Shown here one piece after another: positions 1 through 64,000 of a DNA stretch of 64,000 bases. The DNA comes from Pirellulales bacterium (GTDB lineage: Bacteria; Planctomycetota; Planctomycetia; Pirellulales; JAEUIK01). How positions within the stretch are numbered: position 1 is the stretch's first letter; every line of letters begins with the position of its first letter. Under the pieces are notes generated by a model that was not told the origin of the DNA, ran no database searches, and worked only from the letters and a program-made list of their open reading frames with translations. A program made the position numbers and the translations under genes. The stretch lies in assembly GCA_019636335.1 (NCBI GenBank), contig JAHBXR010000007.1:173978-237977 (forward strand), read 5' to 3'.

Positions 1-92
1 GGCCGCGCATCGTCGAGTGAAAGAAAAAATACCAGGCCGGCCACGCTGGCGGCGAGCGCCGCGCGCCAGAGTAGCGACGCGAATCGAATCAC
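1..92 (-). CDS. Partial exported or membrane protein, N-terminus only
   Basis: A minus-strand reading frame is open from a GTG at 92 to the window edge (30 codons, no stop). A GAGGAG ribosome-binding site lies about 7 bases before the GTG. The encoded N-terminus has a basic start (I-R-F) and then a hydrophobic run rich in Leu, Ala, Val and Phe, as in a signal peptide or membrane anchor. The rest of the gene is outside the window, so no function can be assigned. It is divergent from the gene at 351. Confidence 0.5.
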   Translation of the reverse strand, partial: MIRFASLLWRAALAASVAGLVFFLSLDDAR

Positions 93-350
93 AAGCGGGC
101 TCCTCTTCCCTGCTCCGGCGTGGCTTCCCAGGCACGCCGAACCGAGCCGCGGCGCCACCCTTGTGGGCCGGGCAAAGCAGCCACGATTATAGCCGGCCCC
201 CCCATCTCGTGCAGCGAATTTGCCAGATGTCTCGCGCCGGGACGGTCCGATTTGGCCAGCTTTTGCTACCTTGAATCCGCTCCTCTAAACTTCCAACCGA
301 GGGGTGACGACAACACGGCCCTTGGCGGCCCCAGGGAAGAAGAAGCACTC

Positions 351-926
351 TTGCTCGACGATCACCCCCCCCAGACCAAGACCGATCCGTCGCAGCATCG
401 GCCGATCGAGGCGCCGCGATTCACGCTGCGCTCCATGCTCTTGGTCGTCGCCTTGTTGAGCGGGTTGTTTGCTCTCTTCAGCGTACTAGGCACGACCTAT
501 TCCGTCATTCTGATCTGGTCGATGTTGCTCATCGCCGCGCATGTGGCTGCCAATGCCTGGGGGACGCGCCAGCGACGACTCAACGCCCCCGCAGGCAGCC
601 GAGATGGCGAATCGGAGATCGACCCCCCCTCGGTTGGCCTGGCCACGATCCAGGCGGCATTGGCTCCCGCCACGAGACTGCGCGAACGAATGGGGATCGA
701 TCGTTACATGATCGCCGTCACGTGCCTGGGAGCGTTCGCCGGAGGGATCGCCGGCGGAATGATTCTCGAACGCCAGTATTGGCAAACGGCCGGCTTCGAA
801 GCGATCCTTTTTGGCGCCCTCTCTTCCGCGGTGCTCGGAGGCTTCCTGGGCTTCCTGGTGAGCAGCTTTCTACGCGTGGCATTGAAGGCGCTGCACGAGG
901 CCGCCAACGAACCTCGCCATGAGTAA
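351..926 (+). CDS. Small four-helix membrane protein of unknown function
   Basis: This 191-aa protein is not recognised. A polar N-terminal stretch of about 25 residues is followed by four hydrophobic segments in two pairs: two near residues 30-75, a polar link of about 45 residues, and two Gly/Ala-rich ones near residues 120-180. The TTG start is chosen because an AGGGAAGAAGAAG purine run lies just upstream. The frame is open further upstream, but those codons (from 120) read as low-quality Arg/Pro-rich sequence. The gene converges on the TMTC-like gene at 1032. Confidence 0.55.
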   Translation: MLDDHPPQTKTDPSQHRPIEAPRFTLRSMLLVVALLSGLFALFSVLGTTYSVILIWSMLLIAAHVAANAWGTRQRRLNAPAGSRDGESEIDPPSVGLATIQAALAPATRLRERMGIDRYMIAVTCLGAFAGGIAGGMILERQYWQTAGFEAILFGALSSAVLGGFLGFLVSSFLRVALKALHEAANEPRHE

Positions 927-1031
927 AAGGCCATCGGCTTGCTGGTTAGGATGCTCGTTCCGGTCAAGTCTCGTGCCTCACGCCTGTGGTGAGCCGCCCG
1001 TTTAGGAGACTTTGGCGTGCAGGGTGTAAAG

Positions 1032-3404
1032 CTACCGCTCTGACGGCAAGCGAAACGGGCGCTGTTGTTGGTAGAGCGCCAAACGCGGCTCGATTTCACG
1101 GGCAAGTTCGTGATGTCCCCCCTCTTGCGCGGCTTCGAGCGCGCGTTTTGCGAGAGCGGTTGCCCGCTGGAAGTCACCCGACTCGGCGTACGCCGCGGCC
1201 AGCACATCGACGCCGCGTGGATCGGCATAGCGCGTCGTCTCGCAGTACGACGTAGCGAGTCGTAAAGCTTCGGCTCCGTCGCGCCACTCCGCGTCGGGTT
1301 GGGTGGCCAGTGACCAGGCGAGATCGAGCGCCGCCGGAGAACCTGGTTGCCGGGCGTCGATCCAACGGAATTGCTCATAGGCTTCGGTAAAGTTTTTCTG
1401 GCGTAGCAGCACGTGAGCACGATGCCGGCGTGGTGTGAGGTCGAGCGGTGCGAGCTCAATCGCGCGATCGGCTTGCTCGAGTGCTGCCTCGAGCCGCCCC
1501 AATTCCATGAGCGCGACCGCGTAGCGATCGTGTACGGTCGCATCGTTGGGTGTTCTACTCAATTCGCGTTCGAACTCGGCGATGACCTCGTCGTCGCGAC
1601 CGGCGAGGATGAGGAGACGTATGAGTTCGATTTGTGCGGCACGAAGTTGCGGCTCGTAGACGAGCGCCCGGCGCAGCATCTCGATGGCCTTGGCTTGTTC
1701 GCCGGTGTCGTGCAGCGCGAGGGCATAGTTGTACCAGCCCACGCCGAACTCTGGTTCGAGTTCGATCGTGCGCTGATAGGCGGTCAGGGCCTCATGATGA
1801 CGGCCGAGCGTGGCCAGTGCTAGCCCGATGCCGAGATGAGCCTCGGCCAAGTTGGGGTCGAGCTGCGCGGCGTGCTCGTACTGCGCGAGGGCCTCGGCGT
1901 GATGTCCCAGCTTGCGCTCGAGATAGCCCAGATCACAGTAGGCCCGGGGACGTTCGGGCGCGATCTCGACCGCGGCAAGATAATTGGCCCGGGCGCCGTT
2001 CAGATCGGGAACCGCTTGCCATAGCAGCGTGCGCCCCAGCAGCGTGTGCGAGATGTAGCTTGTGGGGTTCACCCGGATCGAATGGGCAAACAGCGTTTGA
2101 TCGTCGCGCCAGCGTGAAGCCTGCCAGGCACTGCGTCCCGCGGCCAACAACAGCAGCACAGCGAACGCCCCATACCAGGCGGCCTGCCGGTGCGCTACCA
2201 GGAACCAGCTTATCGCGAGCGCCGGGCCCAGCATTGCCAGGTACGCGTAGCGATCGGCCACCGTCGAAATGTCTTGAAAGGAAAAAGGCACCAGTCCCGA
2301 CACGGGCAACAGTCCCAAAACGAAGATCGCCAACGCTCCCCACCAGGCGCGACGCTCGCGCGTGGCGTAGATGGCCGCCGCCAGTACGACGGGCACGAGC
2401 CACGCGAAATAACCCGCGCCACTGGCAAAGATCGCGCTCGGCGAACGTCCGTGATCGATGCCGAGATTCAACGGCCAGATCGTCTTCCAGAGATAAAATG
2501 CCAGCGAATCTCCCGCGATGAAGGGACGCTGCCAAAGCGGTGGCGGAACGAAGTGCAGTTCGTCCCCCGACTGCTGCCACCACGTGGCTGCCACGCTTAA
2601 CAGTGCCAGTCCGAACCAGGGCGCCAACGTCAGCAGGCTCTTCCGCAGAGTCGAACGCAGAAACACGACATCCAGCACCACGGCCATCGCCGGCAGCGAC
2701 ACGGCCGATGGTTTGGCCAGCAGCGCCAGTCCAAACGCCAGGGCGGCGATCGTGTGGCGCAGGATCCTGACGCCGTCGCGACGAGGGACGAACGCCGTGT
2801 TGCCGGTTTCCGACCCTGCGTCGATGGCGACGAGATGTTGCCACACGGCAAACCACCCCAGGGCACCGGCGAGCAACCCCTTTGTTTCGGTGACCCAGGC
2901 GACCGATTCGGCTAGCAGCGGATGCAGCGCATAGAACAAGGCGCCGAAGAAGGCCGGTAGCTCCGTGCGCACCAGCAGCCGCAAGATCTGCCACATGCTT
3001 AAGACACTCAGCACATGGAGCAGCAGATTGCCTGCGTGAAACACACCGGCCGCCAGGTAACGTGGTGTTTGCGGGGTGGCGGGCGTTTCGGCCAGCCAGG
3101 CTTCGGCCGACCAGAAGGTATACGTCACCGGTACATAGAGCAAAGCATACGGTTCGCGCCAGAATCGTTGCACCGATTCCCAGGTCACTGGATTCAGGTA
3201 GGGATTCTCGGCCACATTGATCGGATCGTCCCAGGTCGAGAAACGATGGCCGAGCGTCTGGCCGTACACCAGCATGATGGCGATGACGAGAAGGGCCAGG
3301 CTCCACAGCGGACGCCAACCGGCGTCGAACGGCGCCGATGTCGACTGCGACGCGCGTGCGGGCGGTTGGAGGGCACGCTTCGAACTACGGCCTTTGCGAT
3401 TCAT
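1032..3404 (-). CDS. TMTC-like membrane glycosyltransferase-family protein with TPR domain
   Basis: This 790-aa protein resembles the TMTC/GT-C class: an N-terminal multi-helix membrane domain (about residues 30-440) followed by tandem TPR repeats (about 450-700). The first extracytoplasmic loop has the acidic pair T-W-D-D-P at residues 59-60, where GT-C enzymes carry their catalytic DD/DE motif. The segment with H-P-L-L-A-E-S-V-A-W-V is typical of the TMTC family. Family knowledge suggests lipid-linked sugar transfer to exported proteins; that is inference here. It is last in a minus-strand run behind the amidohydrolase (24-base gap). Confidence 0.8.
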   Translation of the reverse strand: MNRKGRSSKRALQPPARASQSTSAPFDAGWRPLWSLALLVIAIMLVYGQTLGHRFSTWDDPINVAENPYLNPVTWESVQRFWREPYALLYVPVTYTFWSAEAWLAETPATPQTPRYLAAGVFHAGNLLLHVLSVLSMWQILRLLVRTELPAFFGALFYALHPLLAESVAWVTETKGLLAGALGWFAVWQHLVAIDAGSETGNTAFVPRRDGVRILRHTIAALAFGLALLAKPSAVSLPAMAVVLDVVFLRSTLRKSLLTLAPWFGLALLSVAATWWQQSGDELHFVPPPLWQRPFIAGDSLAFYLWKTIWPLNLGIDHGRSPSAIFASGAGYFAWLVPVVLAAAIYATRERRAWWGALAIFVLGLLPVSGLVPFSFQDISTVADRYAYLAMLGPALAISWFLVAHRQAAWYGAFAVLLLLAAGRSAWQASRWRDDQTLFAHSIRVNPTSYISHTLLGRTLLWQAVPDLNGARANYLAAVEIAPERPRAYCDLGYLERKLGHHAEALAQYEHAAQLDPNLAEAHLGIGLALATLGRHHEALTAYQRTIELEPEFGVGWYNYALALHDTGEQAKAIEMLRRALVYEPQLRAAQIELIRLLILAGRDDEVIAEFERELSRTPNDATVHDRYAVALMELGRLEAALEQADRAIELAPLDLTPRRHRAHVLLRQKNFTEAYEQFRWIDARQPGSPAALDLAWSLATQPDAEWRDGAEALRLATSYCETTRYADPRGVDVLAAAYAESGDFQRATALAKRALEAAQEGGHHELAREIEPRLALYQQQRPFRLPSER

Positions 3405-3427
3405 GGAGCCGACGAATCTATGATGTT

Positions 3428-4741
3428 TTAGCGCTGATGTGCCGCCGATGCCGCCTCGGCAACGGTGGCGAGCGACTTTCCGGCGAGTTGACCGGCCTTG
3501 ATCGTGCCCCCTTGCATCACCGCCAGAAAACGTTTGCGCTGTTGCAACAGCGAGATATCGGCCACGACGTCCCCCTCGACGACGAGCAGATCGGCGAGCT
3601 TTGCCGGCTCGATGGTTCCCAACTCGTGGCCCCGGCCCAATATCTCGGCGCCGGTCTTCGTGGCACAGGTAATCACTTCCAAGGGCGTGAAACCGACGTA
3701 GTCCACAAAGAATTGTAGCTCGCGGGCATAGTCGCCGTGCGGGTTCCAGGCGAAACCGTAGTCGCCCCCCAGGCCGAGCCGACCCCCGGCACGCAGGATG
3801 CGCCGGGCACTTTCAGCGCCCCCTTCCAGCGTCTCGCGGTGGCCGTCGACCACGCGCTGCGACATGCCCAAGGCCGGTCCATTTTCGATGCTGGCCAGTT
3901 CGAAGTAGAGCGCGGGTACCACCGGTGTATTCCGCTCGAGTAGCAAATCGAGCGCCTCGTCATCCATGAACGTGCCGTGCTCGAGCGTGTCGTAGCCGGC
4001 GCGGATCGCGTTCTTGATGCCTTCGGTAGCACGGCAATGTCCCGTCACTTTCAGCCCGTGGTTGTGCGCGGTGGCCACCACGGCATGCATCTCTTCGAAG
4101 GTCATGCACAGCGTGTGATGATCGTTCGCGTCGGGCGCGGCAGCGTCGCCGGTGGGGTAGGTCTTCACCCATTCGACGCCATCTTTGACCAGCTTGCGCA
4201 CGGCGGCGCGTGCTTCATCCGCGCCGTTGATCAGCAGGACGAGTCCTTCCATGCCGATCTTGCGGAAATCGGGGTTCCAGTCCATCAGGCCACCAACTCC
4301 GCAGATCTCGCGTCCGCTGGCCGCCAGTCGAGGTCCGATGACGAGATCCTCTTCGAGCGCCTTCTTCAACCAGACGTCGATGTTGAACAGGCTGCCACCG
4401 CTACGGGCGGCGGTGTAGCCACATTCGAGCGCTAGCCGCGCGTTTGCCGCGGCTAGCAACGTCACGTATTCCACGGGATACTTGATGTCGAGGTCCTCGA
4501 GCGCCGCGACGTTGAAGTACGTGGGATGAAAATGCGCCTCGATCAGCCCGGGCATGATCGTGCCCCCCCGCGCGTCGAGCAGCGTGGCATCGGGAGAAAA
4601 GTCGGTAGCCCCTTGAGCGGGACCCGCGTAGATGATGACGCCGTCGCGCACCACCACGGCCGCGTCGGCAACGGGAGCCCGGCCGGTGCCATCGACCAGC
4701 GTGCCGTGACGCACGAGCAGCGTTCCCTGGGCAGACTTCAT
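3428..4741 (-). CDS. Amidohydrolase family metalloenzyme (imidazolonepropionase/prolidase-like)
   Basis: A 437-aa TIM-barrel amidohydrolase, with a small beta-sandwich domain formed by both ends of the chain. Visible metal-site elements are H-F-H after the first barrel strand, the V-K-T segment carrying the likely bridging lysine, T-G-H-C, L-E-H-G-T and G-G-D-Y. The ATG at 4741 is preferred because GGAG sits 6 bases upstream; a GTG at 4753 is the alternative. It lies about 20 bases after the alpha/beta hydrolase stop, so the two are probably cotranscribed. The substrate cannot be read from sequence; these enzymes cleave cyclic amides, dipeptides or carbamates. Confidence 0.85.
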   Translation of the reverse strand: MKSAQGTLLVRHGTLVDGTGRAPVADAAVVVRDGVIIYAGPAQGATDFSPDATLLDARGGTIMPGLIEAHFHPTYFNVAALEDLDIKYPVEYVTLLAAANARLALECGYTAARSGGSLFNIDVWLKKALEEDLVIGPRLAASGREICGVGGLMDWNPDFRKIGMEGLVLLINGADEARAAVRKLVKDGVEWVKTYPTGDAAAPDANDHHTLCMTFEEMHAVVATAHNHGLKVTGHCRATEGIKNAIRAGYDTLEHGTFMDDEALDLLLERNTPVVPALYFELASIENGPALGMSQRVVDGHRETLEGGAESARRILRAGGRLGLGGDYGFAWNPHGDYARELQFFVDYVGFTPLEVITCATKTGAEILGRGHELGTIEPAKLADLLVVEGDVVADISLLQQRKRFLAVMQGGTIKAGQLAGKSLATVAEAASAAHQR

Positions 4742-4760
4742 CCTTCGCTCCACTAGCTCA

Positions 4761-5687
4761 TCAATCGAGTACGGCGAGAAACGTGAGCAGATGGTTCGTC
4801 ACATCCATCGTGCGAGCGGTATGCAGCGAGTGTCCGGCCCCGCCGAAGCGGATGATCGTGCCGTCGGCCAGCAGCCTGCTGGTCTGCGCCGTGTCGGCAT
4901 CGATAAGCATTCCACCGACCGCTTCGTCGGCCTGGAGCACGAGCGCCGGCGATTTCACCCCGCGGAGCACCTGCTGCCAATCGTACCCAGAGAGCCAGCG
5001 TCCGGCGACTATCGGATCGAGCACGGCCGGATCAACCGCAGCCAGACAGGACGCTTGATAACGCAATTGCACGAAGTCGCGAACCTCGCCCAAACGCCAC
5101 GTGCGGCCCGAGACGGGATCCGAGAGGACGAGCTCCGCCAAGGCACGGGCAAGATCAGCGACACTCTGCCGCCAAGGGAGCAACGTGCGCAACGAGGCAA
5201 AGTACCCGAGCAACGAGGACTCGCCAATGCGAGCCCCCATCGTTTCAAAAGGAGGATCTTCGAGCACGATGGCACGTACCAGGTCGGGGCGGGCAGCCGC
5301 GGCGCCAGCGGCCACCATTGCTCCGAGCGAGTGCCCGTAGATCACCACCGGCGCCGGCGCATGCCGCTCGAGCAGCTCGACGAGGTCGAGCACATAGTCG
5401 GCCACGAAGTAGTCGCCGTCGGCGGTCCTGGCCGAATGGCCATGCCCGCGCTGGTCGATCGCCACGAGCTGCCAGCGCGACGCGAGCGCAGGAAAGAGTG
5501 GCAAGAAGGTGGTCCAGCGACGCAAGACGCCGTGGACAAAGACAATCGCCGGCGCACGGCCCCCTGTCCTGTTCGCGACGTTGAGTTCCAACCCACGGAC
5601 CGTGACGCGTCGTTCGTCAAACATGGAGGCCTTGCTTGCGTAAGGCAACTCGCGTGCCCTGTCGAAGAGTGATGCGGTGCTCGACAT
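4761..5687 (-). CDS. Alpha/beta hydrolase
   Basis: A 308-aa protein of the alpha/beta hydrolase fold. It has an oxyanion H-G-V motif near residue 55, D-Q-R-G-H-G-H-S, the nucleophile elbow G-H-S-L-G-A, and a C-terminal G-A-G-H-S-L-H with the likely catalytic histidine. The acidic residue is probably in the A-D-E-A stretch before it. No signal peptide is visible, so it is likely cytoplasmic. The ATG at 5687 is chosen; TTG at 5708 also opens the frame. It is coupled to the downstream amidohydrolase, suggesting a shared degradative role. Confidence 0.85.
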   Translation of the reverse strand: MSSTASLFDRARELPYASKASMFDERRVTVRGLELNVANRTGGRAPAIVFVHGVLRRWTTFLPLFPALASRWQLVAIDQRGHGHSARTADGDYFVADYVLDLVELLERHAPAPVVIYGHSLGAMVAAGAAAARPDLVRAIVLEDPPFETMGARIGESSLLGYFASLRTLLPWRQSVADLARALAELVLSDPVSGRTWRLGEVRDFVQLRYQASCLAAVDPAVLDPIVAGRWLSGYDWQQVLRGVKSPALVLQADEAVGGMLIDADTAQTSRLLADGTIIRFGGAGHSLHTARTMDVTNHLLTFLAVLD

Positions 5688-5720
5688 CACAACCGACTCG
5701 ACGAGCAATATCGAGCCGTG

Positions 5721-6278
5721 CTAGGTGTTCGACGCTTCAACGGCCGGCGCATGCGAGGGCACGTGAGCTGCATGCGGTTGCGCCTTGGGAGCAAAGAAGA
5801 GCACCATGAACGCGCCGATGGCCACGAGGATCAGCCCCGAGAGAAACCAGGGACTGACCGATTTCCAAGTACCCGCCCAATAGATCGTCAGGAAGGCATT
5901 CACCACCGGCGCGCAGCCGAAGACGAGTGGCATGACGTAGGTCGGTTTGCCCCCGAAGAAGAAGGCGAGAATGATCCCCAACGCACCGAGCGCCCCCGCC
6001 GTCCCGGCCAACAGGCTCCAGAACGTGCCGGTGAAGGTCCAGTAGCCTTCGCCACTCTCCCCCATCTGCTCGCCGAAGAACTGCAGCATGGCGATCGGCG
6101 CGACCACGGCGATGACGAAGTAGGCCACGCCGACGCAAATCAACGGACGGAGCCGGCTCCCTTTGACGGTCACGTCCGGCCGCATCCCCTCCTGCCCACG
6201 GTGCAGCACCGGCCCGTAGACTCCCCAGCAGACAACCGTCAGTCCAATGAACGCGATGACGAGCGCTAAGTCCTTCAT
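5721..6278 (-). CDS. Multi-pass membrane protein of unknown function
   Basis: A 185-aa hydrophobic protein with about five predicted membrane helices and a short Ala/His-rich polar tail. A charged loop with R-P-D-V-T-V-K follows the first helix. The ATG at 6278 has GGAG about 10 bases upstream. The frame continues upstream to 6455 but that part overlaps the permease gene end and is not hydrophobic. It resembles the sugar-transporter-like (EamA/RhaT-type) proteins found in planctomycetes, but I cannot assign the family firmly. Confidence 0.6.
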   Translation of the reverse strand: MKDLALVIAFIGLTVVCWGVYGPVLHRGQEGMRPDVTVKGSRLRPLICVGVAYFVIAVVAPIAMLQFFGEQMGESGEGYWTFTGTFWSLLAGTAGALGALGIILAFFFGGKPTYVMPLVFGCAPVVNAFLTIYWAGTWKSVSPWFLSGLILVAIGAFMVLFFAPKAQPHAAHVPSHAPAVEASNT

Positions 6279-6396
6279 GCGAGCAAATCTCCGGCAGGTC
6301 GCTAGGCGGATGGGTTGGAGTGAAGTGCCGACAGTGTAGCAAATCGGCCGCCGGGCGGCAGTCCAAGTCGCTGCACTCGGGGGCCTTGCGAGTTTT

Positions 6397-9300
6397 TCAG
6401 TCACCGCGCAAGGCGGGCACCAGTGGCGCCCGCAGCACCGTTCGCACCGCGGCAAATCCGGCCAGCAATCCGGCTATCAGCACGAGCCCCAAGGTCGCGG
6501 CCAGTGTGGCGAAGGGGAGGCCTGCCGAACCACCGAGCAGATGAGGGCTGATGGCGACCAGTGCCGCGAAGACGCCGATGGCCAGCCCGAGTACGAGCAA
6601 GGTGGCGTTTTCTAGCAGGACCAGCCCGGCCAGACGCCGGCGTCGGAAGCCCGTCGCCCGCAGCAGCGCCAGTTCGCTGCGTCGCTCGAGCACGTTGCGC
6701 AGCTCGACCGTGGCCAGTCCGAACGTGCCGAGTAGCAGCCCGAGACCGCCGAGGCTCTGGAACGTCGCCAGGTAGGTGTTCTGCACGGCGAAGAAGCTGG
6801 CCAATCGCGCCGCGGGGCGTGTCGCGTCGAAGCCATAATCGCCCAATTCGCCTTCGAGTTGCTTTGCGATCTGCTCCGTTTGCGCCTGGGTGGCGTCGAT
6901 CAGGAAGAACCGATACCCGCTCACGTTCGGAAAGAGTCGGCGGAAATTCGCTTCGGCCATGAGCACGTCCCCTTGCAGGATGCTGTTCTTGAGCAGCCCC
7001 ACGACTTCGAGCGTCACGGGACGTCCGGCGTCGTCTTCGATCTCGTAGGTCGAGCCAGGACCACCGTAGAGGTGCAGGCTGTACATGGCCGTGTTTTGAT
7101 CGAGCACGACGGGCACGATGGGATTTCCCCTTGCGTCCTTGCCCGGCTCGCGCTCGAGTAGCAGCCAAGGGTTGGCCTGCTCTTCCCGCGTGTTCGCGGC
7201 CGAGGCTGCCCAGGCAAAGCCGCCGCGCTCGATGAGCGATCGCGGCACGCCGAGCACCTCGGGTTGGCTCGGCTGAAACAGGTTCAAGCAACTGGCATCG
7301 TCCCCCACCCGGCGGCGCAGTGCGAACACGTGAGGCGTTGAGCTGTTCGTGGATGTCGACGTTGCGGCAGCCGGCGCTGCACTATTCCACGCAGCGTTCA
7401 GATCCTCGTAGATCGGTTGATCGCTCTCGGCTAGCAGGGCAAAGCCGCCGGTTCCCGTGTCGCGCTGGGCCGAGTCGCCCGGGGGATCGAGGCGGAAGGC
7501 GCCGATCGCCACGATGAGAAAGCTGGCCGTCGCGACGAGCCCCACGGTGAGTGTGGTACGTCCTGGGTGGCGTCCTCCATTGCGCAGCGCGAGTCGGACT
7601 AGCGGTGCCCTGCCGGTTGCGATGAGCGATCGCGCCGAGTCGGTCGCGAGCCAGCTTCGCAGCAAGAGCAACAAGGCGATCAACACCAACATGCCCGAGC
7701 CAAAGAAGGCGCCGGCCTGCGCTTCGTTGACCAGGCGGCTGGCCACGGCGGTGAGCAGCGCGGCCAACGCGAGGGCGGAGTATGCGATTCGCCGCGGCCA
7801 GCGCGAGGGAGCCTTTCCCGCAATCGGCGTCTCGGCTACCTGCCCCGAAAGCAACTGTCGGGCCGATTGTTTGCCCAGGCGAGCCACAGCCCAGTGCATG
7901 CCCGTGGCCGCCAGGAAGACGCCCGCCACGTATCCGGCGATGAGACTCGTCGGCGTGGCGTAAAGTTCGAGGAATGGCGTGCTAACCGCCGCGAGCCACC
8001 AGGTGCGCAGCCCGACGAGCATGAGCCACGCATAACCGACCCCCACTAGCACGCCGACCACGGCGGCCAGCGCGGCGACCGATAATCCTTCGCCAGCCAG
8101 GAGCAAACGGGCCCGCCGCCAGCGCGTGCCGACCGCGGCCAACACGCCCAACTCGCTGGCCCGCGACTCGACCCCCAGGCGGAACAGCAAGGCGATCAGC
8201 ATGCCGGCCGAGGCGATGATGAACATGCTGAAGCCGAGAAAGAGGAGGCCAAACGGCGTCGTGCCGGAGGCCGCCATTAGCCCCATCCGTTTCACGGGAA
8301 TGAAGCGCAGTCCCATCTCGGCAGGGTCGGGACGAATCGCCGCGGCGAGAGCCGCCACCTGCTCTGCCGCGCTCTTGGCACTGTCGTCGGGTACAAAGCG
8401 GATGGTCGTCGTATCGCCGAAACGACTGCCCCACAGTCGACGTCCCGTGGCGAGCGAGACAAAGGCCTTAGGCGTCGTGCGGTAGTCGTCCCAATATTGT
8501 TCGTCGTCGCTGCGAATGCGGGCCGCATCGAAGGGGAACGGCGGATCCCAATCGCCCATCGAATCGACGTCGGTTACGCCCTCGAGCTTGGGGGTGAAGT
8601 CGGGATCGCGCGCTGCGCCTTCCAATTCGACAATGGCCTTGAGTCGCAGCGTCGTCGTTTTCTCGACCACTTCGCCGTGCGTGCTTTCCGGCTCGAAGTA
8701 GGTAAGCGAGATCTCGTCCCCCGGTTTCGCCTCGAGATCGTCGGCGGCCCAACGATTCAAGACGATCTCGTCGTCGCCGATGCGGTCGAGCGGCTGACCC
8801 TCGCTGGTGAGAAAAGGTCCCAGCGGTGGCATCGTGCGCGGATCGATGGCCGCGATCGTCGAGTAGGGAATCGAGAAATCGCCCCGGCGAATGTCGTTCG
8901 CCAGATAGGTGAACGACGATTGCCGACGCTCGGACGGCACTGCTTTCTCGGCGGCGCGGACGAGCGCCGGCTCGAGCATCATGCGATCGCTGGTCAGGTT
9001 GAGGTAACCCTGCGGGGTGCGCTCGAGCGTGACGCCGTAGTCGGCCAGCGTCGGCTGCAGCCACGTGCTCAGCGCGGACTCCAACTGGGCGCCGGCCGCG
9101 CGGGTCGGATCGTTGCCTGCGACGAAAATGGCATTGATGCGCGTCGGTTCACCAAGGCTGGACGCTAGCGTGTCGAGATCGACGAAAGCGTTGAGGGGCC
9201 ATTGCTGGTCGGGGCGAATGCCGAAACGCCCCAGGCCTGCGGCCGGCAGAATGGCTGAGACCTTGAGGCGACGATTGCGGATCGTTTCGGTCTTGCGTCC

Positions 9301-9810
9301 CAGGGGGCTGTCGGCCGGCACGGCGTCGAGGCGCGGCAATCGCACGATCACCTCGTCGCCCACCTGGGCGCCGAGTTCTTTTGCCAACGGTTCGTTCAGG
9401 GCGACTTCGCCTGACTTGAGCGTGGGCTGCGGTCCGTTCGGATCGAGCTTCCAGAAACGGGACTCGGTACCAAAAACGTCGACCCCGCTGGCGCGTCGTT
9501 TGTCCCCCGGCAACTCGAGCGTGCCCTGCAGCACGATGGCCGGGATCGCCTCGGTGAATGATTGGCCGAATTCAGGCCGAGCGGCCAACTCGGCGGCCAG
9601 TTCGCGGCGGAAGAACTGCGGAGCAACGAGAATCGAATCGGTGGCTCCCAGCCGATCGACCACGATATGCCGCAGGCTGCCGCGCATCGAGTCGCCGACG
9701 AGCAAGGCACCCGTCAGTACCGCTGTGCCGGCAACCACCCCCAGCGCCACCGCCAGATGCATCCGCCAATGATGCCGCAGGCCGAGCAGGATGAGGTGAA
9801 TGAGAGACAT
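6397..9810 (-). CDS. FtsX/MacB-type ABC transporter permease, large two-module form
   Basis: A 1137-aa permease. The N-terminus has a membrane anchor followed by a large MacB-like extracytoplasmic domain (about residues 50-540). Three or four membrane helices follow (about 550-700), then a further helix pair, a second soluble domain (about 800-980) and three C-terminal helices. Duplicated FtsX modules of this kind normally move lipids or lipoproteins and need a LolD/MacB-type ATPase. None is adjacent; the nearest in this window is at 63056. Start at 9810 is chosen because the hydrophobic N-terminus begins there. Confidence 0.85.
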   Translation of the reverse strand: MSLIHLILLGLRHHWRMHLAVALGVVAGTAVLTGALLVGDSMRGSLRHIVVDRLGATDSILVAPQFFRRELAAELAARPEFGQSFTEAIPAIVLQGTLELPGDKRRASGVDVFGTESRFWKLDPNGPQPTLKSGEVALNEPLAKELGAQVGDEVIVRLPRLDAVPADSPLGRKTETIRNRRLKVSAILPAAGLGRFGIRPDQQWPLNAFVDLDTLASSLGEPTRINAIFVAGNDPTRAAGAQLESALSTWLQPTLADYGVTLERTPQGYLNLTSDRMMLEPALVRAAEKAVPSERRQSSFTYLANDIRRGDFSIPYSTIAAIDPRTMPPLGPFLTSEGQPLDRIGDDEIVLNRWAADDLEAKPGDEISLTYFEPESTHGEVVEKTTTLRLKAIVELEGAARDPDFTPKLEGVTDVDSMGDWDPPFPFDAARIRSDDEQYWDDYRTTPKAFVSLATGRRLWGSRFGDTTTIRFVPDDSAKSAAEQVAALAAAIRPDPAEMGLRFIPVKRMGLMAASGTTPFGLLFLGFSMFIIASAGMLIALLFRLGVESRASELGVLAAVGTRWRRARLLLAGEGLSVAALAAVVGVLVGVGYAWLMLVGLRTWWLAAVSTPFLELYATPTSLIAGYVAGVFLAATGMHWAVARLGKQSARQLLSGQVAETPIAGKAPSRWPRRIAYSALALAALLTAVASRLVNEAQAGAFFGSGMLVLIALLLLLRSWLATDSARSLIATGRAPLVRLALRNGGRHPGRTTLTVGLVATASFLIVAIGAFRLDPPGDSAQRDTGTGGFALLAESDQPIYEDLNAAWNSAAPAAATSTSTNSSTPHVFALRRRVGDDASCLNLFQPSQPEVLGVPRSLIERGGFAWAASAANTREEQANPWLLLEREPGKDARGNPIVPVVLDQNTAMYSLHLYGGPGSTYEIEDDAGRPVTLEVVGLLKNSILQGDVLMAEANFRRLFPNVSGYRFFLIDATQAQTEQIAKQLEGELGDYGFDATRPAARLASFFAVQNTYLATFQSLGGLGLLLGTFGLATVELRNVLERRSELALLRATGFRRRRLAGLVLLENATLLVLGLAIGVFAALVAISPHLLGGSAGLPFATLAATLGLVLIAGLLAGFAAVRTVLRAPLVPALRGD

Positions 9811-10025
9811 GAGCGGAGTAGGTGACCAGTGACGAACGGCGGCACGAAGTCCGCACGCTTTCCCAGCGTGGCCTTGCCCTCGCACAGGCTAACAGCCAGT
9901 GCTACTTTGCGAAAGGCGTTGGTCTTACGTTGAATTCAGGGTTATCCCGCAGTCGCGGCCGCGGTTTGTTACATTGAGATTCTACGGACAGGGCGATGCT
10001 CAAACTCGAGCAGTGGAGTGCGGAA

Positions 10026-10919
10026 ATGCGAGTCTTGGTCACGGGGGCGACGGGATTCATCGGGCAGGAACTCGTCAAACGACTCGATCGGCCCGTCGTG
10101 CTCTCGCGTTCGCCCGAATCGGCACGGGCAAAGCTGGGGGATGTGACGGCCATCCGCTGGGACGCCGAAAAAGAGCTCCCCACCGCGGCCGCCTTGGAAG
10201 GCGTGGATGCCATCGTGCATCTGGCGGGCGAGCCGGTCGCCGAAGGTCGCTGGAATGCCGAGAAGAAACGACGCATCCGCGAGAGCCGTATTCTCGGCAC
10301 GCGAAATCTTGTACGTGGGCTAGAGCAACTGACCACGCGGCCCCGGGTACTCGTCTCTGCGTCGGCCGTCGGCTACTACGGTTCGCGTGGCGACGAAGTG
10401 CTCGACGAAAATTCGCCGCCGGCCAGCGATTTTCTGGCCGACGTCTGTCGCGATTGGGAGGCCGAATCGCATCGTGCCCGCGACTTGGGAATGCGGGTCG
10501 TCAATCCGCGCATCGGCATCGTGCTCGGCAAAGGAGGCGGCGCGATGGCAAAAATGCTGTTCCCCTTCAAGCTCGGGTTGGGCGGGCGCCTGGGAAGCGG
10601 AAATCAGTGGATGCCCTGGGTTCACGTCGACGACATCGTCGGCCTGATCCTGTTTGCGATCGAGCACGAGAGTCTGCAAGGGGCCGCCAATGCGACCGGG
10701 CCCCATCCGGTTACGAATCGCGAGTTCACGCGCACCCTGGCGCGAGTGCTGCACCGTCCGGCGATCTTTCCCGTGCCGGCGTTTGGCTTGAAGTTGGCCA
10801 TCGGCGGGTTCGGTGAAATCCTGCTCACCTCGCAGCGAGCCGTGCCGCAAGCGTTGCTCGAGGCGGGTTACGCGTTCAAGTATCCCACGCTAGAAGCGGC
10901 CCTGCGCACAAGCGTTTAA
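10026..10919 (+). CDS. TIGR01777-type epimerase (extended SDR family)
   Basis: A 297-aa NAD(P)-binding protein of the TIGR01777/YfcH group. The start has the Rossmann glycine motif G-A-T-G-F-I-G, followed by V-H-L-A-G-E-P, and an active-site-like S-A-V-G-Y-Y-G. The C-terminal part has the family's N-x-x-x-P-x-P-V-T-N-R-E-F-T pattern and the DUF1731 end. GGAG lies upstream of the ATG at 10026; an in-frame ATG at 9996 is possible. In vivo substrates of this family are poorly known. It is followed by an SRPBCC gene, a partner sometimes fused to it. Confidence 0.88.
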   Translation: MRVLVTGATGFIGQELVKRLDRPVVLSRSPESARAKLGDVTAIRWDAEKELPTAAALEGVDAIVHLAGEPVAEGRWNAEKKRRIRESRILGTRNLVRGLEQLTTRPRVLVSASAVGYYGSRGDEVLDENSPPASDFLADVCRDWEAESHRARDLGMRVVNPRIGIVLGKGGGAMAKMLFPFKLGLGGRLGSGNQWMPWVHVDDIVGLILFAIEHESLQGAANATGPHPVTNREFTRTLARVLHRPAIFPVPAFGLKLAIGGFGEILLTSQRAVPQALLEAGYAFKYPTLEAALRTSV

Positions 10920-10964
10920 CGGTTGGTGTACCCTGCCCTGTGTAACGGTTTTCTTCTACGAACC

Positions 10965-11453
10965 ATGTCGAAAACGTATCATCTCCAGCGAGTGCAATTG
11001 ATTCGCCGGCCGCGCGACGAAGTGTTTGCCTTTTTCTCGGATGCGGCCAATCTGGAGGCGATCACGCCCGAGTTTCTGCGGTTTCAAATCCTCACGCCGC
11101 GGCCGATCGAAATGCGTCCCGGTACGTTGATCGACTACCGGCTCAAGCTGGGCGGAATACCTTTCTACTGGCAGACCCGCATCGAGACGTTCGACCCCCC
11201 CTACGCCTTCAGCGACTTGCAGGCCAAGGGGCCTTACCGGCGCTGGCACCACTGGCACGAGTTCTACGAGGTGCCACAGGGGACGATTTCGGTCGATCGT
11301 GTCGAGTATGAATTGCCATTGGGCTCGCTCGGCCGCATGGCACGCCTGCTGTTCGTCGAGCGCAATCTCGACCAGATCTTCGAGCACCGCCGGCGACGAT
11401 TGAACGAATTGCTGCCCGGCGTGATCTCGAGCGAGACGCCTGCCGTGGCTTAG
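10965..11453 (+). CDS. SRPBCC (START-like) ligand-binding protein
   Basis: A 162-aa single-domain protein of the SRPBCC/cyclase-dehydrase fold. It begins with the usual R-P-R-D-E-V-F-A-F-F-S-D-A-x-N-L pattern and has L-x-F-x-I-L-T-P. The central W-x-x-x-H-E-F region and the C-terminal helix close the hydrophobic cavity of this fold. It starts 45 bases after the TIGR01777 epimerase. Such proteins are often encoded beside or fused to TIGR01777 enzymes, so it may bind the same hydrophobic ligand. The stop overlaps the convergent TPR gene stop by 4 bases. Confidence 0.85.
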   Translation: MSKTYHLQRVQLIRRPRDEVFAFFSDAANLEAITPEFLRFQILTPRPIEMRPGTLIDYRLKLGGIPFYWQTRIETFDPPYAFSDLQAKGPYRRWHHWHEFYEVPQGTISVDRVEYELPLGSLGRMARLLFVERNLDQIFEHRRRRLNELLPGVISSETPAVA

Positions 11454-12529
11454 TAGCGGCTGGGCGGGTAGGCATTGCCCGCACCGGGAACTTGCGGCTC
11501 GGTCGGGGCAGTCGCCGCCGGAGGCATGACTGCCGGCATCGGAGAAGTCATCGGCCCCGCGGCGGTCGGCGGATTGACCGTCGGAGACGTGGTGTAGGGC
11601 TCGGGACGACGAGCCACCTCGAATTGAGGCTGTACCTGTGCCTGTCCCTGTTGTTGGCGAACCAGGTAGTGCTCGCCGACCGGCCCGGGGAGCCGCGCCA
11701 AGAGGAGGCCGCGTTGCTGGCGTGCTTCCTTCATGTTGGGATCGAGCTGCAGCGCCTGGTCGATCTCCTCGATCCCCCCCCGGATATCCCCCGACTGCCC
11801 TAGCAGAAAGCCCACGTTGTAGTGCGCCACGGCCGGGGAATGCACGGCCAGCATGTGCTTGAGCGCCTCGTTCTTGCGCCCCTGGGCGACGAGAACCGAA
11901 GCAAGGTTATTGCGATACAGTTCCTTGTCGGGCTGAATCTTCACGGCGATTTCGAGCTGCCTGGCGGCTTCCTCGAAACGGCGATGGCGACCGTAGCACA
12001 AACCGAGATCGTTGTGAGCCGACGCCTCCTTGGGGTGTACGTTGACGGCAAAGCGATAGAGCTCGATCGCCTCGTCGGTCTTACCGTAGTGATCCATCAG
12101 GCGAGCCAGACCCAGGAGTGCTCCGAGATGCTCGGGATCGTCCTCGAGCACTTGCCGGTAGATCGTTTCGGCCTCGGCCGAGCGGCCGTTCGTGGCCTTG
12201 AGACGCGCCGTGGCGACGTTGAGGTCGTTGCTGGCCTTGGCCGGCGTGTTCGACAGCGAGGTCTCGTCGATCGGGCCGGTTTCTTTGATGAAAGCTCCCT
12301 TCACGGCGCCCGTGCCGCGAGTCCACGTCGAGGAAACTCCGTCGGTGAAACGCTTCCAGGGGCTCTTCCGTTTCAGGCCGTAGCTCGACGAGCCGGAGGT
12401 CGCTCCCGACTTGTTGCCCCCGAACCAGCTTGATTCTCCCGATGTGGTTTGGGCATGGAGCGGCGAGCTCACGGTGCCCAGTAGCACGGCACTCACGAGC
12501 GCGATGATCCAAGGCAAGGGCTTGTACAC
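11450..12529 (-). CDS. Exported TPR protein, TadD-like
   Basis: A 359-aa protein with an N-terminal signal peptide (V-Y-K-P-L-P-W then a hydrophobic run ending near H-A-Q). A Ser/Gly-rich linker is followed by tandem TPR repeats (about residues 105-275) and a Pro/Gln-rich tail. The GTG start at 12529 has a good GGGAGGTG ribosome-binding site 5 bases upstream. It lies downstream of tad genes on the same strand. That position and architecture fit TadD, the TPR lipoprotein-like pilotin of Tad systems, though no lipobox cysteine is seen. Confidence 0.75.
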   Translation of the reverse strand: MYKPLPWIIALVSAVLLGTVSSPLHAQTTSGESSWFGGNKSGATSGSSSYGLKRKSPWKRFTDGVSSTWTRGTGAVKGAFIKETGPIDETSLSNTPAKASNDLNVATARLKATNGRSAEAETIYRQVLEDDPEHLGALLGLARLMDHYGKTDEAIELYRFAVNVHPKEASAHNDLGLCYGRHRRFEEAARQLEIAVKIQPDKELYRNNLASVLVAQGRKNEALKHMLAVHSPAVAHYNVGFLLGQSGDIRGGIEEIDQALQLDPNMKEARQQRGLLLARLPGPVGEHYLVRQQQGQAQVQPQFEVARRPEPYTTSPTVNPPTAAGPMTSPMPAVMPPAATAPTEPQVPGAGNAYPPSRY

Positions 12530-12753
12530 CAGACACCTCCCTGTTCCCGTACGGGCGAATCCCAGTCGCAAACGCACCACGAGAGTAGCGCGCTTCGTTA
12601 CTAGCATCGGTTGCCCGACCGTAGCGACTGTAGCGGAAAGGAGAGGCTGCGCACTTACGACAGACTTTGCGGCGTCTGTAGGTGACGGCCTGCTGGCGAA
12701 ATGGCGCTAGCACATCGAACGTGCCAGGCCGTGCCGCGCGGACCGTGCGGCGG

Positions 12754-13299
12754 CTAATTCGCCTGATCGTCCGACGATTCCTTGGGAATGCGCGGATCGG
12801 GCGTGGTGTCGCGGAACTTACGCTCGACCTGGTCGATGTACTCGGCCGACGAGCCGAGGTTCGGCACGCGCGTCGTGGTGATCATCGGTTCCTCGCCCGC
12901 CGCCAGGTAGTGCGCCATGGCCGTCTGCACGGCCTCGATGCGGGCGGCGGTGACCGTCGGATCGTCCGATTCGAGCACGAAGACCGTGCGACGCTGGGTC
13001 GGCGTGAGTCGCGCGATGTAGCGCAGCTTCAGCTTGCCCGCATCGTTCAGCTCGGAACCCTCGTCGACAAAATACTGATCGCCGAGCGTGTTCTGCGTGC
13101 GCCAGCCATTGGCGACGATGATCGACATCGTGCCGCGCACCTGCTCGCGATCGGGATAGACGTAAGGGTAAGGCCACTCGCGGTTCTGCTTATAGCCGTG
13201 CCAGACTCGGCTCAAGACGTCCCCCTGGACGGCAGTTGCCGGTCCAAGCGTGGCGCCACAGATCGCTCCGACAAAGGCCAACGTGCAGAGACGCCGCAT
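12754..13299 (-). CDS. Small exported protein in the Tad locus, unknown family
   Basis: A 181-aa protein with a clear signal peptide (R-R-L-C-T-L-A-F-V-G, cleavage near V-Q-G). The mature part carries Y-P-Y-V-Y-P-D-R, S-I-I-V-A-N-G-W-R and a Y-I-A-R-L-T-P-T-Q-R-R region, then a charged tail. The ATG at 13299 has GGGAG 8 bases upstream; the longer frame to 13407 lacks one. It sits between tadC and the TadD-like TPR gene on the same strand, so a role at the outer face of the Tad apparatus is plausible. I do not recognise its family. Confidence 0.7.
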   Translation of the reverse strand: MRRLCTLAFVGAICGATLGPATAVQGDVLSRVWHGYKQNREWPYPYVYPDREQVRGTMSIIVANGWRTQNTLGDQYFVDEGSELNDAGKLKLRYIARLTPTQRRTVFVLESDDPTVTAARIEAVQTAMAHYLAAGEEPMITTTRVPNLGSSAEYIDQVERKFRDTTPDPRIPKESSDDQAN

Positions 13300-13476
13300 G
13301 ATCCGGTCTCCCAAACGTCCGTGTTCGCGTGTGCGGCCATTTCGTGACGAGCTACCATGCTCGCTATCCGAAGTGCCCAGGGCGCTGCCCTCGGCGTGGC
13401 TACTCATCTATATCGGCAGCGGGAGCGTTCGGCTACGGTTTCCCTTGCGCACTTTAACCCGCAGTTCCCAAAGGCC

Positions 13477-14448
13477 CTAGCTTCCCGACATAACCGGGAA
13501 CATCTCCCGGGTCATCGTGATCGCTGCCGGTCCGACGAGCACCACGAAAATGCCGGGGAAAATGAAGATCACCAGCGGGAAGATGAGCTTCACGGCGGTC
13601 TTGGCGGCTCGTTCCTCGGCCAACTGCCGGCGACGGGTCCGCATCGAGTCGCTCTGCACGCGCAGGGCCTGGGCGATGCTCGAGCCGAATTTGTCGGCCT
13701 GAATGAGGATCGCCGCCAGGGCGCGGAGGTCGTCGACCCCGGTGCGTACCCCCAGTTCGTGGAGGGCCTCGGCGCGCGAGCGTCCCATCTGCAACTGGAA
13801 GTTGCACAGGGCGAACTCTTCGGAGATGACCCGCGCCGTGCTCTTCATCTCTTCACTCACCTTGCGCATCGCCTGGTCGAGTCCCAGGCCCGACTCGACG
13901 CACACCACGAGCAAGTCGAGCGCGTCGGGCAACGTGAAAAAGATGCTGTCTTTGCGTTGCTTGGTGATGAACCACAGGACCAGGTCGGGCAGGTAGAAGC
14001 AGATGCCGGCAATGATCGTGGAGCCGTAGAGCGAGTCTTGCCCGAACCCGGTCGCGGCCACCATGATGCCGCCACCGAAGAAGAACCCGCCAAGCAGCCC
14101 GGCGAACTTGAGTCCCAGGAAGATGCTGGCCGCCGTTTCACTGCGAAAGCCGCCGTTGGCGAGGCGGATTTTGAGCTTGCTCTGTTCCATCTCGTTCTTG
14201 GGAACGAGCGGCGCGGCGAAGGCGGGGGCGTTCTTCGCCAGTACCTTGGCCATTTTGTCCGACTTCTTGACGGGCAGATTCTCCTCGCGCTTGCGCAGCG
14301 CGGGGTTCTTGTACTCGTCGAGCCGGTCGGACGCGCGCGAGCCCCCGGCCGCCACGATATCGAGAAACCACCAGACGCCCACGGCAAATAGACCGAAGAC
14401 CGCCAGCGGCACGAGACTTTCGAAGTTGATGAGGTCGGCGAACAGCAC
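13477..14448 (-). CDS. tadC: Tad/Flp assembly inner-membrane protein TadC
   Basis: A 323-aa type II secretion F-domain (T2SF) protein. It has an N-terminal helix (residues 5-30), a charged segment, a central helix pair and a C-terminal helix pair. The T2SF core is seen as L-P-D-A-L-D-L-L-V-V-C-V-E-S-G and A-L-H-E-L-G-V-R-T-G. The GTG start at 14448 is chosen because GTGAGG lies upstream and tadB ends 8 bases earlier. With TadB it should form the membrane platform on which the CpaF ATPase acts. Confidence 0.9.
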   Translation of the reverse strand: MLFADLINFESLVPLAVFGLFAVGVWWFLDIVAAGGSRASDRLDEYKNPALRKREENLPVKKSDKMAKVLAKNAPAFAAPLVPKNEMEQSKLKIRLANGGFRSETAASIFLGLKFAGLLGGFFFGGGIMVAATGFGQDSLYGSTIIAGICFYLPDLVLWFITKQRKDSIFFTLPDALDLLVVCVESGLGLDQAMRKVSEEMKSTARVISEEFALCNFQLQMGRSRAEALHELGVRTGVDDLRALAAILIQADKFGSSIAQALRVQSDSMRTRRRQLAEERAAKTAVKLIFPLVIFIFPGIFVVLVGPAAITMTREMFPVMSGS

Positions 14449-14456
14449 GGTTGGCC

Positions 14457-15431
14457 TCACACCTTGATGTTGACGATCTTGCGAATCACGAGCGCCCCGA
14501 GCAATTGCATCACCGCGGCGCCGGCGAGCATCTTCTTGCCCATCGGATCGGTGAAGAGCACCATCACGTATTCGGGGTTCAACTTGTACACGACCGCGAA
14601 CAGCGCCGGGGGCAGGGCCAGGAGCACGATACCCGACAGGCGGCCTTCGCCGGTGAGCGCCTGCACCTGACCCCAGATCTTGAATCGTTCGCGAACGAGG
14701 TAGCCGATCTTGTCGAGGATTTCGGCCAGGTCGCCCCCCGTCTGACGTTGCAGGATGACGGCCGTCGCGAAGAACTTCAGGTCGAGGTTCGGCATGCGGT
14801 CGCACATCTGACGCATAGCGTCTTCGAGCGGCACGCCGAACGCATGTTCGTCGGCGCAGCGGCCAAATTCGGTGCCGATCGGCGGGGTCATTTCTTCCTG
14901 CACGAGCGCCATGCCGGCCGCGAGACTATGGCCCGCACGCAACGCGCGGGCGATCAATTCCAACGCGTCGGGAAGCTGCGTGGCGAACATCTTCATCCGC
15001 TTGCGGCGGCGGAAGAGCAACCACAGCAAAGGGAGCGTCGCGGAAAACATGGCCGCCAGCGGCGTGAAGGCGACCGGGATGCCGACATAGAGCGAGACGC
15101 CCCAGCCGGCCAGCGCCATGACGCCCGAGGCAAGACAGAACTGTTTTGGTGTGAGCTTGGTATCGGCCTGCTCGAAGAGCAACTCGACGTTGCCGAAACG
15201 GGCCAGCAACTCGTGGAAGAATCCCTTCGTATCGGTCAACGGCTCGTAGAGCAGCGTCGGTTCTTTGTCGCGTTTGCCCTTCTTCGTGCCGGGCGATCCG
15301 CTCGACGTGAAGTTCGCCAGCCGGTCTTCAACCTTCTCGTCGGTCGTGTCGCGAAACATGATCGCCACGCCGCCGACGAGGGCCGCCACGCCGATAAAGG
15401 CCGCAATGCTGATGAGTAGTACAGGTGTCAT
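14457..15431 (-). CDS. tadB: Tad/Flp assembly inner-membrane protein TadB
   Basis: A 324-aa T2SF-domain protein. An N-terminal helix (residues 3-25) is followed by a charged stretch, a helix pair near 95-140, the T2SF core with L-P-D-A-L-E-L-I-A-R-A-L-R-A-G, and C-terminal helices. The Q-R-Q-T-G-G-D-L-A-E-I-L-D segment is typical of TadB. Start at 15431 (M-T-P-V-L-L) fits an N-terminal membrane segment. It follows cpaF by 54 bases and precedes tadC by 8 bases in a tight operon. Confidence 0.92.
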   Translation of the reverse strand: MTPVLLISIAAFIGVAALVGGVAIMFRDTTDEKVEDRLANFTSSGSPGTKKGKRDKEPTLLYEPLTDTKGFFHELLARFGNVELLFEQADTKLTPKQFCLASGVMALAGWGVSLYVGIPVAFTPLAAMFSATLPLLWLLFRRRKRMKMFATQLPDALELIARALRAGHSLAAGMALVQEEMTPPIGTEFGRCADEHAFGVPLEDAMRQMCDRMPNLDLKFFATAVILQRQTGGDLAEILDKIGYLVRERFKIWGQVQALTGEGRLSGIVLLALPPALFAVVYKLNPEYVMVLFTDPMGKKMLAGAAVMQLLGALVIRKIVNIKV

Positions 15432-15485
15432 GCGATTCTGTCTTGGGACGAAGGCTTGCGAAACGCGGACCACCGCGCGGCGGCG

Positions 15486-16811
15486 CTAGTCCTCCAGCAT
15501 CACGCGCTGACGGAACGCGCTGGCCGGCAAACGCACGCCAGCCTGCTCGAGGCGGTCCATGAACGCCGGTCGAATGCCGGTCGAGATGAAGCGGCCATGG
15601 GCGCGGCCGTTCTCGTCGATGCCGGTCTGCTCGAACAAGTAGATATCCTGCATCACGATCGTGTCTTGCTCCATGCCGACCACTTCCGAGATGTGCGTGA
15701 TCTTGCGCGGACCACCCTGCAGGCGGTTGGCCTGAATGATGACGTCCACGGCGCTGGCGATCTGCTGACGCATCGCCTTGAGCGGCAGCTCGAAGCCGGT
15801 CATCGTGATCAACGTCTCGAGACGGGCCAACGCGTCGCGCGGCGTATTGGCGTGGACCGTGGTCAGCGAGCCTTCGTGACCCGTGTTCATGGCCTGGAGC
15901 ATGTCGAGGGTTTCGGCGCCGCGGCATTCGCCGATGATGATGCGTTCGGGACGCATACGCAGGGCGTTGCGCACGAGGTCGGTCGCCGTGATGGCTCCCT
16001 TGCCTTCGATGTTCGCCGGGCGCGTTTCGAGCCGCACGACGTGGTCCTGCTGCAATTGCAACTCGGCCGCGTCCTCGATCGTCACGATGCGCTCGTGGTT
16101 CGGGATGAAGCTCGACAGCGTGTTCAACAGCGTCGTCTTACCCGAGCCGGTACCCCCCGAGATGATCATGTTCAAGCGGGCCTTGATGCAGCCTTCGAGC
16201 AGCATCACCATTTCGGGCGTGAAGGCCTTGTAGTTCAGCAGGTCTTCGAGCTTGAGCGGATTCGAGCCGAAACGGCGAATCGACAGCGCCGCCCCGTCGA
16301 GGGCCAGCGGCGGAATAATCGCGTTCACACGGGAGCCGTCGGGCAGACGCGCGTCGACCATCGGGCAGACTTCGTCCACGCGGCGACCCACCCGCGACAC
16401 GATGCGGTCGATGATCTGCAGCAAGTGGTTGTTATCGCGGAAGACCACGTTGGTCTTCTCCAGCTTGCCCCGACGTTCGACGTACACGCTGCGAGGGCCG
16501 TTGACCAGGATATCGCTGATCGTCGAGTCCTTGAGCAGGAACTCGAGCGGGCCGAGACCGAACGTCTCGTCGAGCACTTCTTCGATCAGCCGCTCGCGCT
16601 CGTTGCGATTGAGCAGGGTGTCTTCGGTATCGCACAGGTGCTCGATCACCAGGCGGATTTCGCGGCGCAGCGTATCGCCCGCCATCTCACCCACGCGCGT
16701 AAGGTCGAGCTTGTCGACCAGCTTCGAGTGGATGCGGCGCTTCAGTTCTTCGAACTCCGCGTTCTGCGCGCGGTCGTTCGTGCGATTCGACGTAACGGTG
16801 GGGGCAGGCAT
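15486..16811 (-). CDS. cpaF: Tad/Flp secretion ATPase CpaF/TadA
   Basis: A 441-aa hexameric secretion ATPase of the VirB11/CpaF family. The N-terminal domain (about 20-170) precedes the RecA-like domain with Walker A G-G-T-G-S-G-K-T near residues 218-226, an acidic I-E-D-A-A-E-L box, Walker [11 protein letters not shown], and the His box G-S-L-T-T-V-H-A-N. It should power assembly of Flp-type pili or adhesins. The ATG at 16811 is chosen because the extension to 16985 is Ser/Gly/Pro-rich and unlike the family. CpaE, the secretin and the pilin genes are not in this window. Confidence 0.93.
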
Positions 16812-17264
16812 GGTGGGAATTCTCTCGCCGTGGCTGGGGGGAGCCGCGCCGTCGGCGCCGCCACCCATCCCGGGCGCGTGCGACGACGAACTCGAACGGA
16901 AACGTCCAAAACGCGGAGCGAGGAGTCGCCATCTCCAGATCGCAACGTTCCCCGCGGATATCCGCTCGAAGAAAACATAGCTCACCTATTTACGGCGTTG
17001 CGGGCTGGCAAAACTGCACCGATCCTGAGGCGGCAGACGGAGTTTCGTGCGGTAACACAGGTTCCCGCGGGGTAGGGGGCATCGGCTGGCGCGGGTCGAG
17101 TGGATCGTGCCGGAGAGTCCAATGGTGACGAGCCTGAAAAGTGTCACGCCCCCCCTGCCCTTGCCGGTACGCATGGCTCGAGATTAGGCTGCAACGCGCG
17201 GAGGGTGGGCTGGAAGTACACCCCCCGAGAGCTGCTGAAAAGTGCCCGCTGCCAGGTGGAAAGA
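16812..17264. other. Divergent intergenic region between cpaF and the metal permease
   Basis: About 450 bases separate the divergent cpaF and metal-permease starts. No convincing gene was found; the minus-strand frames here are Arg/Pro-rich and lack a ribosome-binding site. The region should hold the promoters for both units, but no strong -35/-10 pair was picked out. A weak hairpin (GTGAC/GTCAC) lies near 17122-17145. Confidence 0.4.
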
Positions 17265-18764
17265 ATGCGAAGCTGGATGTTGATCGTCGTGACGCTGCTG
17301 GTCTGGGGGGGCGGAATCGGGCTCGCGCTGGCGGCCCCGCACGAAGATGCGCACCAGGCGATCGAGCATGCGGCGAAGCCGAACTCCCTCTCGCTGGTCG
17401 ACCACCGGTTGAGCTGGCCGGACTCCGCCGATGTGTGGCGGGTGGTCAGCCTGCGCGACTACAACACCCGGATCGTGTTGGCCGGCACCATGTTGCTGGG
17501 CGTCGTCGGTGGCGTCGTGGGCACGTTTATGCTGCTGCGCAAGCGAGCCCTGGCCGGGGATGTCGTGGGACATGCCTCGCTGCCCGGGATTGCCACGGCT
17601 TTCATCGTGATGGAGAGCATCTCGCCCGGCAGCGGCAAGTCGCTTCCCGGGCTGCTGACCGGCGCGCTGATCGCCGGGGCGTGCGGTCTGGCGAGCGTCC
17701 TGGCGATTCGACGTCTGACGCGGATCAAGGAAGACGCGGCGCTGGCGATCGTGTTATCGGTCTTCTTCGGCTTTGGCATCGTGCTCTTTACCGTCGTACA
17801 GAGCATTCCCTCCGGGGGCGCGGCGGGGCTGCAGGGATTCATCTTTGGCAAAGCCGCTTCGCTCGTGGCGGCGGATGTGAATCTGATCTCGGCGGCCTCG
17901 CTGGTGGTGCTCGTGATCTGCACGCTGCTTTTTAAAGAGTTGTCGCTCGTCTGCTTCGACGAGAACTATGCGGCCGCCGAAGGTTGGCCCGTCACGTGGC
18001 TCGATCTCGTACTGATGTCGCTCGTGGCGGCGGTCTCGGTCATTGGTTTGCAAAGCGTGGGCCTGCTGCTCGTGGTGGCCATGCTGATCATTCCCCCCTC
18101 GGCGGCGAGGTTCTGGACCGACGATTTGCGCCGCATGACCCTCGTCGCGGCGCTCTTGGGGGGAGCTAGTGCGGCGGTGGGCGCTCTGGGCAGTGCTTTG
18201 TTTCCCCGGTTGGCCGCGGGGGCGGTCATCGTCCTGGCCGGCGCGTTGGCGTTTGGGATCAGCCTGCTGTTTGGCACGAAGCGAGGATTTCTGCACCGCC
18301 TGCTGGCCGACCGCCGCTTGCGTCAAGAAGTCGCCGAGCAACACCTGTTGCGCGGCTGCTACGAGTTGCTCGAGGCGATTCAGCCTGTGGCCACGGCCGC
18401 GGATCTGGCGGATAGGCCGATCTCGATGATGCAATTGCTCGACTTGCGCTCGTGGAACTTCCGGCGGCTTCAGCAGGTGATCGCCCGGGCCGAACGCGAA
18501 GGATTGGTCGAGCTTCGTAGTCGAGACGTCGTGACACTGACCCGTGCCGGCGCGGTCGAGGCGCAACGCGTGGTGCGCAATCACCGACTGTGGGAACTGT
18601 ACCTGATTAACTACGCCGATGTCGCACCGAGCCGGGTCGATCGTAGCGCTGATCGAATCGAACACGTGCTCGAGCCCGAGGTGATGCGCAAGCTCGAAGA
18701 GACGTTGCGCACGAAATATCCGCGGCTGAGCGATGTTCCCCCCAGTCCGCATGCGATGGGCTGA
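17265..18764 (+). CDS. Metal ABC transporter permease (ZnuB/MntB type) fused to a DtxR-like regulator domain
   Basis: A 499-aa protein. Residues 1-25 look like a signal or first helix, and residues 60-345 form the multi-helix ABC-3 permease domain used for Zn, Mn or Fe uptake. Residues 350-490 are soluble. They contain a winged-helix-like part (R-L-Q-Q-V-I-A-R-A-E-R-E-G-L-V) and a stretch R-N-H-R-L-W-E-L-Y-L followed by D-R-I-E-H-V-L. That stretch matches the DtxR/MntR metal-binding and dimerisation domain. No ATPase or substrate-binding gene is adjacent. ATG at 17265 has a GGAAAG site. Confidence 0.85.
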   Translation: MRSWMLIVVTLLVWGGGIGLALAAPHEDAHQAIEHAAKPNSLSLVDHRLSWPDSADVWRVVSLRDYNTRIVLAGTMLLGVVGGVVGTFMLLRKRALAGDVVGHASLPGIATAFIVMESISPGSGKSLPGLLTGALIAGACGLASVLAIRRLTRIKEDAALAIVLSVFFGFGIVLFTVVQSIPSGGAAGLQGFIFGKAASLVAADVNLISAASLVVLVICTLLFKELSLVCFDENYAAAEGWPVTWLDLVLMSLVAAVSVIGLQSVGLLLVVAMLIIPPSAARFWTDDLRRMTLVAALLGGASAAVGALGSALFPRLAAGAVIVLAGALAFGISLLFGTKRGFLHRLLADRRLRQEVAEQHLLRGCYELLEAIQPVATAADLADRPISMMQLLDLRSWNFRRLQQVIARAEREGLVELRSRDVVTLTRAGAVEAQRVVRNHRLWELYLINYADVAPSRVDRSADRIEHVLEPEVMRKLEETLRTKYPRLSDVPPSPHAMG

Positions 18765-18800
18765 AATACAACTGGCGATGGCACGCCCTGCCGCGCGAGT

Positions 18801-19223
18801 CTAAAGTGGGGGCAGAATATCGGGGCGGATCTGATAGGCATCGGCCAGCGCATTGGTCGAATTGAAGAGTGCCACGACCGAGAGCAGCTCGCCCAATGCC
18901 TCGTCGTCGAGACCGAGCTTCTTGACCGCCGCCGTGTGCGAATTGATGCAGTAGGCGCAGCCGTTCGTGGCGGAGACCGCCAGGGCGATCATCTCCTTGG
19001 TCAAGGGGTCGAGCCGCCCGGGACCCATGATCCGCTTCAATCGCTGCCAGGTCTCTTCGAGCAAAGGAGGATAGTTGGCCAGCGTCTTCCACATGTTCGG
19101 GATAAAGTCGATCTTCTTGGTGGCCATGATGTCGTCGAAGATCTCCCGCACGCGTCCGGTGGACTCGGCGTATTCGACAGGGCGAACCGTGGCGACACGA
19201 TCGGTGGGGTTCTGTTGCGACAT
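18801..19223 (-). CDS. AhpD-like / carboxymuconolactone decarboxylase family protein
   Basis: A 140-aa all-helical protein of the AhpD/CMD family. The redox motif is C-A-Y-C-I-N-S-H near residues 90-97 (C-x-x-C with a histidine four residues on), as in alkylhydroperoxidases that use two cysteines. The preceding P-L-T-K-E-M-I-A-L-A-V-S segment is the family helix. Such proteins reduce peroxides with a thiol donor; the donor is not encoded nearby. It converges on the metal permease and lies 33 bases after the PQQ-like gene on the minus strand. Confidence 0.87.
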   Translation of the reverse strand: MSQQNPTDRVATVRPVEYAESTGRVREIFDDIMATKKIDFIPNMWKTLANYPPLLEETWQRLKRIMGPGRLDPLTKEMIALAVSATNGCAYCINSHTAAVKKLGLDDEALGELLSVVALFNSTNALADAYQIRPDILPPL

Positions 19224-19256
19224 GTTGAGTTTGGCTCCGTCGTGACTTCCTGAGAA

Positions 19257-20546
19257 TTAGTTGCCACCGCCAGCGTTGGACGAGCTTGGGGCATCGACCG
19301 CGGGCAATTCGACGCACACGAGTTCGCTGTCGTCGCGCGCGAATACAGCCCGCTCGGTGTAGGCCGGATGCGCCCAGGTCGGGCCGATGATGTTCGTCCG
19401 CGATTCCTCCACGTAGCCAGCGGGCCGGAGGCGGAATAATACGAGCTCGCCATTGGCATTCAGTGCGATGGCGCGGTCTTCATCCCCCAACCAGACGAGG
19501 CTCGCCTGAGGATTGCGGTCGCGCGGCGTGAGCTGATTGCCGTCATCCCACAACTTGCGCCCACTGGCGAGTTCAAAGCAAGTCAGCCCCAGTGTCTTGT
19601 CGAGCGAATAGACGTATCCCTGTCGATAAAGGGGCTGCGACATCAGTCCGCGCAGCTCGCGCTCGTTCTCCCAAGCCAACTCAACGTTGCCCGGCTCTTG
19701 GCCCAAGCGGATAGCCTTCGAGCCCTCCCAGTAACCGCTGACGAAGACGAGGTCTTCGGCAAAGATAGGCGTGGCGATCGACACTCCGTAAGTCACCTTG
19801 TAGGGAATGCTCCACAACATCTTGCCATCGCGCGGTTGCACGCCGATGACGTGCTCGGGCGTCCAGCAGATCAATTGTGGCTGGCCGGCGCGTTCGATGA
19901 GAATCGGTGTCGCGTAACCGGCGGGATCGGTCGAGGCACGCCACACCTCCTGCCCCGTGGCACGATCGAGAGCGACAAGGCAACCATCGGGTCGTACCCC
20001 TGGTTGCAGGATCACCAGGTTCTCGAATACCACGGGGGAAGCGGCCAGTCCCCATTCGGGCAGTTGCGCCGCGTAATCGCGGACGAAATCCTTGCTCCAG
20101 ATGACTTCGCCCGTCCGCACGTCGAGGCAATAGGCGTGCCCCACCGCGCCGAGCGTGTAGACCCGATCTTCGAAGATGGTGGGGGCAGCACGTGGGCCGT
20201 TGCCGTAGTCGAGATCGCCGTAGGCGACCGGGTACGCGTGTTGCCACACGGGCTCGCCATTGTCGGCACGGTAGGCAAGCACGCGCTCGGCCTCGCCCGG
20301 CTTCCGCTGACGATCCATCGTGTAGACGAGTCCGTCGCTGGCCACCACGCCGGCGTAGCCGCCTCCGATCGGTTGGCGCCAGCGCCGCTTCAGGCCATCC
20401 GCAGGCCACTGGGCGGGTAGTTTTGGCGCCTGCCAGGTGCCGTCGCCGCGCGGCCCTCGCCACCGCGGCCAATCTTCGGCGGGCGCCAGTTTAGTCATGC
20501 TCACCAGTAGCAGGGCCCCAGCGAGCGAAGCCAGGAATCGGTACAT
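19257..20546 (-). CDS. Exported PQQ-like beta-propeller protein
   Basis: A 429-aa protein with a signal peptide (M-Y-R-F-L-A-S-L-A, cleavage near A-P-A) followed by D-W-P-R-W-R-G-P, the opening typical of planctomycete PQQ-like propellers. Repeated blades carry the pattern G-x-V-Y-x-L-D or D-x-x-T-G-x-x-x-W. It has no haem-binding motif and no clear PQQ-dehydrogenase catalytic residues, so it is more likely a structural or sugar-interacting propeller than a quinoprotein enzyme. An in-frame ATG at 20561 is an alternative start. Confidence 0.8.
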   Translation of the reverse strand: MYRFLASLAGALLLVSMTKLAPAEDWPRWRGPRGDGTWQAPKLPAQWPADGLKRRWRQPIGGGYAGVVASDGLVYTMDRQRKPGEAERVLAYRADNGEPVWQHAYPVAYGDLDYGNGPRAAPTIFEDRVYTLGAVGHAYCLDVRTGEVIWSKDFVRDYAAQLPEWGLAASPVVFENLVILQPGVRPDGCLVALDRATGQEVWRASTDPAGYATPILIERAGQPQLICWTPEHVIGVQPRDGKMLWSIPYKVTYGVSIATPIFAEDLVFVSGYWEGSKAIRLGQEPGNVELAWENERELRGLMSQPLYRQGYVYSLDKTLGLTCFELASGRKLWDDGNQLTPRDRNPQASLVWLGDEDRAIALNANGELVLFRLRPAGYVEESRTNIIGPTWAHPAYTERAVFARDDSELVCVELPAVDAPSSSNAGGGN

Positions 20547-21212
20547 GCGAATGCCAAGCATGGATGTTGAATATGGAAGGTGGGACAGAGTCGCGCCAGT
20601 GTACCCCGGGAACTTCGAGCACGAAATGTAGCAAGTCACATGATCGATAGCGCACGCATGTTCGTGGACTGGTAAGTGTCCAGCGTCTTGGGGGCCCTCA
20701 CGACTCGAAAGATACAGCGCCGTGGATGGGTTGATTCGATCCGGCGTGCTGACGGCACTGAAGGCATTGCGCGCTTTGGAGAAACGCCGATCGCTGCCAG
20801 CACGTCATTCGATATCGGCGAGGTGTTTTCAGGCAGGATCGCCCTCTCTTGGAATGGCTCCGCAGCTCAGCGATTGGCGCAAAGTGTAAAATTCTTGTGA
20901 CACGCGTCGCCGAGTCGGATGTACCCGCGCGGATTTACGAAAGGCCGCGACGCAACATCGAATCTGCCAGTCTTGTCGCGCGACGAATGCCGGTGGCGCT
21001 GCCACGGGAACTCGGACGGCAAGGCTCGTAGAGCGCGGATCGTGGCGCCACGCGGTCCGCGCCCGTTTTCTGAACAGGCGAGCCTCACCGCCACGGGTGC
21101 GCGAGCACCGATGATCGCCGACAACGCACGATCGTCGGGGAGAAAGTTCCACCGGTTTGCTGACCGCGCGCCGAAGCGGTAGCGGTCGGCGCAGCGATCG
21201 AGGGAGGTAGCC
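20547..21212. other. Intergenic region with no recognisable gene
   Basis: This 666-base stretch lies between the divergent PQQ-like and PRC-barrel genes. Several short frames are open on both strands, but none shows a ribosome-binding site plus a recognisable protein. No tandem repeat or long inverted repeat was seen. It may hold divergent promoters or a short RNA, but nothing specific can be supported. Confidence 0.4.
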
Positions 21213-21920
21213 ATGTTTTCCGCATCGATAGTTCGACTTCTGTTGGGTGTAGGGCTTCTCGGAGTTTTAATTCTACCCTGCGCCGTTTCAGCAAACGATG
21301 CTCCTGCCCAGACTCCGCAAGTGCAGGCAGCTTCTTCCTTCCGTGCCAGTAATGCGATCGGCATGCCGGTGCGCAGTCCGCTCGGCGAGAATCTCGGCAA
21401 GGTCGAGGATCTGATGTTCGACGTGCGGAGCGGACGCATCACCTATGCGATCTTGTCGCACGGTGGGTTCCTGGGCTTTGGAAGCAAGCTGTTTCCGGTG
21501 CCTTGGCGTGAGATGAATCTGCGCTTCGACGAGACGACGAACTACTTCGTCCTCGATGCGACGCCGCAGTTCCTCGAACGGGTGCCCAGCTTCGATCGAG
21601 AACATTGGCCCGATCGAGAAGCGGGCTGGCAAGAGCTCGTCGAGGGGTTGTTCCCGGTTCATCAGGGCATCGTCAAATCCGCCGGCGATAAAAAACTGGT
21701 GATGACGTTCGCCGGGGGCGAGGCCGAGCACACGCATACCGTGGCGAACGATGCGCAGATCATGCGCGACGGCAAGCCCGCGACGCTCGACGATTTGCGA
21801 GCGGGCGATCGCATCAAGGTAACCAGCGAAGAGCAGGCCGGCATCCGCGTGGTGACCAAGATCGAGGCCCAGTCCGAGTTTTTCCATGGATATCCGCTCG
21901 AGGAGAAGCAGATTCCCTAG
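21213..21920 (+). CDS. Exported PRC-barrel domain protein
   Basis: A 235-aa protein with a signal peptide (hydrophobic run L-L-L-G-V-G-L-L-G-V, cleavage after V-S-A) and a PRC-barrel domain (about residues 45-115) with A-I-G-M-P-V and G-K-V-E-D-L-M-F-D-V. A second part (145-220) has D-A-Q-I-M-R-D-G-K-P-A-T-L-D-D-L-R-A-G-D, a pattern also seen in small beta-barrel domains. The start is well defined by GGGAGGTAGCC before ATG. PRC-barrel proteins bind protein or RNA partners; the partner here is unknown. Confidence 0.82.
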   Translation: MFSASIVRLLLGVGLLGVLILPCAVSANDAPAQTPQVQAASSFRASNAIGMPVRSPLGENLGKVEDLMFDVRSGRITYAILSHGGFLGFGSKLFPVPWREMNLRFDETTNYFVLDATPQFLERVPSFDREHWPDREAGWQELVEGLFPVHQGIVKSAGDKKLVMTFAGGEAEHTHTVANDAQIMRDGKPATLDDLRAGDRIKVTSEEQAGIRVVTKIEAQSEFFHGYPLEEKQIP

Positions 21921-21937
21921 ACCGCGCAACCGAAGCA

Positions 21938-22007
21938 CCCACGCCGGGCGCACGACAGGGGAGTTGTCGGGCTGAAGCGACCCGACCGACTTCCCTGCCG
22001 GCGTGGG
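21938..22007. repeat. Inverted repeat closing a 50-base loop with internal hairpins
   Basis: A perfect 10-base inverted repeat (CCCACGCCGG at 21938-21947 and CCGGCGTGGG at 21998-22007) encloses 50 bases. Two smaller hairpins lie inside: CGACA/TGTCG and TCGGG/CCCGA, which share bases and so exclude each other. It begins 18 bases after the PRC-barrel stop. It could be a 3'-UTR structure or terminator, but no T-run follows. Confidence 0.45.
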
Positions 22008-22181
22008 AGTTGTTCATGCCTGTGCTGCGAAGGAGCCCCGGCGCAGCGCCCGACAATCGACGGCCCGACGTCTCCGCGGGCCTTCTTTGAGCCAGGGGCG
22101 CGTAGGGATCGAAGTTTTCTGACAGGAAGGGGGGCCGTCCTGTCTACGACGAACAGCAGATTCTCTTAACAAGGAGTGTGT

Positions 22182-22751
22182 ATGCCTCTCCCCCTCGCGA
22201 CCTGCGATGAACGCGTCGTGCGCCGCTACCCGCGCCATATCGCCACGCTCGACGGAGTGGAACTAACCGTCACGCCCATGGTGCCTTCGGACTGGAAAAG
22301 CCTGGAACAGTTCGTCCACGCCGCGCCCGATTCGGAGCGGCAATTCTTCCGTCGTGACCTGCCCGACAGCGAACGTGTCGAGCGCTGGTGCGCCGAGCTC
22401 GACTACCATCACGTGATGCCCATTCTCGCTTGGGACGCCGATCGCATCGTGGCCGACGCTACGTTGTTGCTCGATCCCGATCTGTGGACGGGGCACGTGG
22501 GCAAGCTGCGCTTGAGCGTGCATCCCGACTATCGGGGACGCGGCGTGGCGAGCGCCATGTTGAACGAGGTGACCGCCCTCGCCCGCGAGTTGGGGCTGCA
22601 CAAGCTGGTCCACGAATGTGGCAGCCCGCAAACGCCGCTGATCGAGTTCCTGCGCCGCGCCGGGTTCGAAGAAGTGGTGCGTCTAACGGGCTTCGTCCGC
22701 AACCGCGACGGCGAATTGCACGATATGGTGATGCTGGTGTGCGATGTGTAG
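22182..22751 (+). CDS. GNAT-family N-acetyltransferase
   Basis: A 189-aa acetyltransferase. The acetyl-CoA site is seen as L-S-V-H-P-D-Y-R-G-R-G-V-A-S-A-M-L near residues 110-126, the usual R/Q-x-x-G-x-G/A motif. The C-terminal strand has the family's F-E-E-V-V-R-L-T-G-F. The ATG at 22182 has AAGGAG 5 bases upstream. The substrate is not evident; the protein has no membrane segment. It is alone on its strand in this neighbourhood. Confidence 0.85.
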   Translation: MPLPLATCDERVVRRYPRHIATLDGVELTVTPMVPSDWKSLEQFVHAAPDSERQFFRRDLPDSERVERWCAELDYHHVMPILAWDADRIVADATLLLDPDLWTGHVGKLRLSVHPDYRGRGVASAMLNEVTALARELGLHKLVHECGSPQTPLIEFLRRAGFEEVVRLTGFVRNRDGELHDMVMLVCDV

Positions 22752-22906
22752 GGCGACAATCCTGAAGGGCGTTTCACCCGATCGGAGCCTGCCAGCGTGA
22801 CACAGCACTTGGCCCCAGATTAGACTTAAGGTGCCTCTGGTTGTTGCTACTTGGTCCGCTGTTAACGCTATGCGGCGCGTCACCGATGGCGGTGTTCCAT
22901 CGCTGA

Positions 22907-23116
22907 GGTCTGTGGCAGCTTGTTCGCTGCTGGGCGGACTTCGATTCTAGTGATTCCGAGACGAACCGGCATTACGTTTTGGTCAGCGCAAGTCTGTTCG
23001 AACGAGTTCAAGGTTTGCTAGGCGACAGCACCGGCGATTCGAACGACCTGTATCAACTTCTAGCCGATCTCGCTCCAGAAGACTGGGAAGATGCCTCCAA
23101 CTACGAGCAGACTTGA
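22907..23116 (+). pseudogene. Antitoxin remnant, N-terminus lost
   Basis: A frame is open for 69 codons between a stop at 22904 and TGA at 23114, with no ATG. Its C-terminal part (Y-V-L-V-S-A-S-L-F-E-R-V then L-A-P-E-D-W-E-D-A-S-N-Y) reads like the end of a small antitoxin. It ends 2 bases before the MazF/PemK-like start, the usual antitoxin-toxin spacing. The N-terminal DNA-binding part is missing, so I call it a remnant. TTG or CTG starts within it are possible. Confidence 0.45.
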
Positions 23117-23118
23117 CC

Positions 23119-23454
23119 ATGAAGGTGCGGCGGGGCGACATGGTCTTGCTTGGTCATCTCTACTCGAGTGGCGTTGGTGCTAAGGTGAGACCTGCGCTCA
23201 TCGTACACGGGGATCACGACAATAACCGATCGCAGAAGGACTATCAATGCGGTGGGAGTGTCCTTCTATTGCCGATATCAGAACTTGTATCATTTCGAGC
23301 CGGCCGGATCGGTCGAGCGATCGACTATTGGCCCCCGGTCTCTCGGTCTGCCTTGTCGTTTTCAGGATCCGCCCCATCTTCATCCAGGCTCGGCTTTTCC
23401 CCCACCGGCACGGCCATGTCGAACCAGCCGATCATCATCTCTTCCCACGTCTGA
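23119..23454 (+). pseudogene. Truncated MazF/PemK-like toxin
   Basis: The first 35 residues (K-V-R-R-G-D-M-V-L-L, then G-A-K-V-R-P-A-L-I-V) match the start of MazF/PemK endoribonuclease toxins. After about residue 40 the similarity ends, and the last 130 bases run antisense through the 3' end of the redoxin gene. The normal second half of the toxin fold is not seen in any frame. This suggests a toxin gene cut off or frameshifted, probably inactive. Confidence 0.5.
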
Positions 23455-25148
23455 TCGCCCCAACGGACGGCCTTCGTAGGGTCGGGGTTCGCCGGATTGT
23501 TTTCCGAGTTGTCGTAGTGTGCCGTGCAGAAAAGCTTCGACTTCGGCGGTAACTGCAGTGGCTCGGCCAGGATGAAGTGGTTCTGCCAGTTGAAGTCGTA
23601 ACGTGGGACATCGAGCACGATTTCGCTCGAGCCGTCGGGCTGAACGACTTCATAGCGGAACGATTTGCCGCGCACGTGCATGTGCGGGAAGAACGAGAGG
23701 ATCGTCGCCCCGTCGCGGAATTTCTTCGACGAGTTGATCTTGTGGTTGTCCGCGCCGGGTGGGATCTGGAACAGGTTGTTCGCACACGCCACCGTGGCCA
23801 CCTGATATTGCACCTTGGTCGGATCGTCGACGAACACCAGGCCGATGCTGCTGCGGTCGTCGAGTTGTTCTCCGCAGGGCGTGTAGTGCATCTGGAAGAC
23901 GAGCTTCGAGCCAGCCGGGATGCGCTTGGCCATGTTGTCGGGATAGACGAAGGGACGCGTTCCCGGAGCAAAGCCCGCCAGGAAATGGAAGCCACGCGGA
24001 TCGCCTGATCCACTCGCGCCGGCCGGCGGACGCACGAAGACGATAATGTGATGCACCACGCGGCGATTGCCCGGCATGCACTCGGCCACGCGGATCCATT
24101 TGTCCTCGGCGAACCCCGGATCGACCGTGAAATACTGATAGTCGACCACCCCCTCGGCCGGCACGGTGTACGCGTCGTCGCTCATGTAGACGATCTGGTC
24201 GGGCTCCTTCGGCAACAGCCAGCCGTCGACATACTGCTGCGGCTCGGGCAGGTCGGCGCGATCTCCTTCGGGAGCGCCGGCGGCCGCCCACTCGTAGATC
24301 ATCTGTTGTTCGTCGTCGGTCAGACGAATATCGTTCGAGAAGTGCCCATACTTCGGATCGGCGTGCCAGGGAGGCATGCGCTGCTCGCGCACTACTTCGG
24401 CGATCATGTCGGCCCAACCGACGGCGTCGCTGTAGTCGGTCAGCGAGAAGGGAGCCACTTGTCCCGGTCGATGGCACTCGACGCAGTGTTGCTGGAAGAT
24501 GCGGGCAATTTGATTCGAGTAGGTTACTGTCGCGCCAGGTTTCACATCACGCACGCGCCCGATCAGGCAGCCGGCCGCTTCGACGTGCGGCACGCTGATC
24601 GCTTTACCGGCCAGTGCCTCGTCGAGGGCCACGGCCAGATCGCGCCGCGTAGGTTCGTTCTTCTGATATCCCACGCCGAACTGATCGTCGATCCGCCCCG
24701 CGTAACGCACCTGGCGATCGGCATCGAGCAGAAAGACCTCGGGCGTGCGCTCGGCCTGGAACTGATCGGCGACGACGTTGCCCGTGTCTTTGAGCAGTGG
24801 GAAGTTGAGCTTGGCGTCTCGAGCATAGTGGTTCATTTCGGTGACGGCATCCTGGCGATTCGAGTCGATGCCGAGGAAGGCGACCCCCTGCGGTCCATAT
24901 TCCTCGGCCAGGGCCGCCAGGCGCGGGGCATAGAGCTTGGCCAACGGACATTCCGTGCCCAGGAAGGCGACGACCACCAGCTTCTTGTCGGCCAGGGCGT
25001 CGAGCGAATGTTCCGTGCCGCGGAAATCGCTCAGGGTGAAATTCTCGATCGGACGTCCCAGCCGGCTTTCGGCCTCGGCCGCGAAGGACGTACCGCCGAA
25101 GGTCGAGGCCAGGGCAAATACCACCACGAGCGCGCGCGGGGTTCGCAT
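23325..25148 (-). CDS. Exported redoxin / cytochrome c / copper-monooxygenase-like fusion protein
   Basis: A 607-aa exported protein in three parts. Residues 25-185 are a redoxin domain with G-T-E-C-P-L-A-K, where only one of the usual two cysteines remains (C67). C-V-E-C-H at 222-226 is a single haem c site. Residues 290-590 resemble the ascorbate-dependent type II copper monooxygenase fold, with V-V-H-H-I-I-V-F, M-H-Y-T-P and H-M-H-V-R-G as likely copper ligands. Start at 25148 begins the signal peptide (L-V-V-V-F-A-L-A-S). The product is probably periplasmic. The 3' end overlaps the truncated toxin. Confidence 0.85.
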   Translation of the reverse strand: MRTPRALVVVFALASTFGGTSFAAEAESRLGRPIENFTLSDFRGTEHSLDALADKKLVVVAFLGTECPLAKLYAPRLAALAEEYGPQGVAFLGIDSNRQDAVTEMNHYARDAKLNFPLLKDTGNVVADQFQAERTPEVFLLDADRQVRYAGRIDDQFGVGYQKNEPTRRDLAVALDEALAGKAISVPHVEAAGCLIGRVRDVKPGATVTYSNQIARIFQQHCVECHRPGQVAPFSLTDYSDAVGWADMIAEVVREQRMPPWHADPKYGHFSNDIRLTDDEQQMIYEWAAAGAPEGDRADLPEPQQYVDGWLLPKEPDQIVYMSDDAYTVPAEGVVDYQYFTVDPGFAEDKWIRVAECMPGNRRVVHHIIVFVRPPAGASGSGDPRGFHFLAGFAPGTRPFVYPDNMAKRIPAGSKLVFQMHYTPCGEQLDDRSSIGLVFVDDPTKVQYQVATVACANNLFQIPPGADNHKINSSKKFRDGATILSFFPHMHVRGKSFRYEVVQPDGSSEIVLDVPRYDFNWQNHFILAEPLQLPPKSKLFCTAHYDNSENNPANPDPTKAVRWGDQTWEEMMIGWFDMAVPVGEKPSLDEDGADPENDKADRETGGQ

Positions 25149-25310
25149 CGTTCGAGCCCTTTTCCTAGTCGGCTGCTCAAGGGGCGACGCCGGAGAACCC
25201 GGCGGAATGGACACCCCTGCTTACCGCCTACCTATACTACCGAAACCGCGTCCTGGTTTCACGCTCCATCGGCGCGGCCTCACGCGGGTGGGTCGAACCA
25301 TCCCGTTCAG

Positions 25311-25787
25311 CTACTTGGGCAACTCTTTCAGGGCGGCGATGACCTGCTCGTCGTGGCCGTCGACCTGGACCCGTTTCCAGACCTTGGCGACCACCCCCTC
25401 GGCATCGATCAGATAGGTCGAGCGCTGGACACCCATCGATTTCTTGCCATACATGTTCTTTTCGCGCCACGCGCCGTACTTCTCGGCCACTTTGTGATCG
25501 GTGTCGGCCAGCAGCGAAAAGTTCAGCTTGTACTTGCTGCGGAACTTGCCGTGGCTCTCCAGGTCGTCGGTGCTGACGCCCAGCACGGTGGCCCCCAGCT
25601 TGGCGAGCTCGGTCTTGCGGTCGCGGAACGCGCACGCCTCTTTCGTGCAGCCCGGCGTGTCGTCGCGGGGATAGAAGTAGAGCACCACCGGCTTGCCCTT
25701 AAGGGCCGAGAGCTTGATCTTGCCGCCATCGTCGCTGGGCAGGGTGAAATCGGGAGCTTTCTTGCCGGCTTCGATCCAATCGCTCAT
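25311..25787 (-). CDS. bcp: Thioredoxin-dependent thiol peroxidase (peroxiredoxin Bcp)
   Basis: A 158-aa peroxiredoxin of the Bcp/PrxQ group, normal in length. The active site is D-D-T-P-G-C-T-K-E-A-C, with the peroxidatic and resolving cysteines five residues apart on one helix, typical of two-cysteine Bcp. It reduces hydrogen peroxide and organic hydroperoxides using thioredoxin in the cytoplasm. The start M-S-D-W-I at 25787 fits the family; the longer frame to 26114 is not conserved-looking. Confidence 0.95.
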   Translation of the reverse strand: MSDWIEAGKKAPDFTLPSDDGGKIKLSALKGKPVVLYFYPRDDTPGCTKEACAFRDRKTELAKLGATVLGVSTDDLESHGKFRSKYKLNFSLLADTDHKVAEKYGAWREKNMYGKKSMGVQRSTYLIDAEGVVAKVWKRVQVDGHDEQVIAALKELPK

Positions 25788-26084
25788 GGGAGAAATGTCC
25801 AGGTTGGCTTTGAGGATAGGGCAGTTTCTACGGTGCAACCGGCCAAAGGCCGATCGGTCCGGCATTATAGCGGCGGCGTTTTGTGGGGCGAGCGGCCTGG
25901 GCGAACCTGATTGCTGCCGGACGGGTCGGTTCTGTATACAATAGAGGTGGATTCCTGCCCTGCTTCGAGCGGTCGTCAAGCCGAAGCCGCCGATCGGGAA
26001 GTCCCCCCACGCGTCACTGCCCCTCCCGTTCGCAGGGGAAGAAGCCATGCGGACAGCAATCAGACCCGTTTTGAAAGGATGCCT

Positions 26085-26516
26085 GTGGCCACATCCGAAG
26101 TCGGCCGTACGCAAAACTCCGCCGCCAGTTCTTCGCCCGCCAGTCTCGAATTAGCGTTGGCTGCCGCACGCGCGGCCCAGGATAGTCGAGGCCGCGAGGT
26201 CGTGGTGCTCGATATGCGTGAGTTGACGCCGATCTTCGATTACTTTGTCGTGGCCACCGGTACCAGTCAGCGGCAGCTTCGCGCGATGAGCGACGACATC
26301 GACCACGCGTTGGCCGCGCAGTTCAACGAACACCAGATGCGGACCGAAGGGTACACGAATACCCGCTGGATCCTGCTCGACTACGGCGATGTGGTCGTCC
26401 ATCTCTTCGACGCCGACACGCGCAAGTATTACGCCCTGGAAGAGCTCTGGGGCGGGGCCAAGCGCGTGCCGTTCGACGGCGGCGATCCTGCCACCGTGCA
26501 GTTGAAGCCGCGCTAG
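26085..26516 (+). CDS. rsfS: Ribosomal silencing factor RsfS (YbeB/Iojap)
   Basis: A 143-aa RsfS protein. A short variable N-terminus precedes the core V-V-L-D-M-R-E-L-T-P-I-F-D-Y-F-V-V-A-T-G-T-S, then R-Q-L and the C-terminal G-D-V-V-V-H-L-F and Y-Y-A-L-E-E-L-W. It binds ribosomal protein L14 (uL14) and blocks subunit joining in slow growth. The GTG at 26085 is preferred: the GAAAGG site lies 6 bases upstream of it but touches the ATG at 26079 with no spacing. Divergent from bcp. Confidence 0.95.
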   Translation: MATSEVGRTQNSAASSSPASLELALAAARAAQDSRGREVVVLDMRELTPIFDYFVVATGTSQRQLRAMSDDIDHALAAQFNEHQMRTEGYTNTRWILLDYGDVVVHLFDADTRKYYALEELWGGAKRVPFDGGDPATVQLKPR

Positions 26517-26713
26517 GCTGCTCAATCTCTCCCTCTCCGCCGGCCAACGCCCCGCCCGTTGTTACACCCGCCTGGCCGGCGTCTTGCTCCGCCAGATCGC
26601 GGCCGTCGCCGGGGCTGGTTTGCGCTGGACGGGTCTTTCGCTACGATAGCCCCCTGGGCGTGACACGAGGGCATGCCCGCCGCATGGCAGTCAAGGACAG
26701 GATCTCTTTCCCC

Positions 26714-27325
26714 ATGACGACCGAAACCACGCCCGTGTTGAACGAACGCAAAGCCGAGATTCGCGCCCAGGCCCACGCCAACCGCCGCGATCAAGAAAAC
26801 AAGGACGAGCTGAGCCGCACGATCTGCCAGCGGTTCGTCGCGCTGCCCGAGTACGCTCGGGCCAAGACCGTGATGTACTACGTCGACGTGCGTACCGAAG
26901 TCCGCACGCGACATTTTCTGCCCGAGGCACTCGCCGGCGACAAACGCATCATCGTGCCCTACTGTGTCGAAGACATCCTGCAGCTTTTCCTGCTCGAGAG
27001 CATGGATGAGCTCGAGACCGGCATGTACAAGATTCTCGAGCCCCGCCCGGAACTGCGCGGGCTGCCCGAGAAGCAGGTCTCGGTCGAGGAGCTCGATCTG
27101 GTCATGGTGCCGGGCGTGGCGTTCGATCGCGAAGGTGGTCGCACGGGACACGGCAAGGGCTACTACGACAAGCTGCTCGAGACGGCTCGTCCCGATACGC
27201 CGCTCGTGGGCATCGCCTTCGAGTGCCAGTTGTTCCCGCAGATTCCCATGCAGTCGCACGACATCTTCATGGACAAGGTAATCACCGAGTTGGCGGTGTA
27301 CGAAGGCCGCGGTCGAGGACGCTGA
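26714..27325 (+). CDS. 5-formyltetrahydrofolate cyclo-ligase
   Basis: A 203-aa enzyme of the cyclo-ligase (MTHFS) family that converts 5-formyl-THF to 5,10-methenyl-THF with ATP. The hallmark G-R-T-G-H-G-K-G-Y-Y-D-K-L-L is present near residues 150-163, with V-P-G-V-A-F-D just before it. An N-terminal basic helix (R-K-A-E-I-R) matches the family. It lies 100 bases before ftr on the same strand, so folate- and methanopterin-linked one-carbon steps are neighbours here. ATG at 26684 is an alternative start. Confidence 0.93.
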   Translation: MTTETTPVLNERKAEIRAQAHANRRDQENKDELSRTICQRFVALPEYARAKTVMYYVDVRTEVRTRHFLPEALAGDKRIIVPYCVEDILQLFLLESMDELETGMYKILEPRPELRGLPEKQVSVEELDLVMVPGVAFDREGGRTGHGKGYYDKLLETARPDTPLVGIAFECQLFPQIPMQSHDIFMDKVITELAVYEGRGRGR

Positions 27326-27425
27326 TTCGATCCGCGCGGTCCAAAACCGAGCGCGACCGGCGAACGCCCGCTTTCCATCAGCACCGACGACGGCCGTCCC
27401 AGGACGTGGCAGGTAGCAAGACAAC

Positions 27426-28358
27426 ATGGATGATTCTCGCCGCGCGATTGTTGACGATACCTATGCCGAAGCCTTTCGCAGTCTGTACGCGGAATTTCTC
27501 ATCACGGCCCGCGACCGGACGTGGCTCGACCATTCGATCGCGGCGGTGACGGGCCACGCGTCGAGCACGATCATGTGCGATTGCGAGGCGGGGCTCGATC
27601 GTTATGTCGGGCCCGGCGGCGATGGATCGCTCGAGACTCCCGACGGTCGCCCCGGCGCCGTCGTGCAACTGCACGTGCCGCGGTTTCGCAAAGACCGGGT
27701 CGAGGCGCTCGAGCGATCGCTCCTCACGCGCATCTGTCAGAACGTGCTCACCTGCCCTACCACTGCCTGCTTCAACCTGCTCGATTCGGATCCCTACTAC
27801 AAGCTCGGCCGCAAGCTCGCCTTTTTTGGCGATGGCTATCAGTTCCGCGATGTGCGCTTCGGCCGTCGCGTGTGGGTCGTGCCGATCCTCAGTGGCGAAT
27901 TCACGATCGATCGGCGCTTCGGCTTTGCCGATGGTCTGATGGGGGGCAACCTGTGGTACCTGGGGCGCGACGTCGACGCGGCCCTGCTGGCTGCCGAACG
28001 AGGACGCGACGCCGCGGCCAAGGTAGCGGGAGTAGTCATGCCCTTTCCGGGCGGGATCGCCAGCAGCGGATCAAAGGCTGGCAGCAGCTATTCGTTCTCC
28101 GTCGCCAGCACCTACGAAAAGTTCTGTCCCACGCTGCGCGAGAAGCTGGGAGCGGAATCGGGCGTGCCCGCGGGGGTACACTCGATCATGGAGATCATCC
28201 TCAACGGCCGCGATCTGGCGACGATCGTGCGGGCCACCCAGGCCGCCATCGAGGCGAGCGTCGATACTCCCGGCCTGGTGCGCATTTCGGCCGGCAATTA
28301 CGGCGGCCGGTTGGGCAAGAGCTTTATCTATCTTGACCCGGCCAGGCAGCCCGCCTGA
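27426..28358 (+). CDS. ftr: Formylmethanofuran--tetrahydromethanopterin formyltransferase (Ftr)
   Basis: A 310-aa enzyme matching archaeal and methylotroph Ftr (also called FhcD). It begins with the family pattern I-V-D-D-T-Y-A-E-A-F, and has G-H-A-S-S-T-I-M-C-D-C-E-A-G, C-P-T-T-A-C-F-N and the C-terminal I-S-A-G-N-Y-G-G-R-L-G. Ftr moves a formyl group between methanofuran and tetrahydromethanopterin analogues, part of formaldehyde oxidation in bacteria that own the pathway. The other pathway genes (fhcABC, mch, mtdB, fae) are not in this window. Confidence 0.95.
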   Translation: MDDSRRAIVDDTYAEAFRSLYAEFLITARDRTWLDHSIAAVTGHASSTIMCDCEAGLDRYVGPGGDGSLETPDGRPGAVVQLHVPRFRKDRVEALERSLLTRICQNVLTCPTTACFNLLDSDPYYKLGRKLAFFGDGYQFRDVRFGRRVWVVPILSGEFTIDRRFGFADGLMGGNLWYLGRDVDAALLAAERGRDAAAKVAGVVMPFPGGIASSGSKAGSSYSFSVASTYEKFCPTLREKLGAESGVPAGVHSIMEIILNGRDLATIVRATQAAIEASVDTPGLVRISAGNYGGRLGKSFIYLDPARQPA

Positions 28359-28543
28359 GTCTCTCCCACTTCGCTGACATGACAGCATTGAAGCGGGCCT
28401 CGCTCAGCCGATGATCGACCTTGCCGCATCGCGGCGATTTCCTTATCGTTCGCCCCCGATCCATTCCCCGGGGCAAGCACGTCGCCGATTGCCGCGTTCG
28501 CGGTCGCTTTCGTGCAATGTTCGTGATGAAATTCGAGGTCGGC

Positions 28544-30049
28544 ATGCACTTTCGCAAGCGAGCCGTCTGGCTGACTGCGCTGGCACTGGTCAGTTGGTCG
28601 GGCTGCGCCATGCCGCACCACGTGCCACGCGTCGAAGACGGCACGCGCCAATCGAAGAGCGGCCGAGCCCCGACCACCGACGCCGAGGTGCTCGCCGCGG
28701 GTGGTTCCGTTGCCGACACCGCCGCTATCGAGAAGCAACGCCGCGCGGGCAGCAATATCGCCCCCCCTGCCGAATCGATCAGCGCGCAAAACCTGCCGCC
28801 CCAAGACATGGCGGCAATCATGGCCGAATTGCAAACGCTCGGCGCCATCGATCCGGCCATGCAGAATCAGCTCATGGAGGATCTCAAGAACACCGATCCG
28901 GCGCTCTGGCCTGGGCTGGTGCAATCGTTCCGAGCGACGCTCGCCTACCAGCGCCGCGCCGCAGGCGTCGCCACGCCGACCGCGCAGGGGGCCGTGCCGG
29001 CCGAAGCCCTCGCGACGATGCCGCGCGACGTACCGCCGCCGCGTATCCTGCCGGCGCAAGGCGTGGCCGCAGCGCATCCACTCGATCCTGCCAGCCAGCA
29101 AACCGTGAATGCCTTGGCGCAGACGACGCCGGGAGTCGATCGACTTCCACCCACCAATACCACCCTGCTGCCCACGAGCGAAGTGGTTCAGGCCTCTGCC
29201 ACGGCGCCGGCCGGTGAAGCGACGAATGCCGTCGTGCCGGCGGTGGCCACCATGCCTGTGAACGAGCCAGAGCAGGTGCAGCCTGCGACCCTGGTGACTC
29301 CAGTGGCGGCCTCGACCGCGGCCGCTGCAACTCCTGCCGCCGCGATTCCCGTCGACTGGCAGTCGCAACTGACGACCGCGATTCAAGCGGCCGAGAGCGC
29401 ACCGTCGGTTTCACCCGAGGACGACGTGCGCCGCGATGCCTACCTGCGGCTGATGTACCTGGTGGCCGGCCGGCGCGACGACGCCATGAAGCCCATCGCC
29501 GGCGCCACACCCGCCGAACAGAACTTCTGGTCGCAGGAATTGTTTGGCCTGGCGACGTATCTCGATCGCGCGAGCACGCCCGACGCGACGGCCCGCGCTG
29601 CCGCGGCGCTGCTGGCCTTGAACGAGGCCTCGGGGCATTTGGCCGAATCGAGTCCCATTGCGGTGCGTAATCTCTGCTTCTGCATCGACGTGAAGAGCTA
29701 CGGCGTGTACGAGAAGTTCGCCAGCGAGGAGTTCCAGCCAGGCCAGACGGTGGTGCTGTACGCCGAGGTAGAGAACTTCAAGAGCGAGCCCTCGGCCGAG
29801 GGCTTTCACACGGCCCTGAAAAGCCGCTATCTGATCCTCGATCCGCAAGGTCAGCGCGTCGACGAGCACGAGTTCCCCCTCACCGAGGAACATTGCCGCA
29901 ATCGTCGCCGCGACTTCTTCATGACCTACTACCTGAAGATGCCCGAGCGCATCTACGATGGCCAGTACACGCTGCAACTGACGATCGAGGATACGCTGGG
30001 GAAGAAGGTCGGCCAGTCCTCGACCACCTTCAAGGTGAAGGCGAACTAG
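28544..30049 (+). CDS. Lipoprotein with Ala/Pro-rich middle and conserved C-terminal domain
   Basis: A 501-aa predicted lipoprotein: a basic start, a hydrophobic run and a lipobox-like S-W-S-G-C (Cys21). Residues 25-310 are low-complexity, rich in Ala, Pro and Thr. Residues 330-500 look folded, with N-L-C-F-C-I-D-V-K-S-Y-G and E-V-E-N-F-K-S-E, then E-D-T-L-G-K-K near the end, perhaps a beta-sandwich. The ATG at 28544 has GAGG 6 bases upstream; an in-frame ATG at 28517 is an alternative. Family not recognised. Confidence 0.72.
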   Translation: MHFRKRAVWLTALALVSWSGCAMPHHVPRVEDGTRQSKSGRAPTTDAEVLAAGGSVADTAAIEKQRRAGSNIAPPAESISAQNLPPQDMAAIMAELQTLGAIDPAMQNQLMEDLKNTDPALWPGLVQSFRATLAYQRRAAGVATPTAQGAVPAEALATMPRDVPPPRILPAQGVAAAHPLDPASQQTVNALAQTTPGVDRLPPTNTTLLPTSEVVQASATAPAGEATNAVVPAVATMPVNEPEQVQPATLVTPVAASTAAAATPAAAIPVDWQSQLTTAIQAAESAPSVSPEDDVRRDAYLRLMYLVAGRRDDAMKPIAGATPAEQNFWSQELFGLATYLDRASTPDATARAAAALLALNEASGHLAESSPIAVRNLCFCIDVKSYGVYEKFASEEFQPGQTVVLYAEVENFKSEPSAEGFHTALKSRYLILDPQGQRVDEHEFPLTEEHCRNRRRDFFMTYYLKMPERIYDGQYTLQLTIEDTLGKKVGQSSTTFKVKAN

Positions 30050-30188
30050 TTCGGCGGGCGATTTTGTGACGTGGGCCGAGCGGCATCTGTACTCGTCGCA
30101 TGCGGCGGCCTATCCTTAATGGGAGGGAGGCCAGCCGGGCGAACGTCCCTTTTCGGCAGTCCACTCTCATTCAACAAGGGAGGCGACC

Positions 30189-30503
30189 ATGCCCCCGCGC
30201 GTCGGCGAGCAATCCGTGAACACGGCCGAGCAGGCGATGGAGTTATTGAAGCGGCTCTCGCTCGATGAGCGAAAGAAACTACTCAACCAGCTTGCACAAC
30301 AGTTCGCCACGACGGACGAAGAGCTTGCGATCTGCGACGCACAAGGAGAAGTCGTCGGTTACCTGGTTCCCGCCGACCTGCGTCTCAGGCTGACTACGGT
30401 GGAATTCAGAAGAGAACTTCAGAAAAGCAGCGACAATCCCGGGACTGTCCGTCCGCTGCGCGAGGTGATCGAAGAATTGGAAGCGAGATTCAGCGAGCAC
30501 TAG
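30189..30503 (+). CDS. Probable antitoxin of a RelE/ParE-like toxin-antitoxin pair
   Basis: A 104-aa protein. A helical N-terminus (A-M-E-L-L-K-R-L-S-L-D-E-R-K-K-L-L) is followed by E-E-L-A-I-C-D-A-Q-G-E-V-V-G-Y-L-V-P, which recalls the Phd/YefM-type fold of antitoxins, and a charged C-terminal helix. GGGAGG lies 5 bases before ATG. It ends one base before the next gene, the usual antitoxin-then-toxin order. No recognised family name can be given; the call depends mainly on size, layout and the partner. Confidence 0.55.
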   Translation: MPPRVGEQSVNTAEQAMELLKRLSLDERKKLLNQLAQQFATTDEELAICDAQGEVVGYLVPADLRLRLTTVEFRRELQKSSDNPGTVRPLREVIEELEARFSEH

Positions 30504-30504
30504 C

Positions 30505-30795
30505 GTGGCCAAACCGGGGCAGCGGTTCCAAGTCATCACCGTCCAAGACGCCGAGGCCATGCTGGCCGCGATTTGGACGGAAGCTGCTGCGCAAAGTGCA
30601 GGCACCGAGATCTCACGCGCCGCCAATCGGATTGACGCGGAGCTTGCTCGAGATCCCTACCAGGGATACTTCATTGGCGATCCGAATCAGTGGGCGGTAT
30701 GCGAAGGTCCGCTCGTTGCCTGCTATGAGATTCTGGCGGACGACTTGACCGTGCTCATTCATCGCTTCGAGCGATCCCGAAAGCTGCAGCAATAG
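30505..30795 (+). CDS. Probable RelE/ParE-like toxin
   Basis: A 96-aa protein. The pattern I-D-A-E-L-A-R-D-P-Y-Q-G, then E-G-P-L-V-A-C-Y-E-I, and I-H-R-F-E-R-S at the end resembles the RelE/ParE fold, where a helix pair is followed by a beta-sheet carrying basic residues. The GTG start follows the antitoxin stop by one base, implying translational coupling. RelE members cut ribosome-bound mRNA and ParE members poison gyrase; which applies is not clear. No catalytic set is obvious. Confidence 0.55.
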   Translation: MAKPGQRFQVITVQDAEAMLAAIWTEAAAQSAGTEISRAANRIDAELARDPYQGYFIGDPNQWAVCEGPLVACYEILADDLTVLIHRFERSRKLQQ

Positions 30796-30810
30796 ACTCA
30801 TCGGATTCTC

Positions 30811-31956
30811 ATGCCCACCTACGATGCCATCGTGCTCGGAACTGGCGGAGTCGGCAGTGCGGCGCTCTTCGAACTGGCCCGGCGCGGCCAGCGCGTGCTG
30901 GGGCTCGATCGCTTTCCAACCGCTCACGACCGGGGGAGCTCGCACGGTTCGACCCGCTTGATCCGGCAGGCGTACTTCGAGCATTCCGACTACGTGCCGC
31001 TGGTCTTGCGAGCTTATGAACGCTGGGCCGAGCTCGCGGCCCGGCGCGGACAAACGCTCTTGCATGAGACGGGGCTGCTGCAGATCGGCCCGGCCCGGGG
31101 CGTCGTCCTCTCGGGCGTGCGTGCGAGTGCCCGCCGGCATGGTCTCTTCATCGATGAGCTTTCACCCGCCGAGCTACGCGCGCGATTCCCTCAATTTAAC
31201 GCTCCCACGCCGCTCTCCGGCATCTTCGAGCGTCGCGCCGGATGTCTGCTGGTCGAGGAATGCGTGCGAGCCCATCTGGAGGAGGCGATCCGTCTCGGGG
31301 CCGAGCATCGTACCGGGGTGTCCGCGCGCGCCTGGCGCCGGCAAGGTTCGGGCGTCGTCGTCGACACGGACGCCGGCCCGTTCGAGGCGGCTCGGCTGGT
31401 GATTGCCGCCGGACCCTGGACCTCGCAGGTACTCGCGGACTTGGGCCTGCCGCTAGTCGTGCGGCGCAAGAGCGTCTTCTGGTACGAGGCGCCCCCCGAG
31501 CATTTCACGCGCGCGGCAGGATTCCCGGCCTTCCTGGTCGAGGACGAGGCAGGGATCTTCTACGGCTTTCCGAGCTTCGATGCCGACGGGCTGAAGGTGG
31601 CCGAGCATACCGGCGGGCATCGCGTCGTCGATCCACTGATGGTAAATCGAGAGATCGACGCGGACGAAGAACAGCGCGTGCGCATGTTCCTCCAACGTTA
31701 CCTGCCGGCGGTAAGCGACACACGCACCCGGCACTCGGTCTGCATGTATACGCTCTCGCCCGACGAGCACTTTATCATCGATCGGCACCCCGCCTGCGAG
31801 GCCGTCTTCTTTTGTGCCGGCCTGTCGGGGCACGGATTCAAGTTCACCTCGGTCTTGGGCGAGGCGTTGGCCGATCTGGCAGTCGACGGGCACACGTCGC
31901 TCCCCATCGAGTTCCTCTCGCTGGCGAGACTGCGAGCAGTGCGACCGAATAGTTAA
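30811..31956 (+). CDS. solA: Sarcosine oxidase / N-methyltryptophan oxidase-like flavoenzyme
   Basis: A 381-aa monomeric sarcosine oxidase-family protein. The FAD dinucleotide motif G-T-G-G-V-G-S-A is near residue 10, followed by G-S-S-H-G-S-T-R-L-I-R. The C-terminal S-V-C-M-Y-T holds Cys311, which corresponds to the cysteine that binds FAD covalently in this family, and then F-I-I-D-R-H-P. It oxidises an N-methyl amino acid to release formaldehyde, which would feed one-carbon metabolism; ftr is 2.5 kb upstream. Substrate is inferred from the family. It starts 15 bases after the toxin gene. Confidence 0.9.
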   Translation: MPTYDAIVLGTGGVGSAALFELARRGQRVLGLDRFPTAHDRGSSHGSTRLIRQAYFEHSDYVPLVLRAYERWAELAARRGQTLLHETGLLQIGPARGVVLSGVRASARRHGLFIDELSPAELRARFPQFNAPTPLSGIFERRAGCLLVEECVRAHLEEAIRLGAEHRTGVSARAWRRQGSGVVVDTDAGPFEAARLVIAAGPWTSQVLADLGLPLVVRRKSVFWYEAPPEHFTRAAGFPAFLVEDEAGIFYGFPSFDADGLKVAEHTGGHRVVDPLMVNREIDADEEQRVRMFLQRYLPAVSDTRTRHSVCMYTLSPDEHFIIDRHPACEAVFFCAGLSGHGFKFTSVLGEALADLAVDGHTSLPIEFLSLARLRAVRPNS

Positions 31957-32078
31957 CCGCCCAGCCCACCCAGCGTTTGCAAATCGCATTGGTCAATCGG
32001 CCAAAGGCAAATCCAGGTGCTACCGATCCGGTAGGTGGTCGCACGCTTCGTGCCAAGCTTGGTGGTAACGATCGGCAG

Positions 32079-32471
32079 TCAGTTTGCCACTCGTTTGCCG
32101 TCGCGCCACTCTTCGTCGCGGATCACCTGGCCGTCGGCCGACCATTCCATGACTCGGCCGTGCGCGCGTCCCTCGACGTTCGTCAGTTCCATCTTCTTCT
32201 GGCCGTTTTCGTACCAGTACGTAAACAGCCCATGCTTGCGGCCGTGCTGCCAGTGGCCGATCGAGCGCTGCCGGCCGTTTTCGTACCACACTTCGACCGG
32301 CCCGTGATGGATCTCCTCGCCACGCCAGTCGCTGACGACCGATCGGCGGATGTGAAGAGAACCGTCAGGCCAACGTTCTTCGACGAGGTGTGCCGGTTCG
32401 GTCGTCGAGCGTCCACAGCCGGCGAGAACCGCTGTCAGGAGCATCAGCAGGAAGCAACAGCGTTCGCGCAT
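32079..32471 (-). CDS. YwqK/MORN-like repeat lipoprotein
   Basis: A 130-aa protein with a lipobox (L-A-G-C, Cys19) after a short hydrophobic run. The body has about four repeats of the MORN-variant/YwqK type: H-G-P-V-E-V-W-Y-E-N-G, H-G-L-F-T-Y-W-Y-E-N-G-Q-K-K, H-G-R-V-M-E-W and a last partial unit. YwqK is listed as an antitoxin family in some annotations, but a single lipoprotein like this has no nearby toxin, so a structural role is as likely. It follows the HSL-type esterase gene by 9 bases on the same strand. Confidence 0.8.
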   Translation of the reverse strand: MRERCCFLLMLLTAVLAGCGRSTTEPAHLVEERWPDGSLHIRRSVVSDWRGEEIHHGPVEVWYENGRQRSIGHWQHGRKHGLFTYWYENGQKKMELTNVEGRAHGRVMEWSADGQVIRDEEWRDGKRVAN

Positions 32472-32480
32472 CGCTTGTTC

Positions 32481-33365
32481 TCAGAGACGATCGTTGACGA
32501 ACTGACCAATTTCGGCGATCGCCCGTCGGGTCCCGTCGAGCAGCGGGAATAAGTGCCAGACGTGGATCATCTCTTCGTAGATCGTACACCGCACGTCGAG
32601 GCCGGCCTTTTCGGCTCGTGCAGCGATCCGCGTCGAATCGTCGAAGAGCATTTCGCACGTTCCGACCTGAATCAACAGCGGCGGCAGGCCGGCTAGATCG
32701 GCATAGAGTGGCGACGCCAGGGGCGTACGAGGATCGGCCCCTGCCAAATACATCGAGGCCATCTGAAGCAACGGGTCGCGCAAGATCATCGGGTCGACCG
32801 CCCCCCTCGTCGTCATCGATTCGCCGCGGCATTCGAGGTCGACCCAGGGGGAAAGCAGCACTCCGGCCCCCGGCAAGGAGATGCCCGAGTCACGCAGCGC
32901 CACGAGCGTGGCGAGCGTCAGTCCGCCACCGGCCGAATCCCCCGCGATGGCGATCCGACGTGGCTCGACGCCCGACTCCAAGAGGCCGCGATACGCCGCC
33001 ACGGCGTCGTCGACGGCGGCGGGAAAGGGATGTTCCGGCGCAAGACGATAATCGACGGCAAACGCACGCGCCGCGCATGCCGTGGCCAAGCGTAGTACCA
33101 GCTCGCGATATCCCGCCACCGAGCCGATCACGTAGGCGCCACCGTGCAGGTAGAGCAGGATGCGGCCCGGGATCGTGTTGTCGGAGCCGATCCACTCGCC
33201 GGCCACTCCCCCTAGTAACGCCGCTTCGTGCGCGATGAGCTTGTTGTGTCGTACCTCGGACATCATCTGGTCGAAGTTCGCGCGAAAGAACGCCAGATCC
33301 GGATGGGGTGGTATCGGCCGCGAACGCAACATCCGGATGACGGCAGCGAGCTTGGGGTCGGGCAT
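32481..33365 (-). CDS. Alpha/beta hydrolase, hormone-sensitive-lipase type
   Basis: A 294-aa esterase of the HSL family. The oxyanion motif is L-Y-L-H-G-G-A-Y-V-I-G and the nucleophile is in G-D-S-A-G-G-G-L. The Asp and His follow in the C-terminal third (I-H-V-W-H with D-P near it). No signal peptide is seen. The frame stays open upstream through the heptamer array to 33932, but the ATG at 33365 starts the family-like sequence. Substrates are probably short-chain esters. Confidence 0.88.
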   Translation of the reverse strand: MPDPKLAAVIRMLRSRPIPPHPDLAFFRANFDQMMSEVRHNKLIAHEAALLGGVAGEWIGSDNTIPGRILLYLHGGAYVIGSVAGYRELVLRLATACAARAFAVDYRLAPEHPFPAAVDDAVAAYRGLLESGVEPRRIAIAGDSAGGGLTLATLVALRDSGISLPGAGVLLSPWVDLECRGESMTTRGAVDPMILRDPLLQMASMYLAGADPRTPLASPLYADLAGLPPLLIQVGTCEMLFDDSTRIAARAEKAGLDVRCTIYEEMIHVWHLFPLLDGTRRAIAEIGQFVNDRL

Positions 33366-33584
33366 TGCAGATGATTCTCCGTGGAACGAGCACTGGTTGT
33401 ACCATTCGAGTTCTCGCTGCACAGGCTGGCTGCTTGTCTCACTTCTCGATTGCCGTCTCGAGAGAATGACAACTCGATCCGGCCTTTTTCTTGACACGCC
33501 ACACCGCAGGGTTTCATAGTAGGGGCGAAATCTGGCATCAACGATAGTTCCGCGGGCACATACCAACCCCTCCTTCTCCCGCAT

Positions 33585-33773
33585 CAACTGCCAACTGCCA
33601 ACTGCCAACTGCCCACTGCCCACTGCCCACTGACCACTGACCACTGACCACTGACCACTGACCACTGACCACTGACCACTGACCACTGACCACTGACCAC
33701 TGACCACTGCCCACTGACCACTGACCACTGACCACTGACCACTGACCACTGACCACTGACCACTGACCACTGA
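33585..33773. repeat. Heptamer tandem repeat, 27 units
   Basis: Exactly 27 heptamers in phase over 189 bases: four CAACTGC, then CCACTGC and CCACTGA units (3 and 20 in all). The last unit runs into the GAAAGG ribosome-binding site of the Gfo/Idh gene at 33784. Two more CCACTGA units occur at 46749-46762. Heptameric short tandem repeats of similar sequence are known in cyanobacteria and other phyla. No spacer structure is present, so it is not CRISPR. Confidence 0.95.
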
Positions 33774-33783
33774 AAGGCACGCC

Positions 33784-35145
33784 ATGCAGCCGCTCGATCG
33801 ACGCCGATTCTTGCAGCAATCGACCCAAGCCGGCCTGGGACTCGCCGCGGCTGGGGCGATCTGGACGGCGCCCCGCCCAGTGCGGGCCGTTTCGGCGAAC
33901 GAGAAGCTGGTGCTGGCGGTCGTGGGGCTCAAGGGACGCGGTAGCGTGCTAGCCCCCGATTTTGCCGCGCGGCCCGATTGCGAGGTGGCCTACATCGCCG
34001 ATGTCGATACGCAATGGCATGCGCCGCGGGGCCAGGCGGTCGAAAGTGCGCAGGGTAAAGCCCCCCGGGCCGTGCAAGATTTCCGCCGCGCGCTCGACGA
34101 CAAATCGGTCGATGCCGTCGTGATTGCCACCCCCGATCACTGGCACGCCTTGGCCACGATTTGGGCCTGCCAGGCGGGCAAGCACGTGTACGTCGAGAAA
34201 CCGGCCAGCCACAGTCCCTGGGAAGGGCGTAAGATGGTCGAGGCCGCGCGCAAGTACGATCGAGTCGTGCAGCTCGGCACTCAGAATCGCAGCGCCCCCT
34301 ACAACAAGAGCGCCAAGCAATACATCGACTCGGGCAAGCTCGGCAAGATTCAACTCGTCCGCGTCTACAACCAGAAGGGCTGGGGCAACGTGCCGGCGGT
34401 GCCCAACAGCGAGGCCGCCTCAACGCTCGACTATGACATGTGGACCGGACCCGCGCCACAGGCAGCTTACAACACGGTCGAGCACGGCACGTGGAATCAC
34501 TTCTGGAAGTTTTCGGGGGGCGACATCATCAACGACGGCGTCCATCAGATGGATCTGGCGCGGTGGATGATCGGCCGCGACTATCCGAAGTCGGTCTATG
34601 CCGTCGGGGGACGCTACGAGCCGGGGGCCCTCGATACGCCCGACACGCAGGTCGCCACGTACGATTACGGCGATCTGCTGCTCACCTTCGAGCTGACGCT
34701 GAACACGCCCTACATGATCAAGAGCGATGCCGAGCTGCGCGACAGCGACGATTTTCCGCACTGGCCGCAGAACGCCGAACGGATCGAGATCTACGGTAGC
34801 GAAGGTCTGATGGTGCTGGGGCGTCACGGCTGCGGTTGGCAAGTCTTTACCCGACCGCACCAGCGCAAGCCCGTCGTCGTGGCAGCGGACAATGGTCCCT
34901 TCCCCGACCCCGAGCACAAGCAGGACTTCTGCGACGCGATTCGCGAGCATCGTCGGCCGAGCGCCGATATCGAAGAAGGACACAAGAGCACGCTCTTGTG
35001 CCAATACGCCAACATCAGTTATCGCCTGGGGGGCGAAAAGCTGCTGATCGATCCGGCTACCGAAACGTGCGTCGACAACGATCGGGCCAATGCGCTGCTC
35101 AAACGCGAGTACCGGGCGCCGTACGTCGTGCCCGAGCAGGTCTAA
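33784..35145 (+). CDS. Tat-exported Gfo/Idh/MocA family oxidoreductase
   Basis: A 453-aa protein with a twin-arginine signal (L-D-R-R-R-F-L-Q-Q, cleavage near V-R-A) and a Gfo/Idh/MocA domain. The Rossmann part has V-V-G-L-K-G-R-G, then I-A-T-P-D-H-W-H-A and V-Y-V-E-K-P, the family's E-K-P with the catalytic lysine. The C-terminal domain has G-G-D-I-I-N-D-G-V-H-Q-M-D. It should be folded with NAD(P) before export. The ATG is fixed by GAAAGG 6 bases upstream, directly after the heptamer array. Confidence 0.92.
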   Translation: MQPLDRRRFLQQSTQAGLGLAAAGAIWTAPRPVRAVSANEKLVLAVVGLKGRGSVLAPDFAARPDCEVAYIADVDTQWHAPRGQAVESAQGKAPRAVQDFRRALDDKSVDAVVIATPDHWHALATIWACQAGKHVYVEKPASHSPWEGRKMVEAARKYDRVVQLGTQNRSAPYNKSAKQYIDSGKLGKIQLVRVYNQKGWGNVPAVPNSEAASTLDYDMWTGPAPQAAYNTVEHGTWNHFWKFSGGDIINDGVHQMDLARWMIGRDYPKSVYAVGGRYEPGALDTPDTQVATYDYGDLLLTFELTLNTPYMIKSDAELRDSDDFPHWPQNAERIEIYGSEGLMVLGRHGCGWQVFTRPHQRKPVVVAADNGPFPDPEHKQDFCDAIREHRRPSADIEEGHKSTLLCQYANISYRLGGEKLLIDPATETCVDNDRANALLKREYRAPYVVPEQV

Positions 35146-35240
35146 GTATTAAGTATGCAGAACTTGCCCGTTCGACGTGCGAATGCGAGACGCCACGATC
35201 TAGCGCCAACGCTTGGAATGCACGCTGTGCGCCAAGCATT

Positions 35241-36560
35241 TTAGCGACTGGGCCGCCGTCCACGTCCGCCACGCCGTCCCCGACCGCCGCGTGGTGCGCC
35301 GCCATTGGGGTTCTTCACGCGGGAGTCCAGATTGGCCGAGATAATGTGATCGAGCGCCTCGGCCCAGGAGGTGATGTTGCGATGGTTGGGACGACCGAGA
35401 TCGGCGTGGTCGTCTCCCTCATCGGCATCGGGGTCGCCATACGATTCCACTTCATTGCGATCATCGTCTTCTTCTTCTTCTTCTTCTTCTTCTTCGTCCG
35501 GCTCTTCACGACGGGCGGCCGGCGCTTTCTCGCGAGAGTCTTCCGACTCCTCACGACGATCGCGACCACGCCGGCCACGTCCGCGACGACGGCGGCGCCG
35601 CTTGCGCGGTGCTTCGTCTTCGTCACTAGTGCCCTCGCTGTCGAGCGTATCATGCTCGGCCGCCTCATCCTCATCGACGATCTGCGGCGTCACGTAACCG
35701 AATTCGTCGATCTCGGTGGTGGCAGCGACCTCATCGACGTCCAGATCGAACTCGTCGACCTCTTCGTCGAAATAGTTTTCGACGGGCAGATCGGCTGCGG
35801 GCGCCGGCGAAGTGGCTCCCTCGCCACGGCGACGACGGCGGCGACGGCGACGGCGACGTCCCCCTGAACCCTCTTCGCCCGAGCGTTCTTCAATCGAACG
35901 TTCTTCGCGGGAACGATCGTCGGGGCGAGCTTCGCCGCGTGGACTCTCGCCACGCGCGGCGCCACGGCGAGACCCCTCGCCACGGCCTTCACCACGCGAG
36001 CCTTCGCCACGGTCGCTCTCTCCGCGTGAACCTTCGCCCTGCGAACGCTCTTCGCGGGGGCGATCCTCGCGAGATCGATCGCCGCGACCGCGACGACCTT
36101 CGCCACGCCCGCCGCGCGAACGGCCGCGTTCGCCCGAACGTTCCGATCGCGCTTCACGCGGACGCTCCTCGCGCGCGGGGCGCGCAGGGGCTTCTTCATC
36201 GAGCCCCGAACCAAACGCGGACGACTCCTCTGCGGCTTCCGCCTCGCGGTGGCGATCGCTGCGGTGCGATTCGTCGCGATCCGTCGGCTCCGGACGCGCG
36301 GGAGGCGTCGGTTCGGCAGCGCGAGGTTCGCTGGCTGGTTCGGCGGGCAACTCCGTGGGAGCCAATCCCAACTCCCCCGCCAAACTTCCCCAGTCCGACG
36401 TCGGACGTGCCGGTGCAGGCCGAGGCACGGGCTCTTTCTTGGCAACGGGTCGTGGGGGGGCCGGCGCGGGTGGGGTGGGGCGATCGAGTTCCGGCGTGGC
36501 TTCGGCTCCCAGGTCCGACGCCAGTGAGGCCCAGTGATCCTGCTTGTTTTCGTCTGTCAT
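35241..36560 (-). CDS. Intrinsically disordered Arg/Glu/Gly-rich protein
   Basis: A 439-aa low-complexity protein. The N-terminus has two copies of a short motif, D-H-W-A-S-L-A-S-D-L-G and S-D-W-G-S-L-A-G-E-L-G. The middle (about 120-250) is Arg/Glu/Gly/Ser-rich with RGxG and poly-Arg blocks, then acidic runs. The C-terminus has the folded-looking T-S-W-A-E-A-L-D-H-I-I and a G-R-G-R-R-G-G-R-G tail. Such charge-patterned chains often bind RNA or scaffold complexes; no enzyme domain is seen. ATG at 36560 is chosen. Confidence 0.75.
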   Translation of the reverse strand: MTDENKQDHWASLASDLGAEATPELDRPTPPAPAPPRPVAKKEPVPRPAPARPTSDWGSLAGELGLAPTELPAEPASEPRAAEPTPPARPEPTDRDESHRSDRHREAEAAEESSAFGSGLDEEAPARPAREERPREARSERSGERGRSRGGRGEGRRGRGDRSREDRPREERSQGEGSRGESDRGEGSRGEGRGEGSRRGAARGESPRGEARPDDRSREERSIEERSGEEGSGGRRRRRRRRRRRGEGATSPAPAADLPVENYFDEEVDEFDLDVDEVAATTEIDEFGYVTPQIVDEDEAAEHDTLDSEGTSDEDEAPRKRRRRRRGRGRRGRDRREESEDSREKAPAARREEPDEEEEEEEEEDDDRNEVESYGDPDADEGDDHADLGRPNHRNITSWAEALDHIISANLDSRVKNPNGGAPRGGRGRRGGRGRRPSR

Positions 36561-36852
36561 GCGTGTGCTTCGTCCCGACAAAGTACGGTTGGCGATCCGC
36601 GGCCACTTACTTCGGAGGCCAGCGGTCCAGCGACAAGACGAGTCAGTATAGAGATTACCTCTGAGGTTGTGAAGTTGTGGCCTAGATTTAACTTACGGCC
36701 GCGCGGCGCCACCCGGCCGTGGCTCGAGTGAGCCCCTTCCGTCCGATGGCAGCGTAGAATGGAAGGCACCTCTCGCCAGGGCCGGTTCCGGCCGTAACTC
36801 GAAGACCCGATGGCCTTATGGCGTTGCGTGCGCCCCCTCGGAGAACTCGAAC

Positions 36853-38133
36853 ATGAACGCGCATGCCAGCCTCCCCCTCGCCGGTCCGCGCGACGCGACG
36901 CCCGATTTCGTCGAAGAAGTCGAGCTCACTGGCCACATCATCGACAGCTTTCTGCTTCCCAAGGTACTCGATCTGATCACCGCGCAGGGCGGATCGTTCC
37001 GCCTGAAGCAGATCGACGTCGGCCAGTTGCGCAACGATCCGAGCCACGCGCTGATCGAAGTGCAGGCCGACAATCCGCGGCATCTGGCCGATATCCTGCA
37101 CGTGATCGCCGATCACGGGGCGGTTCCCACGCATGCGCACGATGTGCGGCTGGTCGAGGCCGACCTCGACGGTTGCTTCCCCGAGGGCTTCTATAGCACC
37201 ACCAACCAGAAGACCTACGTCCGTCTCGCGGGAGATTGGATCGAGGTGGCCGATCAGGAGATGGACTGCGGTATCGCCGTCGATGCCCAGCGCCGCGCCG
37301 CCTGGTGCGTGCCGATGGTCGAAGTGCGACGGGGCCTCCACTTCGTCGTGGGGCATGGTGGCATCCGCGTCGTTCCCCCCGCTCGGGCTCACGAGCGCCA
37401 ACTCTTCGAATTCATGGGTAGCGCCGTCTCGACCGAGAAGCCCAAGGGGGTCGCCATCCGCGAGATCGCCCACGAGCTGCGTCGCCATCGTCGGCCGCAG
37501 GGCAAGATTCTCGTCGTCGGGGGGCCGGCCATCGTTCACACGGGCAGTGGCGGGCATCTCTGCCAATTGATTCGTCATGGCTACGTCGATGTCTTGTTCG
37601 CCGGCAATGCACTGGCCACGCACGATATCGAGCAGGCCATGTTCGGTACGAGCCTGGGGGTGAGTCTCGATCGGGGCGAATCGGCCGATCGGGGACACGA
37701 GCATCACCTGCGGGCGATCAATCGCATTCGCCGCGCGGGAGGCATTCGCGAGGCCGTCGAGACCGGTCAACTGACCTCCGGCATCATGCACGACTGCGTC
37801 CGGCATGGCGTAGATTACCTGCTGGCGGGCAGCATTCGCGACGATGGCCCTCTGCCCGAGGTGATTACCGATACCCTCGTCGCGCAGCGCGAGATGCGGG
37901 CCAAGATCCGCGACGTCACGTTCTGCCTGATGATCGCCACCACGCTCCACTCGATCGCCGTGGGCAATCTGCTGCCGGCATGGGTCAAAGTGGTCTGCGT
38001 CGATATCAATCCCTCGACGGTCATCAAGCTGGGGGATCGCGGTTCGTTCCAGACCGTGGGGCTGGTGACCGACGTCGAGCCCTTCCTGCGCGAACTGCTG
38101 GCCGAGCTTCAACTGTCGACGGCCCCGGCCTAA
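36853..38133 (+). CDS. LOR/SDH-type ornithine cyclodeaminase-like protein (TIGR00300 family)
   Basis: A 426-aa protein of the TIGR00300 (LOR/SDH bifunctional-like) family. The N-terminal part (15-110) is the LOR domain. The rest is a Rossmann-like domain with V-V-G-G-P-A-I-V-H-T-G-S-G and N-A-L-A-T-H-D-I-E. The same family forms the C-terminal half of cyanobacterial ArgZ/AgrE, where it turns ornithine into proline and ammonia. GGAG lies 9 bases before ATG. The gene ends 18 bases before the arginine dihydrolase-like gene, so the pair is an operon. Confidence 0.85.
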   Translation: MNAHASLPLAGPRDATPDFVEEVELTGHIIDSFLLPKVLDLITAQGGSFRLKQIDVGQLRNDPSHALIEVQADNPRHLADILHVIADHGAVPTHAHDVRLVEADLDGCFPEGFYSTTNQKTYVRLAGDWIEVADQEMDCGIAVDAQRRAAWCVPMVEVRRGLHFVVGHGGIRVVPPARAHERQLFEFMGSAVSTEKPKGVAIREIAHELRRHRRPQGKILVVGGPAIVHTGSGGHLCQLIRHGYVDVLFAGNALATHDIEQAMFGTSLGVSLDRGESADRGHEHHLRAINRIRRAGGIREAVETGQLTSGIMHDCVRHGVDYLLAGSIRDDGPLPEVITDTLVAQREMRAKIRDVTFCLMIATTLHSIAVGNLLPAWVKVVCVDINPSTVIKLGDRGSFQTVGLVTDVEPFLRELLAELQLSTAPA

Positions 38134-38151
38134 AGCAGAAGGGAGACAGCC

Positions 38152-39003
38152 ATGTCGATTCCACGGATTCTGATGTGCCCTCCCGATTACTTCGGGATCG
38201 AGTACGAGATCAACCCCTGGATGAGCCGCGAGCGGCCGAGCGATCACACCCTCGCCACGCGCCAGTGGTACGACCTGCGTGCCATGCTCGCATCGTGCGG
38301 CGCCACGATCGAACTGCTCGCCCCCGTGCCGGGCCTGCCCGATCTCGTCTTTACCGCCAACGCGGCCATGATCTATGAGGATCAGGCCATCCTGTCGCGC
38401 TTCCGGCACGACGAGCGGCAACGCGAAGTGCCGCACAACGAAGTGTGGTTCGCCGAGCATGGATTTCGCCTGCGCGAGGTGCCCGACGACGTCTACTTCG
38501 AAGGCGCCGGCGACGCCCTCTTCTGTAGCGATAGCCTCTTTGCCGGCTATCGCATTCGCAGCGATGCACGGGGCCATCAGCAGATCGGCACGCTGTTGGG
38601 TTGCCGCGTGATCCCGCTCGAGCTGGTCGATCCCTACTACTATCACCTCGATACCTGCTTCTGCCCCCTTGCTCCGGGGCAGGCGATCTATTTCCCCGGC
38701 GCGTTCGACGAGTACGGCCGCCGGGCGCTGGGCGAGCTGGTCGACGAGTTGATCGAAGTCGAAGAGTCCGAAGCGCGACGTTTCGCCTGCAATGCCGTCG
38801 TCGTGGGGCGGCACGTGGTGACCAATATCGATTGTCCGCGGCTGCACGCCGCGCTGCGGCTGCGCGGTTTTACGCCTCTGGCGACGCCGCTCGACGAGTT
38901 CGTCAAGTCGGGCGGAAGCGCCAAGTGCCTCACGCTGCGTCTGGACGGCGAAGAGGCGGCTGCGTGGAAGCACACCACCGCGCGATCCGCCGATTCGCGG
39001 TAG
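38152..39003 (+). CDS. Arginine dihydrolase-like protein (guanidine-modifying superfamily)
   Basis: A 283-aa protein resembling the N-terminal half of ArgZ/AgrE. Candidate catalytic residues are Asn70 in F-T-A-N-A-A, His165 in Y-H-L-D-T and Cys259 in S-A-K-C-L, close in position and spacing to the Asn71, His168 and Cys264 described for cyanobacterial ArgZ. An Asn at this place, rather than Asp, is the feature linked to hydrolysis of arginine to ornithine, CO2 and ammonia. AGGGAGA lies 6 bases before ATG. A dimethylarginine hydrolase role is the alternative. Confidence 0.85.
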   Translation: MSIPRILMCPPDYFGIEYEINPWMSRERPSDHTLATRQWYDLRAMLASCGATIELLAPVPGLPDLVFTANAAMIYEDQAILSRFRHDERQREVPHNEVWFAEHGFRLREVPDDVYFEGAGDALFCSDSLFAGYRIRSDARGHQQIGTLLGCRVIPLELVDPYYYHLDTCFCPLAPGQAIYFPGAFDEYGRRALGELVDELIEVEESEARRFACNAVVVGRHVVTNIDCPRLHAALRLRGFTPLATPLDEFVKSGGSAKCLTLRLDGEEAAAWKHTTARSADSR

Positions 39004-39033
39004 TGGTCGACCAGCCTGCATCCGCCTTTTTTT

Positions 39034-39067
39034 CCCATCTGCGTGAATCTGCGTCCATCGGTGGATG
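39034..39067. repeat. Dispersed intergenic repeat (direct ATCTGCGT copies)
   Basis: The stretch has two ATCTGCGT/AATCTGCGT copies followed by CCATCGGTGGATG. From memory it resembles an intergenic repeat often translated by accident as a short peptide with I-H-A-D in planctomycetes and related phyla. It lies between the arginine dihydrolase-like gene and the HGSNAT-like gene. Only one copy was seen in this window. Confidence 0.5.
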
Positions 39068-39127
39068 TATTTCGGCAGTTCTTGGTGCTTGCAGCGTTGA
39101 CGTCGGCCGGCTTGTATACTGCCGGCC

Positions 39128-40417
39128 ATGATGTCCAAAGATTCTTACGAAGTACGGCCGCCCGACGAACGTCCCGTCCCGAGGCGTGACCCTTCGCCGA
39201 AGCCGCCTCTCGAACGCGAAGTGAAAGTCGCGCGCGCGAAACAGTCCCTCCTGCCCGAGCGGCTGGCGAGCCTCGATGTCTATCGCGGCTTCGTCATGTT
39301 CCTGATGCTGGGCGAGGTCTTGAGCTTTGGCGCGGTGGCCGCGGCCCTCCCCGAGAACCCCATGTGGAGCTTTCTCGAATACCACCAGTCGCACGTCGAA
39401 TGGGTCGGCTGCTCGCTGCACGACTTGATTCAGCCCTCCTTCTCGTTCATCGTCGGCGTGGCGCTCCCCTTCTCGATCGCCGCACGCACGGCCAAGGGGC
39501 AAACCCCGGGGCAGATGACGTGGCACGCCTTCCGCCGGGCCTTGATTCTCGTTTTGCTCGGCGTGTTTCTCCGCTCGACCTATGCCGACCAGACACGCTG
39601 GACCTTCGAGGACACGCTCACGCAGATTGGCCTGGGCTATGGCTTTCTCTTCGTGCTGGGATTTCGCGCCGTGTGGATGCAGGTGCTGGCGTTCGGCCTG
39701 ATCTTGGTTGGCTATTGGGGGGCGTTCGCCCTCTATCCGCTGCCGGGGCCCGACTTCGACTGGAGCCAGACCGGCGTCTCGCCTGACTGGGCCGAAAACG
39801 CCACTGGCTTTGCCGCGCACTGGAACAAGAACACCAATCTCGCCTGGGCGTTCGATCGCTGGTTCTTGAACCTCTTTCCGCGCGCGAAGCCATTCGAGTT
39901 CAATGGTGGCGGCTACTCGACGCTGAGCTTCATTCCCACGCTGGCGACGATGATCCTCGGGCTAATTGCCGGCGAGGTGCTGCGCTTCGACTGGCTACGC
40001 TGGCAGAAGGTGCTCGGCTTCGTGCTCGTCGGTGCTGTCTGCCTGGCGGCCGGCTGGGCCTCGAACGAGTACGGCCTCTGCCCCTCGGTGAAGCGCATCT
40101 GGACGCCGAGTTGGGTGCTTGAAAGTGGCGGCTGGTGCCTGCTGCTTCTAGCCGGCTTCTACACGGTCGTCGACTGGATCGGTTTCAAAGCCTGGGCCTT
40201 CCCGCTCACCGTGATCGGCATGAACTCGATCGTGGCCTACTGCCTGGCCAAGTTCGAAGGTTTTGTGAGCAGCAGCCTGCACACTCACTTCGGCCACACC
40301 CCATTCGAGATCCTGGGCACGCCCTACGTGCCACTCCTGCACGGAGCGGCCGTACTGCTCTGCTTCTGGCTGATTCTCTACTGGATGTACCGGCAGAGGA
40401 TCTTTGTGAGGATTTGA
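39128..40417 (+). CDS. HGSNAT-like membrane acyltransferase (DUF5009 type)
   Basis: A 429-aa multi-pass membrane protein. After a polar N-terminus of about 45 residues comes R-L-A-S-L-D-V-Y-R-G-F-V-M-F, the family signature of heparan-alpha-glucosaminide acetyltransferase-like proteins. A loop with H-D-L-I-Q-P-S-F follows, with about ten helices in all. HGSNAT moves acetyl groups from acetyl-CoA across a membrane; here the acceptor is likely an envelope sugar, which is inference. Two ATGs in a row make the start uncertain by one codon. Confidence 0.85.
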   Translation: MMSKDSYEVRPPDERPVPRRDPSPKPPLEREVKVARAKQSLLPERLASLDVYRGFVMFLMLGEVLSFGAVAAALPENPMWSFLEYHQSHVEWVGCSLHDLIQPSFSFIVGVALPFSIAARTAKGQTPGQMTWHAFRRALILVLLGVFLRSTYADQTRWTFEDTLTQIGLGYGFLFVLGFRAVWMQVLAFGLILVGYWGAFALYPLPGPDFDWSQTGVSPDWAENATGFAAHWNKNTNLAWAFDRWFLNLFPRAKPFEFNGGGYSTLSFIPTLATMILGLIAGEVLRFDWLRWQKVLGFVLVGAVCLAAGWASNEYGLCPSVKRIWTPSWVLESGGWCLLLLAGFYTVVDWIGFKAWAFPLTVIGMNSIVAYCLAKFEGFVSSSLHTHFGHTPFEILGTPYVPLLHGAAVLLCFWLILYWMYRQRIFVRI

Positions 40418-40421
40418 CCGA

Positions 40422-41438
<1,017 letters not shown>

Positions 41439-41659
41439 GTGTCGAAATCCTTGCGTGGCGGCGAAGTTGAGTTGCTTCCTTGGCATCGAGCCGAGGCAGC
41501 GAAGGGTGCTTATTCTCGGCCTGTGACTGGCGGCGTGCAAGGGGCCGTGCGACCTGTTCACGCGATGGCCGCGCGTGAGTTCAGCCGCAGCATGGGGCAT
41601 CGCGCAAGGATTCCCGCGCGCGGTGGCAATCGCCGCACTGCCTCGCTACCATTGACCCG

Positions 41660-42970
41660 ATGCCAGACTCAAACACTGCTACGCCAGCCCCGCGACGATC
41701 GACGGCCGTGCATCAATTGCGCGCCGGCATGGTCGGCCTGGGGATGATCTTCGACGAGACCTACCGACCCTTTTTCGAGCAGACGCACCGCGCCGGTCTC
41801 TACGATCCCGCGTTCGGCCTGGTCGAGGTGCCGCTGGTGGCCGTGGCCAGCAAGACCGGGCACCGCGCGGAGGACTATCGCCGCTCGGCGGGGGACCGCA
41901 TCGCGCCCTTTACAAGCGTCACCGAGCCCGCTTCGATCGGCAAGCTGCTCTCGAGCGAGGTCGATTTCGTCTGCGTGGCGACGCCCGACGACCGCCATTT
42001 TGCCGCCTCGAAGGCCGTGCTCGAGGCGGGCAAGCACCTGCTGGTCGAAAAGCCCTCGGTCCTGACGCTGGCCGAGCTGGACGAGTTGCAATCGATCGCC
42101 GAGCGAAACAACGTGCTGGCCAAGGTGGTCTATCACAAGCTGCTCGACCCCGACCACAAGAAGCTCCGCACGCTGGTGGCCGATGGACTTCTCCAGCACG
42201 TGAACAACGGTTACTGCACGTTGCTCGAGCCGAAATCGATCTCCGGCAGCCAGTTTGCCGAATGGATCGTGGGTCGCAATCCCGGCACCTACGTGGCGGT
42301 ACACTACATCAAGCTGATCGATTTTACGTTTGGTGGACGCTTGAAGTCGGTCTCGTGTACCGGTCAGCGCGGCCTGGTCGGTCCGGCCGATGGCCCGACG
42401 TGGGATTCAACGCAGTTGCGCATGATCTACGCCTACGACGATGGGCGCGAGGCGGCCTTCGACATCCACACCAGTTGGGTCACGCCCGACAATTTTCCCG
42501 GCTATGTCGAGCAGGAAGTGCAGTTCCGTTTCGACAACGGGGTGTGGAACGGTCACAGCCGCAAGCGGGGCATCGAGTGTACGATCGAAGGGCGCACGCC
42601 GCACGAGATCAAGACGACGATCAACAACCACTACAACGGCCGTTTCCTCGAGCCGTGGGGCGAACGCTCGCAGCGCGGCTACGGCATCGAGGTGCTCGAA
42701 CGCTTCGTCCGCGAGGTGGCGCACGTCGAATTCGGCGGCCCGGCGAGCGAGCGGCCCACTCGCTTAGCAGCGGCCCGCGAGCTGTCCTACAACGATCTGG
42801 CGTCCGACCGGCAGACAGTGGCCACGGTCGAGGCGATGGAAGCCATCCTCGCCAGTCACGTCGCGGGCAGGCCAAACGCCATCGTCGAAGTGAACCACAA
42901 GGCGGGTGGCCTCGTCCTCTTCGAGCCAGGTTCCGCCGAAGGAAAAGTTCTCTACTCCGGCCGCGTTTGA
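41660..42970 (+). CDS. Cytoplasmic Gfo/Idh/MocA family oxidoreductase
   Basis: A 436-aa oxidoreductase without an export signal. The Rossmann N-terminus has M-V-G-L-G-M-I-F, then C-V-A-T-P-D-D-R-H and L-L-V-E-K-P-S, where the lysine of E-K-P is catalytic in the family. The C-terminal domain is of normal length, with H-T-S-W-V-T and T-I-N-N-H-Y. The stop codon lies at the edge of a dispersed repeat (42970-42986). Function with the divergent isomerase in one sugar pathway is likely but not shown. Confidence 0.88.
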   Translation: MPDSNTATPAPRRSTAVHQLRAGMVGLGMIFDETYRPFFEQTHRAGLYDPAFGLVEVPLVAVASKTGHRAEDYRRSAGDRIAPFTSVTEPASIGKLLSSEVDFVCVATPDDRHFAASKAVLEAGKHLLVEKPSVLTLAELDELQSIAERNNVLAKVVYHKLLDPDHKKLRTLVADGLLQHVNNGYCTLLEPKSISGSQFAEWIVGRNPGTYVAVHYIKLIDFTFGGRLKSVSCTGQRGLVGPADGPTWDSTQLRMIYAYDDGREAAFDIHTSWVTPDNFPGYVEQEVQFRFDNGVWNGHSRKRGIECTIEGRTPHEIKTTINNHYNGRFLEPWGERSQRGYGIEVLERFVREVAHVEFGGPASERPTRLAAARELSYNDLASDRQTVATVEAMEAILASHVAGRPNAIVEVNHKAGGLVLFEPGSAEGKVLYSGRV

Positions 42971-43284
42971 CCGCGAAGGCGCGAAGGAAGAAGGGTTGGC
43001 TAATGCATTGTCAAAGCCAGAAGCTCGGGAACCTACATTCCAACCCGAAGCGTCAGCGAGGGAGCGCTATGCTCGACGTTTTTTGCAGGAATTCCCTCGC
43101 TAACGCTTCGGGTTGGGATTCAATTGCACCCGAAAATCAAGGTTTGACACAGCACTAGTCTGCACCAAGAAGCGGATCTTCCGGTCTTCCTTGTTGCTCG
43201 ATTGAATTGAAGTCTAGATTCCCGCCATCGTAAACTCAGAAAACTCTATCCTTTGTCCCTTCGCGCTCTTTGCGCCTTCGCGGT
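42970..43284. repeat. Nested inverted repeats in an intergenic island
   Basis: Outer arms: 17 bases at 42970-42986 and the inverse at 43268-43284, with one mismatch. Inner arms: 43040-43062 and its inverse at 43094-43116, one mismatch in 23, of the sequence type AACCCGAAGCG. A further copy of the inner arm is at 46689-46710. Both arms resemble repeats common in intergenic DNA of this phylum. No gene was found between them. Confidence 0.85.
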
Positions 43285-43337
43285 AATAACACTCCTTCCG
43301 AAATCTCTCAGCGATAAGCAGAAACCGAGCAGCAAGC

Positions 43338-44738
43338 ATGAGCAACGTCGCGGCGAATTCGGCGGTCAAGGTGATCGAGCATCCGGGCGAAGATCGGTCG
43401 AACGAGATTCGTCGTCGGCTCGCGGCGGCCGAGCCCGCGAGCTTGCGAACCTTCACGCCCAGCCTGGCGGTCCTCGCCCGCAGCGCCGGCTGTTATCACT
43501 GGACGCCCGAGGGACGCAAGCTGGCCGATTTCACCTCGGGCGTGCTGGTGACGAACCTGGGGCACAATCCGACTCGCTGGTGGCGGCGCGTGCTCGATTA
43601 TCTCGGTTCGACAAGCGCCCCGACCGATGGCGAGTTCTTCCAGGCCGTCACGCTCAGTGCCTACAACGCCTTGACCGAGCTCGAGGTGCAGGCCTCCGAG
43701 CGATTGCTCGCGAATTTGAAGAGCCAGCCGGGCGGCGCTCGCTGCGAACAGGTTATGTGGGCCGCCAGCGGGAGCGAGGCGATTCAAAAAGCCCTCTGGG
43801 CCGCGCTCGATCGCCGGCCGGGGCAGGATCGCATGCTCGCCACCCGGGCAGGCTTTCACGGCAAGAAGGGGCTGGCCGGCGCGGTGACCGGAACCGAGAA
43901 CGATCCCGATCGCGATCCCCGCGTGCGGTTCATCAGCTTTCCCACGACCGATTGCGGCAGCGTCGCGCGGCGCAAGAAGCCGCTCGATCTGGCGCCGTAC
44001 GAGGCAGAGTTGAACGCGGCGCACGCGGAACTGGGGGATCGGATCTGCGCTTTGATTACCGAGCCCTATCTCGGCGGCGGCGGCTCCTATCACCCGCAGA
44101 AGGAATACATCCAACTCCTCGCACGCTTTTGCCGGCAGCACGACATCATCTTCATCCTCGACGAAGTGCAGGCCAACTTCGGCCGCACCGGCTCGATGTT
44201 CGCCTTCACGGAATATGGCGTCGAGCCCGATGTTGTCGTGTTGGGCAAGGGGCTGGGCAATGGCGTGCCGGTGAGCGCCGCCGTCGGCCGCGCCGACCTC
44301 TTCGCCAACATGCACTACGGTGAAGCCTCGGACACGTGGAGCGCCAATCCGCTCGCCTCGGCGGCGGTGTTGGCCACGCTCGACGAGTTCGAATCGACCG
44401 GCGTGCTCGCGCACCTGCGCGAGTTGTCGCGCGTGATCGAAACGGGACTCTGCCGTCTCGAAGAACTCGACGCCGTCGAGGCCGTGCGCGGCGAAGGGGT
44501 CGTCTGGGGCGTCGAGTGCGCCGGCGTGGGGAGCCGATCCGCCAACGAAGTGGCGCTGGCTTGCGTCGAGGCCTGCTACCGGGGCGACGCCACCGGGCGG
44601 GCGATCCACCTGCTCGGCCCCCTGGCAGGCAAGGTGCTACGCGTGAGCCCGCCCTTGGTGATGGATCTCGACGAGGCGCGACTCTATCTCGATGTGATGT
44701 ACGACATCATCTCGGACGTCGGCCGCAGGCTCGCCTAG
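43338..44738 (+). CDS. Class III aminotransferase (PLP-dependent)
   Basis: A 466-aa aminotransferase of the class III (ornithine/GABA/acetylornithine) family. The PLP-pocket segments are visible: S-G-S-E-A-I-Q-K-A, then I-L-D-E-V-Q-A-N-F-G-R-T-G, and the catalytic lysine in V-L-G-K-G-L-G-N-G. The C-terminal G-K-V-L-R-V-S-P-P is typical. The amino donor cannot be fixed from sequence; beta-alanine, ornithine or an omega-amino acid are possible. It converges on queF, with a palindromic repeat between. Confidence 0.9.
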   Translation: MSNVAANSAVKVIEHPGEDRSNEIRRRLAAAEPASLRTFTPSLAVLARSAGCYHWTPEGRKLADFTSGVLVTNLGHNPTRWWRRVLDYLGSTSAPTDGEFFQAVTLSAYNALTELEVQASERLLANLKSQPGGARCEQVMWAASGSEAIQKALWAALDRRPGQDRMLATRAGFHGKKGLAGAVTGTENDPDRDPRVRFISFPTTDCGSVARRKKPLDLAPYEAELNAAHAELGDRICALITEPYLGGGGSYHPQKEYIQLLARFCRQHDIIFILDEVQANFGRTGSMFAFTEYGVEPDVVVLGKGLGNGVPVSAAVGRADLFANMHYGEASDTWSANPLASAAVLATLDEFESTGVLAHLRELSRVIETGLCRLEELDAVEAVRGEGVVWGVECAGVGSRSANEVALACVEACYRGDATGRAIHLLGPLAGKVLRVSPPLVMDLDEARLYLDVMYDIISDVGRRLA

Positions 44739-44766
44739 CTACCTTCGGCCGACATCCAATCCAGGG

Positions 44767-44799
44767 CAAGTGACACAGGCCGGCGGCCTGTGCCACTTG
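44767..44799. repeat. Palindromic dispersed repeat, copy 1
   Basis: A near-perfect 33-base palindrome with 16-base arms (CAAGTGACACAGGCCG and its inverse, one mismatch). It lies between the convergent aminotransferase and queF genes, where it could act as a two-way terminator. Related copies are at 52609-52633 and 54161-54181. Confidence 0.9.
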
Positions 44800-44835
44800 T
44801 CTTCCTGGTAGAGTCGGCCGGACCCGTGTGCGGAC

Positions 44836-45192
44836 TTACCTCGCCGCCTCGTGCGTCGCGGTAATGGTGGTCGAAATGCCACCGCGCGGGGTAAAGGCCG
44901 CCACCAGCTTCATCCGCCGCGGGCTGATGGCCGCCACCAGATCATCGAGGATGCGATTCGTGGCGTGCTCGTAGAAGATGCCCTCGTTGCGGAATTGCTG
45001 CAGGTACATCTTCAAGCTCTTCAGCTCGACGCACTTCGCCGCCGGTGAATACGTGATCGTCAGCGTGCCGAAGTCAGGCTGCCCCGTCTTGGGGCAAACC
45101 GAAGTGAACTCGGGGCAGACGATCTCGATCGTGTAGTCACGCTGCGGGTATTGATTCTCGAACGTTTCGAGTAGGGCTCGGAATTCGGCCAT
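44836..45192 (-). CDS. queF: NADPH-dependent 7-cyano-7-deazaguanine reductase QueF
   Basis: A 118-aa short-form QueF that reduces preQ0 to preQ1 in queuosine synthesis. The catalytic cysteine lies in [11 protein letters not shown], and the NADPH-binding motif is E-L-K-S-L-K-M-Y. A histidine in F-Y-E-H follows as expected. AAAGGAG lies before ATG. It is divergent from queC with 82 bases between, so both may share a control region, though no preQ1 riboswitch was found there. Confidence 0.95.
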
Positions 45193-45274
45193 CGCAAGGG
45201 CTCCTTTCGGCGAAAAACCGATTCTGGCATGATGGCCTGTAGTTCACCAGCCCCAACGCGATCGGGTCCGAATC

Positions 45275-45964
45275 ATGGCACGTCCCGCGGTCGTTTTACT
45301 CTCCGGCGGACTCGATTCCGCCACCACCGCGGCCATGGCGCGGGCCGAGGGATTTGAACTGACAGCCCTCACGGTCGAATACGGTCAACGCCACCATTGC
45401 GAAGTGGCCGCCGCCGAGCGTGTGGCCCAGACGCTCGGCGTGCGCCGCCACGTGGTCGAGCGAGTGGACCTCTCCGGCATGGGGGGCAGTGCCCTCTTAT
45501 CGACAGCGGACGTCCCCAAAGGACGCAGCGCCGACGACATGGAGCATGGTATCCCGGTAACTTATGTTCCGGCGCGCAATACGGTGCTGCTGGCACTCGC
45601 CCTGGGCCTGGCCGAGGTAACCGGCGCGGCCGATCTTTTCGTGGGAGTCAACGCGGTCGATTACAGTGGATATCCCGACTGCCGTCCCGAGTTCATCGCG
45701 GCCTTCGAACGGCTCGCGAACCTGGCAACCAAGGCCGGCGTCGAAGGAACGTTGGAGTTCAAGGTTCATGCCCCCCTCATCCGCCTGACCAAGGCCGAGA
45801 TCATTCGGCGCGGCACGGCGCTGGGGCTCGACTACGGACTCACGCACAGTTGCTACGATCCCACGCCCGCGGGCTTGAGCTGCGGGCAGTGCGATTCGTG
45901 CCTGATTCGCCGACGAGGTTTCGCCGACGCGGGACTCGTCGATCCCCTGCCCTACGCGAATTGA
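45275..45964 (+). CDS. queC: 7-cyano-7-deazaguanine synthase QueC
   Basis: A 229-aa ATP-dependent enzyme that makes preQ0 from 7-carboxy-7-deazaguanine and ammonia. The P-loop S-G-G-L-D-S-A-T is near residue 10, followed by the [16 protein letters not shown] signature. The zinc site near the C-terminus uses S-C-Y then C-G-Q-C-D-S-C. It is normal in length. The stop overlaps the possible TTG start of queE, so the two are coupled. FolE, queD and tgt are not in this window. Confidence 0.96.
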
Positions 45965-45972
45965 AGCGCCCC

Positions 45973-46659
45973 GTGAAGATTGCCGAGATCTATGCCTCCG
46001 TGCAGGGCGAAGGGTTCCTGACCGGAACGCCGAGCATCTTCGTGCGCACGAGCGGCTGCAATCTGCGCTGCACGTTTTGCGACACGCCCTACACCTCGTG
46101 GACGCCCGAGGGGGAAGAGCTTTCGCTGGACGACATCCTGGCCCGTGTCGAACCGCTGACCGAGCAGCACGCGGTCATCACGGGGGGGGAGCCGATGCTT
46201 TACGCCGAGTTGGTTTCTCTGGCAGCCGAATTGCGCCGGCGCGGCAAGCACATCACAATCGAGACGGCGGGCACGCTCGACTTGCCGATCGAGTGCGACC
46301 TGATGTCGATCAGTCCAAAACTCTCGAACTCGACCCCCACCGCCGAGCGCGACGCACGCTGGCACGTTCGCCACGAGCACTCGCGGCACGTGCCCGAGGT
46401 GATTCGCCGCCTGACGCGCGACTATGCCTACCAGTTGAAATTCGTGATCGATCGGCCGGAAGATTGCGACGAGGTGGAGCGGTATCTCGAGGAGTTTCCC
46501 GCGGTCGATCGTCGCCGCGTGCTGCTCATGCCGCAGGGAGTCGACCTGCCCCAACTGCACGCACGCCAGCTATGGCTAGAGCCCTATGCCGAACGGCACG
46601 GCTACACCTACTGCCCCCGGCGCCACATCGAGTGGTACGGCTTCGTGCGGGGGAAGTAG
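45973..46659 (+). CDS. queE: 7-carboxy-7-deazaguanine synthase QueE (radical SAM)
   Basis: A 228-aa radical SAM enzyme that makes 7-carboxy-7-deazaguanine, the substrate of QueC. It begins K-I-A-E-I-Y-A-S-V-Q-G-E-G, the family start. The iron-sulphur motif is C-N-L-R-C-T-F-C-D, and S-adenosylmethionine contacts lie in I-T-G-G-E-P. The GTG at 45973 is chosen for its match to the family start; a TTG at 45961 overlapping the queC stop is the alternative. Confidence 0.93.
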   Translation: MKIAEIYASVQGEGFLTGTPSIFVRTSGCNLRCTFCDTPYTSWTPEGEELSLDDILARVEPLTEQHAVITGGEPMLYAELVSLAAELRRRGKHITIETAGTLDLPIECDLMSISPKLSNSTPTAERDARWHVRHEHSRHVPEVIRRLTRDYAYQLKFVIDRPEDCDEVERYLEEFPAVDRRRVLLMPQGVDLPQLHARQLWLEPYAERHGYTYCPRRHIEWYGFVRGK

Positions 46660-46688
46660 AAAGGCACATGTCTCTATGAGGGCCCATC

Positions 46689-46762
46689 GCAACCCGAAAC
46701 GTGAGCGAGGCAAACGCTGTAAGTTGGAATAGCGGGGCGTACATCTGCCCACTGACCACTGA
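46689..46762. repeat. Intergenic repeat copies: AACCCGAA element and two heptamers
   Basis: A copy of the AACCCGAAGCG-type element lies at 46689-46710, with two changes from the copies at 43040-43116. Two CCACTGA heptamers, the unit of the array at 33585, follow at 46749-46762. Both are in the gap between queE and the MATE gene. No gene was seen in this gap. Confidence 0.8.
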
Positions 46763-46892
46763 CCCAAAGCGAACCCCTTGGACCGATTCTGTGTCGCATG
46801 GCATCATGGGGAATCTTCGTGTGCGTCTTGCGTGGGAACATGCCGCGCCCGCACGGATCGCAAGCGGGTAAGTCGCGGACCAGGACGGTGGT

Positions 46893-48329
46893 ATGAGTAC
46901 CTATCTACGCAGTTGGTGGCGTGCCGAGGGTGGGGGGCGCGAGGTGGTGGTGCTGGCGCTGCCGCTGGTGATCTCCACCTCTTCGTGGACGTTGATGCTG
47001 TTCATCGATCGGGTGTTCCTCAGTTGGTACAACCCCGATGCGCTGGCGGCCTCGATGCCCTCGTCGATGCTGGCCTTCACGCTGACCTGCTTCTTTCTCG
47101 GGATCGCCTCGTATGTGAACACCTTCGTCGCGCAGTATTTCGGCGCGGGGCATGCGGAGCGGATCGGCGTCTCGGTCTGGCAAGGCATTCTCGTCGGCGC
47201 GGCGACGTTTCCACTCATTGCGCTGCTCGTGCCATTCGCACCGCAGATCTTCGCGCTGGTGGGCCACGAGACCGCTATCCAGCGGATGGAAGTCTCCTTC
47301 TTTTCGATCGTGCTCTGGGGCATGGGGGCGAGCGTCATGTCGGCTGCCCTCTCGGGCTTCTTCACCGGACGAGGACGCACGCGCACGGTGATGGTCGTCG
47401 ACATCGTCATGGCACTCATCAATATCGTGCTGGACTATATCTTCATCTTCGGCAGGTTCGGCTTTCCCGAGATGGGCATCGCCGGCGCGGCCATTGCCAC
47501 GACGATCGCCTATTGGTTTCAGTTCACCGCCTTCGGCCTGCTGTTTCTCTTGCCGGCGAATCGGCGCGAATTCGGTACCTGGAGCGGTGCCCGTTTCGAT
47601 CGTGAGCTGTTCGGCCGGTTACTGAAGTTCGGTTTTCCGAGCGGCTTCCAGATGTTGATCGACGTGATCGCCTTCACCTTCTTCATCATGCTGGTGGGAC
47701 GCTTGGGGCATCTCGAGTTGATCGTGGCGAACGTGGCTTTCAACATCAATATGCTGGCCTTCGTGCCCATGCTTGGTGCAGGGATTGCCGTGACGACGCT
47801 CGTGGGCCAGCGCCTGGGAGAGAATCGTCCCGATTTGGCCGCCCGTTCCGCCTGGTCGGCAGCCGCATTATCGACCGGCTATATGGCGACCATCAGCATG
47901 GTTTACCTGCTCGCACCCGAGGGACTGCTCTATCTGCACGGGGCGAGCATGGATCCCGATGAGTTCACTCGACTAACGGAAATCGCCAAGGTGCTCTTGC
48001 GCTTCGTGGCCCTCTACTGCATGTTCGATACCCTGGCGGTCATCTTCATGGGGGCGCTCAAAGGGGCGGGCGACACGCGGTTCATTCTCTACGTCTCGAC
48101 CGTACTGGCAGTGTCGATGAGCATCGCTTCGTACATCGGCATCGAAGTCCTGGGGCTGGGGCTCTTCGGCGCCTGGTCGATCATCACCGTGGCCATCATG
48201 AGCGTGGGCATCGTCTATACGGCCCGCTTCATCCAGGGCAAGTGGCGCTCGATGCGGGTGATCGAGTCCGAGTACACGCACGGGGTCTTGCCCGAGACCG
48301 TCGCCGAGGCCGCCCCAGTCGAGGTCTGA
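46893..48329 (+). CDS. MATE family efflux transporter
   Basis: A 478-aa membrane protein with about twelve helices in two similar halves, the MATE layout. Signature parts are L-P-L-V-I-S-T in helix 1, A-Q-Y-F-G-A-G-H near residue 80, and G-Q-R-L-G-E-N-R at the matching place in the second half. MATE proteins export cationic drugs or metabolites using sodium or proton gradients. AGGA lies before ATG. It heads the plus-strand run to 63733 and may export its products, which is inference only. Confidence 0.92.
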   Translation: MSTYLRSWWRAEGGGREVVVLALPLVISTSSWTLMLFIDRVFLSWYNPDALAASMPSSMLAFTLTCFFLGIASYVNTFVAQYFGAGHAERIGVSVWQGILVGAATFPLIALLVPFAPQIFALVGHETAIQRMEVSFFSIVLWGMGASVMSAALSGFFTGRGRTRTVMVVDIVMALINIVLDYIFIFGRFGFPEMGIAGAAIATTIAYWFQFTAFGLLFLLPANRREFGTWSGARFDRELFGRLLKFGFPSGFQMLIDVIAFTFFIMLVGRLGHLELIVANVAFNINMLAFVPMLGAGIAVTTLVGQRLGENRPDLAARSAWSAAALSTGYMATISMVYLLAPEGLLYLHGASMDPDEFTRLTEIAKVLLRFVALYCMFDTLAVIFMGALKGAGDTRFILYVSTVLAVSMSIASYIGIEVLGLGLFGAWSIITVAIMSVGIVYTARFIQGKWRSMRVIESEYTHGVLPETVAEAAPVEV

Positions 48330-48600
48330 TCGGCCAGCCAGCTTGCTCTTCTGATGTCGCGATGGTGCCGGCTATACCGATGCCGGCAGGGGGAAGCGGC
48401 GGCCAGCGACCCGCCTGGGAGTGGTTCGCGCAAACCCTGGCAGTGTCTGTCACGTAGGGCTAGAATGAGCCGGAGAGGGGGCGGCTGCGTGCTTTGGGGA
48501 AGCGTGTGGCCGATTGGCCTTGTGAGGCTTCCTGCCTGCCCCTTGCTCGCCGCTGGCGACCCACTCCTGATTCGTTCCTCGATCGCATTTCGCCCTGACG

Positions 48601-49536
48601 ATGGGGCGGGAGGCCACCCTGACAGCCCGTCCTTACAAAATCGGCAGCGCCGCCATCGTGATGCTGGTCGTGCTGCGCATCTGCATTGGCTGGCATTTCC
48701 TTTACGAGGGAGTGTGGAAATACACGCATCCCGACTTCTCGTCGGCCAGCTTTTTGAAACAAGCCAAGGGGCCCCTTGCCGAGCAGTATTATGCCCTCGT
48801 GCCCGACGTGAACGGCCAGGCCAAGCTCGACCGCGAGCTCGTGCTGGCCGATCTCGACGCTCGGCAGGCCGAGATTGTCGCCTTCTACTCGTTCGATGAT
48901 GGCCAGCAGAAAGCGGCCGCCCGCATCGCGAACCTGCGCAAGGCGCAGGTGGCCGACTGGTTCAATGCGAACAAAGAGCCGCTGCAAAAGCATGCCGATA
49001 GCTGGGAACGATTAAACCAGACCAAGGCCACCGCGGCGGCCCAGGATATCCCCTATCAGCAAAAGCGGGCTTGGGACAAACAGACCGAGCTGCGGGCCGA
49101 GGCCGATGGCTGGGGCAAGCAGATCGGGGCGATCTTCCACGGACTCGACGATGATCTGGTTGACTTGGCCTCGGTGGAGCAGCTCAAGCGTGGCGCGCCC
49201 CAGTCGATCGCCAACCCGATGGCCGGCATGGACAAGTTCATGACCTACAGCATTCTCGCCATCGGGTTCTGCCTGGTGGTGGGGCTGTTTACCCGGGCAG
49301 CCGCCATTGGTGGTGCGGTCTTCCTGCTGACGATCGTGCTGGCTCAGCCCGCCTGGCCCACGATCTATCCGCCGGCGCCCGCTCCGGTGGGGCATGCCAT
49401 GATCATCAACAAAGAATTCATCGAAATGGTCGCGCTCGTGCTCTTGGCCTGCACCGCCGTGGGACAATGGGGTGGGCTCGACTTCTTCATCCATCAACTG
49501 TTCGTACGGCCGTTCTTCGGCAAGCGAGGTGCCTGA
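48601..49536 (+). CDS. DoxX-like membrane protein with large soluble insertion
   Basis: A 311-aa protein. The first helix (residues 15-35) has L-R-I-C-I-G-W-H-F-L-Y-E-G, the DoxX signature. About 165 charged, helical residues follow (40-205). Then come three helices (210-300) with F-T-R-A-A-A-I-G-G-A and N-K-E-F-I-E-M. DoxX proteins are usually near 150 residues, so the insertion doubles the size. The stop overlaps the start of the Gfo/Idh gene (TGATG). ATG at 48601 lacks a clear ribosome-binding site. Confidence 0.8.
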   Translation: MGREATLTARPYKIGSAAIVMLVVLRICIGWHFLYEGVWKYTHPDFSSASFLKQAKGPLAEQYYALVPDVNGQAKLDRELVLADLDARQAEIVAFYSFDDGQQKAAARIANLRKAQVADWFNANKEPLQKHADSWERLNQTKATAAAQDIPYQQKRAWDKQTELRAEADGWGKQIGAIFHGLDDDLVDLASVEQLKRGAPQSIANPMAGMDKFMTYSILAIGFCLVVGLFTRAAAIGGAVFLLTIVLAQPAWPTIYPPAPAPVGHAMIINKEFIEMVALVLLACTAVGQWGGLDFFIHQLFVRPFFGKRGA

Positions 49537-51209
49537 TGCAATTGACACCTGAAGAAAGAGAAGTCGGCAAGTCGAACTTCTACAATGTTATCGGCGACGA
49601 GCTCACGCGACGCGAGTTCCTCGAACGCAGCATTGCGGCGGGCATGGTCTCCGGGGCAGGGTTGGGCGCGTTCTACTTCGGCTACCAGGCCATCAACGAT
49701 CCGGTGCGCATCGGCATCATCGGCACGGGGGATGAAGGGGGCGTGCTGATCGGCGCCCTGACGCCCGATTACGTGCAGTGCGTGGCCATCGCCGATATTC
49801 GCCCCTACAACGTCCACCGTGCGTTCCACGGCGATACGTCGAGCGACGCCATCAAGGCGATTCGCACCGGACTGATGACCAAGTACGGCTGGTCGACCGA
49901 GGATGAAGCGCGCAAGAACGTCAAGGTCTATCAGGACTACAAGGATCTGCTCGCCGATCCGCAGATCGAGGGGGTGATCATCGCCCTCCCCTTGCACCTG
50001 CACGCCCCCGTCGCCATCGAGGCCATGAAGGCGGGCAAGCATGTGCTGACCGAAAAGCTCATGGGGCACAGCGTTCACGAGTGCAAGGAGATGAGCCGCA
50101 CGGCGGCGGCCACCGACAAGCTGCTCGCCACCGGACACCAGCGCCATTACAGCATCCTGTATGACAATGCCGTGCAGACGATTCGTCTCGGTCTGCTGGG
50201 GGACCTGCACTTCATCCGCGCCCAGTGGCACCGTGGCAATCTGCCGGGCCGCGATAGCTGGTCGCCGCCGATGATCGCTGAGTTGGAAAAGGATCTCGCC
50301 GCTTTCGAAAAACGGCTGGCTGGCGCGAAGAGTGGCGAAGACTACGACGCCGTCCGCGCTCGCAAGCAGCAAATCGAGTTGCAACTGCTCGATCGCGCGA
50401 TTGCCCCCGAGGCCTCGAAGTACGGCTACGAAGACACCACCCTGTCGAGCGGCTATCAGCGTTCAGCCTTCGAGGAACTGCTGCGCTGGCGTCTCTGGAA
50501 CCGCACCGGTGGGGGGCTGATGGCCGAGTTGGGCAGCCACCAGCTCGACGCGGCGAGCATCTTCATCAGCGCCATGCGCGAAGATGGCAAGAAGGTGATG
50601 CCGCTCAATGTCTCGGCCGTGGGGGGGCGCTACATCTTCCCGCACGACCGCGATTCGGAAGACCACGTCTATTGCACGTACGAGTTCCCCGCGCCGCAGT
50701 ACGACGAGAAAGATCCCGAGCGATTGAACAAGCGGGTCGTGGTCACCTACTCGTCGATCAACGGCAACGGCTTCGGCGGTTATGGCGAGGTCGTGATGGG
50801 GACCAAGGGGACCCTGATTCTCGAACGCGAGCAGGAGGCCCTGCTGTTCCAGGATTCGAACACGTCGACGAACATCAAGGTTGCCAAAGGCAAGGACGGC
50901 CCGAAGCTCGACACGACGCAGAGCGGGCCGCCGGCGGGCGCCTCGGCCGGCAAGAAGGCGCTCGATGGCCCGATCAGCCGCGGCTACACCGAGGAGATCG
51001 AGCATTGGGCCTGGTGCATCCGCAACCGCGCGCCCGAAAATCAGCCCAAGTGCCATCCCAAGGTGGCCCTGGCCGATGCGGTGATCGCGCTCACGTCGAA
51101 CATCGCCATCCGCGAACGCCGCCCGGTGGAGTTCAAGGAGGAGTGGTTCGACATCAACTCGGACGAAACGCCGGAAGGCGTCAAGCCGAGCGTGCCGGTG
51201 CCCGCCTAG
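49536..51209 (+). CDS. Tat-exported Gfo/Idh/MocA family oxidoreductase, long form
   Basis: A 557-aa protein, longer than the usual 350-450. The N-terminus has a twin-arginine-like T-R-R-E-F-L-E-R-S followed by a Gly/Ala-rich helix. The Rossmann domain has I-I-G-T-G-D-E-G-G, then I-I-A-L-P-L-H-L-H-A and V-L-T-E-K-L, where the family E-K-P reads E-K-L. A helical insertion (about 250-295) explains the length. It is translationally coupled to the DoxX-like gene, suggesting joint action at the membrane. Confidence 0.87.
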   Translation: MQLTPEEREVGKSNFYNVIGDELTRREFLERSIAAGMVSGAGLGAFYFGYQAINDPVRIGIIGTGDEGGVLIGALTPDYVQCVAIADIRPYNVHRAFHGDTSSDAIKAIRTGLMTKYGWSTEDEARKNVKVYQDYKDLLADPQIEGVIIALPLHLHAPVAIEAMKAGKHVLTEKLMGHSVHECKEMSRTAAATDKLLATGHQRHYSILYDNAVQTIRLGLLGDLHFIRAQWHRGNLPGRDSWSPPMIAELEKDLAAFEKRLAGAKSGEDYDAVRARKQQIELQLLDRAIAPEASKYGYEDTTLSSGYQRSAFEELLRWRLWNRTGGGLMAELGSHQLDAASIFISAMREDGKKVMPLNVSAVGGRYIFPHDRDSEDHVYCTYEFPAPQYDEKDPERLNKRVVVTYSSINGNGFGGYGEVVMGTKGTLILEREQEALLFQDSNTSTNIKVAKGKDGPKLDTTQSGPPAGASAGKKALDGPISRGYTEEIEHWAWCIRNRAPENQPKCHPKVALADAVIALTSNIAIRERRPVEFKEEWFDINSDETPEGVKPSVPVPA

Positions 51210-51459
51210 CCACTCTGTCCGCGATTGGCGTCCTCTGCTATTGGATGATCGACGGATTCTCGAACGCTATCCTGGCGAAGAGGTCCATCCCCATTACTCG
51301 GCGGCATTCCAGTTCGCGCAACTCGTGCGCACTGGGGCTTCTCGTGTCAACGGTTTTGCCGTGGAACTCTCGGCCTCTGGTTGGTTGTCGTGGGAGGCCG
51401 GGTCGGGTATTTTCGACGGTTGAGACAATTCTCAACTGCCCGCCCCGCCTGGAGTTCCC

Positions 51460-52575
<1,116 letters not shown>

Positions 52576-52608
52576 AGAAACAAAGCAGCCTAAATCTGGA
52601 ATTCAAAA

Positions 52609-52633
52609 TGGCACAGGCCGCCGGCCTGTGCCA
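52609..52633. repeat. Palindromic dispersed repeat, copy 2
   Basis: A perfect palindrome with 12-base arms (TGGCACAGGCCG and its inverse) around one base. It lies in the 80-base gap between the LuxE-like and LuxC-like genes. It creates an in-frame ATG upstream of the true LuxC-like start, which could mislead gene callers. Confidence 0.92.
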
Positions 52634-52655
52634 CTTGCGGGCCGAAAACCACGAC

Positions 52656-54122
52656 ATGAGTGGGAGTACCACGGTGCTGAATATCCCCGTCATTCGTTGG
52701 GGAAAACCCTACGAGTCGCTCGAGAACGACACGGTCAACCACTTCCTCACCGGCGAGCCGATCGCCAAAGTGGGGCAAGCCAACGGTGGGCTCGTGCAGC
52801 GCGATATGCGCAAGGCGCAACAGGCGCGCGACGCCTTGCGTCAGTTCCGCTGCGAAGAACTGATCGAACGCATGAAGAAGGCGGCCGATCTGTATCTCAA
52901 CGGCACGCTGCCACTGGGCGATGGCCAGCAAAGCCCGCAGGAGTTCGCGCGGCAACAATCGGCCAGCACCGGGTTGCCCGAGCACATGTGCGCCGCGAAC
53001 ATGCAGAAGAATCATTTCGTGCTGTCGAACATGGATCGCATGCTCGACGCCCTGACGCGAGGACTCGACCTGTCGATCCTGACGCGCGGTTACGGAGTCG
53101 AGCAGCGTGGCGTCGTGGTGAGCTATCAGGCGCAGGCGCCGGTCCTCGGGTTAGTGCTGCCGTCGAATTCGCCCGGCGTGCATACGCTGTGGCTGCCCGT
53201 GATCCCGATGCAGGTTGGCCTGGTGCTCAAGCCGGGACCGCAAGAGCCGTGGACCCCCTACCGCATGTTCGCCGCGTTCACCGAGGCGGGCATTCCGGCT
53301 GAGGCGATCTCGATCTATCCCGGCGGCGCCGACGTCGGCGCCGCCGTGCTCGCCAGTTGCACGCGGTCGATGATCTTCGGCGGCACCGCCACGGTCGATC
53401 GTTACAAGGGCGACCCCCGCGTGCAGGTACACGGTCCCGGCTTCAGCAAGATCTTGATTGGCGAAGACGTGGTCGATCGCTGGGAAGAGTTCATCGACCT
53501 GATGGCCGACAGCGTCTATCTGAACAGCGGACGCGGCTGCATCAATTGCTCGAGCATCTGGGCTCCGCGCCACGCGAAGGAGATCGCCGCGGCGCTGGCC
53601 AAGCGGATCGGCCCGGTCGAGGCGTTGCCCCCCGAAGACCCAAAGGCCGGCCTCGCAGCATTTACCATTCCCGGAGCCGGTCCGGCCATCTGGAAGGCGA
53701 TCGAGGCCGATCTGCGCGAAGAGGGGGTCGAGCACATGACCGCTCCCTACGGCGAACGGCTCGTCGAGCGCGAACGAGCCTCCTACCTGCGTCCCACGGT
53801 GGCATACGCCAAGAGTCCCTCGGCGGCGATCGTGTCGAAGGAATACATGTTCCCCTTCGTCACCGTGGTCGAGTGCCCGCAGGACAAGATGCTCGAGTCG
53901 ATTGGCCCCACGCTCGTCGGCACGGCGATTACCGAAGATCCGGCCTTCGCGCAAGCACTGACCGACGCCACGCACATCGATCGCTTGAACATCGGGCCGA
54001 TTCCGACGATCAAGCTCGATTGGCTCCAGCCGCACGAAGGCAACATTGTCGAATTCCTGTTTCGCGCCCGTGCGTACCAGGTGCCGCCGAAGAAGGTCGA
54101 GGCCCTCGTCGCGGCGAAGTAG
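52656..54122 (+). CDS. LuxC-like acyl reductase / aldehyde dehydrogenase superfamily
   Basis: A 488-aa ALDH-superfamily protein. The likely catalytic cysteine is Cys295 (G-R-G-C-I-N-C), with Cys298 near it. The usual E-L-G-G-K segment with the general-base glutamate reads H-G-P-G-F-S-K, as in acyl-transferring reductases such as LuxC that work on thioesters instead of oxidising free aldehydes. The region L-G-L-V-L-P-S-N-S-P-G-V-H holds the cofactor site. Start at 52656 avoids the palindromic repeat. It follows the LuxE-like gene, so the pair may reduce an acid to an aldehyde. Confidence 0.82.
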   Translation: MSGSTTVLNIPVIRWGKPYESLENDTVNHFLTGEPIAKVGQANGGLVQRDMRKAQQARDALRQFRCEELIERMKKAADLYLNGTLPLGDGQQSPQEFARQQSASTGLPEHMCAANMQKNHFVLSNMDRMLDALTRGLDLSILTRGYGVEQRGVVVSYQAQAPVLGLVLPSNSPGVHTLWLPVIPMQVGLVLKPGPQEPWTPYRMFAAFTEAGIPAEAISIYPGGADVGAAVLASCTRSMIFGGTATVDRYKGDPRVQVHGPGFSKILIGEDVVDRWEEFIDLMADSVYLNSGRGCINCSSIWAPRHAKEIAAALAKRIGPVEALPPEDPKAGLAAFTIPGAGPAIWKAIEADLREEGVEHMTAPYGERLVERERASYLRPTVAYAKSPSAAIVSKEYMFPFVTVVECPQDKMLESIGPTLVGTAITEDPAFAQALTDATHIDRLNIGPIPTIKLDWLQPHEGNIVEFLFRARAYQVPPKKVEALVAAK

Positions 54123-54160
54123 AGAACGTCGTCGATTATCGGAAATCACCTAGAATAGTG

Positions 54161-54181
54161 GCACAGGCTGCCAGCCTGTGC
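54161..54181. repeat. Palindromic dispersed repeat, copy 3
   Basis: A perfect palindrome with 10-base arms (GCACAGGCTG and its inverse) around one base, between the LuxC-like and alcohol dehydrogenase genes. It belongs to the same family as 44767 and 52609 with two changes per arm. A hairpin here could tune read-through within the operon. Confidence 0.9.
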
Positions 54182-54263
54182 GAGCCTATAAGTTGACGCT
54201 CCGCTACGAACTGCGCGATCCCGCCCGCACTCCCCTGCCCCGCTCCATCCCCCGGCACGTCGC

Positions 54264-55415
54264 ATGATCCCGTTCGACTTCGAGCTCCGTACGCGGATCG
54301 TCTTCGGACCCGCGCGCGTCGATTCGTTGGGAGATCTCGCTCGCGAATTGGGCGCCACTCGGGTGCTGCTCGTCACCGATCCCGGCATCATGGCGGCCGG
54401 ACATGCCCCGCGTGGCATCGATGCGTTGCGCAGGGCGGGCCTCGACGTGCAGGTGTTCGACCAGGTGGTCGAGAATCCGACGACCGACACGGTGGATGTG
54501 GCCACCGCTGTCGCACGGGCATATCGGCCCGATCTGATCGTTGGCCTGGGGGGGGGCAGCTCGATGGATACCGCCAAGGGGACGAACTTCCTTTATTCCT
54601 GCGGCGGCCGCATGCAGGACTATTGGGGCGTCGGCAAGGCCACCGGGCCGATGTTGCCGATGATCGCCGTGCCGACGACGGCCGGCACGGGGAGCGAGTC
54701 GCAATCGTTCGCCCTCATCTCCGATGCCACGACCCACGTCAAAATGGCCTGTGGCGACCGCCGGGCAACGTGTCGCGTGGCGATTCTCGATCCGACGCTC
54801 ACCGTCACGCAACCGCCGCGCGTGACCGCCGACACGGGCATCGACGCGCTTTCGCACGCGCTCGAAACGTACGTCACGCGCCGGCGCACGCCCATTTCGC
54901 AGGCCCTCAGCCGCGAGGCGTGGTTATTGCTCGAAGCCAACTTTGTCCGCGTGCTTGATGAACCGGACAATCTCGACGCCCGCGGCGCCATGCAATGGGG
55001 GGCCTGCCTGGCGGGGCTGGCGATCGAGAACTCGATGCTCGGCGCGGCGCACGCGCTGGCGAATCCGTTGACGGCGCGGCATGGCGTCGTCCACGGTCAG
55101 GCCGTGGCCCTCATGTTGCCGCACGTGATTCGCTTCAACGCGGCGGTCGTGCAGGATTCGTACCGCGAGTTGCTCGAGTGTACTCCCGCGACCAACGGCG
55201 CCCCGTTGCCGCGTCAGGGAGCCGATGGGTTGGCCGAGTTCGTCACGCGACTGGCCTCGCAAGCCGAGATTCCCACGCGACTTTCCGACTGGGGTATCCC
55301 GGCCGAAGAGCTTCCCGAGTTGGCCGCCGATGCCGCTCGGCAGTGGACCGGCCAATTCAATCCGCGTACGGTAGATGAAGCGAACCTGCTGGAACTTTAC
55401 CGCGCCGCCTACTGA
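54264..55415 (+). CDS. Iron-containing alcohol dehydrogenase
   Basis: A 383-aa enzyme of the Fe-ADH (type III) family. The NAD-binding G-G-G-S-S-M-D is near residue 97. The metal ligands are seen in order: Asp and His in G-I-D-A-L-S-H-A-L-E, His in G-A-A-H-A-L-A and His in H-G-V-V-H-G-Q-A. It interconverts aldehydes and alcohols with NAD(P)H. Together with the two genes before it, it could complete reduction of an acid to an alcohol. No ribosome-binding site is strong near ATG. Confidence 0.92.
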   Translation: MIPFDFELRTRIVFGPARVDSLGDLARELGATRVLLVTDPGIMAAGHAPRGIDALRRAGLDVQVFDQVVENPTTDTVDVATAVARAYRPDLIVGLGGGSSMDTAKGTNFLYSCGGRMQDYWGVGKATGPMLPMIAVPTTAGTGSESQSFALISDATTHVKMACGDRRATCRVAILDPTLTVTQPPRVTADTGIDALSHALETYVTRRRTPISQALSREAWLLLEANFVRVLDEPDNLDARGAMQWGACLAGLAIENSMLGAAHALANPLTARHGVVHGQAVALMLPHVIRFNAAVVQDSYRELLECTPATNGAPLPRQGADGLAEFVTRLASQAEIPTRLSDWGIPAEELPELAADAARQWTGQFNPRTVDEANLLELYRAAY

Positions 55416-55422
55416 GATCCTC

Positions 55423-56808
55423 ATGTGCCGCCATCGCCCAACCGCCGCCCGGCTGACCGTGTGGTTGTGCCTTGCGCTGGGGTTCGTCGGTTGCGCGCAG
55501 CAGGAACACCCGGCCCCGGCGAAGTCGGGCCCGAGCGCCGCGCCAGCGGCCGACACCGTGGCGCCCCCCCCCGGCAACGCGCCCGTCAGGCCGGTTCCTG
55601 CGGCGGACGTCCCGCCCGAATCCGCCCCTCCCGAGAACCCGGACGCCGCAGCCGATCCGTTGCCAGCGACCGGCGAAGCACTCGTCGCCGCTGCCGGCGC
55701 GAAGCCCTCGGCGAACGCGGAAGCTGACGATGGGGCCGCGCCCGCCACGGCATGGCCTTTGTTCCGCGGCGATAGTCGCTCGACGGGCGTCTCGTCGGAC
55801 GATCTGTCGGGCGATCTCGAGTTGCTCTGGAAACTTGAGATCCCGGACGCCTCGTTCGAGGCGACGGCGACGATTGTCGATGGCGTGGTTTACGTCGGTT
55901 CGCTCGATGGCCACCTCTACGCGTTCGATCTCGCCACGGGCGAGGAAAAGTGGCGCTTTCCCACCGAGCTAGGCTTTTACGCGGCTGCTTCGTATCGCGA
56001 GGGACGCCTTTACGTCGGAGACGCGGATGGCGCGTTCTACTGCGTGAACGCCGCCGATGGCAGCAAGTTGTGGATGGTGCAGGCGCGGGCCGAAATCGAC
56101 GGGGCCGCCAACTTTCACGCCGACCATGTGTTGTTCGGCTCGCAAGACGCCACGCTCTATTGCCTCGACGCCGTCACCGGCGCCGAGATCTGGAAGCATA
56201 CGATCGACGACCAGATTCGCTGCTCGCCAACGATCATCGACGACCGCGCGTTTGTCGCCGGTTGCGATGGCCATCTGCACGTCATCGACCTGACCACCGG
56301 CCAGGCGGTGTCGAAGGTTCCGATCGACGCGCAGACAGGCTGCACGCCGGCCGCCAGCGGCGATCGGGTCTATTTTGGCACCGAGGGGGGCATGTTCTTC
56401 TGCATCGATTGGCGCAAGGGCGAAGTCGTGTGGAAGTATCACGACGCGGGGCATAGTTTGCCGATTCGTTCGTCGGCGGCGCTGGCGGATGACATCGTCG
56501 TGGTCGGCAGCCGCGACAAACGCGTACACGCCTTCGACCCGCAGCGCGGCGAGCCGAAGTGGAAGTTCGCTTCCAAGGGACGCATCGATGGTTCGCCGGT
56601 GATTGCCGGCCAGCGAGCCTATATCGGCAGCGCCGATGGACGCATTTACGGCCTCGATTTGAAGTCGGGCGAGGTGACCTGGGAGTACGAAGCCGGGGGC
56701 GGATTCATTGCCTCGCCAGCCATCGCTCAAGGCAAGCTCGTCATCGGCAACGACGACGGCGTGCTGTTCTGCTTTGGCAAGCGGGCGCCAGGAGAAAAGA
56801 CTCCATGA
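55423..56808 (+). CDS. PQQ-like beta-propeller lipoprotein
   Basis: A 461-aa predicted lipoprotein: a signal peptide with lipobox G-F-V-G-C (Cys24), then a Pro/Ala-rich linker (25-115) and a propeller (120-455). Blades carry V-Y-V-G-S-L-D-G-H-L-Y-A-F-D and similar repeats with D-x-x-T-G-x-x-x-W. It resembles BamB-like and YncE-like propellers more than a quinoprotein dehydrogenase. It starts 7 bases after the alcohol dehydrogenase and overlaps the radical SAM gene by 4 bases (ATGA). Confidence 0.85.
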   Translation: MCRHRPTAARLTVWLCLALGFVGCAQQEHPAPAKSGPSAAPAADTVAPPPGNAPVRPVPAADVPPESAPPENPDAAADPLPATGEALVAAAGAKPSANAEADDGAAPATAWPLFRGDSRSTGVSSDDLSGDLELLWKLEIPDASFEATATIVDGVVYVGSLDGHLYAFDLATGEEKWRFPTELGFYAAASYREGRLYVGDADGAFYCVNAADGSKLWMVQARAEIDGAANFHADHVLFGSQDATLYCLDAVTGAEIWKHTIDDQIRCSPTIIDDRAFVAGCDGHLHVIDLTTGQAVSKVPIDAQTGCTPAASGDRVYFGTEGGMFFCIDWRKGEVVWKYHDAGHSLPIRSSAALADDIVVVGSRDKRVHAFDPQRGEPKWKFASKGRIDGSPVIAGQRAYIGSADGRIYGLDLKSGEVTWEYEAGGGFIASPAIAQGKLVIGNDDGVLFCFGKRAPGEKTP

Positions 56809-58109
56809 CGACCGAAGCGACCAAAACCGAAGTCGGCAGCTACTTCATTTCGAACTACCCCCCCTTTTCGCAGTGGAAGACGGAAGAGGTGGGCGAGGTC
56901 CGCCGCACGCTCGATTCCCCCCCGGCTGACGTGCCGCTGGGGCTGTACCTGCACATTCCGTTCTGCCGCAAACGCTGCAAGTTCTGCTATTTTCGGGTCT
57001 ATACGGACAAGAACTCGCAAGACGTCGAACGTTACGTCTCGGCCCTGTCGCGCGAGATCGAGCTCGTGAGCCGGTTGGCGATCATGGGCCAGCGCCCCTT
57101 CCGCTTCGTCTATTTCGGCGGCGGCACCCCCTCGTTTCTCAGCGCCAGGCAATTGACGAGCCTCGTCGATCGTCTGCGGGCCAATATTCGCTGGGATCAC
57201 GCTGAAGAGGTCACCTTCGAGTGCGAGCCGGGCACGCTCTCGCTCCCCAAGTTGCAAACGCTGCGCGAACTGGGCGTCACGCGGCTGAGCCTCGGCGTCG
57301 AGAACTTCAACGATAAAGTACTCGAGGAAAACGGTCGCGCGCATCTTTCGAGCGAAATCCACAAGGCCTGGGATTGGATCCGCTCGGTCGATTTTCCCAA
57401 TACGAACATCGACCTCATCTCGGGCATGGTGGGCGAAACGACCGCCTCCTGGCAGGAAACCATTCGCCGCACGATCGAGTTTCTCCCCGACAGCGTGACC
57501 ATCTACCAGATGGAGCTCCCCTTCAACACGGTCTACTCGCGCGACATGCTCACCGCCGGGGCGCAGAGTCCCGTGGCCGATTGGCCGATGAAGCGCGAGT
57601 GGCTCAACTACGCCTACGACGAGTTGATGGCCGCTGGCTATTCGATCTCGAGCGCCTACACCCTGGTGCGCGACAAGAGCCGCGTGAACTTCAGCTATCG
57701 CGACAATCTCTGGCGCGGCTCCGATCTGCTTGCCACCGGCGTGGCCAGCTTTGGGCATGCCTCGGGCGTACACTATCAGAATCTGGCCGAGTGGGGGCAG
57801 TACCTCGGCGAGCTCGAAGCGGGACGCTTGCCCTTGTGGCGCGGCATGCGGCCCACGCGGCACCAACTGCTCGTCCGCGAGTTGATCCTGCAGTTGAAGA
57901 CCGGCCGCCTCGACGCCGGTTACTTCCGCCGCAAGTTCGGCGTCGAGATTCTCGAAGAGTGGTCCGACGTGTGGCAGCAGTACGTCGAAGAGGGGATCGT
58001 CACGATCGAGGGAGATGCGATCACACTGACCCGGGCCGGCCTATTGCGCGTCGACGGTCTGCTGCCGGCCTTCTTCGAGCCGGAGCATCAGGGAGTGCGA
58101 TATACGTAG
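56805..58109 (+). CDS. HemN-like radical SAM protein (coproporphyrinogen oxidase family)
   Basis: A 434-aa radical SAM enzyme of the HemN/HemW superfamily. The cluster motif is C-R-K-R-C-K-F-C-Y-F in Y-L-H-I-P-F-C; the fourth cysteine of HemN (C-x-C end) is replaced by Y-F-R-V. The F-G-G-G-T-P-S and E-C-E-P-G-T motifs are kept. It lacks evidence for a haem substrate; HemN relatives also act in methylation, haem degradation and other radical reactions. Translationally coupled to the PQQ-like gene. Confidence 0.85.
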   Translation: MTTEATKTEVGSYFISNYPPFSQWKTEEVGEVRRTLDSPPADVPLGLYLHIPFCRKRCKFCYFRVYTDKNSQDVERYVSALSREIELVSRLAIMGQRPFRFVYFGGGTPSFLSARQLTSLVDRLRANIRWDHAEEVTFECEPGTLSLPKLQTLRELGVTRLSLGVENFNDKVLEENGRAHLSSEIHKAWDWIRSVDFPNTNIDLISGMVGETTASWQETIRRTIEFLPDSVTIYQMELPFNTVYSRDMLTAGAQSPVADWPMKREWLNYAYDELMAAGYSISSAYTLVRDKSRVNFSYRDNLWRGSDLLATGVASFGHASGVHYQNLAEWGQYLGELEAGRLPLWRGMRPTRHQLLVRELILQLKTGRLDAGYFRRKFGVEILEEWSDVWQQYVEEGIVTIEGDAITLTRAGLLRVDGLLPAFFEPEHQGVRYT

Positions 58110-58512
58110 CAAATTGGATTTGAAGTGGGAATCTGCGGGGCACGCAGTGGCACCTACTTCTGACCTTCTACTTCCTCAGCATGGGCCGAACCAGTGCCCC
58201 CTCTGAGATTGTCCAACTAACCGTGTGGATTGCACTTGCGACTTTGCCGTCCGCATCGGCTCGGCCGTAGCGAGCGACTTTGACGCGCCGGTCGGACAGC
58301 CCAGCGGACCAATTCTTGTCCCAGCCGCTCGACAGTTTGCCAGGGCGTGCCTAGACTAAATGCGGTTCATGGCTCGCGCGCCTAGCCGCGCTGCGAACGA
58401 GCCACCACACTCACGTCACGGTCCGCCACGAGGCGTGGACCCTGCGAGGCGAAGCGAACTTCGACTCGGGTCCGCCGGCCGACCGCACGTCGTCGCTTTT
58501 CCGCGAGCTTCG
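58110..58512. other. Gap before the squalene-hopene-cyclase-like gene
   Basis: About 400 bases with no convincing gene. A 60-codon minus-strand frame (58168-58350) reads W-D-K-N-W-S-A-G-L-S-D and similar protein-like sequence but has no start codon; it may be a gene remnant. The plus frame to the cyclase is open from 58360 but reads Arg/Pro-rich and unlike the family. A promoter for the cyclase gene is expected here. Confidence 0.4.
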
Positions 58513-60588
58513 ATGGTCGAATTTCAGCGTTTGATGCGGGCCTTCGAGCAGGCGCGTCGCGATTTGCTCGAGGCCTGTGACCCTTCCGGGCATTGGACCG
58601 GAGAGCTGTCCAGTTCCGCGCTCGCCACCGCCACCGCCGTCAGCGCCCTGGCCCTGGTCGAGCGGCACGGCGAGACCGATGCTCGCAGTGGCTGCTTCGC
58701 CAACGAGGCGCTCGAAGCCCGCTACAGCGAGTTGATCGTCGCCGGTTTGCGTTGGCTCATTGCCCACCAGAATGCCGATGGTGGCTGGGGCGACACCGAT
58801 CGCAGCCGTTCGAACCTGGCCACCACGATGCTGGTGCGGGCCGCGTTCCATCTGACGGGTGTCCCCTCGAAGCACACCGATGCCCTGGCGCGCGCCGCCG
58901 AATATGTCAAGCGCGCCGGCGGTGTCGCCGCGCTCAAGAAACAGGCCGGCCGCGACAAGGCCTTCCTGGTGCCGATCCTGACGAACTGCGCCTTGGCGGG
59001 GCTGTTGCCCTGGCGCGAGGTCCCCTCTCTCCCCTTTGAATTGACCTGTCTGCCGCCGTGGGCCTCGCGCTTCGCGCAGCGTTCGGTGACGAGCTATGCC
59101 GTGCCGGCGCTGGTGGCCACGGGACAGGCACGCTTCTTCTTCGAGAAGCCGCGCAATCCCATCGCCCGCGCCGTGCGACGTGCCGCGATCGAGAAGAGTT
59201 TGGCGCAGATCGAACGAATGCAGGCCGCCAACGGCAGCTTTTTGGAAGGCACCCCGCTGACGAGCTTCGTGGTGATGAGCCTGGCGGCGATGCATCGGGC
59301 CTGTCATCCCGTCGTTCACCGCGGCGTCGAGTTTCTGCTGGCGACGGTGCGACCGGACGGATCGTGGCCGATCGAGCCGAATCTTTCGACCTGGACCACG
59401 TCACTATCGCTTTCGGCCCTGGCCGCTGGCGGCGAAGATCTGCAGCAACACGAGTGCCTCGATTGGCTCCTGGCTTGCCAACAGCACGACGTGCATCCCG
59501 TGACTGGCGCGGCGGCAGGAGGCTGGGGGTGGAACGATCGTCCCGGCGCGGTTCCCGATGCCGATGATACGCCCGCTGCACTTCTCGCGCTCGAACGCTG
59601 GATTGCTCCCGGCGGTTGTCCCGACGAGGCTCGTATTGGAGCAGCGGCATTGCAGGGCGTCGATTGGTTGCTCGCTCTACAGCAGGCCGACGGTGGTTTT
59701 CCCGTCTTTGCGCGAGGCTGGAGCCGATTGCCCGCCGATCGCAGCGGCGCCGATATCACGGCCCACACGGTGCGGGCGCTGGCCGCCTGGCAGCACCGTC
59801 TCGATTTGCCCTCGGAGAATCAGAGCGCGCCGGCGGTGGGACGTCTGGCGAATGGCACGACGAATGGTCGCTACGAGCTCACCTCGCGCGTGGGGTATGC
59901 TCCCGCGCATTCCCCATCGCGCACCAAGCCTGCCAATGTGGGTGTCAATGGCGTGAGTACGGCCCGTGAGGCCCGCGTCCGGCTGAGCATTCAACGCGGC
60001 ATGGCGTTTCTGGCGACCAATCAGCGCGAGGATGGCAGTTGGTTGCCATTGTGGTATGGCAACCAGGATGAGGCCGGCGAGGCGAATCCCTACTACGGTA
60101 CGGCTCGCGTGCTGTTGGCCTATCGCGACCTGCAACGGTGGACCGACAAGGCGGCCGAGCGCGGCATCGCGTGGCTCGTGTCGCACCAGAACGCCGATGG
60201 CGGCTGGGGTGGTTCCATCGAGACCACCGGCAACGGCAAGCCGCGGCGTCGTTCGAGCGTGGAAGAAACGGCCGCCGTCGTCGAAGCATTGCTCGCCGCG
60301 CCGAGTACCGCGGCCACGATAGCCGCACTCGAGCGCGGCCTCGAGTGGCTTACCGCGGCAGTCGAAGGCGGGCAGCACTTGAACGGCTCGCCGATCGGTC
60401 ACTTTTTTGCTAAACTCTGGTACTACGAGAAGCTTTATCCCCGCATTTTTGTCGTGTCGGCCTTGGGACGAGCGGTCAGTCAGCACGAAACGCCGGCCGA
60501 ACCGCGTCCCACGATGTCCGTATCCTCACCCGCCCTGCTCGAAAAAGCTCACGCCCGTGAGAACGTCGTGCGCCCTGTCGCACGTTGA
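58513..60588 (+). CDS. Squalene-hopene cyclase-like terpene cyclase
   Basis: A 691-aa protein of the squalene-hopene cyclase class. The catalytic acid motif D-A-D-D is at residues 349-352 in P-D-A-D-D-T, close to the D-x-D-D place of known cyclases. QW repeats (Q-N-A-D-G-G-W-G, Q-Q-A-D-G-G-F, Q-R-E-D-G-S-W and another) are spread from about 86 to 565. The C-terminal Y-Y-x-K-L-Y-P matches the family end. It should form hopanoid-like rings at the membrane. HpnC, HpnD and HpnE are not near, so squalene may come from elsewhere. Start chosen at 58513. Confidence 0.88.
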   Translation: MVEFQRLMRAFEQARRDLLEACDPSGHWTGELSSSALATATAVSALALVERHGETDARSGCFANEALEARYSELIVAGLRWLIAHQNADGGWGDTDRSRSNLATTMLVRAAFHLTGVPSKHTDALARAAEYVKRAGGVAALKKQAGRDKAFLVPILTNCALAGLLPWREVPSLPFELTCLPPWASRFAQRSVTSYAVPALVATGQARFFFEKPRNPIARAVRRAAIEKSLAQIERMQAANGSFLEGTPLTSFVVMSLAAMHRACHPVVHRGVEFLLATVRPDGSWPIEPNLSTWTTSLSLSALAAGGEDLQQHECLDWLLACQQHDVHPVTGAAAGGWGWNDRPGAVPDADDTPAALLALERWIAPGGCPDEARIGAAALQGVDWLLALQQADGGFPVFARGWSRLPADRSGADITAHTVRALAAWQHRLDLPSENQSAPAVGRLANGTTNGRYELTSRVGYAPAHSPSRTKPANVGVNGVSTAREARVRLSIQRGMAFLATNQREDGSWLPLWYGNQDEAGEANPYYGTARVLLAYRDLQRWTDKAAERGIAWLVSHQNADGGWGGSIETTGNGKPRRRSSVEETAAVVEALLAAPSTAATIAALERGLEWLTAAVEGGQHLNGSPIGHFFAKLWYYEKLYPRIFVVSALGRAVSQHETPAEPRPTMSVSSPALLEKAHARENVVRPVAR

Positions 60589-60636
60589 GGCCCGGTGCTC
60601 GCCAGAGCGCCTCGGAATAGAGCCCGGAGGGGGATC

Positions 60637-61182
60637 TTGAATCCCGCCCAGCCCCTCACGCCCGATCTCGATACGCTCGTCGGTCTGTTTTTCAACCGGC
60701 CCGAGCAACTGGGCTCGTTTGCCGAAATCTCGTCCGACGAGATGCCTTCGGTCTATCGCACGTTGCTCGACCACGAGCATCACATGACCGTTACGGTCGA
60801 GGTGCATCACGGCTGTCACGTTCAGGTGCGGGTACTCGAGTTGCAGCAGACCCCCACTCATTACGCCCGCAAGATCTTACTCGTCCGCGAGACCGATCGG
60901 CGGGTCGTGCAGTTTGGCATCATGCGGATCAGGCTCAATTGCCTCGGTCCGGCCGTTCGCCAGGCGGTCGAGAGCCAGCAGATGCCGTTGGGGCGGATTT
61001 TGATCGAGCACGGCGTGTTGCGGGCCGTGCGTTTATCGTCGCTGTTGCGCGTCGGTGCCGGCGAGGAGTTGTGCCGCCATTTCGGCATGTCGCCCGACGA
61101 AGTGACCTACGGTCGCACGGCGATGATCGATGTCGATGGTGAACCGGCGATCGAACTGCTCGAGATCGTCTCGCCCGAGTAG
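60637..61182 (+). CDS. Chorismate-lyase-like protein (DUF98/UbiC-type fold)
   Basis: A 181-aa protein with the layout of chorismate pyruvate-lyase-like (DUF98) proteins: Y-A-R-K-I-L-L-V-R-E, a middle helix V-R-Q-A-V-E, then P-L-G-R-I-L-I-E-H-G and a C-terminal strand region Y-G-R-T-A-M-I-D-V. UbiC enzymes turn chorismate to 4-hydroxybenzoate. The TTG start has GGAGGGGG 5 bases upstream. Whether this protein keeps lyase activity cannot be seen; DUF98 members differ. It lies between the cyclase and a glycosyltransferase. Confidence 0.6.
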   Translation: MNPAQPLTPDLDTLVGLFFNRPEQLGSFAEISSDEMPSVYRTLLDHEHHMTVTVEVHHGCHVQVRVLELQQTPTHYARKILLVRETDRRVVQFGIMRIRLNCLGPAVRQAVESQQMPLGRILIEHGVLRAVRLSSLLRVGAGEELCRHFGMSPDEVTYGRTAMIDVDGEPAIELLEIVSPE

Positions 61183-61245
61183 GCAGATTACAATCGGGCG
61201 AAGCGGCCAAGGGGGGCCGCTGGGTATCCACGTGCGGAACGGTCG

Positions 61246-62586
61246 ATGCGCATCGTTTATCTTGCTGCCGGCGCCGCCAACATGTTCTGCGGCAGTTGTT
61301 TGCACGACAACACGCTGGCGGCGGCCTTGCGCCTCCGTGGCGCCGACGTGCTGCTGGTGCCGACCTACACGCCCCTTCGCACCGACGAAGAAAACGTCAG
61401 CGAACCGCGCGTCTTCTACGGCGGCATCAACGTCTATCTGCAGCAGAAGTCCGCCCTGTTCCGCCACACGCCCTGGTTTCTCGATCGCTGGCTCGATTCG
61501 CCCGGGCTGATCAAGTGGCTCACGTCGCGCGCCGCGAGCACCAAACCGCAGGAACTGGGCGATCTGACCGTCTCCATGCTCCGCGGCGAGGAAGGACGCC
61601 AGCGCAAGGAGCTCGACAAGCTCATCGACTGGCTGCGCCACCAGGTGCGTCCCGATGTGATTCATCTCTCGAATTCGATGCTCGTGGGCATGGCTCGCGA
61701 GCTGCAATCGCAGTTGGGCGTACCCGTGGCGTGTACGCTGTCGGGCGAGGACATCTTTCTCGAGCAATTGATCGAGCCCCACTACACCGAGGCCCGGCAG
61801 GTGTTGCGCGAACGAGTGCGCGACGTCGCCGCCTTCGTTGCGCTCAATCGCTACTTCGCCGATTTCATGGCCGACTATGCCGATATTCCGCGCGAGCGGA
61901 TCCACGTGATTCCGCACGGGCTGAAGCTCGACGGGCATGGGACGCGCGCCGCGCGCGAAGAGGGGGCCGTCCGCACGATCGGCTATCTGGCGCGTATCTG
62001 TCCGGAAAAGGGCCTGCACCTGCTCGTCGAGGCGTTTCACCGCTTGTGCGACGATGCCACCTTGCCCCCCGTGCGTTTGCGGGTAGCGGGCTACTTGGGC
62101 GAGGGAGACCGCGCCTACCTGGCGGCCCTCCAGGCACGCATCGCCGAGCTAGGGTTGGCCGATCGCTTCGAGTACGTGGGCGAAGTCGATCGGCGCGGCA
62201 AGATCGAGTTTCTGCAATCGCTCGATGTGATGAGCGTGCCCACGGTCTATCGCGAGAGCAAGGGGCTGTCGATTCTCGAGGCCCTGGCGAACGCGGTGCC
62301 CGTCGTCTTGCCGGCGCATGGGACATTTCCCGAACTGGTGGCCGACACGCAAGGAGGCCTGTTGCATCAACCGCTCGACCCTGGTTCGCTGGCGGAGCAG
62401 TTGGCGATCTATGTGCGCGATCGCGTCCGGGCCACGCGCGATGGGCTGGCTGGCCAGGCGGCCGTGCGCGAACGCTACAACGACGATGTCATGGCGGCGC
62501 GCACCCTGGAATTCTATCGTCTGGTGGTCGCGGGGAGCGCCGGATCACCCTCTCGCACCTCACAGACAGCCGCGGAGACACGTTGA
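61246..62586 (+). CDS. GT4-family glycosyltransferase
   Basis: A 446-aa GT-B fold glycosyltransferase. The N-terminus has A-N-M-F-C-G-S-C-L-H-D-N, seen in related planctomycete GT4 enzymes. The nucleotide-sugar domain has I-G-Y-L-A-R-I-C-P-E-K-G and the E-x7-E motif in E-S-K-G-L-S-I-L-E near residue 336. It moves a sugar to a lipid, protein or small molecule. It follows the DUF98 gene by 63 bases and overlaps the thioesterase start by one base, so they are coupled. Confidence 0.9.
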   Translation: MRIVYLAAGAANMFCGSCLHDNTLAAALRLRGADVLLVPTYTPLRTDEENVSEPRVFYGGINVYLQQKSALFRHTPWFLDRWLDSPGLIKWLTSRAASTKPQELGDLTVSMLRGEEGRQRKELDKLIDWLRHQVRPDVIHLSNSMLVGMARELQSQLGVPVACTLSGEDIFLEQLIEPHYTEARQVLRERVRDVAAFVALNRYFADFMADYADIPRERIHVIPHGLKLDGHGTRAAREEGAVRTIGYLARICPEKGLHLLVEAFHRLCDDATLPPVRLRVAGYLGEGDRAYLAALQARIAELGLADRFEYVGEVDRRGKIEFLQSLDVMSVPTVYRESKGLSILEALANAVPVVLPAHGTFPELVADTQGGLLHQPLDPGSLAEQLAIYVRDRVRATRDGLAGQAAVRERYNDDVMAARTLEFYRLVVAGSAGSPSRTSQTAAETR

Positions 62587-63041
62587 TGGCAGACACCTAT
62601 CGCAGCAAACGCCTGGTGGAGTGGCACGACACCGATGCCGCCCAGATCGCGCACTTCACGGCGTTCTTCCGCTACATGGAGGAAGTCGAGCACGAGTATC
62701 TCCGCTCGCTGGGGTTGAGCGTGCTGATGCACGACGCCGAGGGGCCGATGAGCTGGCCTCGTGTTTCGGTCGATTGCCGCTATATCGGCGCCGTGCGGTT
62801 CGAAGACGAAATCGACATCTTGCTCGAAGTGGTTCGATTGGGAAGCAAGAGCGTGACGTATCGCTTTGGATTCACGCACGCCGGGCGCCCCGTGGCGGAA
62901 GGCTCGCTCACGTCGGTCTGCTGCCGTATCCTGCCCGACGGCACCCCGCGCGGTATTGCCATTCCCGAGGCCATCGCCGCCAAATTCGGCGTGCCGCGCG
63001 CGGACGAACGAGGGGCTGCGGCGCGGGCGCCCAGCGAGTAG
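62586..63041 (+). CDS. 4-hydroxybenzoyl-CoA thioesterase-family (hotdog) protein
   Basis: A 151-aa single hotdog-fold thioesterase. The active-site motif W-H-D-T-D-A-A-Q-I-A-H-F is near residues 14-25, where the second Asp is catalytic in 4HBT/YbgC enzymes. The rest follows the fold with I-L-L-E-V and S-L-T-S-V. It hydrolyses acyl-CoA or aroyl-CoA; an aromatic acid from the DUF98 enzyme is one possible substrate, by inference. It overlaps the glycosyltransferase stop. Confidence 0.88.
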   Translation: MADTYRSKRLVEWHDTDAAQIAHFTAFFRYMEEVEHEYLRSLGLSVLMHDAEGPMSWPRVSVDCRYIGAVRFEDEIDILLEVVRLGSKSVTYRFGFTHAGRPVAEGSLTSVCCRILPDGTPRGIAIPEAIAAKFGVPRADERGAAARAPSE

Positions 63042-63055
63042 ATTATCGCCACGCC

Positions 63056-63733
63056 ATGCCGCAGCTCATCGTCGAACATGTCGCCAAAGAGTATCCCACG
63101 CGGGCCGAGCCGCTCGTCGTGCTGCGCGATGCCTCGTTTTCGCTCGGCACGGGCGAAAGCCTGGCGATTCTGGGTCCTAGCGGCTCGGGCAAGAGCACGC
63201 TGCTGCACATCCTGGGGACGCTCGAGCGGCCGACTGCCGGACAAGTCCGGCTCGACGACGAGGACCCTTTCACGCTCGACGAGCCCCGCCTGGCGCACTT
63301 TCGCAATCGACGGGTCGGCTTCGTGTTTCAAGACCATCACCTGCTGCCGCAGTGCAACGTGCTCGAGAATGTGCTCGTGCCGACGCTGGCCGAAGGGGGC
63401 GCCGCTCCGGAGGATGTGCAGCGGGCCGAGTCCCTCCTCGAACGCGTCGGGTTGGCCACGCGGCGCGAGCATCGCCCGGCCGAGCTTTCCGGGGGAGAAC
63501 GCCAGCGCGTGGCGATCGCTCGGGCGTTGTTGCGCCGCCCTGCCCTGTTGCTGGCGGATGAGCCGACGGGAAATCTCGACCGACGGACGGCGGCCACGGT
63601 GGGGCAGTTGCTCCTCGACGTGGCACGCGACGAACAGACGCTCACGGTGATCGTGACGCACAGCCAGGAACTGGCCGAACGCATTTCCCGGCGATTGGAG
63701 CTCAACGATGGCCGGCTCGAGACGCTGGCGTAG
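63056..63733 (+). CDS. LolD/MacB-type ABC transporter ATPase
   Basis: A 225-aa ATPase. Walker A is G-P-S-G-S-G-K-S-T near residue 40, then the Q-loop F-V-F-Q-D-H-H-L-L, signature L-S-G-G-E-R-Q-R, Walker B L-L-L-A-D-E-P-T-G-N-L-D and the switch V-T-H-S. It belongs to the LolD/MacB group that pairs with FtsX-type permeases, which move lipids or lipoproteins. No permease is next to it; the orphan permease at 6397-9810 is about 53 kb away and is only a possible partner. ATG at 63056 is 15 bases after the thioesterase stop. Confidence 0.93.
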   Translation: MPQLIVEHVAKEYPTRAEPLVVLRDASFSLGTGESLAILGPSGSGKSTLLHILGTLERPTAGQVRLDDEDPFTLDEPRLAHFRNRRVGFVFQDHHLLPQCNVLENVLVPTLAEGGAAPEDVQRAESLLERVGLATRREHRPAELSGGERQRVAIARALLRRPALLLADEPTGNLDRRTAATVGQLLLDVARDEQTLTVIVTHSQELAERISRRLELNDGRLETLA

Positions 63734-63799
63734 CCTCGCGCTGCCGGGCCGGGCTCCCAGGGGGATGAGAAGCGACGTTTTGCCCGAGAAACCGCGACA

Positions 63800-63827
63800 T
63801 TGCGGGCGGTTCGGCTCCTGATATACT
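63800..63827 (+). promoter_or_regulatory. Putative sigma-70-type promoter
   Basis: TTGCGG at 63800-63805 and TATACT at 63822-63827 are 16 bases apart, close to the sigma-70 spacing. A perfect hairpin (AGACAG, five bases, CTGTCT) starts about 8 bases after the -10 box, where a transcript or operator would begin. It precedes an ATG at 63989 (M-A-R-K) at the window edge, which may start the next gene. Confidence 0.45.
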
Positions 63828-64000
63828 GGTGCCTAGACAGAGTAGCTGTCTGTCATTTCGCTCCGCGGCAGCGATGAGCACCGCTCGCGGGGCCCGCCTA
63901 GCTGGTCACGCCGCATGCAGGAAGTGTTCGCGGCGTCGGCGCCGGCCTTCCCCATTCGTTTCCGCCGCGCGTATAGGCGTACCTGGCTATGGCTCGCAAG

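Follow-up and report, generated by a model that had tools for sequence, protein, structure and literature searches.

A DtxR-like domain fused to the permeases of a probable manganese importer in Pirellulales: a candidate membrane-tethered metal sensor

We find that the gene at 17265–18764 (+) of the window, the 64,000-nucleotide stretch of contig JAHBXR010000007.1 from a Pirellulales bacterium analysed here, encodes an ABC metal permease that continues directly into a DtxR-like domain, and that this domain keeps its metal site, its DNA-reading part having apparently been lost. On balance, we favor a reading in which the protein belongs to an Mn2+/Fe2+ importer carrying tethered, DtxR-derived metal-sensing dimerization modules, with transport throttled post-translationally, by analogy with known self-inhibiting importers, and transcription left to separate repressors.

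The fusion protein and its importer

An earlier note on this DNA had described a permease and a DtxR-like domain in one unbroken frame, and this is borne out: a single uninterrupted frame of 499 aa, from the ATG at 17265 to the TGA at 18764, carries both Pfam domains above their curated cut-offs, ABC-3 (PF00950; residues 69–336, E 2e-54) and Fe_dep_repr_C (PF02742; residues 426–481, E 9.6e-15). A longer GTG frame begins at 17100, and the conserved protein start lies near 17265. The two-domain DtxR-like module spans residues 342–496 and is joined to the permease by five residues (337–341); phmmer aligns residues 59–140 of the C-terminal part with DtxR 40–121, and the motifs R438-N-H-R-L-W-E444 and R464-I-E-H-V-L469 are both present. 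The fusion is real and not an assembly artefact, since relatives are encoded in many independent genomes and the best 80 loci are almost all fused. The features of the gene and its neighbors in the window are as follows.

17265–18764, +, C-type permease-DtxR fusion gene (ORF, Pfam)
17265–17468, +, N-terminal extension: hydrophobic leader helix (residues 2–21) and a low-confidence segment with three histidines (residues 26–35) (sequence; pLDDT about 50–60)
17469–18272, +, ABC-3 metal permease domain, residues 69–336 (Pfam ABC-3, E 2e-54; PsaC fold)
18288–18380, +, helix 342–372, equivalent of DtxR helix 1, with ligand candidate H360 (codon 18342) (AlphaFold2 secondary structure)
18426–18539, +, degenerate winged-helix segment, residues 388–425 (helices 388–394 and 399–411; strands 415–419 and 422–425) (fold seen; recognition helix unconserved; PF01325 unmatched)
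18540–18752, +, metal-binding and dimerization domain, residues 426–496, with H440, E444, D459, D463, E466 and H467, and an SPH motif at 494–496 (PF02742; ligand alignment)
14457–15473, −, T2SSF protein
15486–16985, −, T2SSE ATPase
18801–19223, −, carboxymuconolactone decarboxylase-family protein
19257–20639, −, PQQ/BamB-like propeller
21213–21920, +, PRC-barrel protein

The neighbors on the opposite strand (13477–16985, −) are secretion genes of Tad/type II type, to which the frame at 13477–14805 (−) also looks related, the part of it that was scanned giving no Pfam match; the three downstream neighbors (18801–21920) have no obvious tie to metal uptake. The fusion protein's leader helix is followed by the stretch HEDAHQAIEH (residues 26–35, 17340–17369), with three histidines and acidic residues, which is possibly a periplasmic metal-collecting tail; several orthologues also have N-terminal extensions of this type.

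The AlphaFold2 model, a monomer built on a 59-sequence alignment (mean pLDDT 86.6), comprises in order the full permease, the junction at 337–341, the long helix 342–372, the helix-turn-helix (HTH) helices, a two-strand wing and a dimerization helix, with low confidence in the metal loop around residues 451–470 (pLDDT about 60). Foldseek matches the N-terminal part to PsaC, a manganese importer permease (7kyp; TM 0.89, normalized to target length), and the C-terminal part, whose structure prediction the earlier note had proposed, to DtxR/IdeR structures. Within the permease, D99, H103 and D157 (codons 17559, 17571 and 17733) form a candidate transmembrane metal triad, invariant in 59 sequences, that may correspond, by motif only, to D47/H51/D94 of Bacillus anthracis MntC (PMC8487065).

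The 6.4-Mb genome of this bacterium contains exactly two ABC-3 permeases, both fused, and its importer parts and sole separate regulator lie as follows.

Contig C7 (the window), C-type permease fusion
Contig C16, D-type permease fusion, 471 aa
Contig C18, sole ZnuA-type substrate-binding protein (SBP), with a metal ABC ATPase gene directly behind
Contig C39, sole separate DtxR protein, three-domain

The SBP and ATPase genes, permC and permD are thus split over three contigs; they most likely belong together, because in relatives they form a single operon, SBP-ATPase-permC-permD (best 80 loci; 57 genomes of the same order). A relative of the fusion protein is encoded at 473 of 508 pattern matches in species genomes, and almost all of the best 80 of these 473, from Planctomycetota, Verrucomicrobiota, Lentisphaerota and Kiritimatiellae (taxa by record titles), have the same fusion, as the orthologue search called for in the earlier note was meant to reveal. 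Both permeases are fused in most Planctomycetota loci, and the C-type alone in most Verrucomicrobiota loci. The window protein probably serves as C-type permease in an ABC importer of the PsaABC/TroABCD type for Mn2+ (or Mn2+/Fe2+); the D-H-D triad, the PsaC-like fold and the TroR/MntR-type operators described below favor Mn2+.

The earlier note considered such a sensor unusual, a view that does not hold: the architecture is frequent across the PVC superphylum, and permease-DtxR fusions have been reported in 11 phyla, with Chlamydia YtgCR as precedent (PMC5599777). The permease fold itself is that of PsaBC of Streptococcus pneumoniae and MntBC-A of B. anthracis (7kyp, about 30% identity), and the D...H...D pattern recalls the Asp-His-Asp triad that is essential in B. 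anthracis MntC (PMC8487065); in those systems, however, one permease gene gives a homodimer and there is no DtxR domain, the C-terminus of B. anthracis MntC having only a short charged helix.

A kept metal site and a drifted recognition helix

Fused domains, 79 of the C-type and 47 of the D-type, were compared in an alignment that also includes 29 separate DtxR proteins from this order. DtxR positions 79, 83, 105 and 106 are H, E, E and H in nearly all fused domains; position 98 is D in the C-type and H in the D-type, position 102 is D in the C-type and mostly E in the D-type, and position 10 is H, D or N in the C-type and D in the D-type. The window protein keeps the ligand positions in this comparison with MntR and DtxR, which had been suggested as a check, with H440, E444, E466, H467, D459, D463 and H360 at DtxR positions 79, 83, 105, 106, 98, 102 and 10, respectively; H360 aligns to MntR D8 and DtxR M10. 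PF02742 matches every protein scanned (59/59 C-type, 31/31 D-type).

Domain separation or ligand loss among orthologues, to which the earlier note had looked as evidence against a fused sensor, does occur, in part: in a few lineages the domain is separate or gone, and some C-type copies are without ligands, the partner permease then keeping an intact copy. Among the relatives read, eight have lost C-type ligands (L017, L024, L025, L026, L028, L032, L034 and L035), and the D-type keeps the full ligand set in all eight. Some genomes place an unfused C-type next to a fused D-type, and at least one relative, G055 (L033), lacks the fused domain on both permeases. The pattern suggests a single functional sensor for each transporter and not a freely decaying relic.

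The DNA-reading part behaves differently. Mean pairwise identity of the recognition helix is 0.31 (C-type) and 0.28 (D-type), versus 0.91 among the separate DtxR proteins of this alignment, with the metal core at 0.65, 0.49 and 0.81, respectively; at equal core divergence (70–85% identity), the values for this helix are 0.32 (C-type) and 0.36 (D-type) versus 0.90 (separate). PF01325, the DtxR DNA-binding family, matches three separate regulators scanned but none of the 59 C-type or 31 D-type proteins scanned, nor the window protein. The winged-helix-like segment and metal-binding pattern reported from the sequence are upheld as motifs and as a fold, but not as a recognizable PF01325 domain. 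The D-type model (pLDDT 87) superposes on the manganese regulator DR2539 and on DtxR at about 2.4 Å, so the fold survives while the DNA-contact surface drifts. The fused HTH helices stay positive in net charge (+3.4), and comparison by eye of operator class with the fused recognition helix showed no pattern.

Operators and separate regulators

When palindromes were counted without bias in the regions upstream of 63 SBP genes, two stood out, TTTTGA-N4-TCAAAA and TGTAGC-N4-GCTACA, in 11 and 12 sequences with six-base arms and in up to 16 with five-base arms, versus at most 1–2 in shuffles; Verrucomicrobiota have the box variants CTTTGA and TCTTGA. TGTAGC-N4-GCTACA resembles what we take to be the E. 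coli MntR box. TTTTGA-N4-TCAAAA equals the operator published for TroR of Treponema (AATTTTGATATATCAAAAT in T. denticola; PMC2628430), a regulator that serves a transporter of the same type, TroABCD, but is a separate, unfused protein with an intact HTH. DtxR-type TTAGG...CCTAA boxes were sought upstream of the SBP genes and none is present.

Twenty-nine genomes were read for DtxR-family proteins, and the p-values that follow take genomes as independent. A small MntR-like match is found in 12/12 genomes with the TGTAGC box, two of them (G073 and G074) assigned by Pfam match and length alone, versus 3/17 of the rest (Fisher p 1e-5). In the TGTAGC-box genomes the MntR-like gene often adjoins the operon divergently; of two such proteins, L114 scores above the NCBIfam MntR cut-off of 153 (157.4) and L062 narrowly misses it (148). 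A TroR-like regulator is present in 15 of the 17 genomes without the box (Fisher p 1e-3). From this co-occurrence and the published box, we infer that separate TroR/MntR-type repressors control transcription of the operon at a conserved operator.

In the genome of the window, a weak match to the TroR box (TTTTTGGATATCAAAA, with two mismatches) immediately precedes the probable start of the SBP gene, and no TroR-like box was found in the vicinity of the window gene. As a genome-wide regulon the TroR box was rejected here: sites with one mismatch number only two, which does not exceed the control, and both lie away from recognizable metal genes. A search near the separate dtxR genes gave no convincing operators. 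The genome of a Gimesia sp. (that of L058) has extra DtxR-like paralogues (L195, L196 and L197) with altered metal residues, one of them truncated, which are unlinked to the importer.

A possible brake on transport and competing readings

The earlier note had offered two roles for a membrane-tethered sensor, gating of transport and binding of DNA at the membrane; gating is the better supported of the two, and DNA binding is weakened by the helix drift and by separate regulators that match the operators. In the mechanism we propose, the ligand-bearing first helix of the module, which in the model starts five residues past the last membrane helix, would act as a stalk that metal clamps to the dimerization core when cytosolic metal is high. 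The C-type and D-type modules would then pair under the membrane next to the ATPases, a proposed dimer drawn from a monomer model, and the paired modules would keep the importer slow or at rest, a form of trans-inhibition by analogy with MetNI and ModBC. In MetNI and Methanosarcina acetivorans ModBC, an intracellular ligand dimerizes the C-terminal domains and stops transport (PMC10710835); the likeness would lie in the proposed way of working only, as those regulatory domains have other folds and, like the known trans-inhibition domains, sit on the ATPase subunits and not on permeases, which counts against a brake of the kind proposed. With separate repressors running the operon, the fused winged helix would therefore be free to lose DNA specificity, although rapid drift of the recognition helix could also occur in a repressor with only one target, and the positive charge of the HTH could be used by DNA or by a membrane surface.

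The closest known system suggests another outcome. In Chlamydia, the C-terminus of the YtgCR permease-DtxR fusion is cleaved and released as an iron-dependent repressor, YtgR, the only identified iron-dependent regulator in that genus (PMC5599777, PMC6504234). Were the domain here likewise cut off the permease to become a soluble metal-dependent repressor of the operon, one would expect just the shared architecture, the same gene order SBP-ATPase-C(fused)-D and the same superphylum (PMC5599777, PMC6504234), together with the conserved ligands, the positive HTH charge and the full DtxR fold that we find. Compared through published descriptions, not sequence, C. trachomatis YtgCR (CT069), of the YtgABCD iron importer, joins an ABC-3 permease to a C-terminal DtxR/TroR-like domain in one frame in the same way, and differs in that here both permeases are fused in most Planctomycetota, separate TroR/MntR-type regulators exist, the recognition helix has drifted and the junction is five residues. 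These differences make release of a repressor unlikely in our view: the recognition helix drifts although the core is conserved, PF01325 goes unrecognized in 90/90 fused proteins, the operators fit separate regulators present in the genomes, the window gene is without an operator box nearby, and a five-residue passage from the last membrane helix to helix 1 offers no obvious cleavage linker in the model, so that cleavage is less likely.

The module might also be a partly vestigial relic of fusion that serves mainly in assembly of the permease dimer, as lineages that lost the fusion or eroded its ligands, and the eroded HTH, would suggest; near-invariant ligands across Planctomycetota, Verrucomicrobiota, Lentisphaerota and Kiritimatiellae, and the retention in one permease that accompanies loss in the other, render this improbable. 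We consider quite improbable a module that accepts or buffers metal at the cytoplasmic exit of the channel and passes it to the cytosol or to a separate regulator without gating: conserved ligands beside unconserved DNA contacts, placement at the permease's cytoplasmic end and the sufficiency of one intact copy per pair all suit it, but a plain buffer has no need of the whole dimerization fold, which is conserved beyond the ligands.

Returning to the tethered sensor that we prefer, its broader form is more tentative: a DNA-binding metalloregulator of the DtxR family may, by analogy, have become, across the PVC bacteria, an allosteric module tethered to the membrane, one per permease, that forms a metal-gated heterodimer and feeds back on transport, with transcription left to separate TroR/MntR proteins. 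The architecture itself is not new; what sets this case apart is the double fusion, the lost conservation of the recognition helix and the separate regulators that match the operators, and a literature search for planctomycete permease-DtxR fusions found no paper. The idea lends itself to direct tests through the double fusion, the one-sided losses found in nature and the set of ligands. If true, a domain from a transcription factor would have been reused to restrain a metal importer by direct feedback, acting from the permeases as opposed to the ATPases in MetNI and ModBC, and this would raise the question of whether chlamydial YtgCR derives from, or has reverted from, such a tethered sensor.
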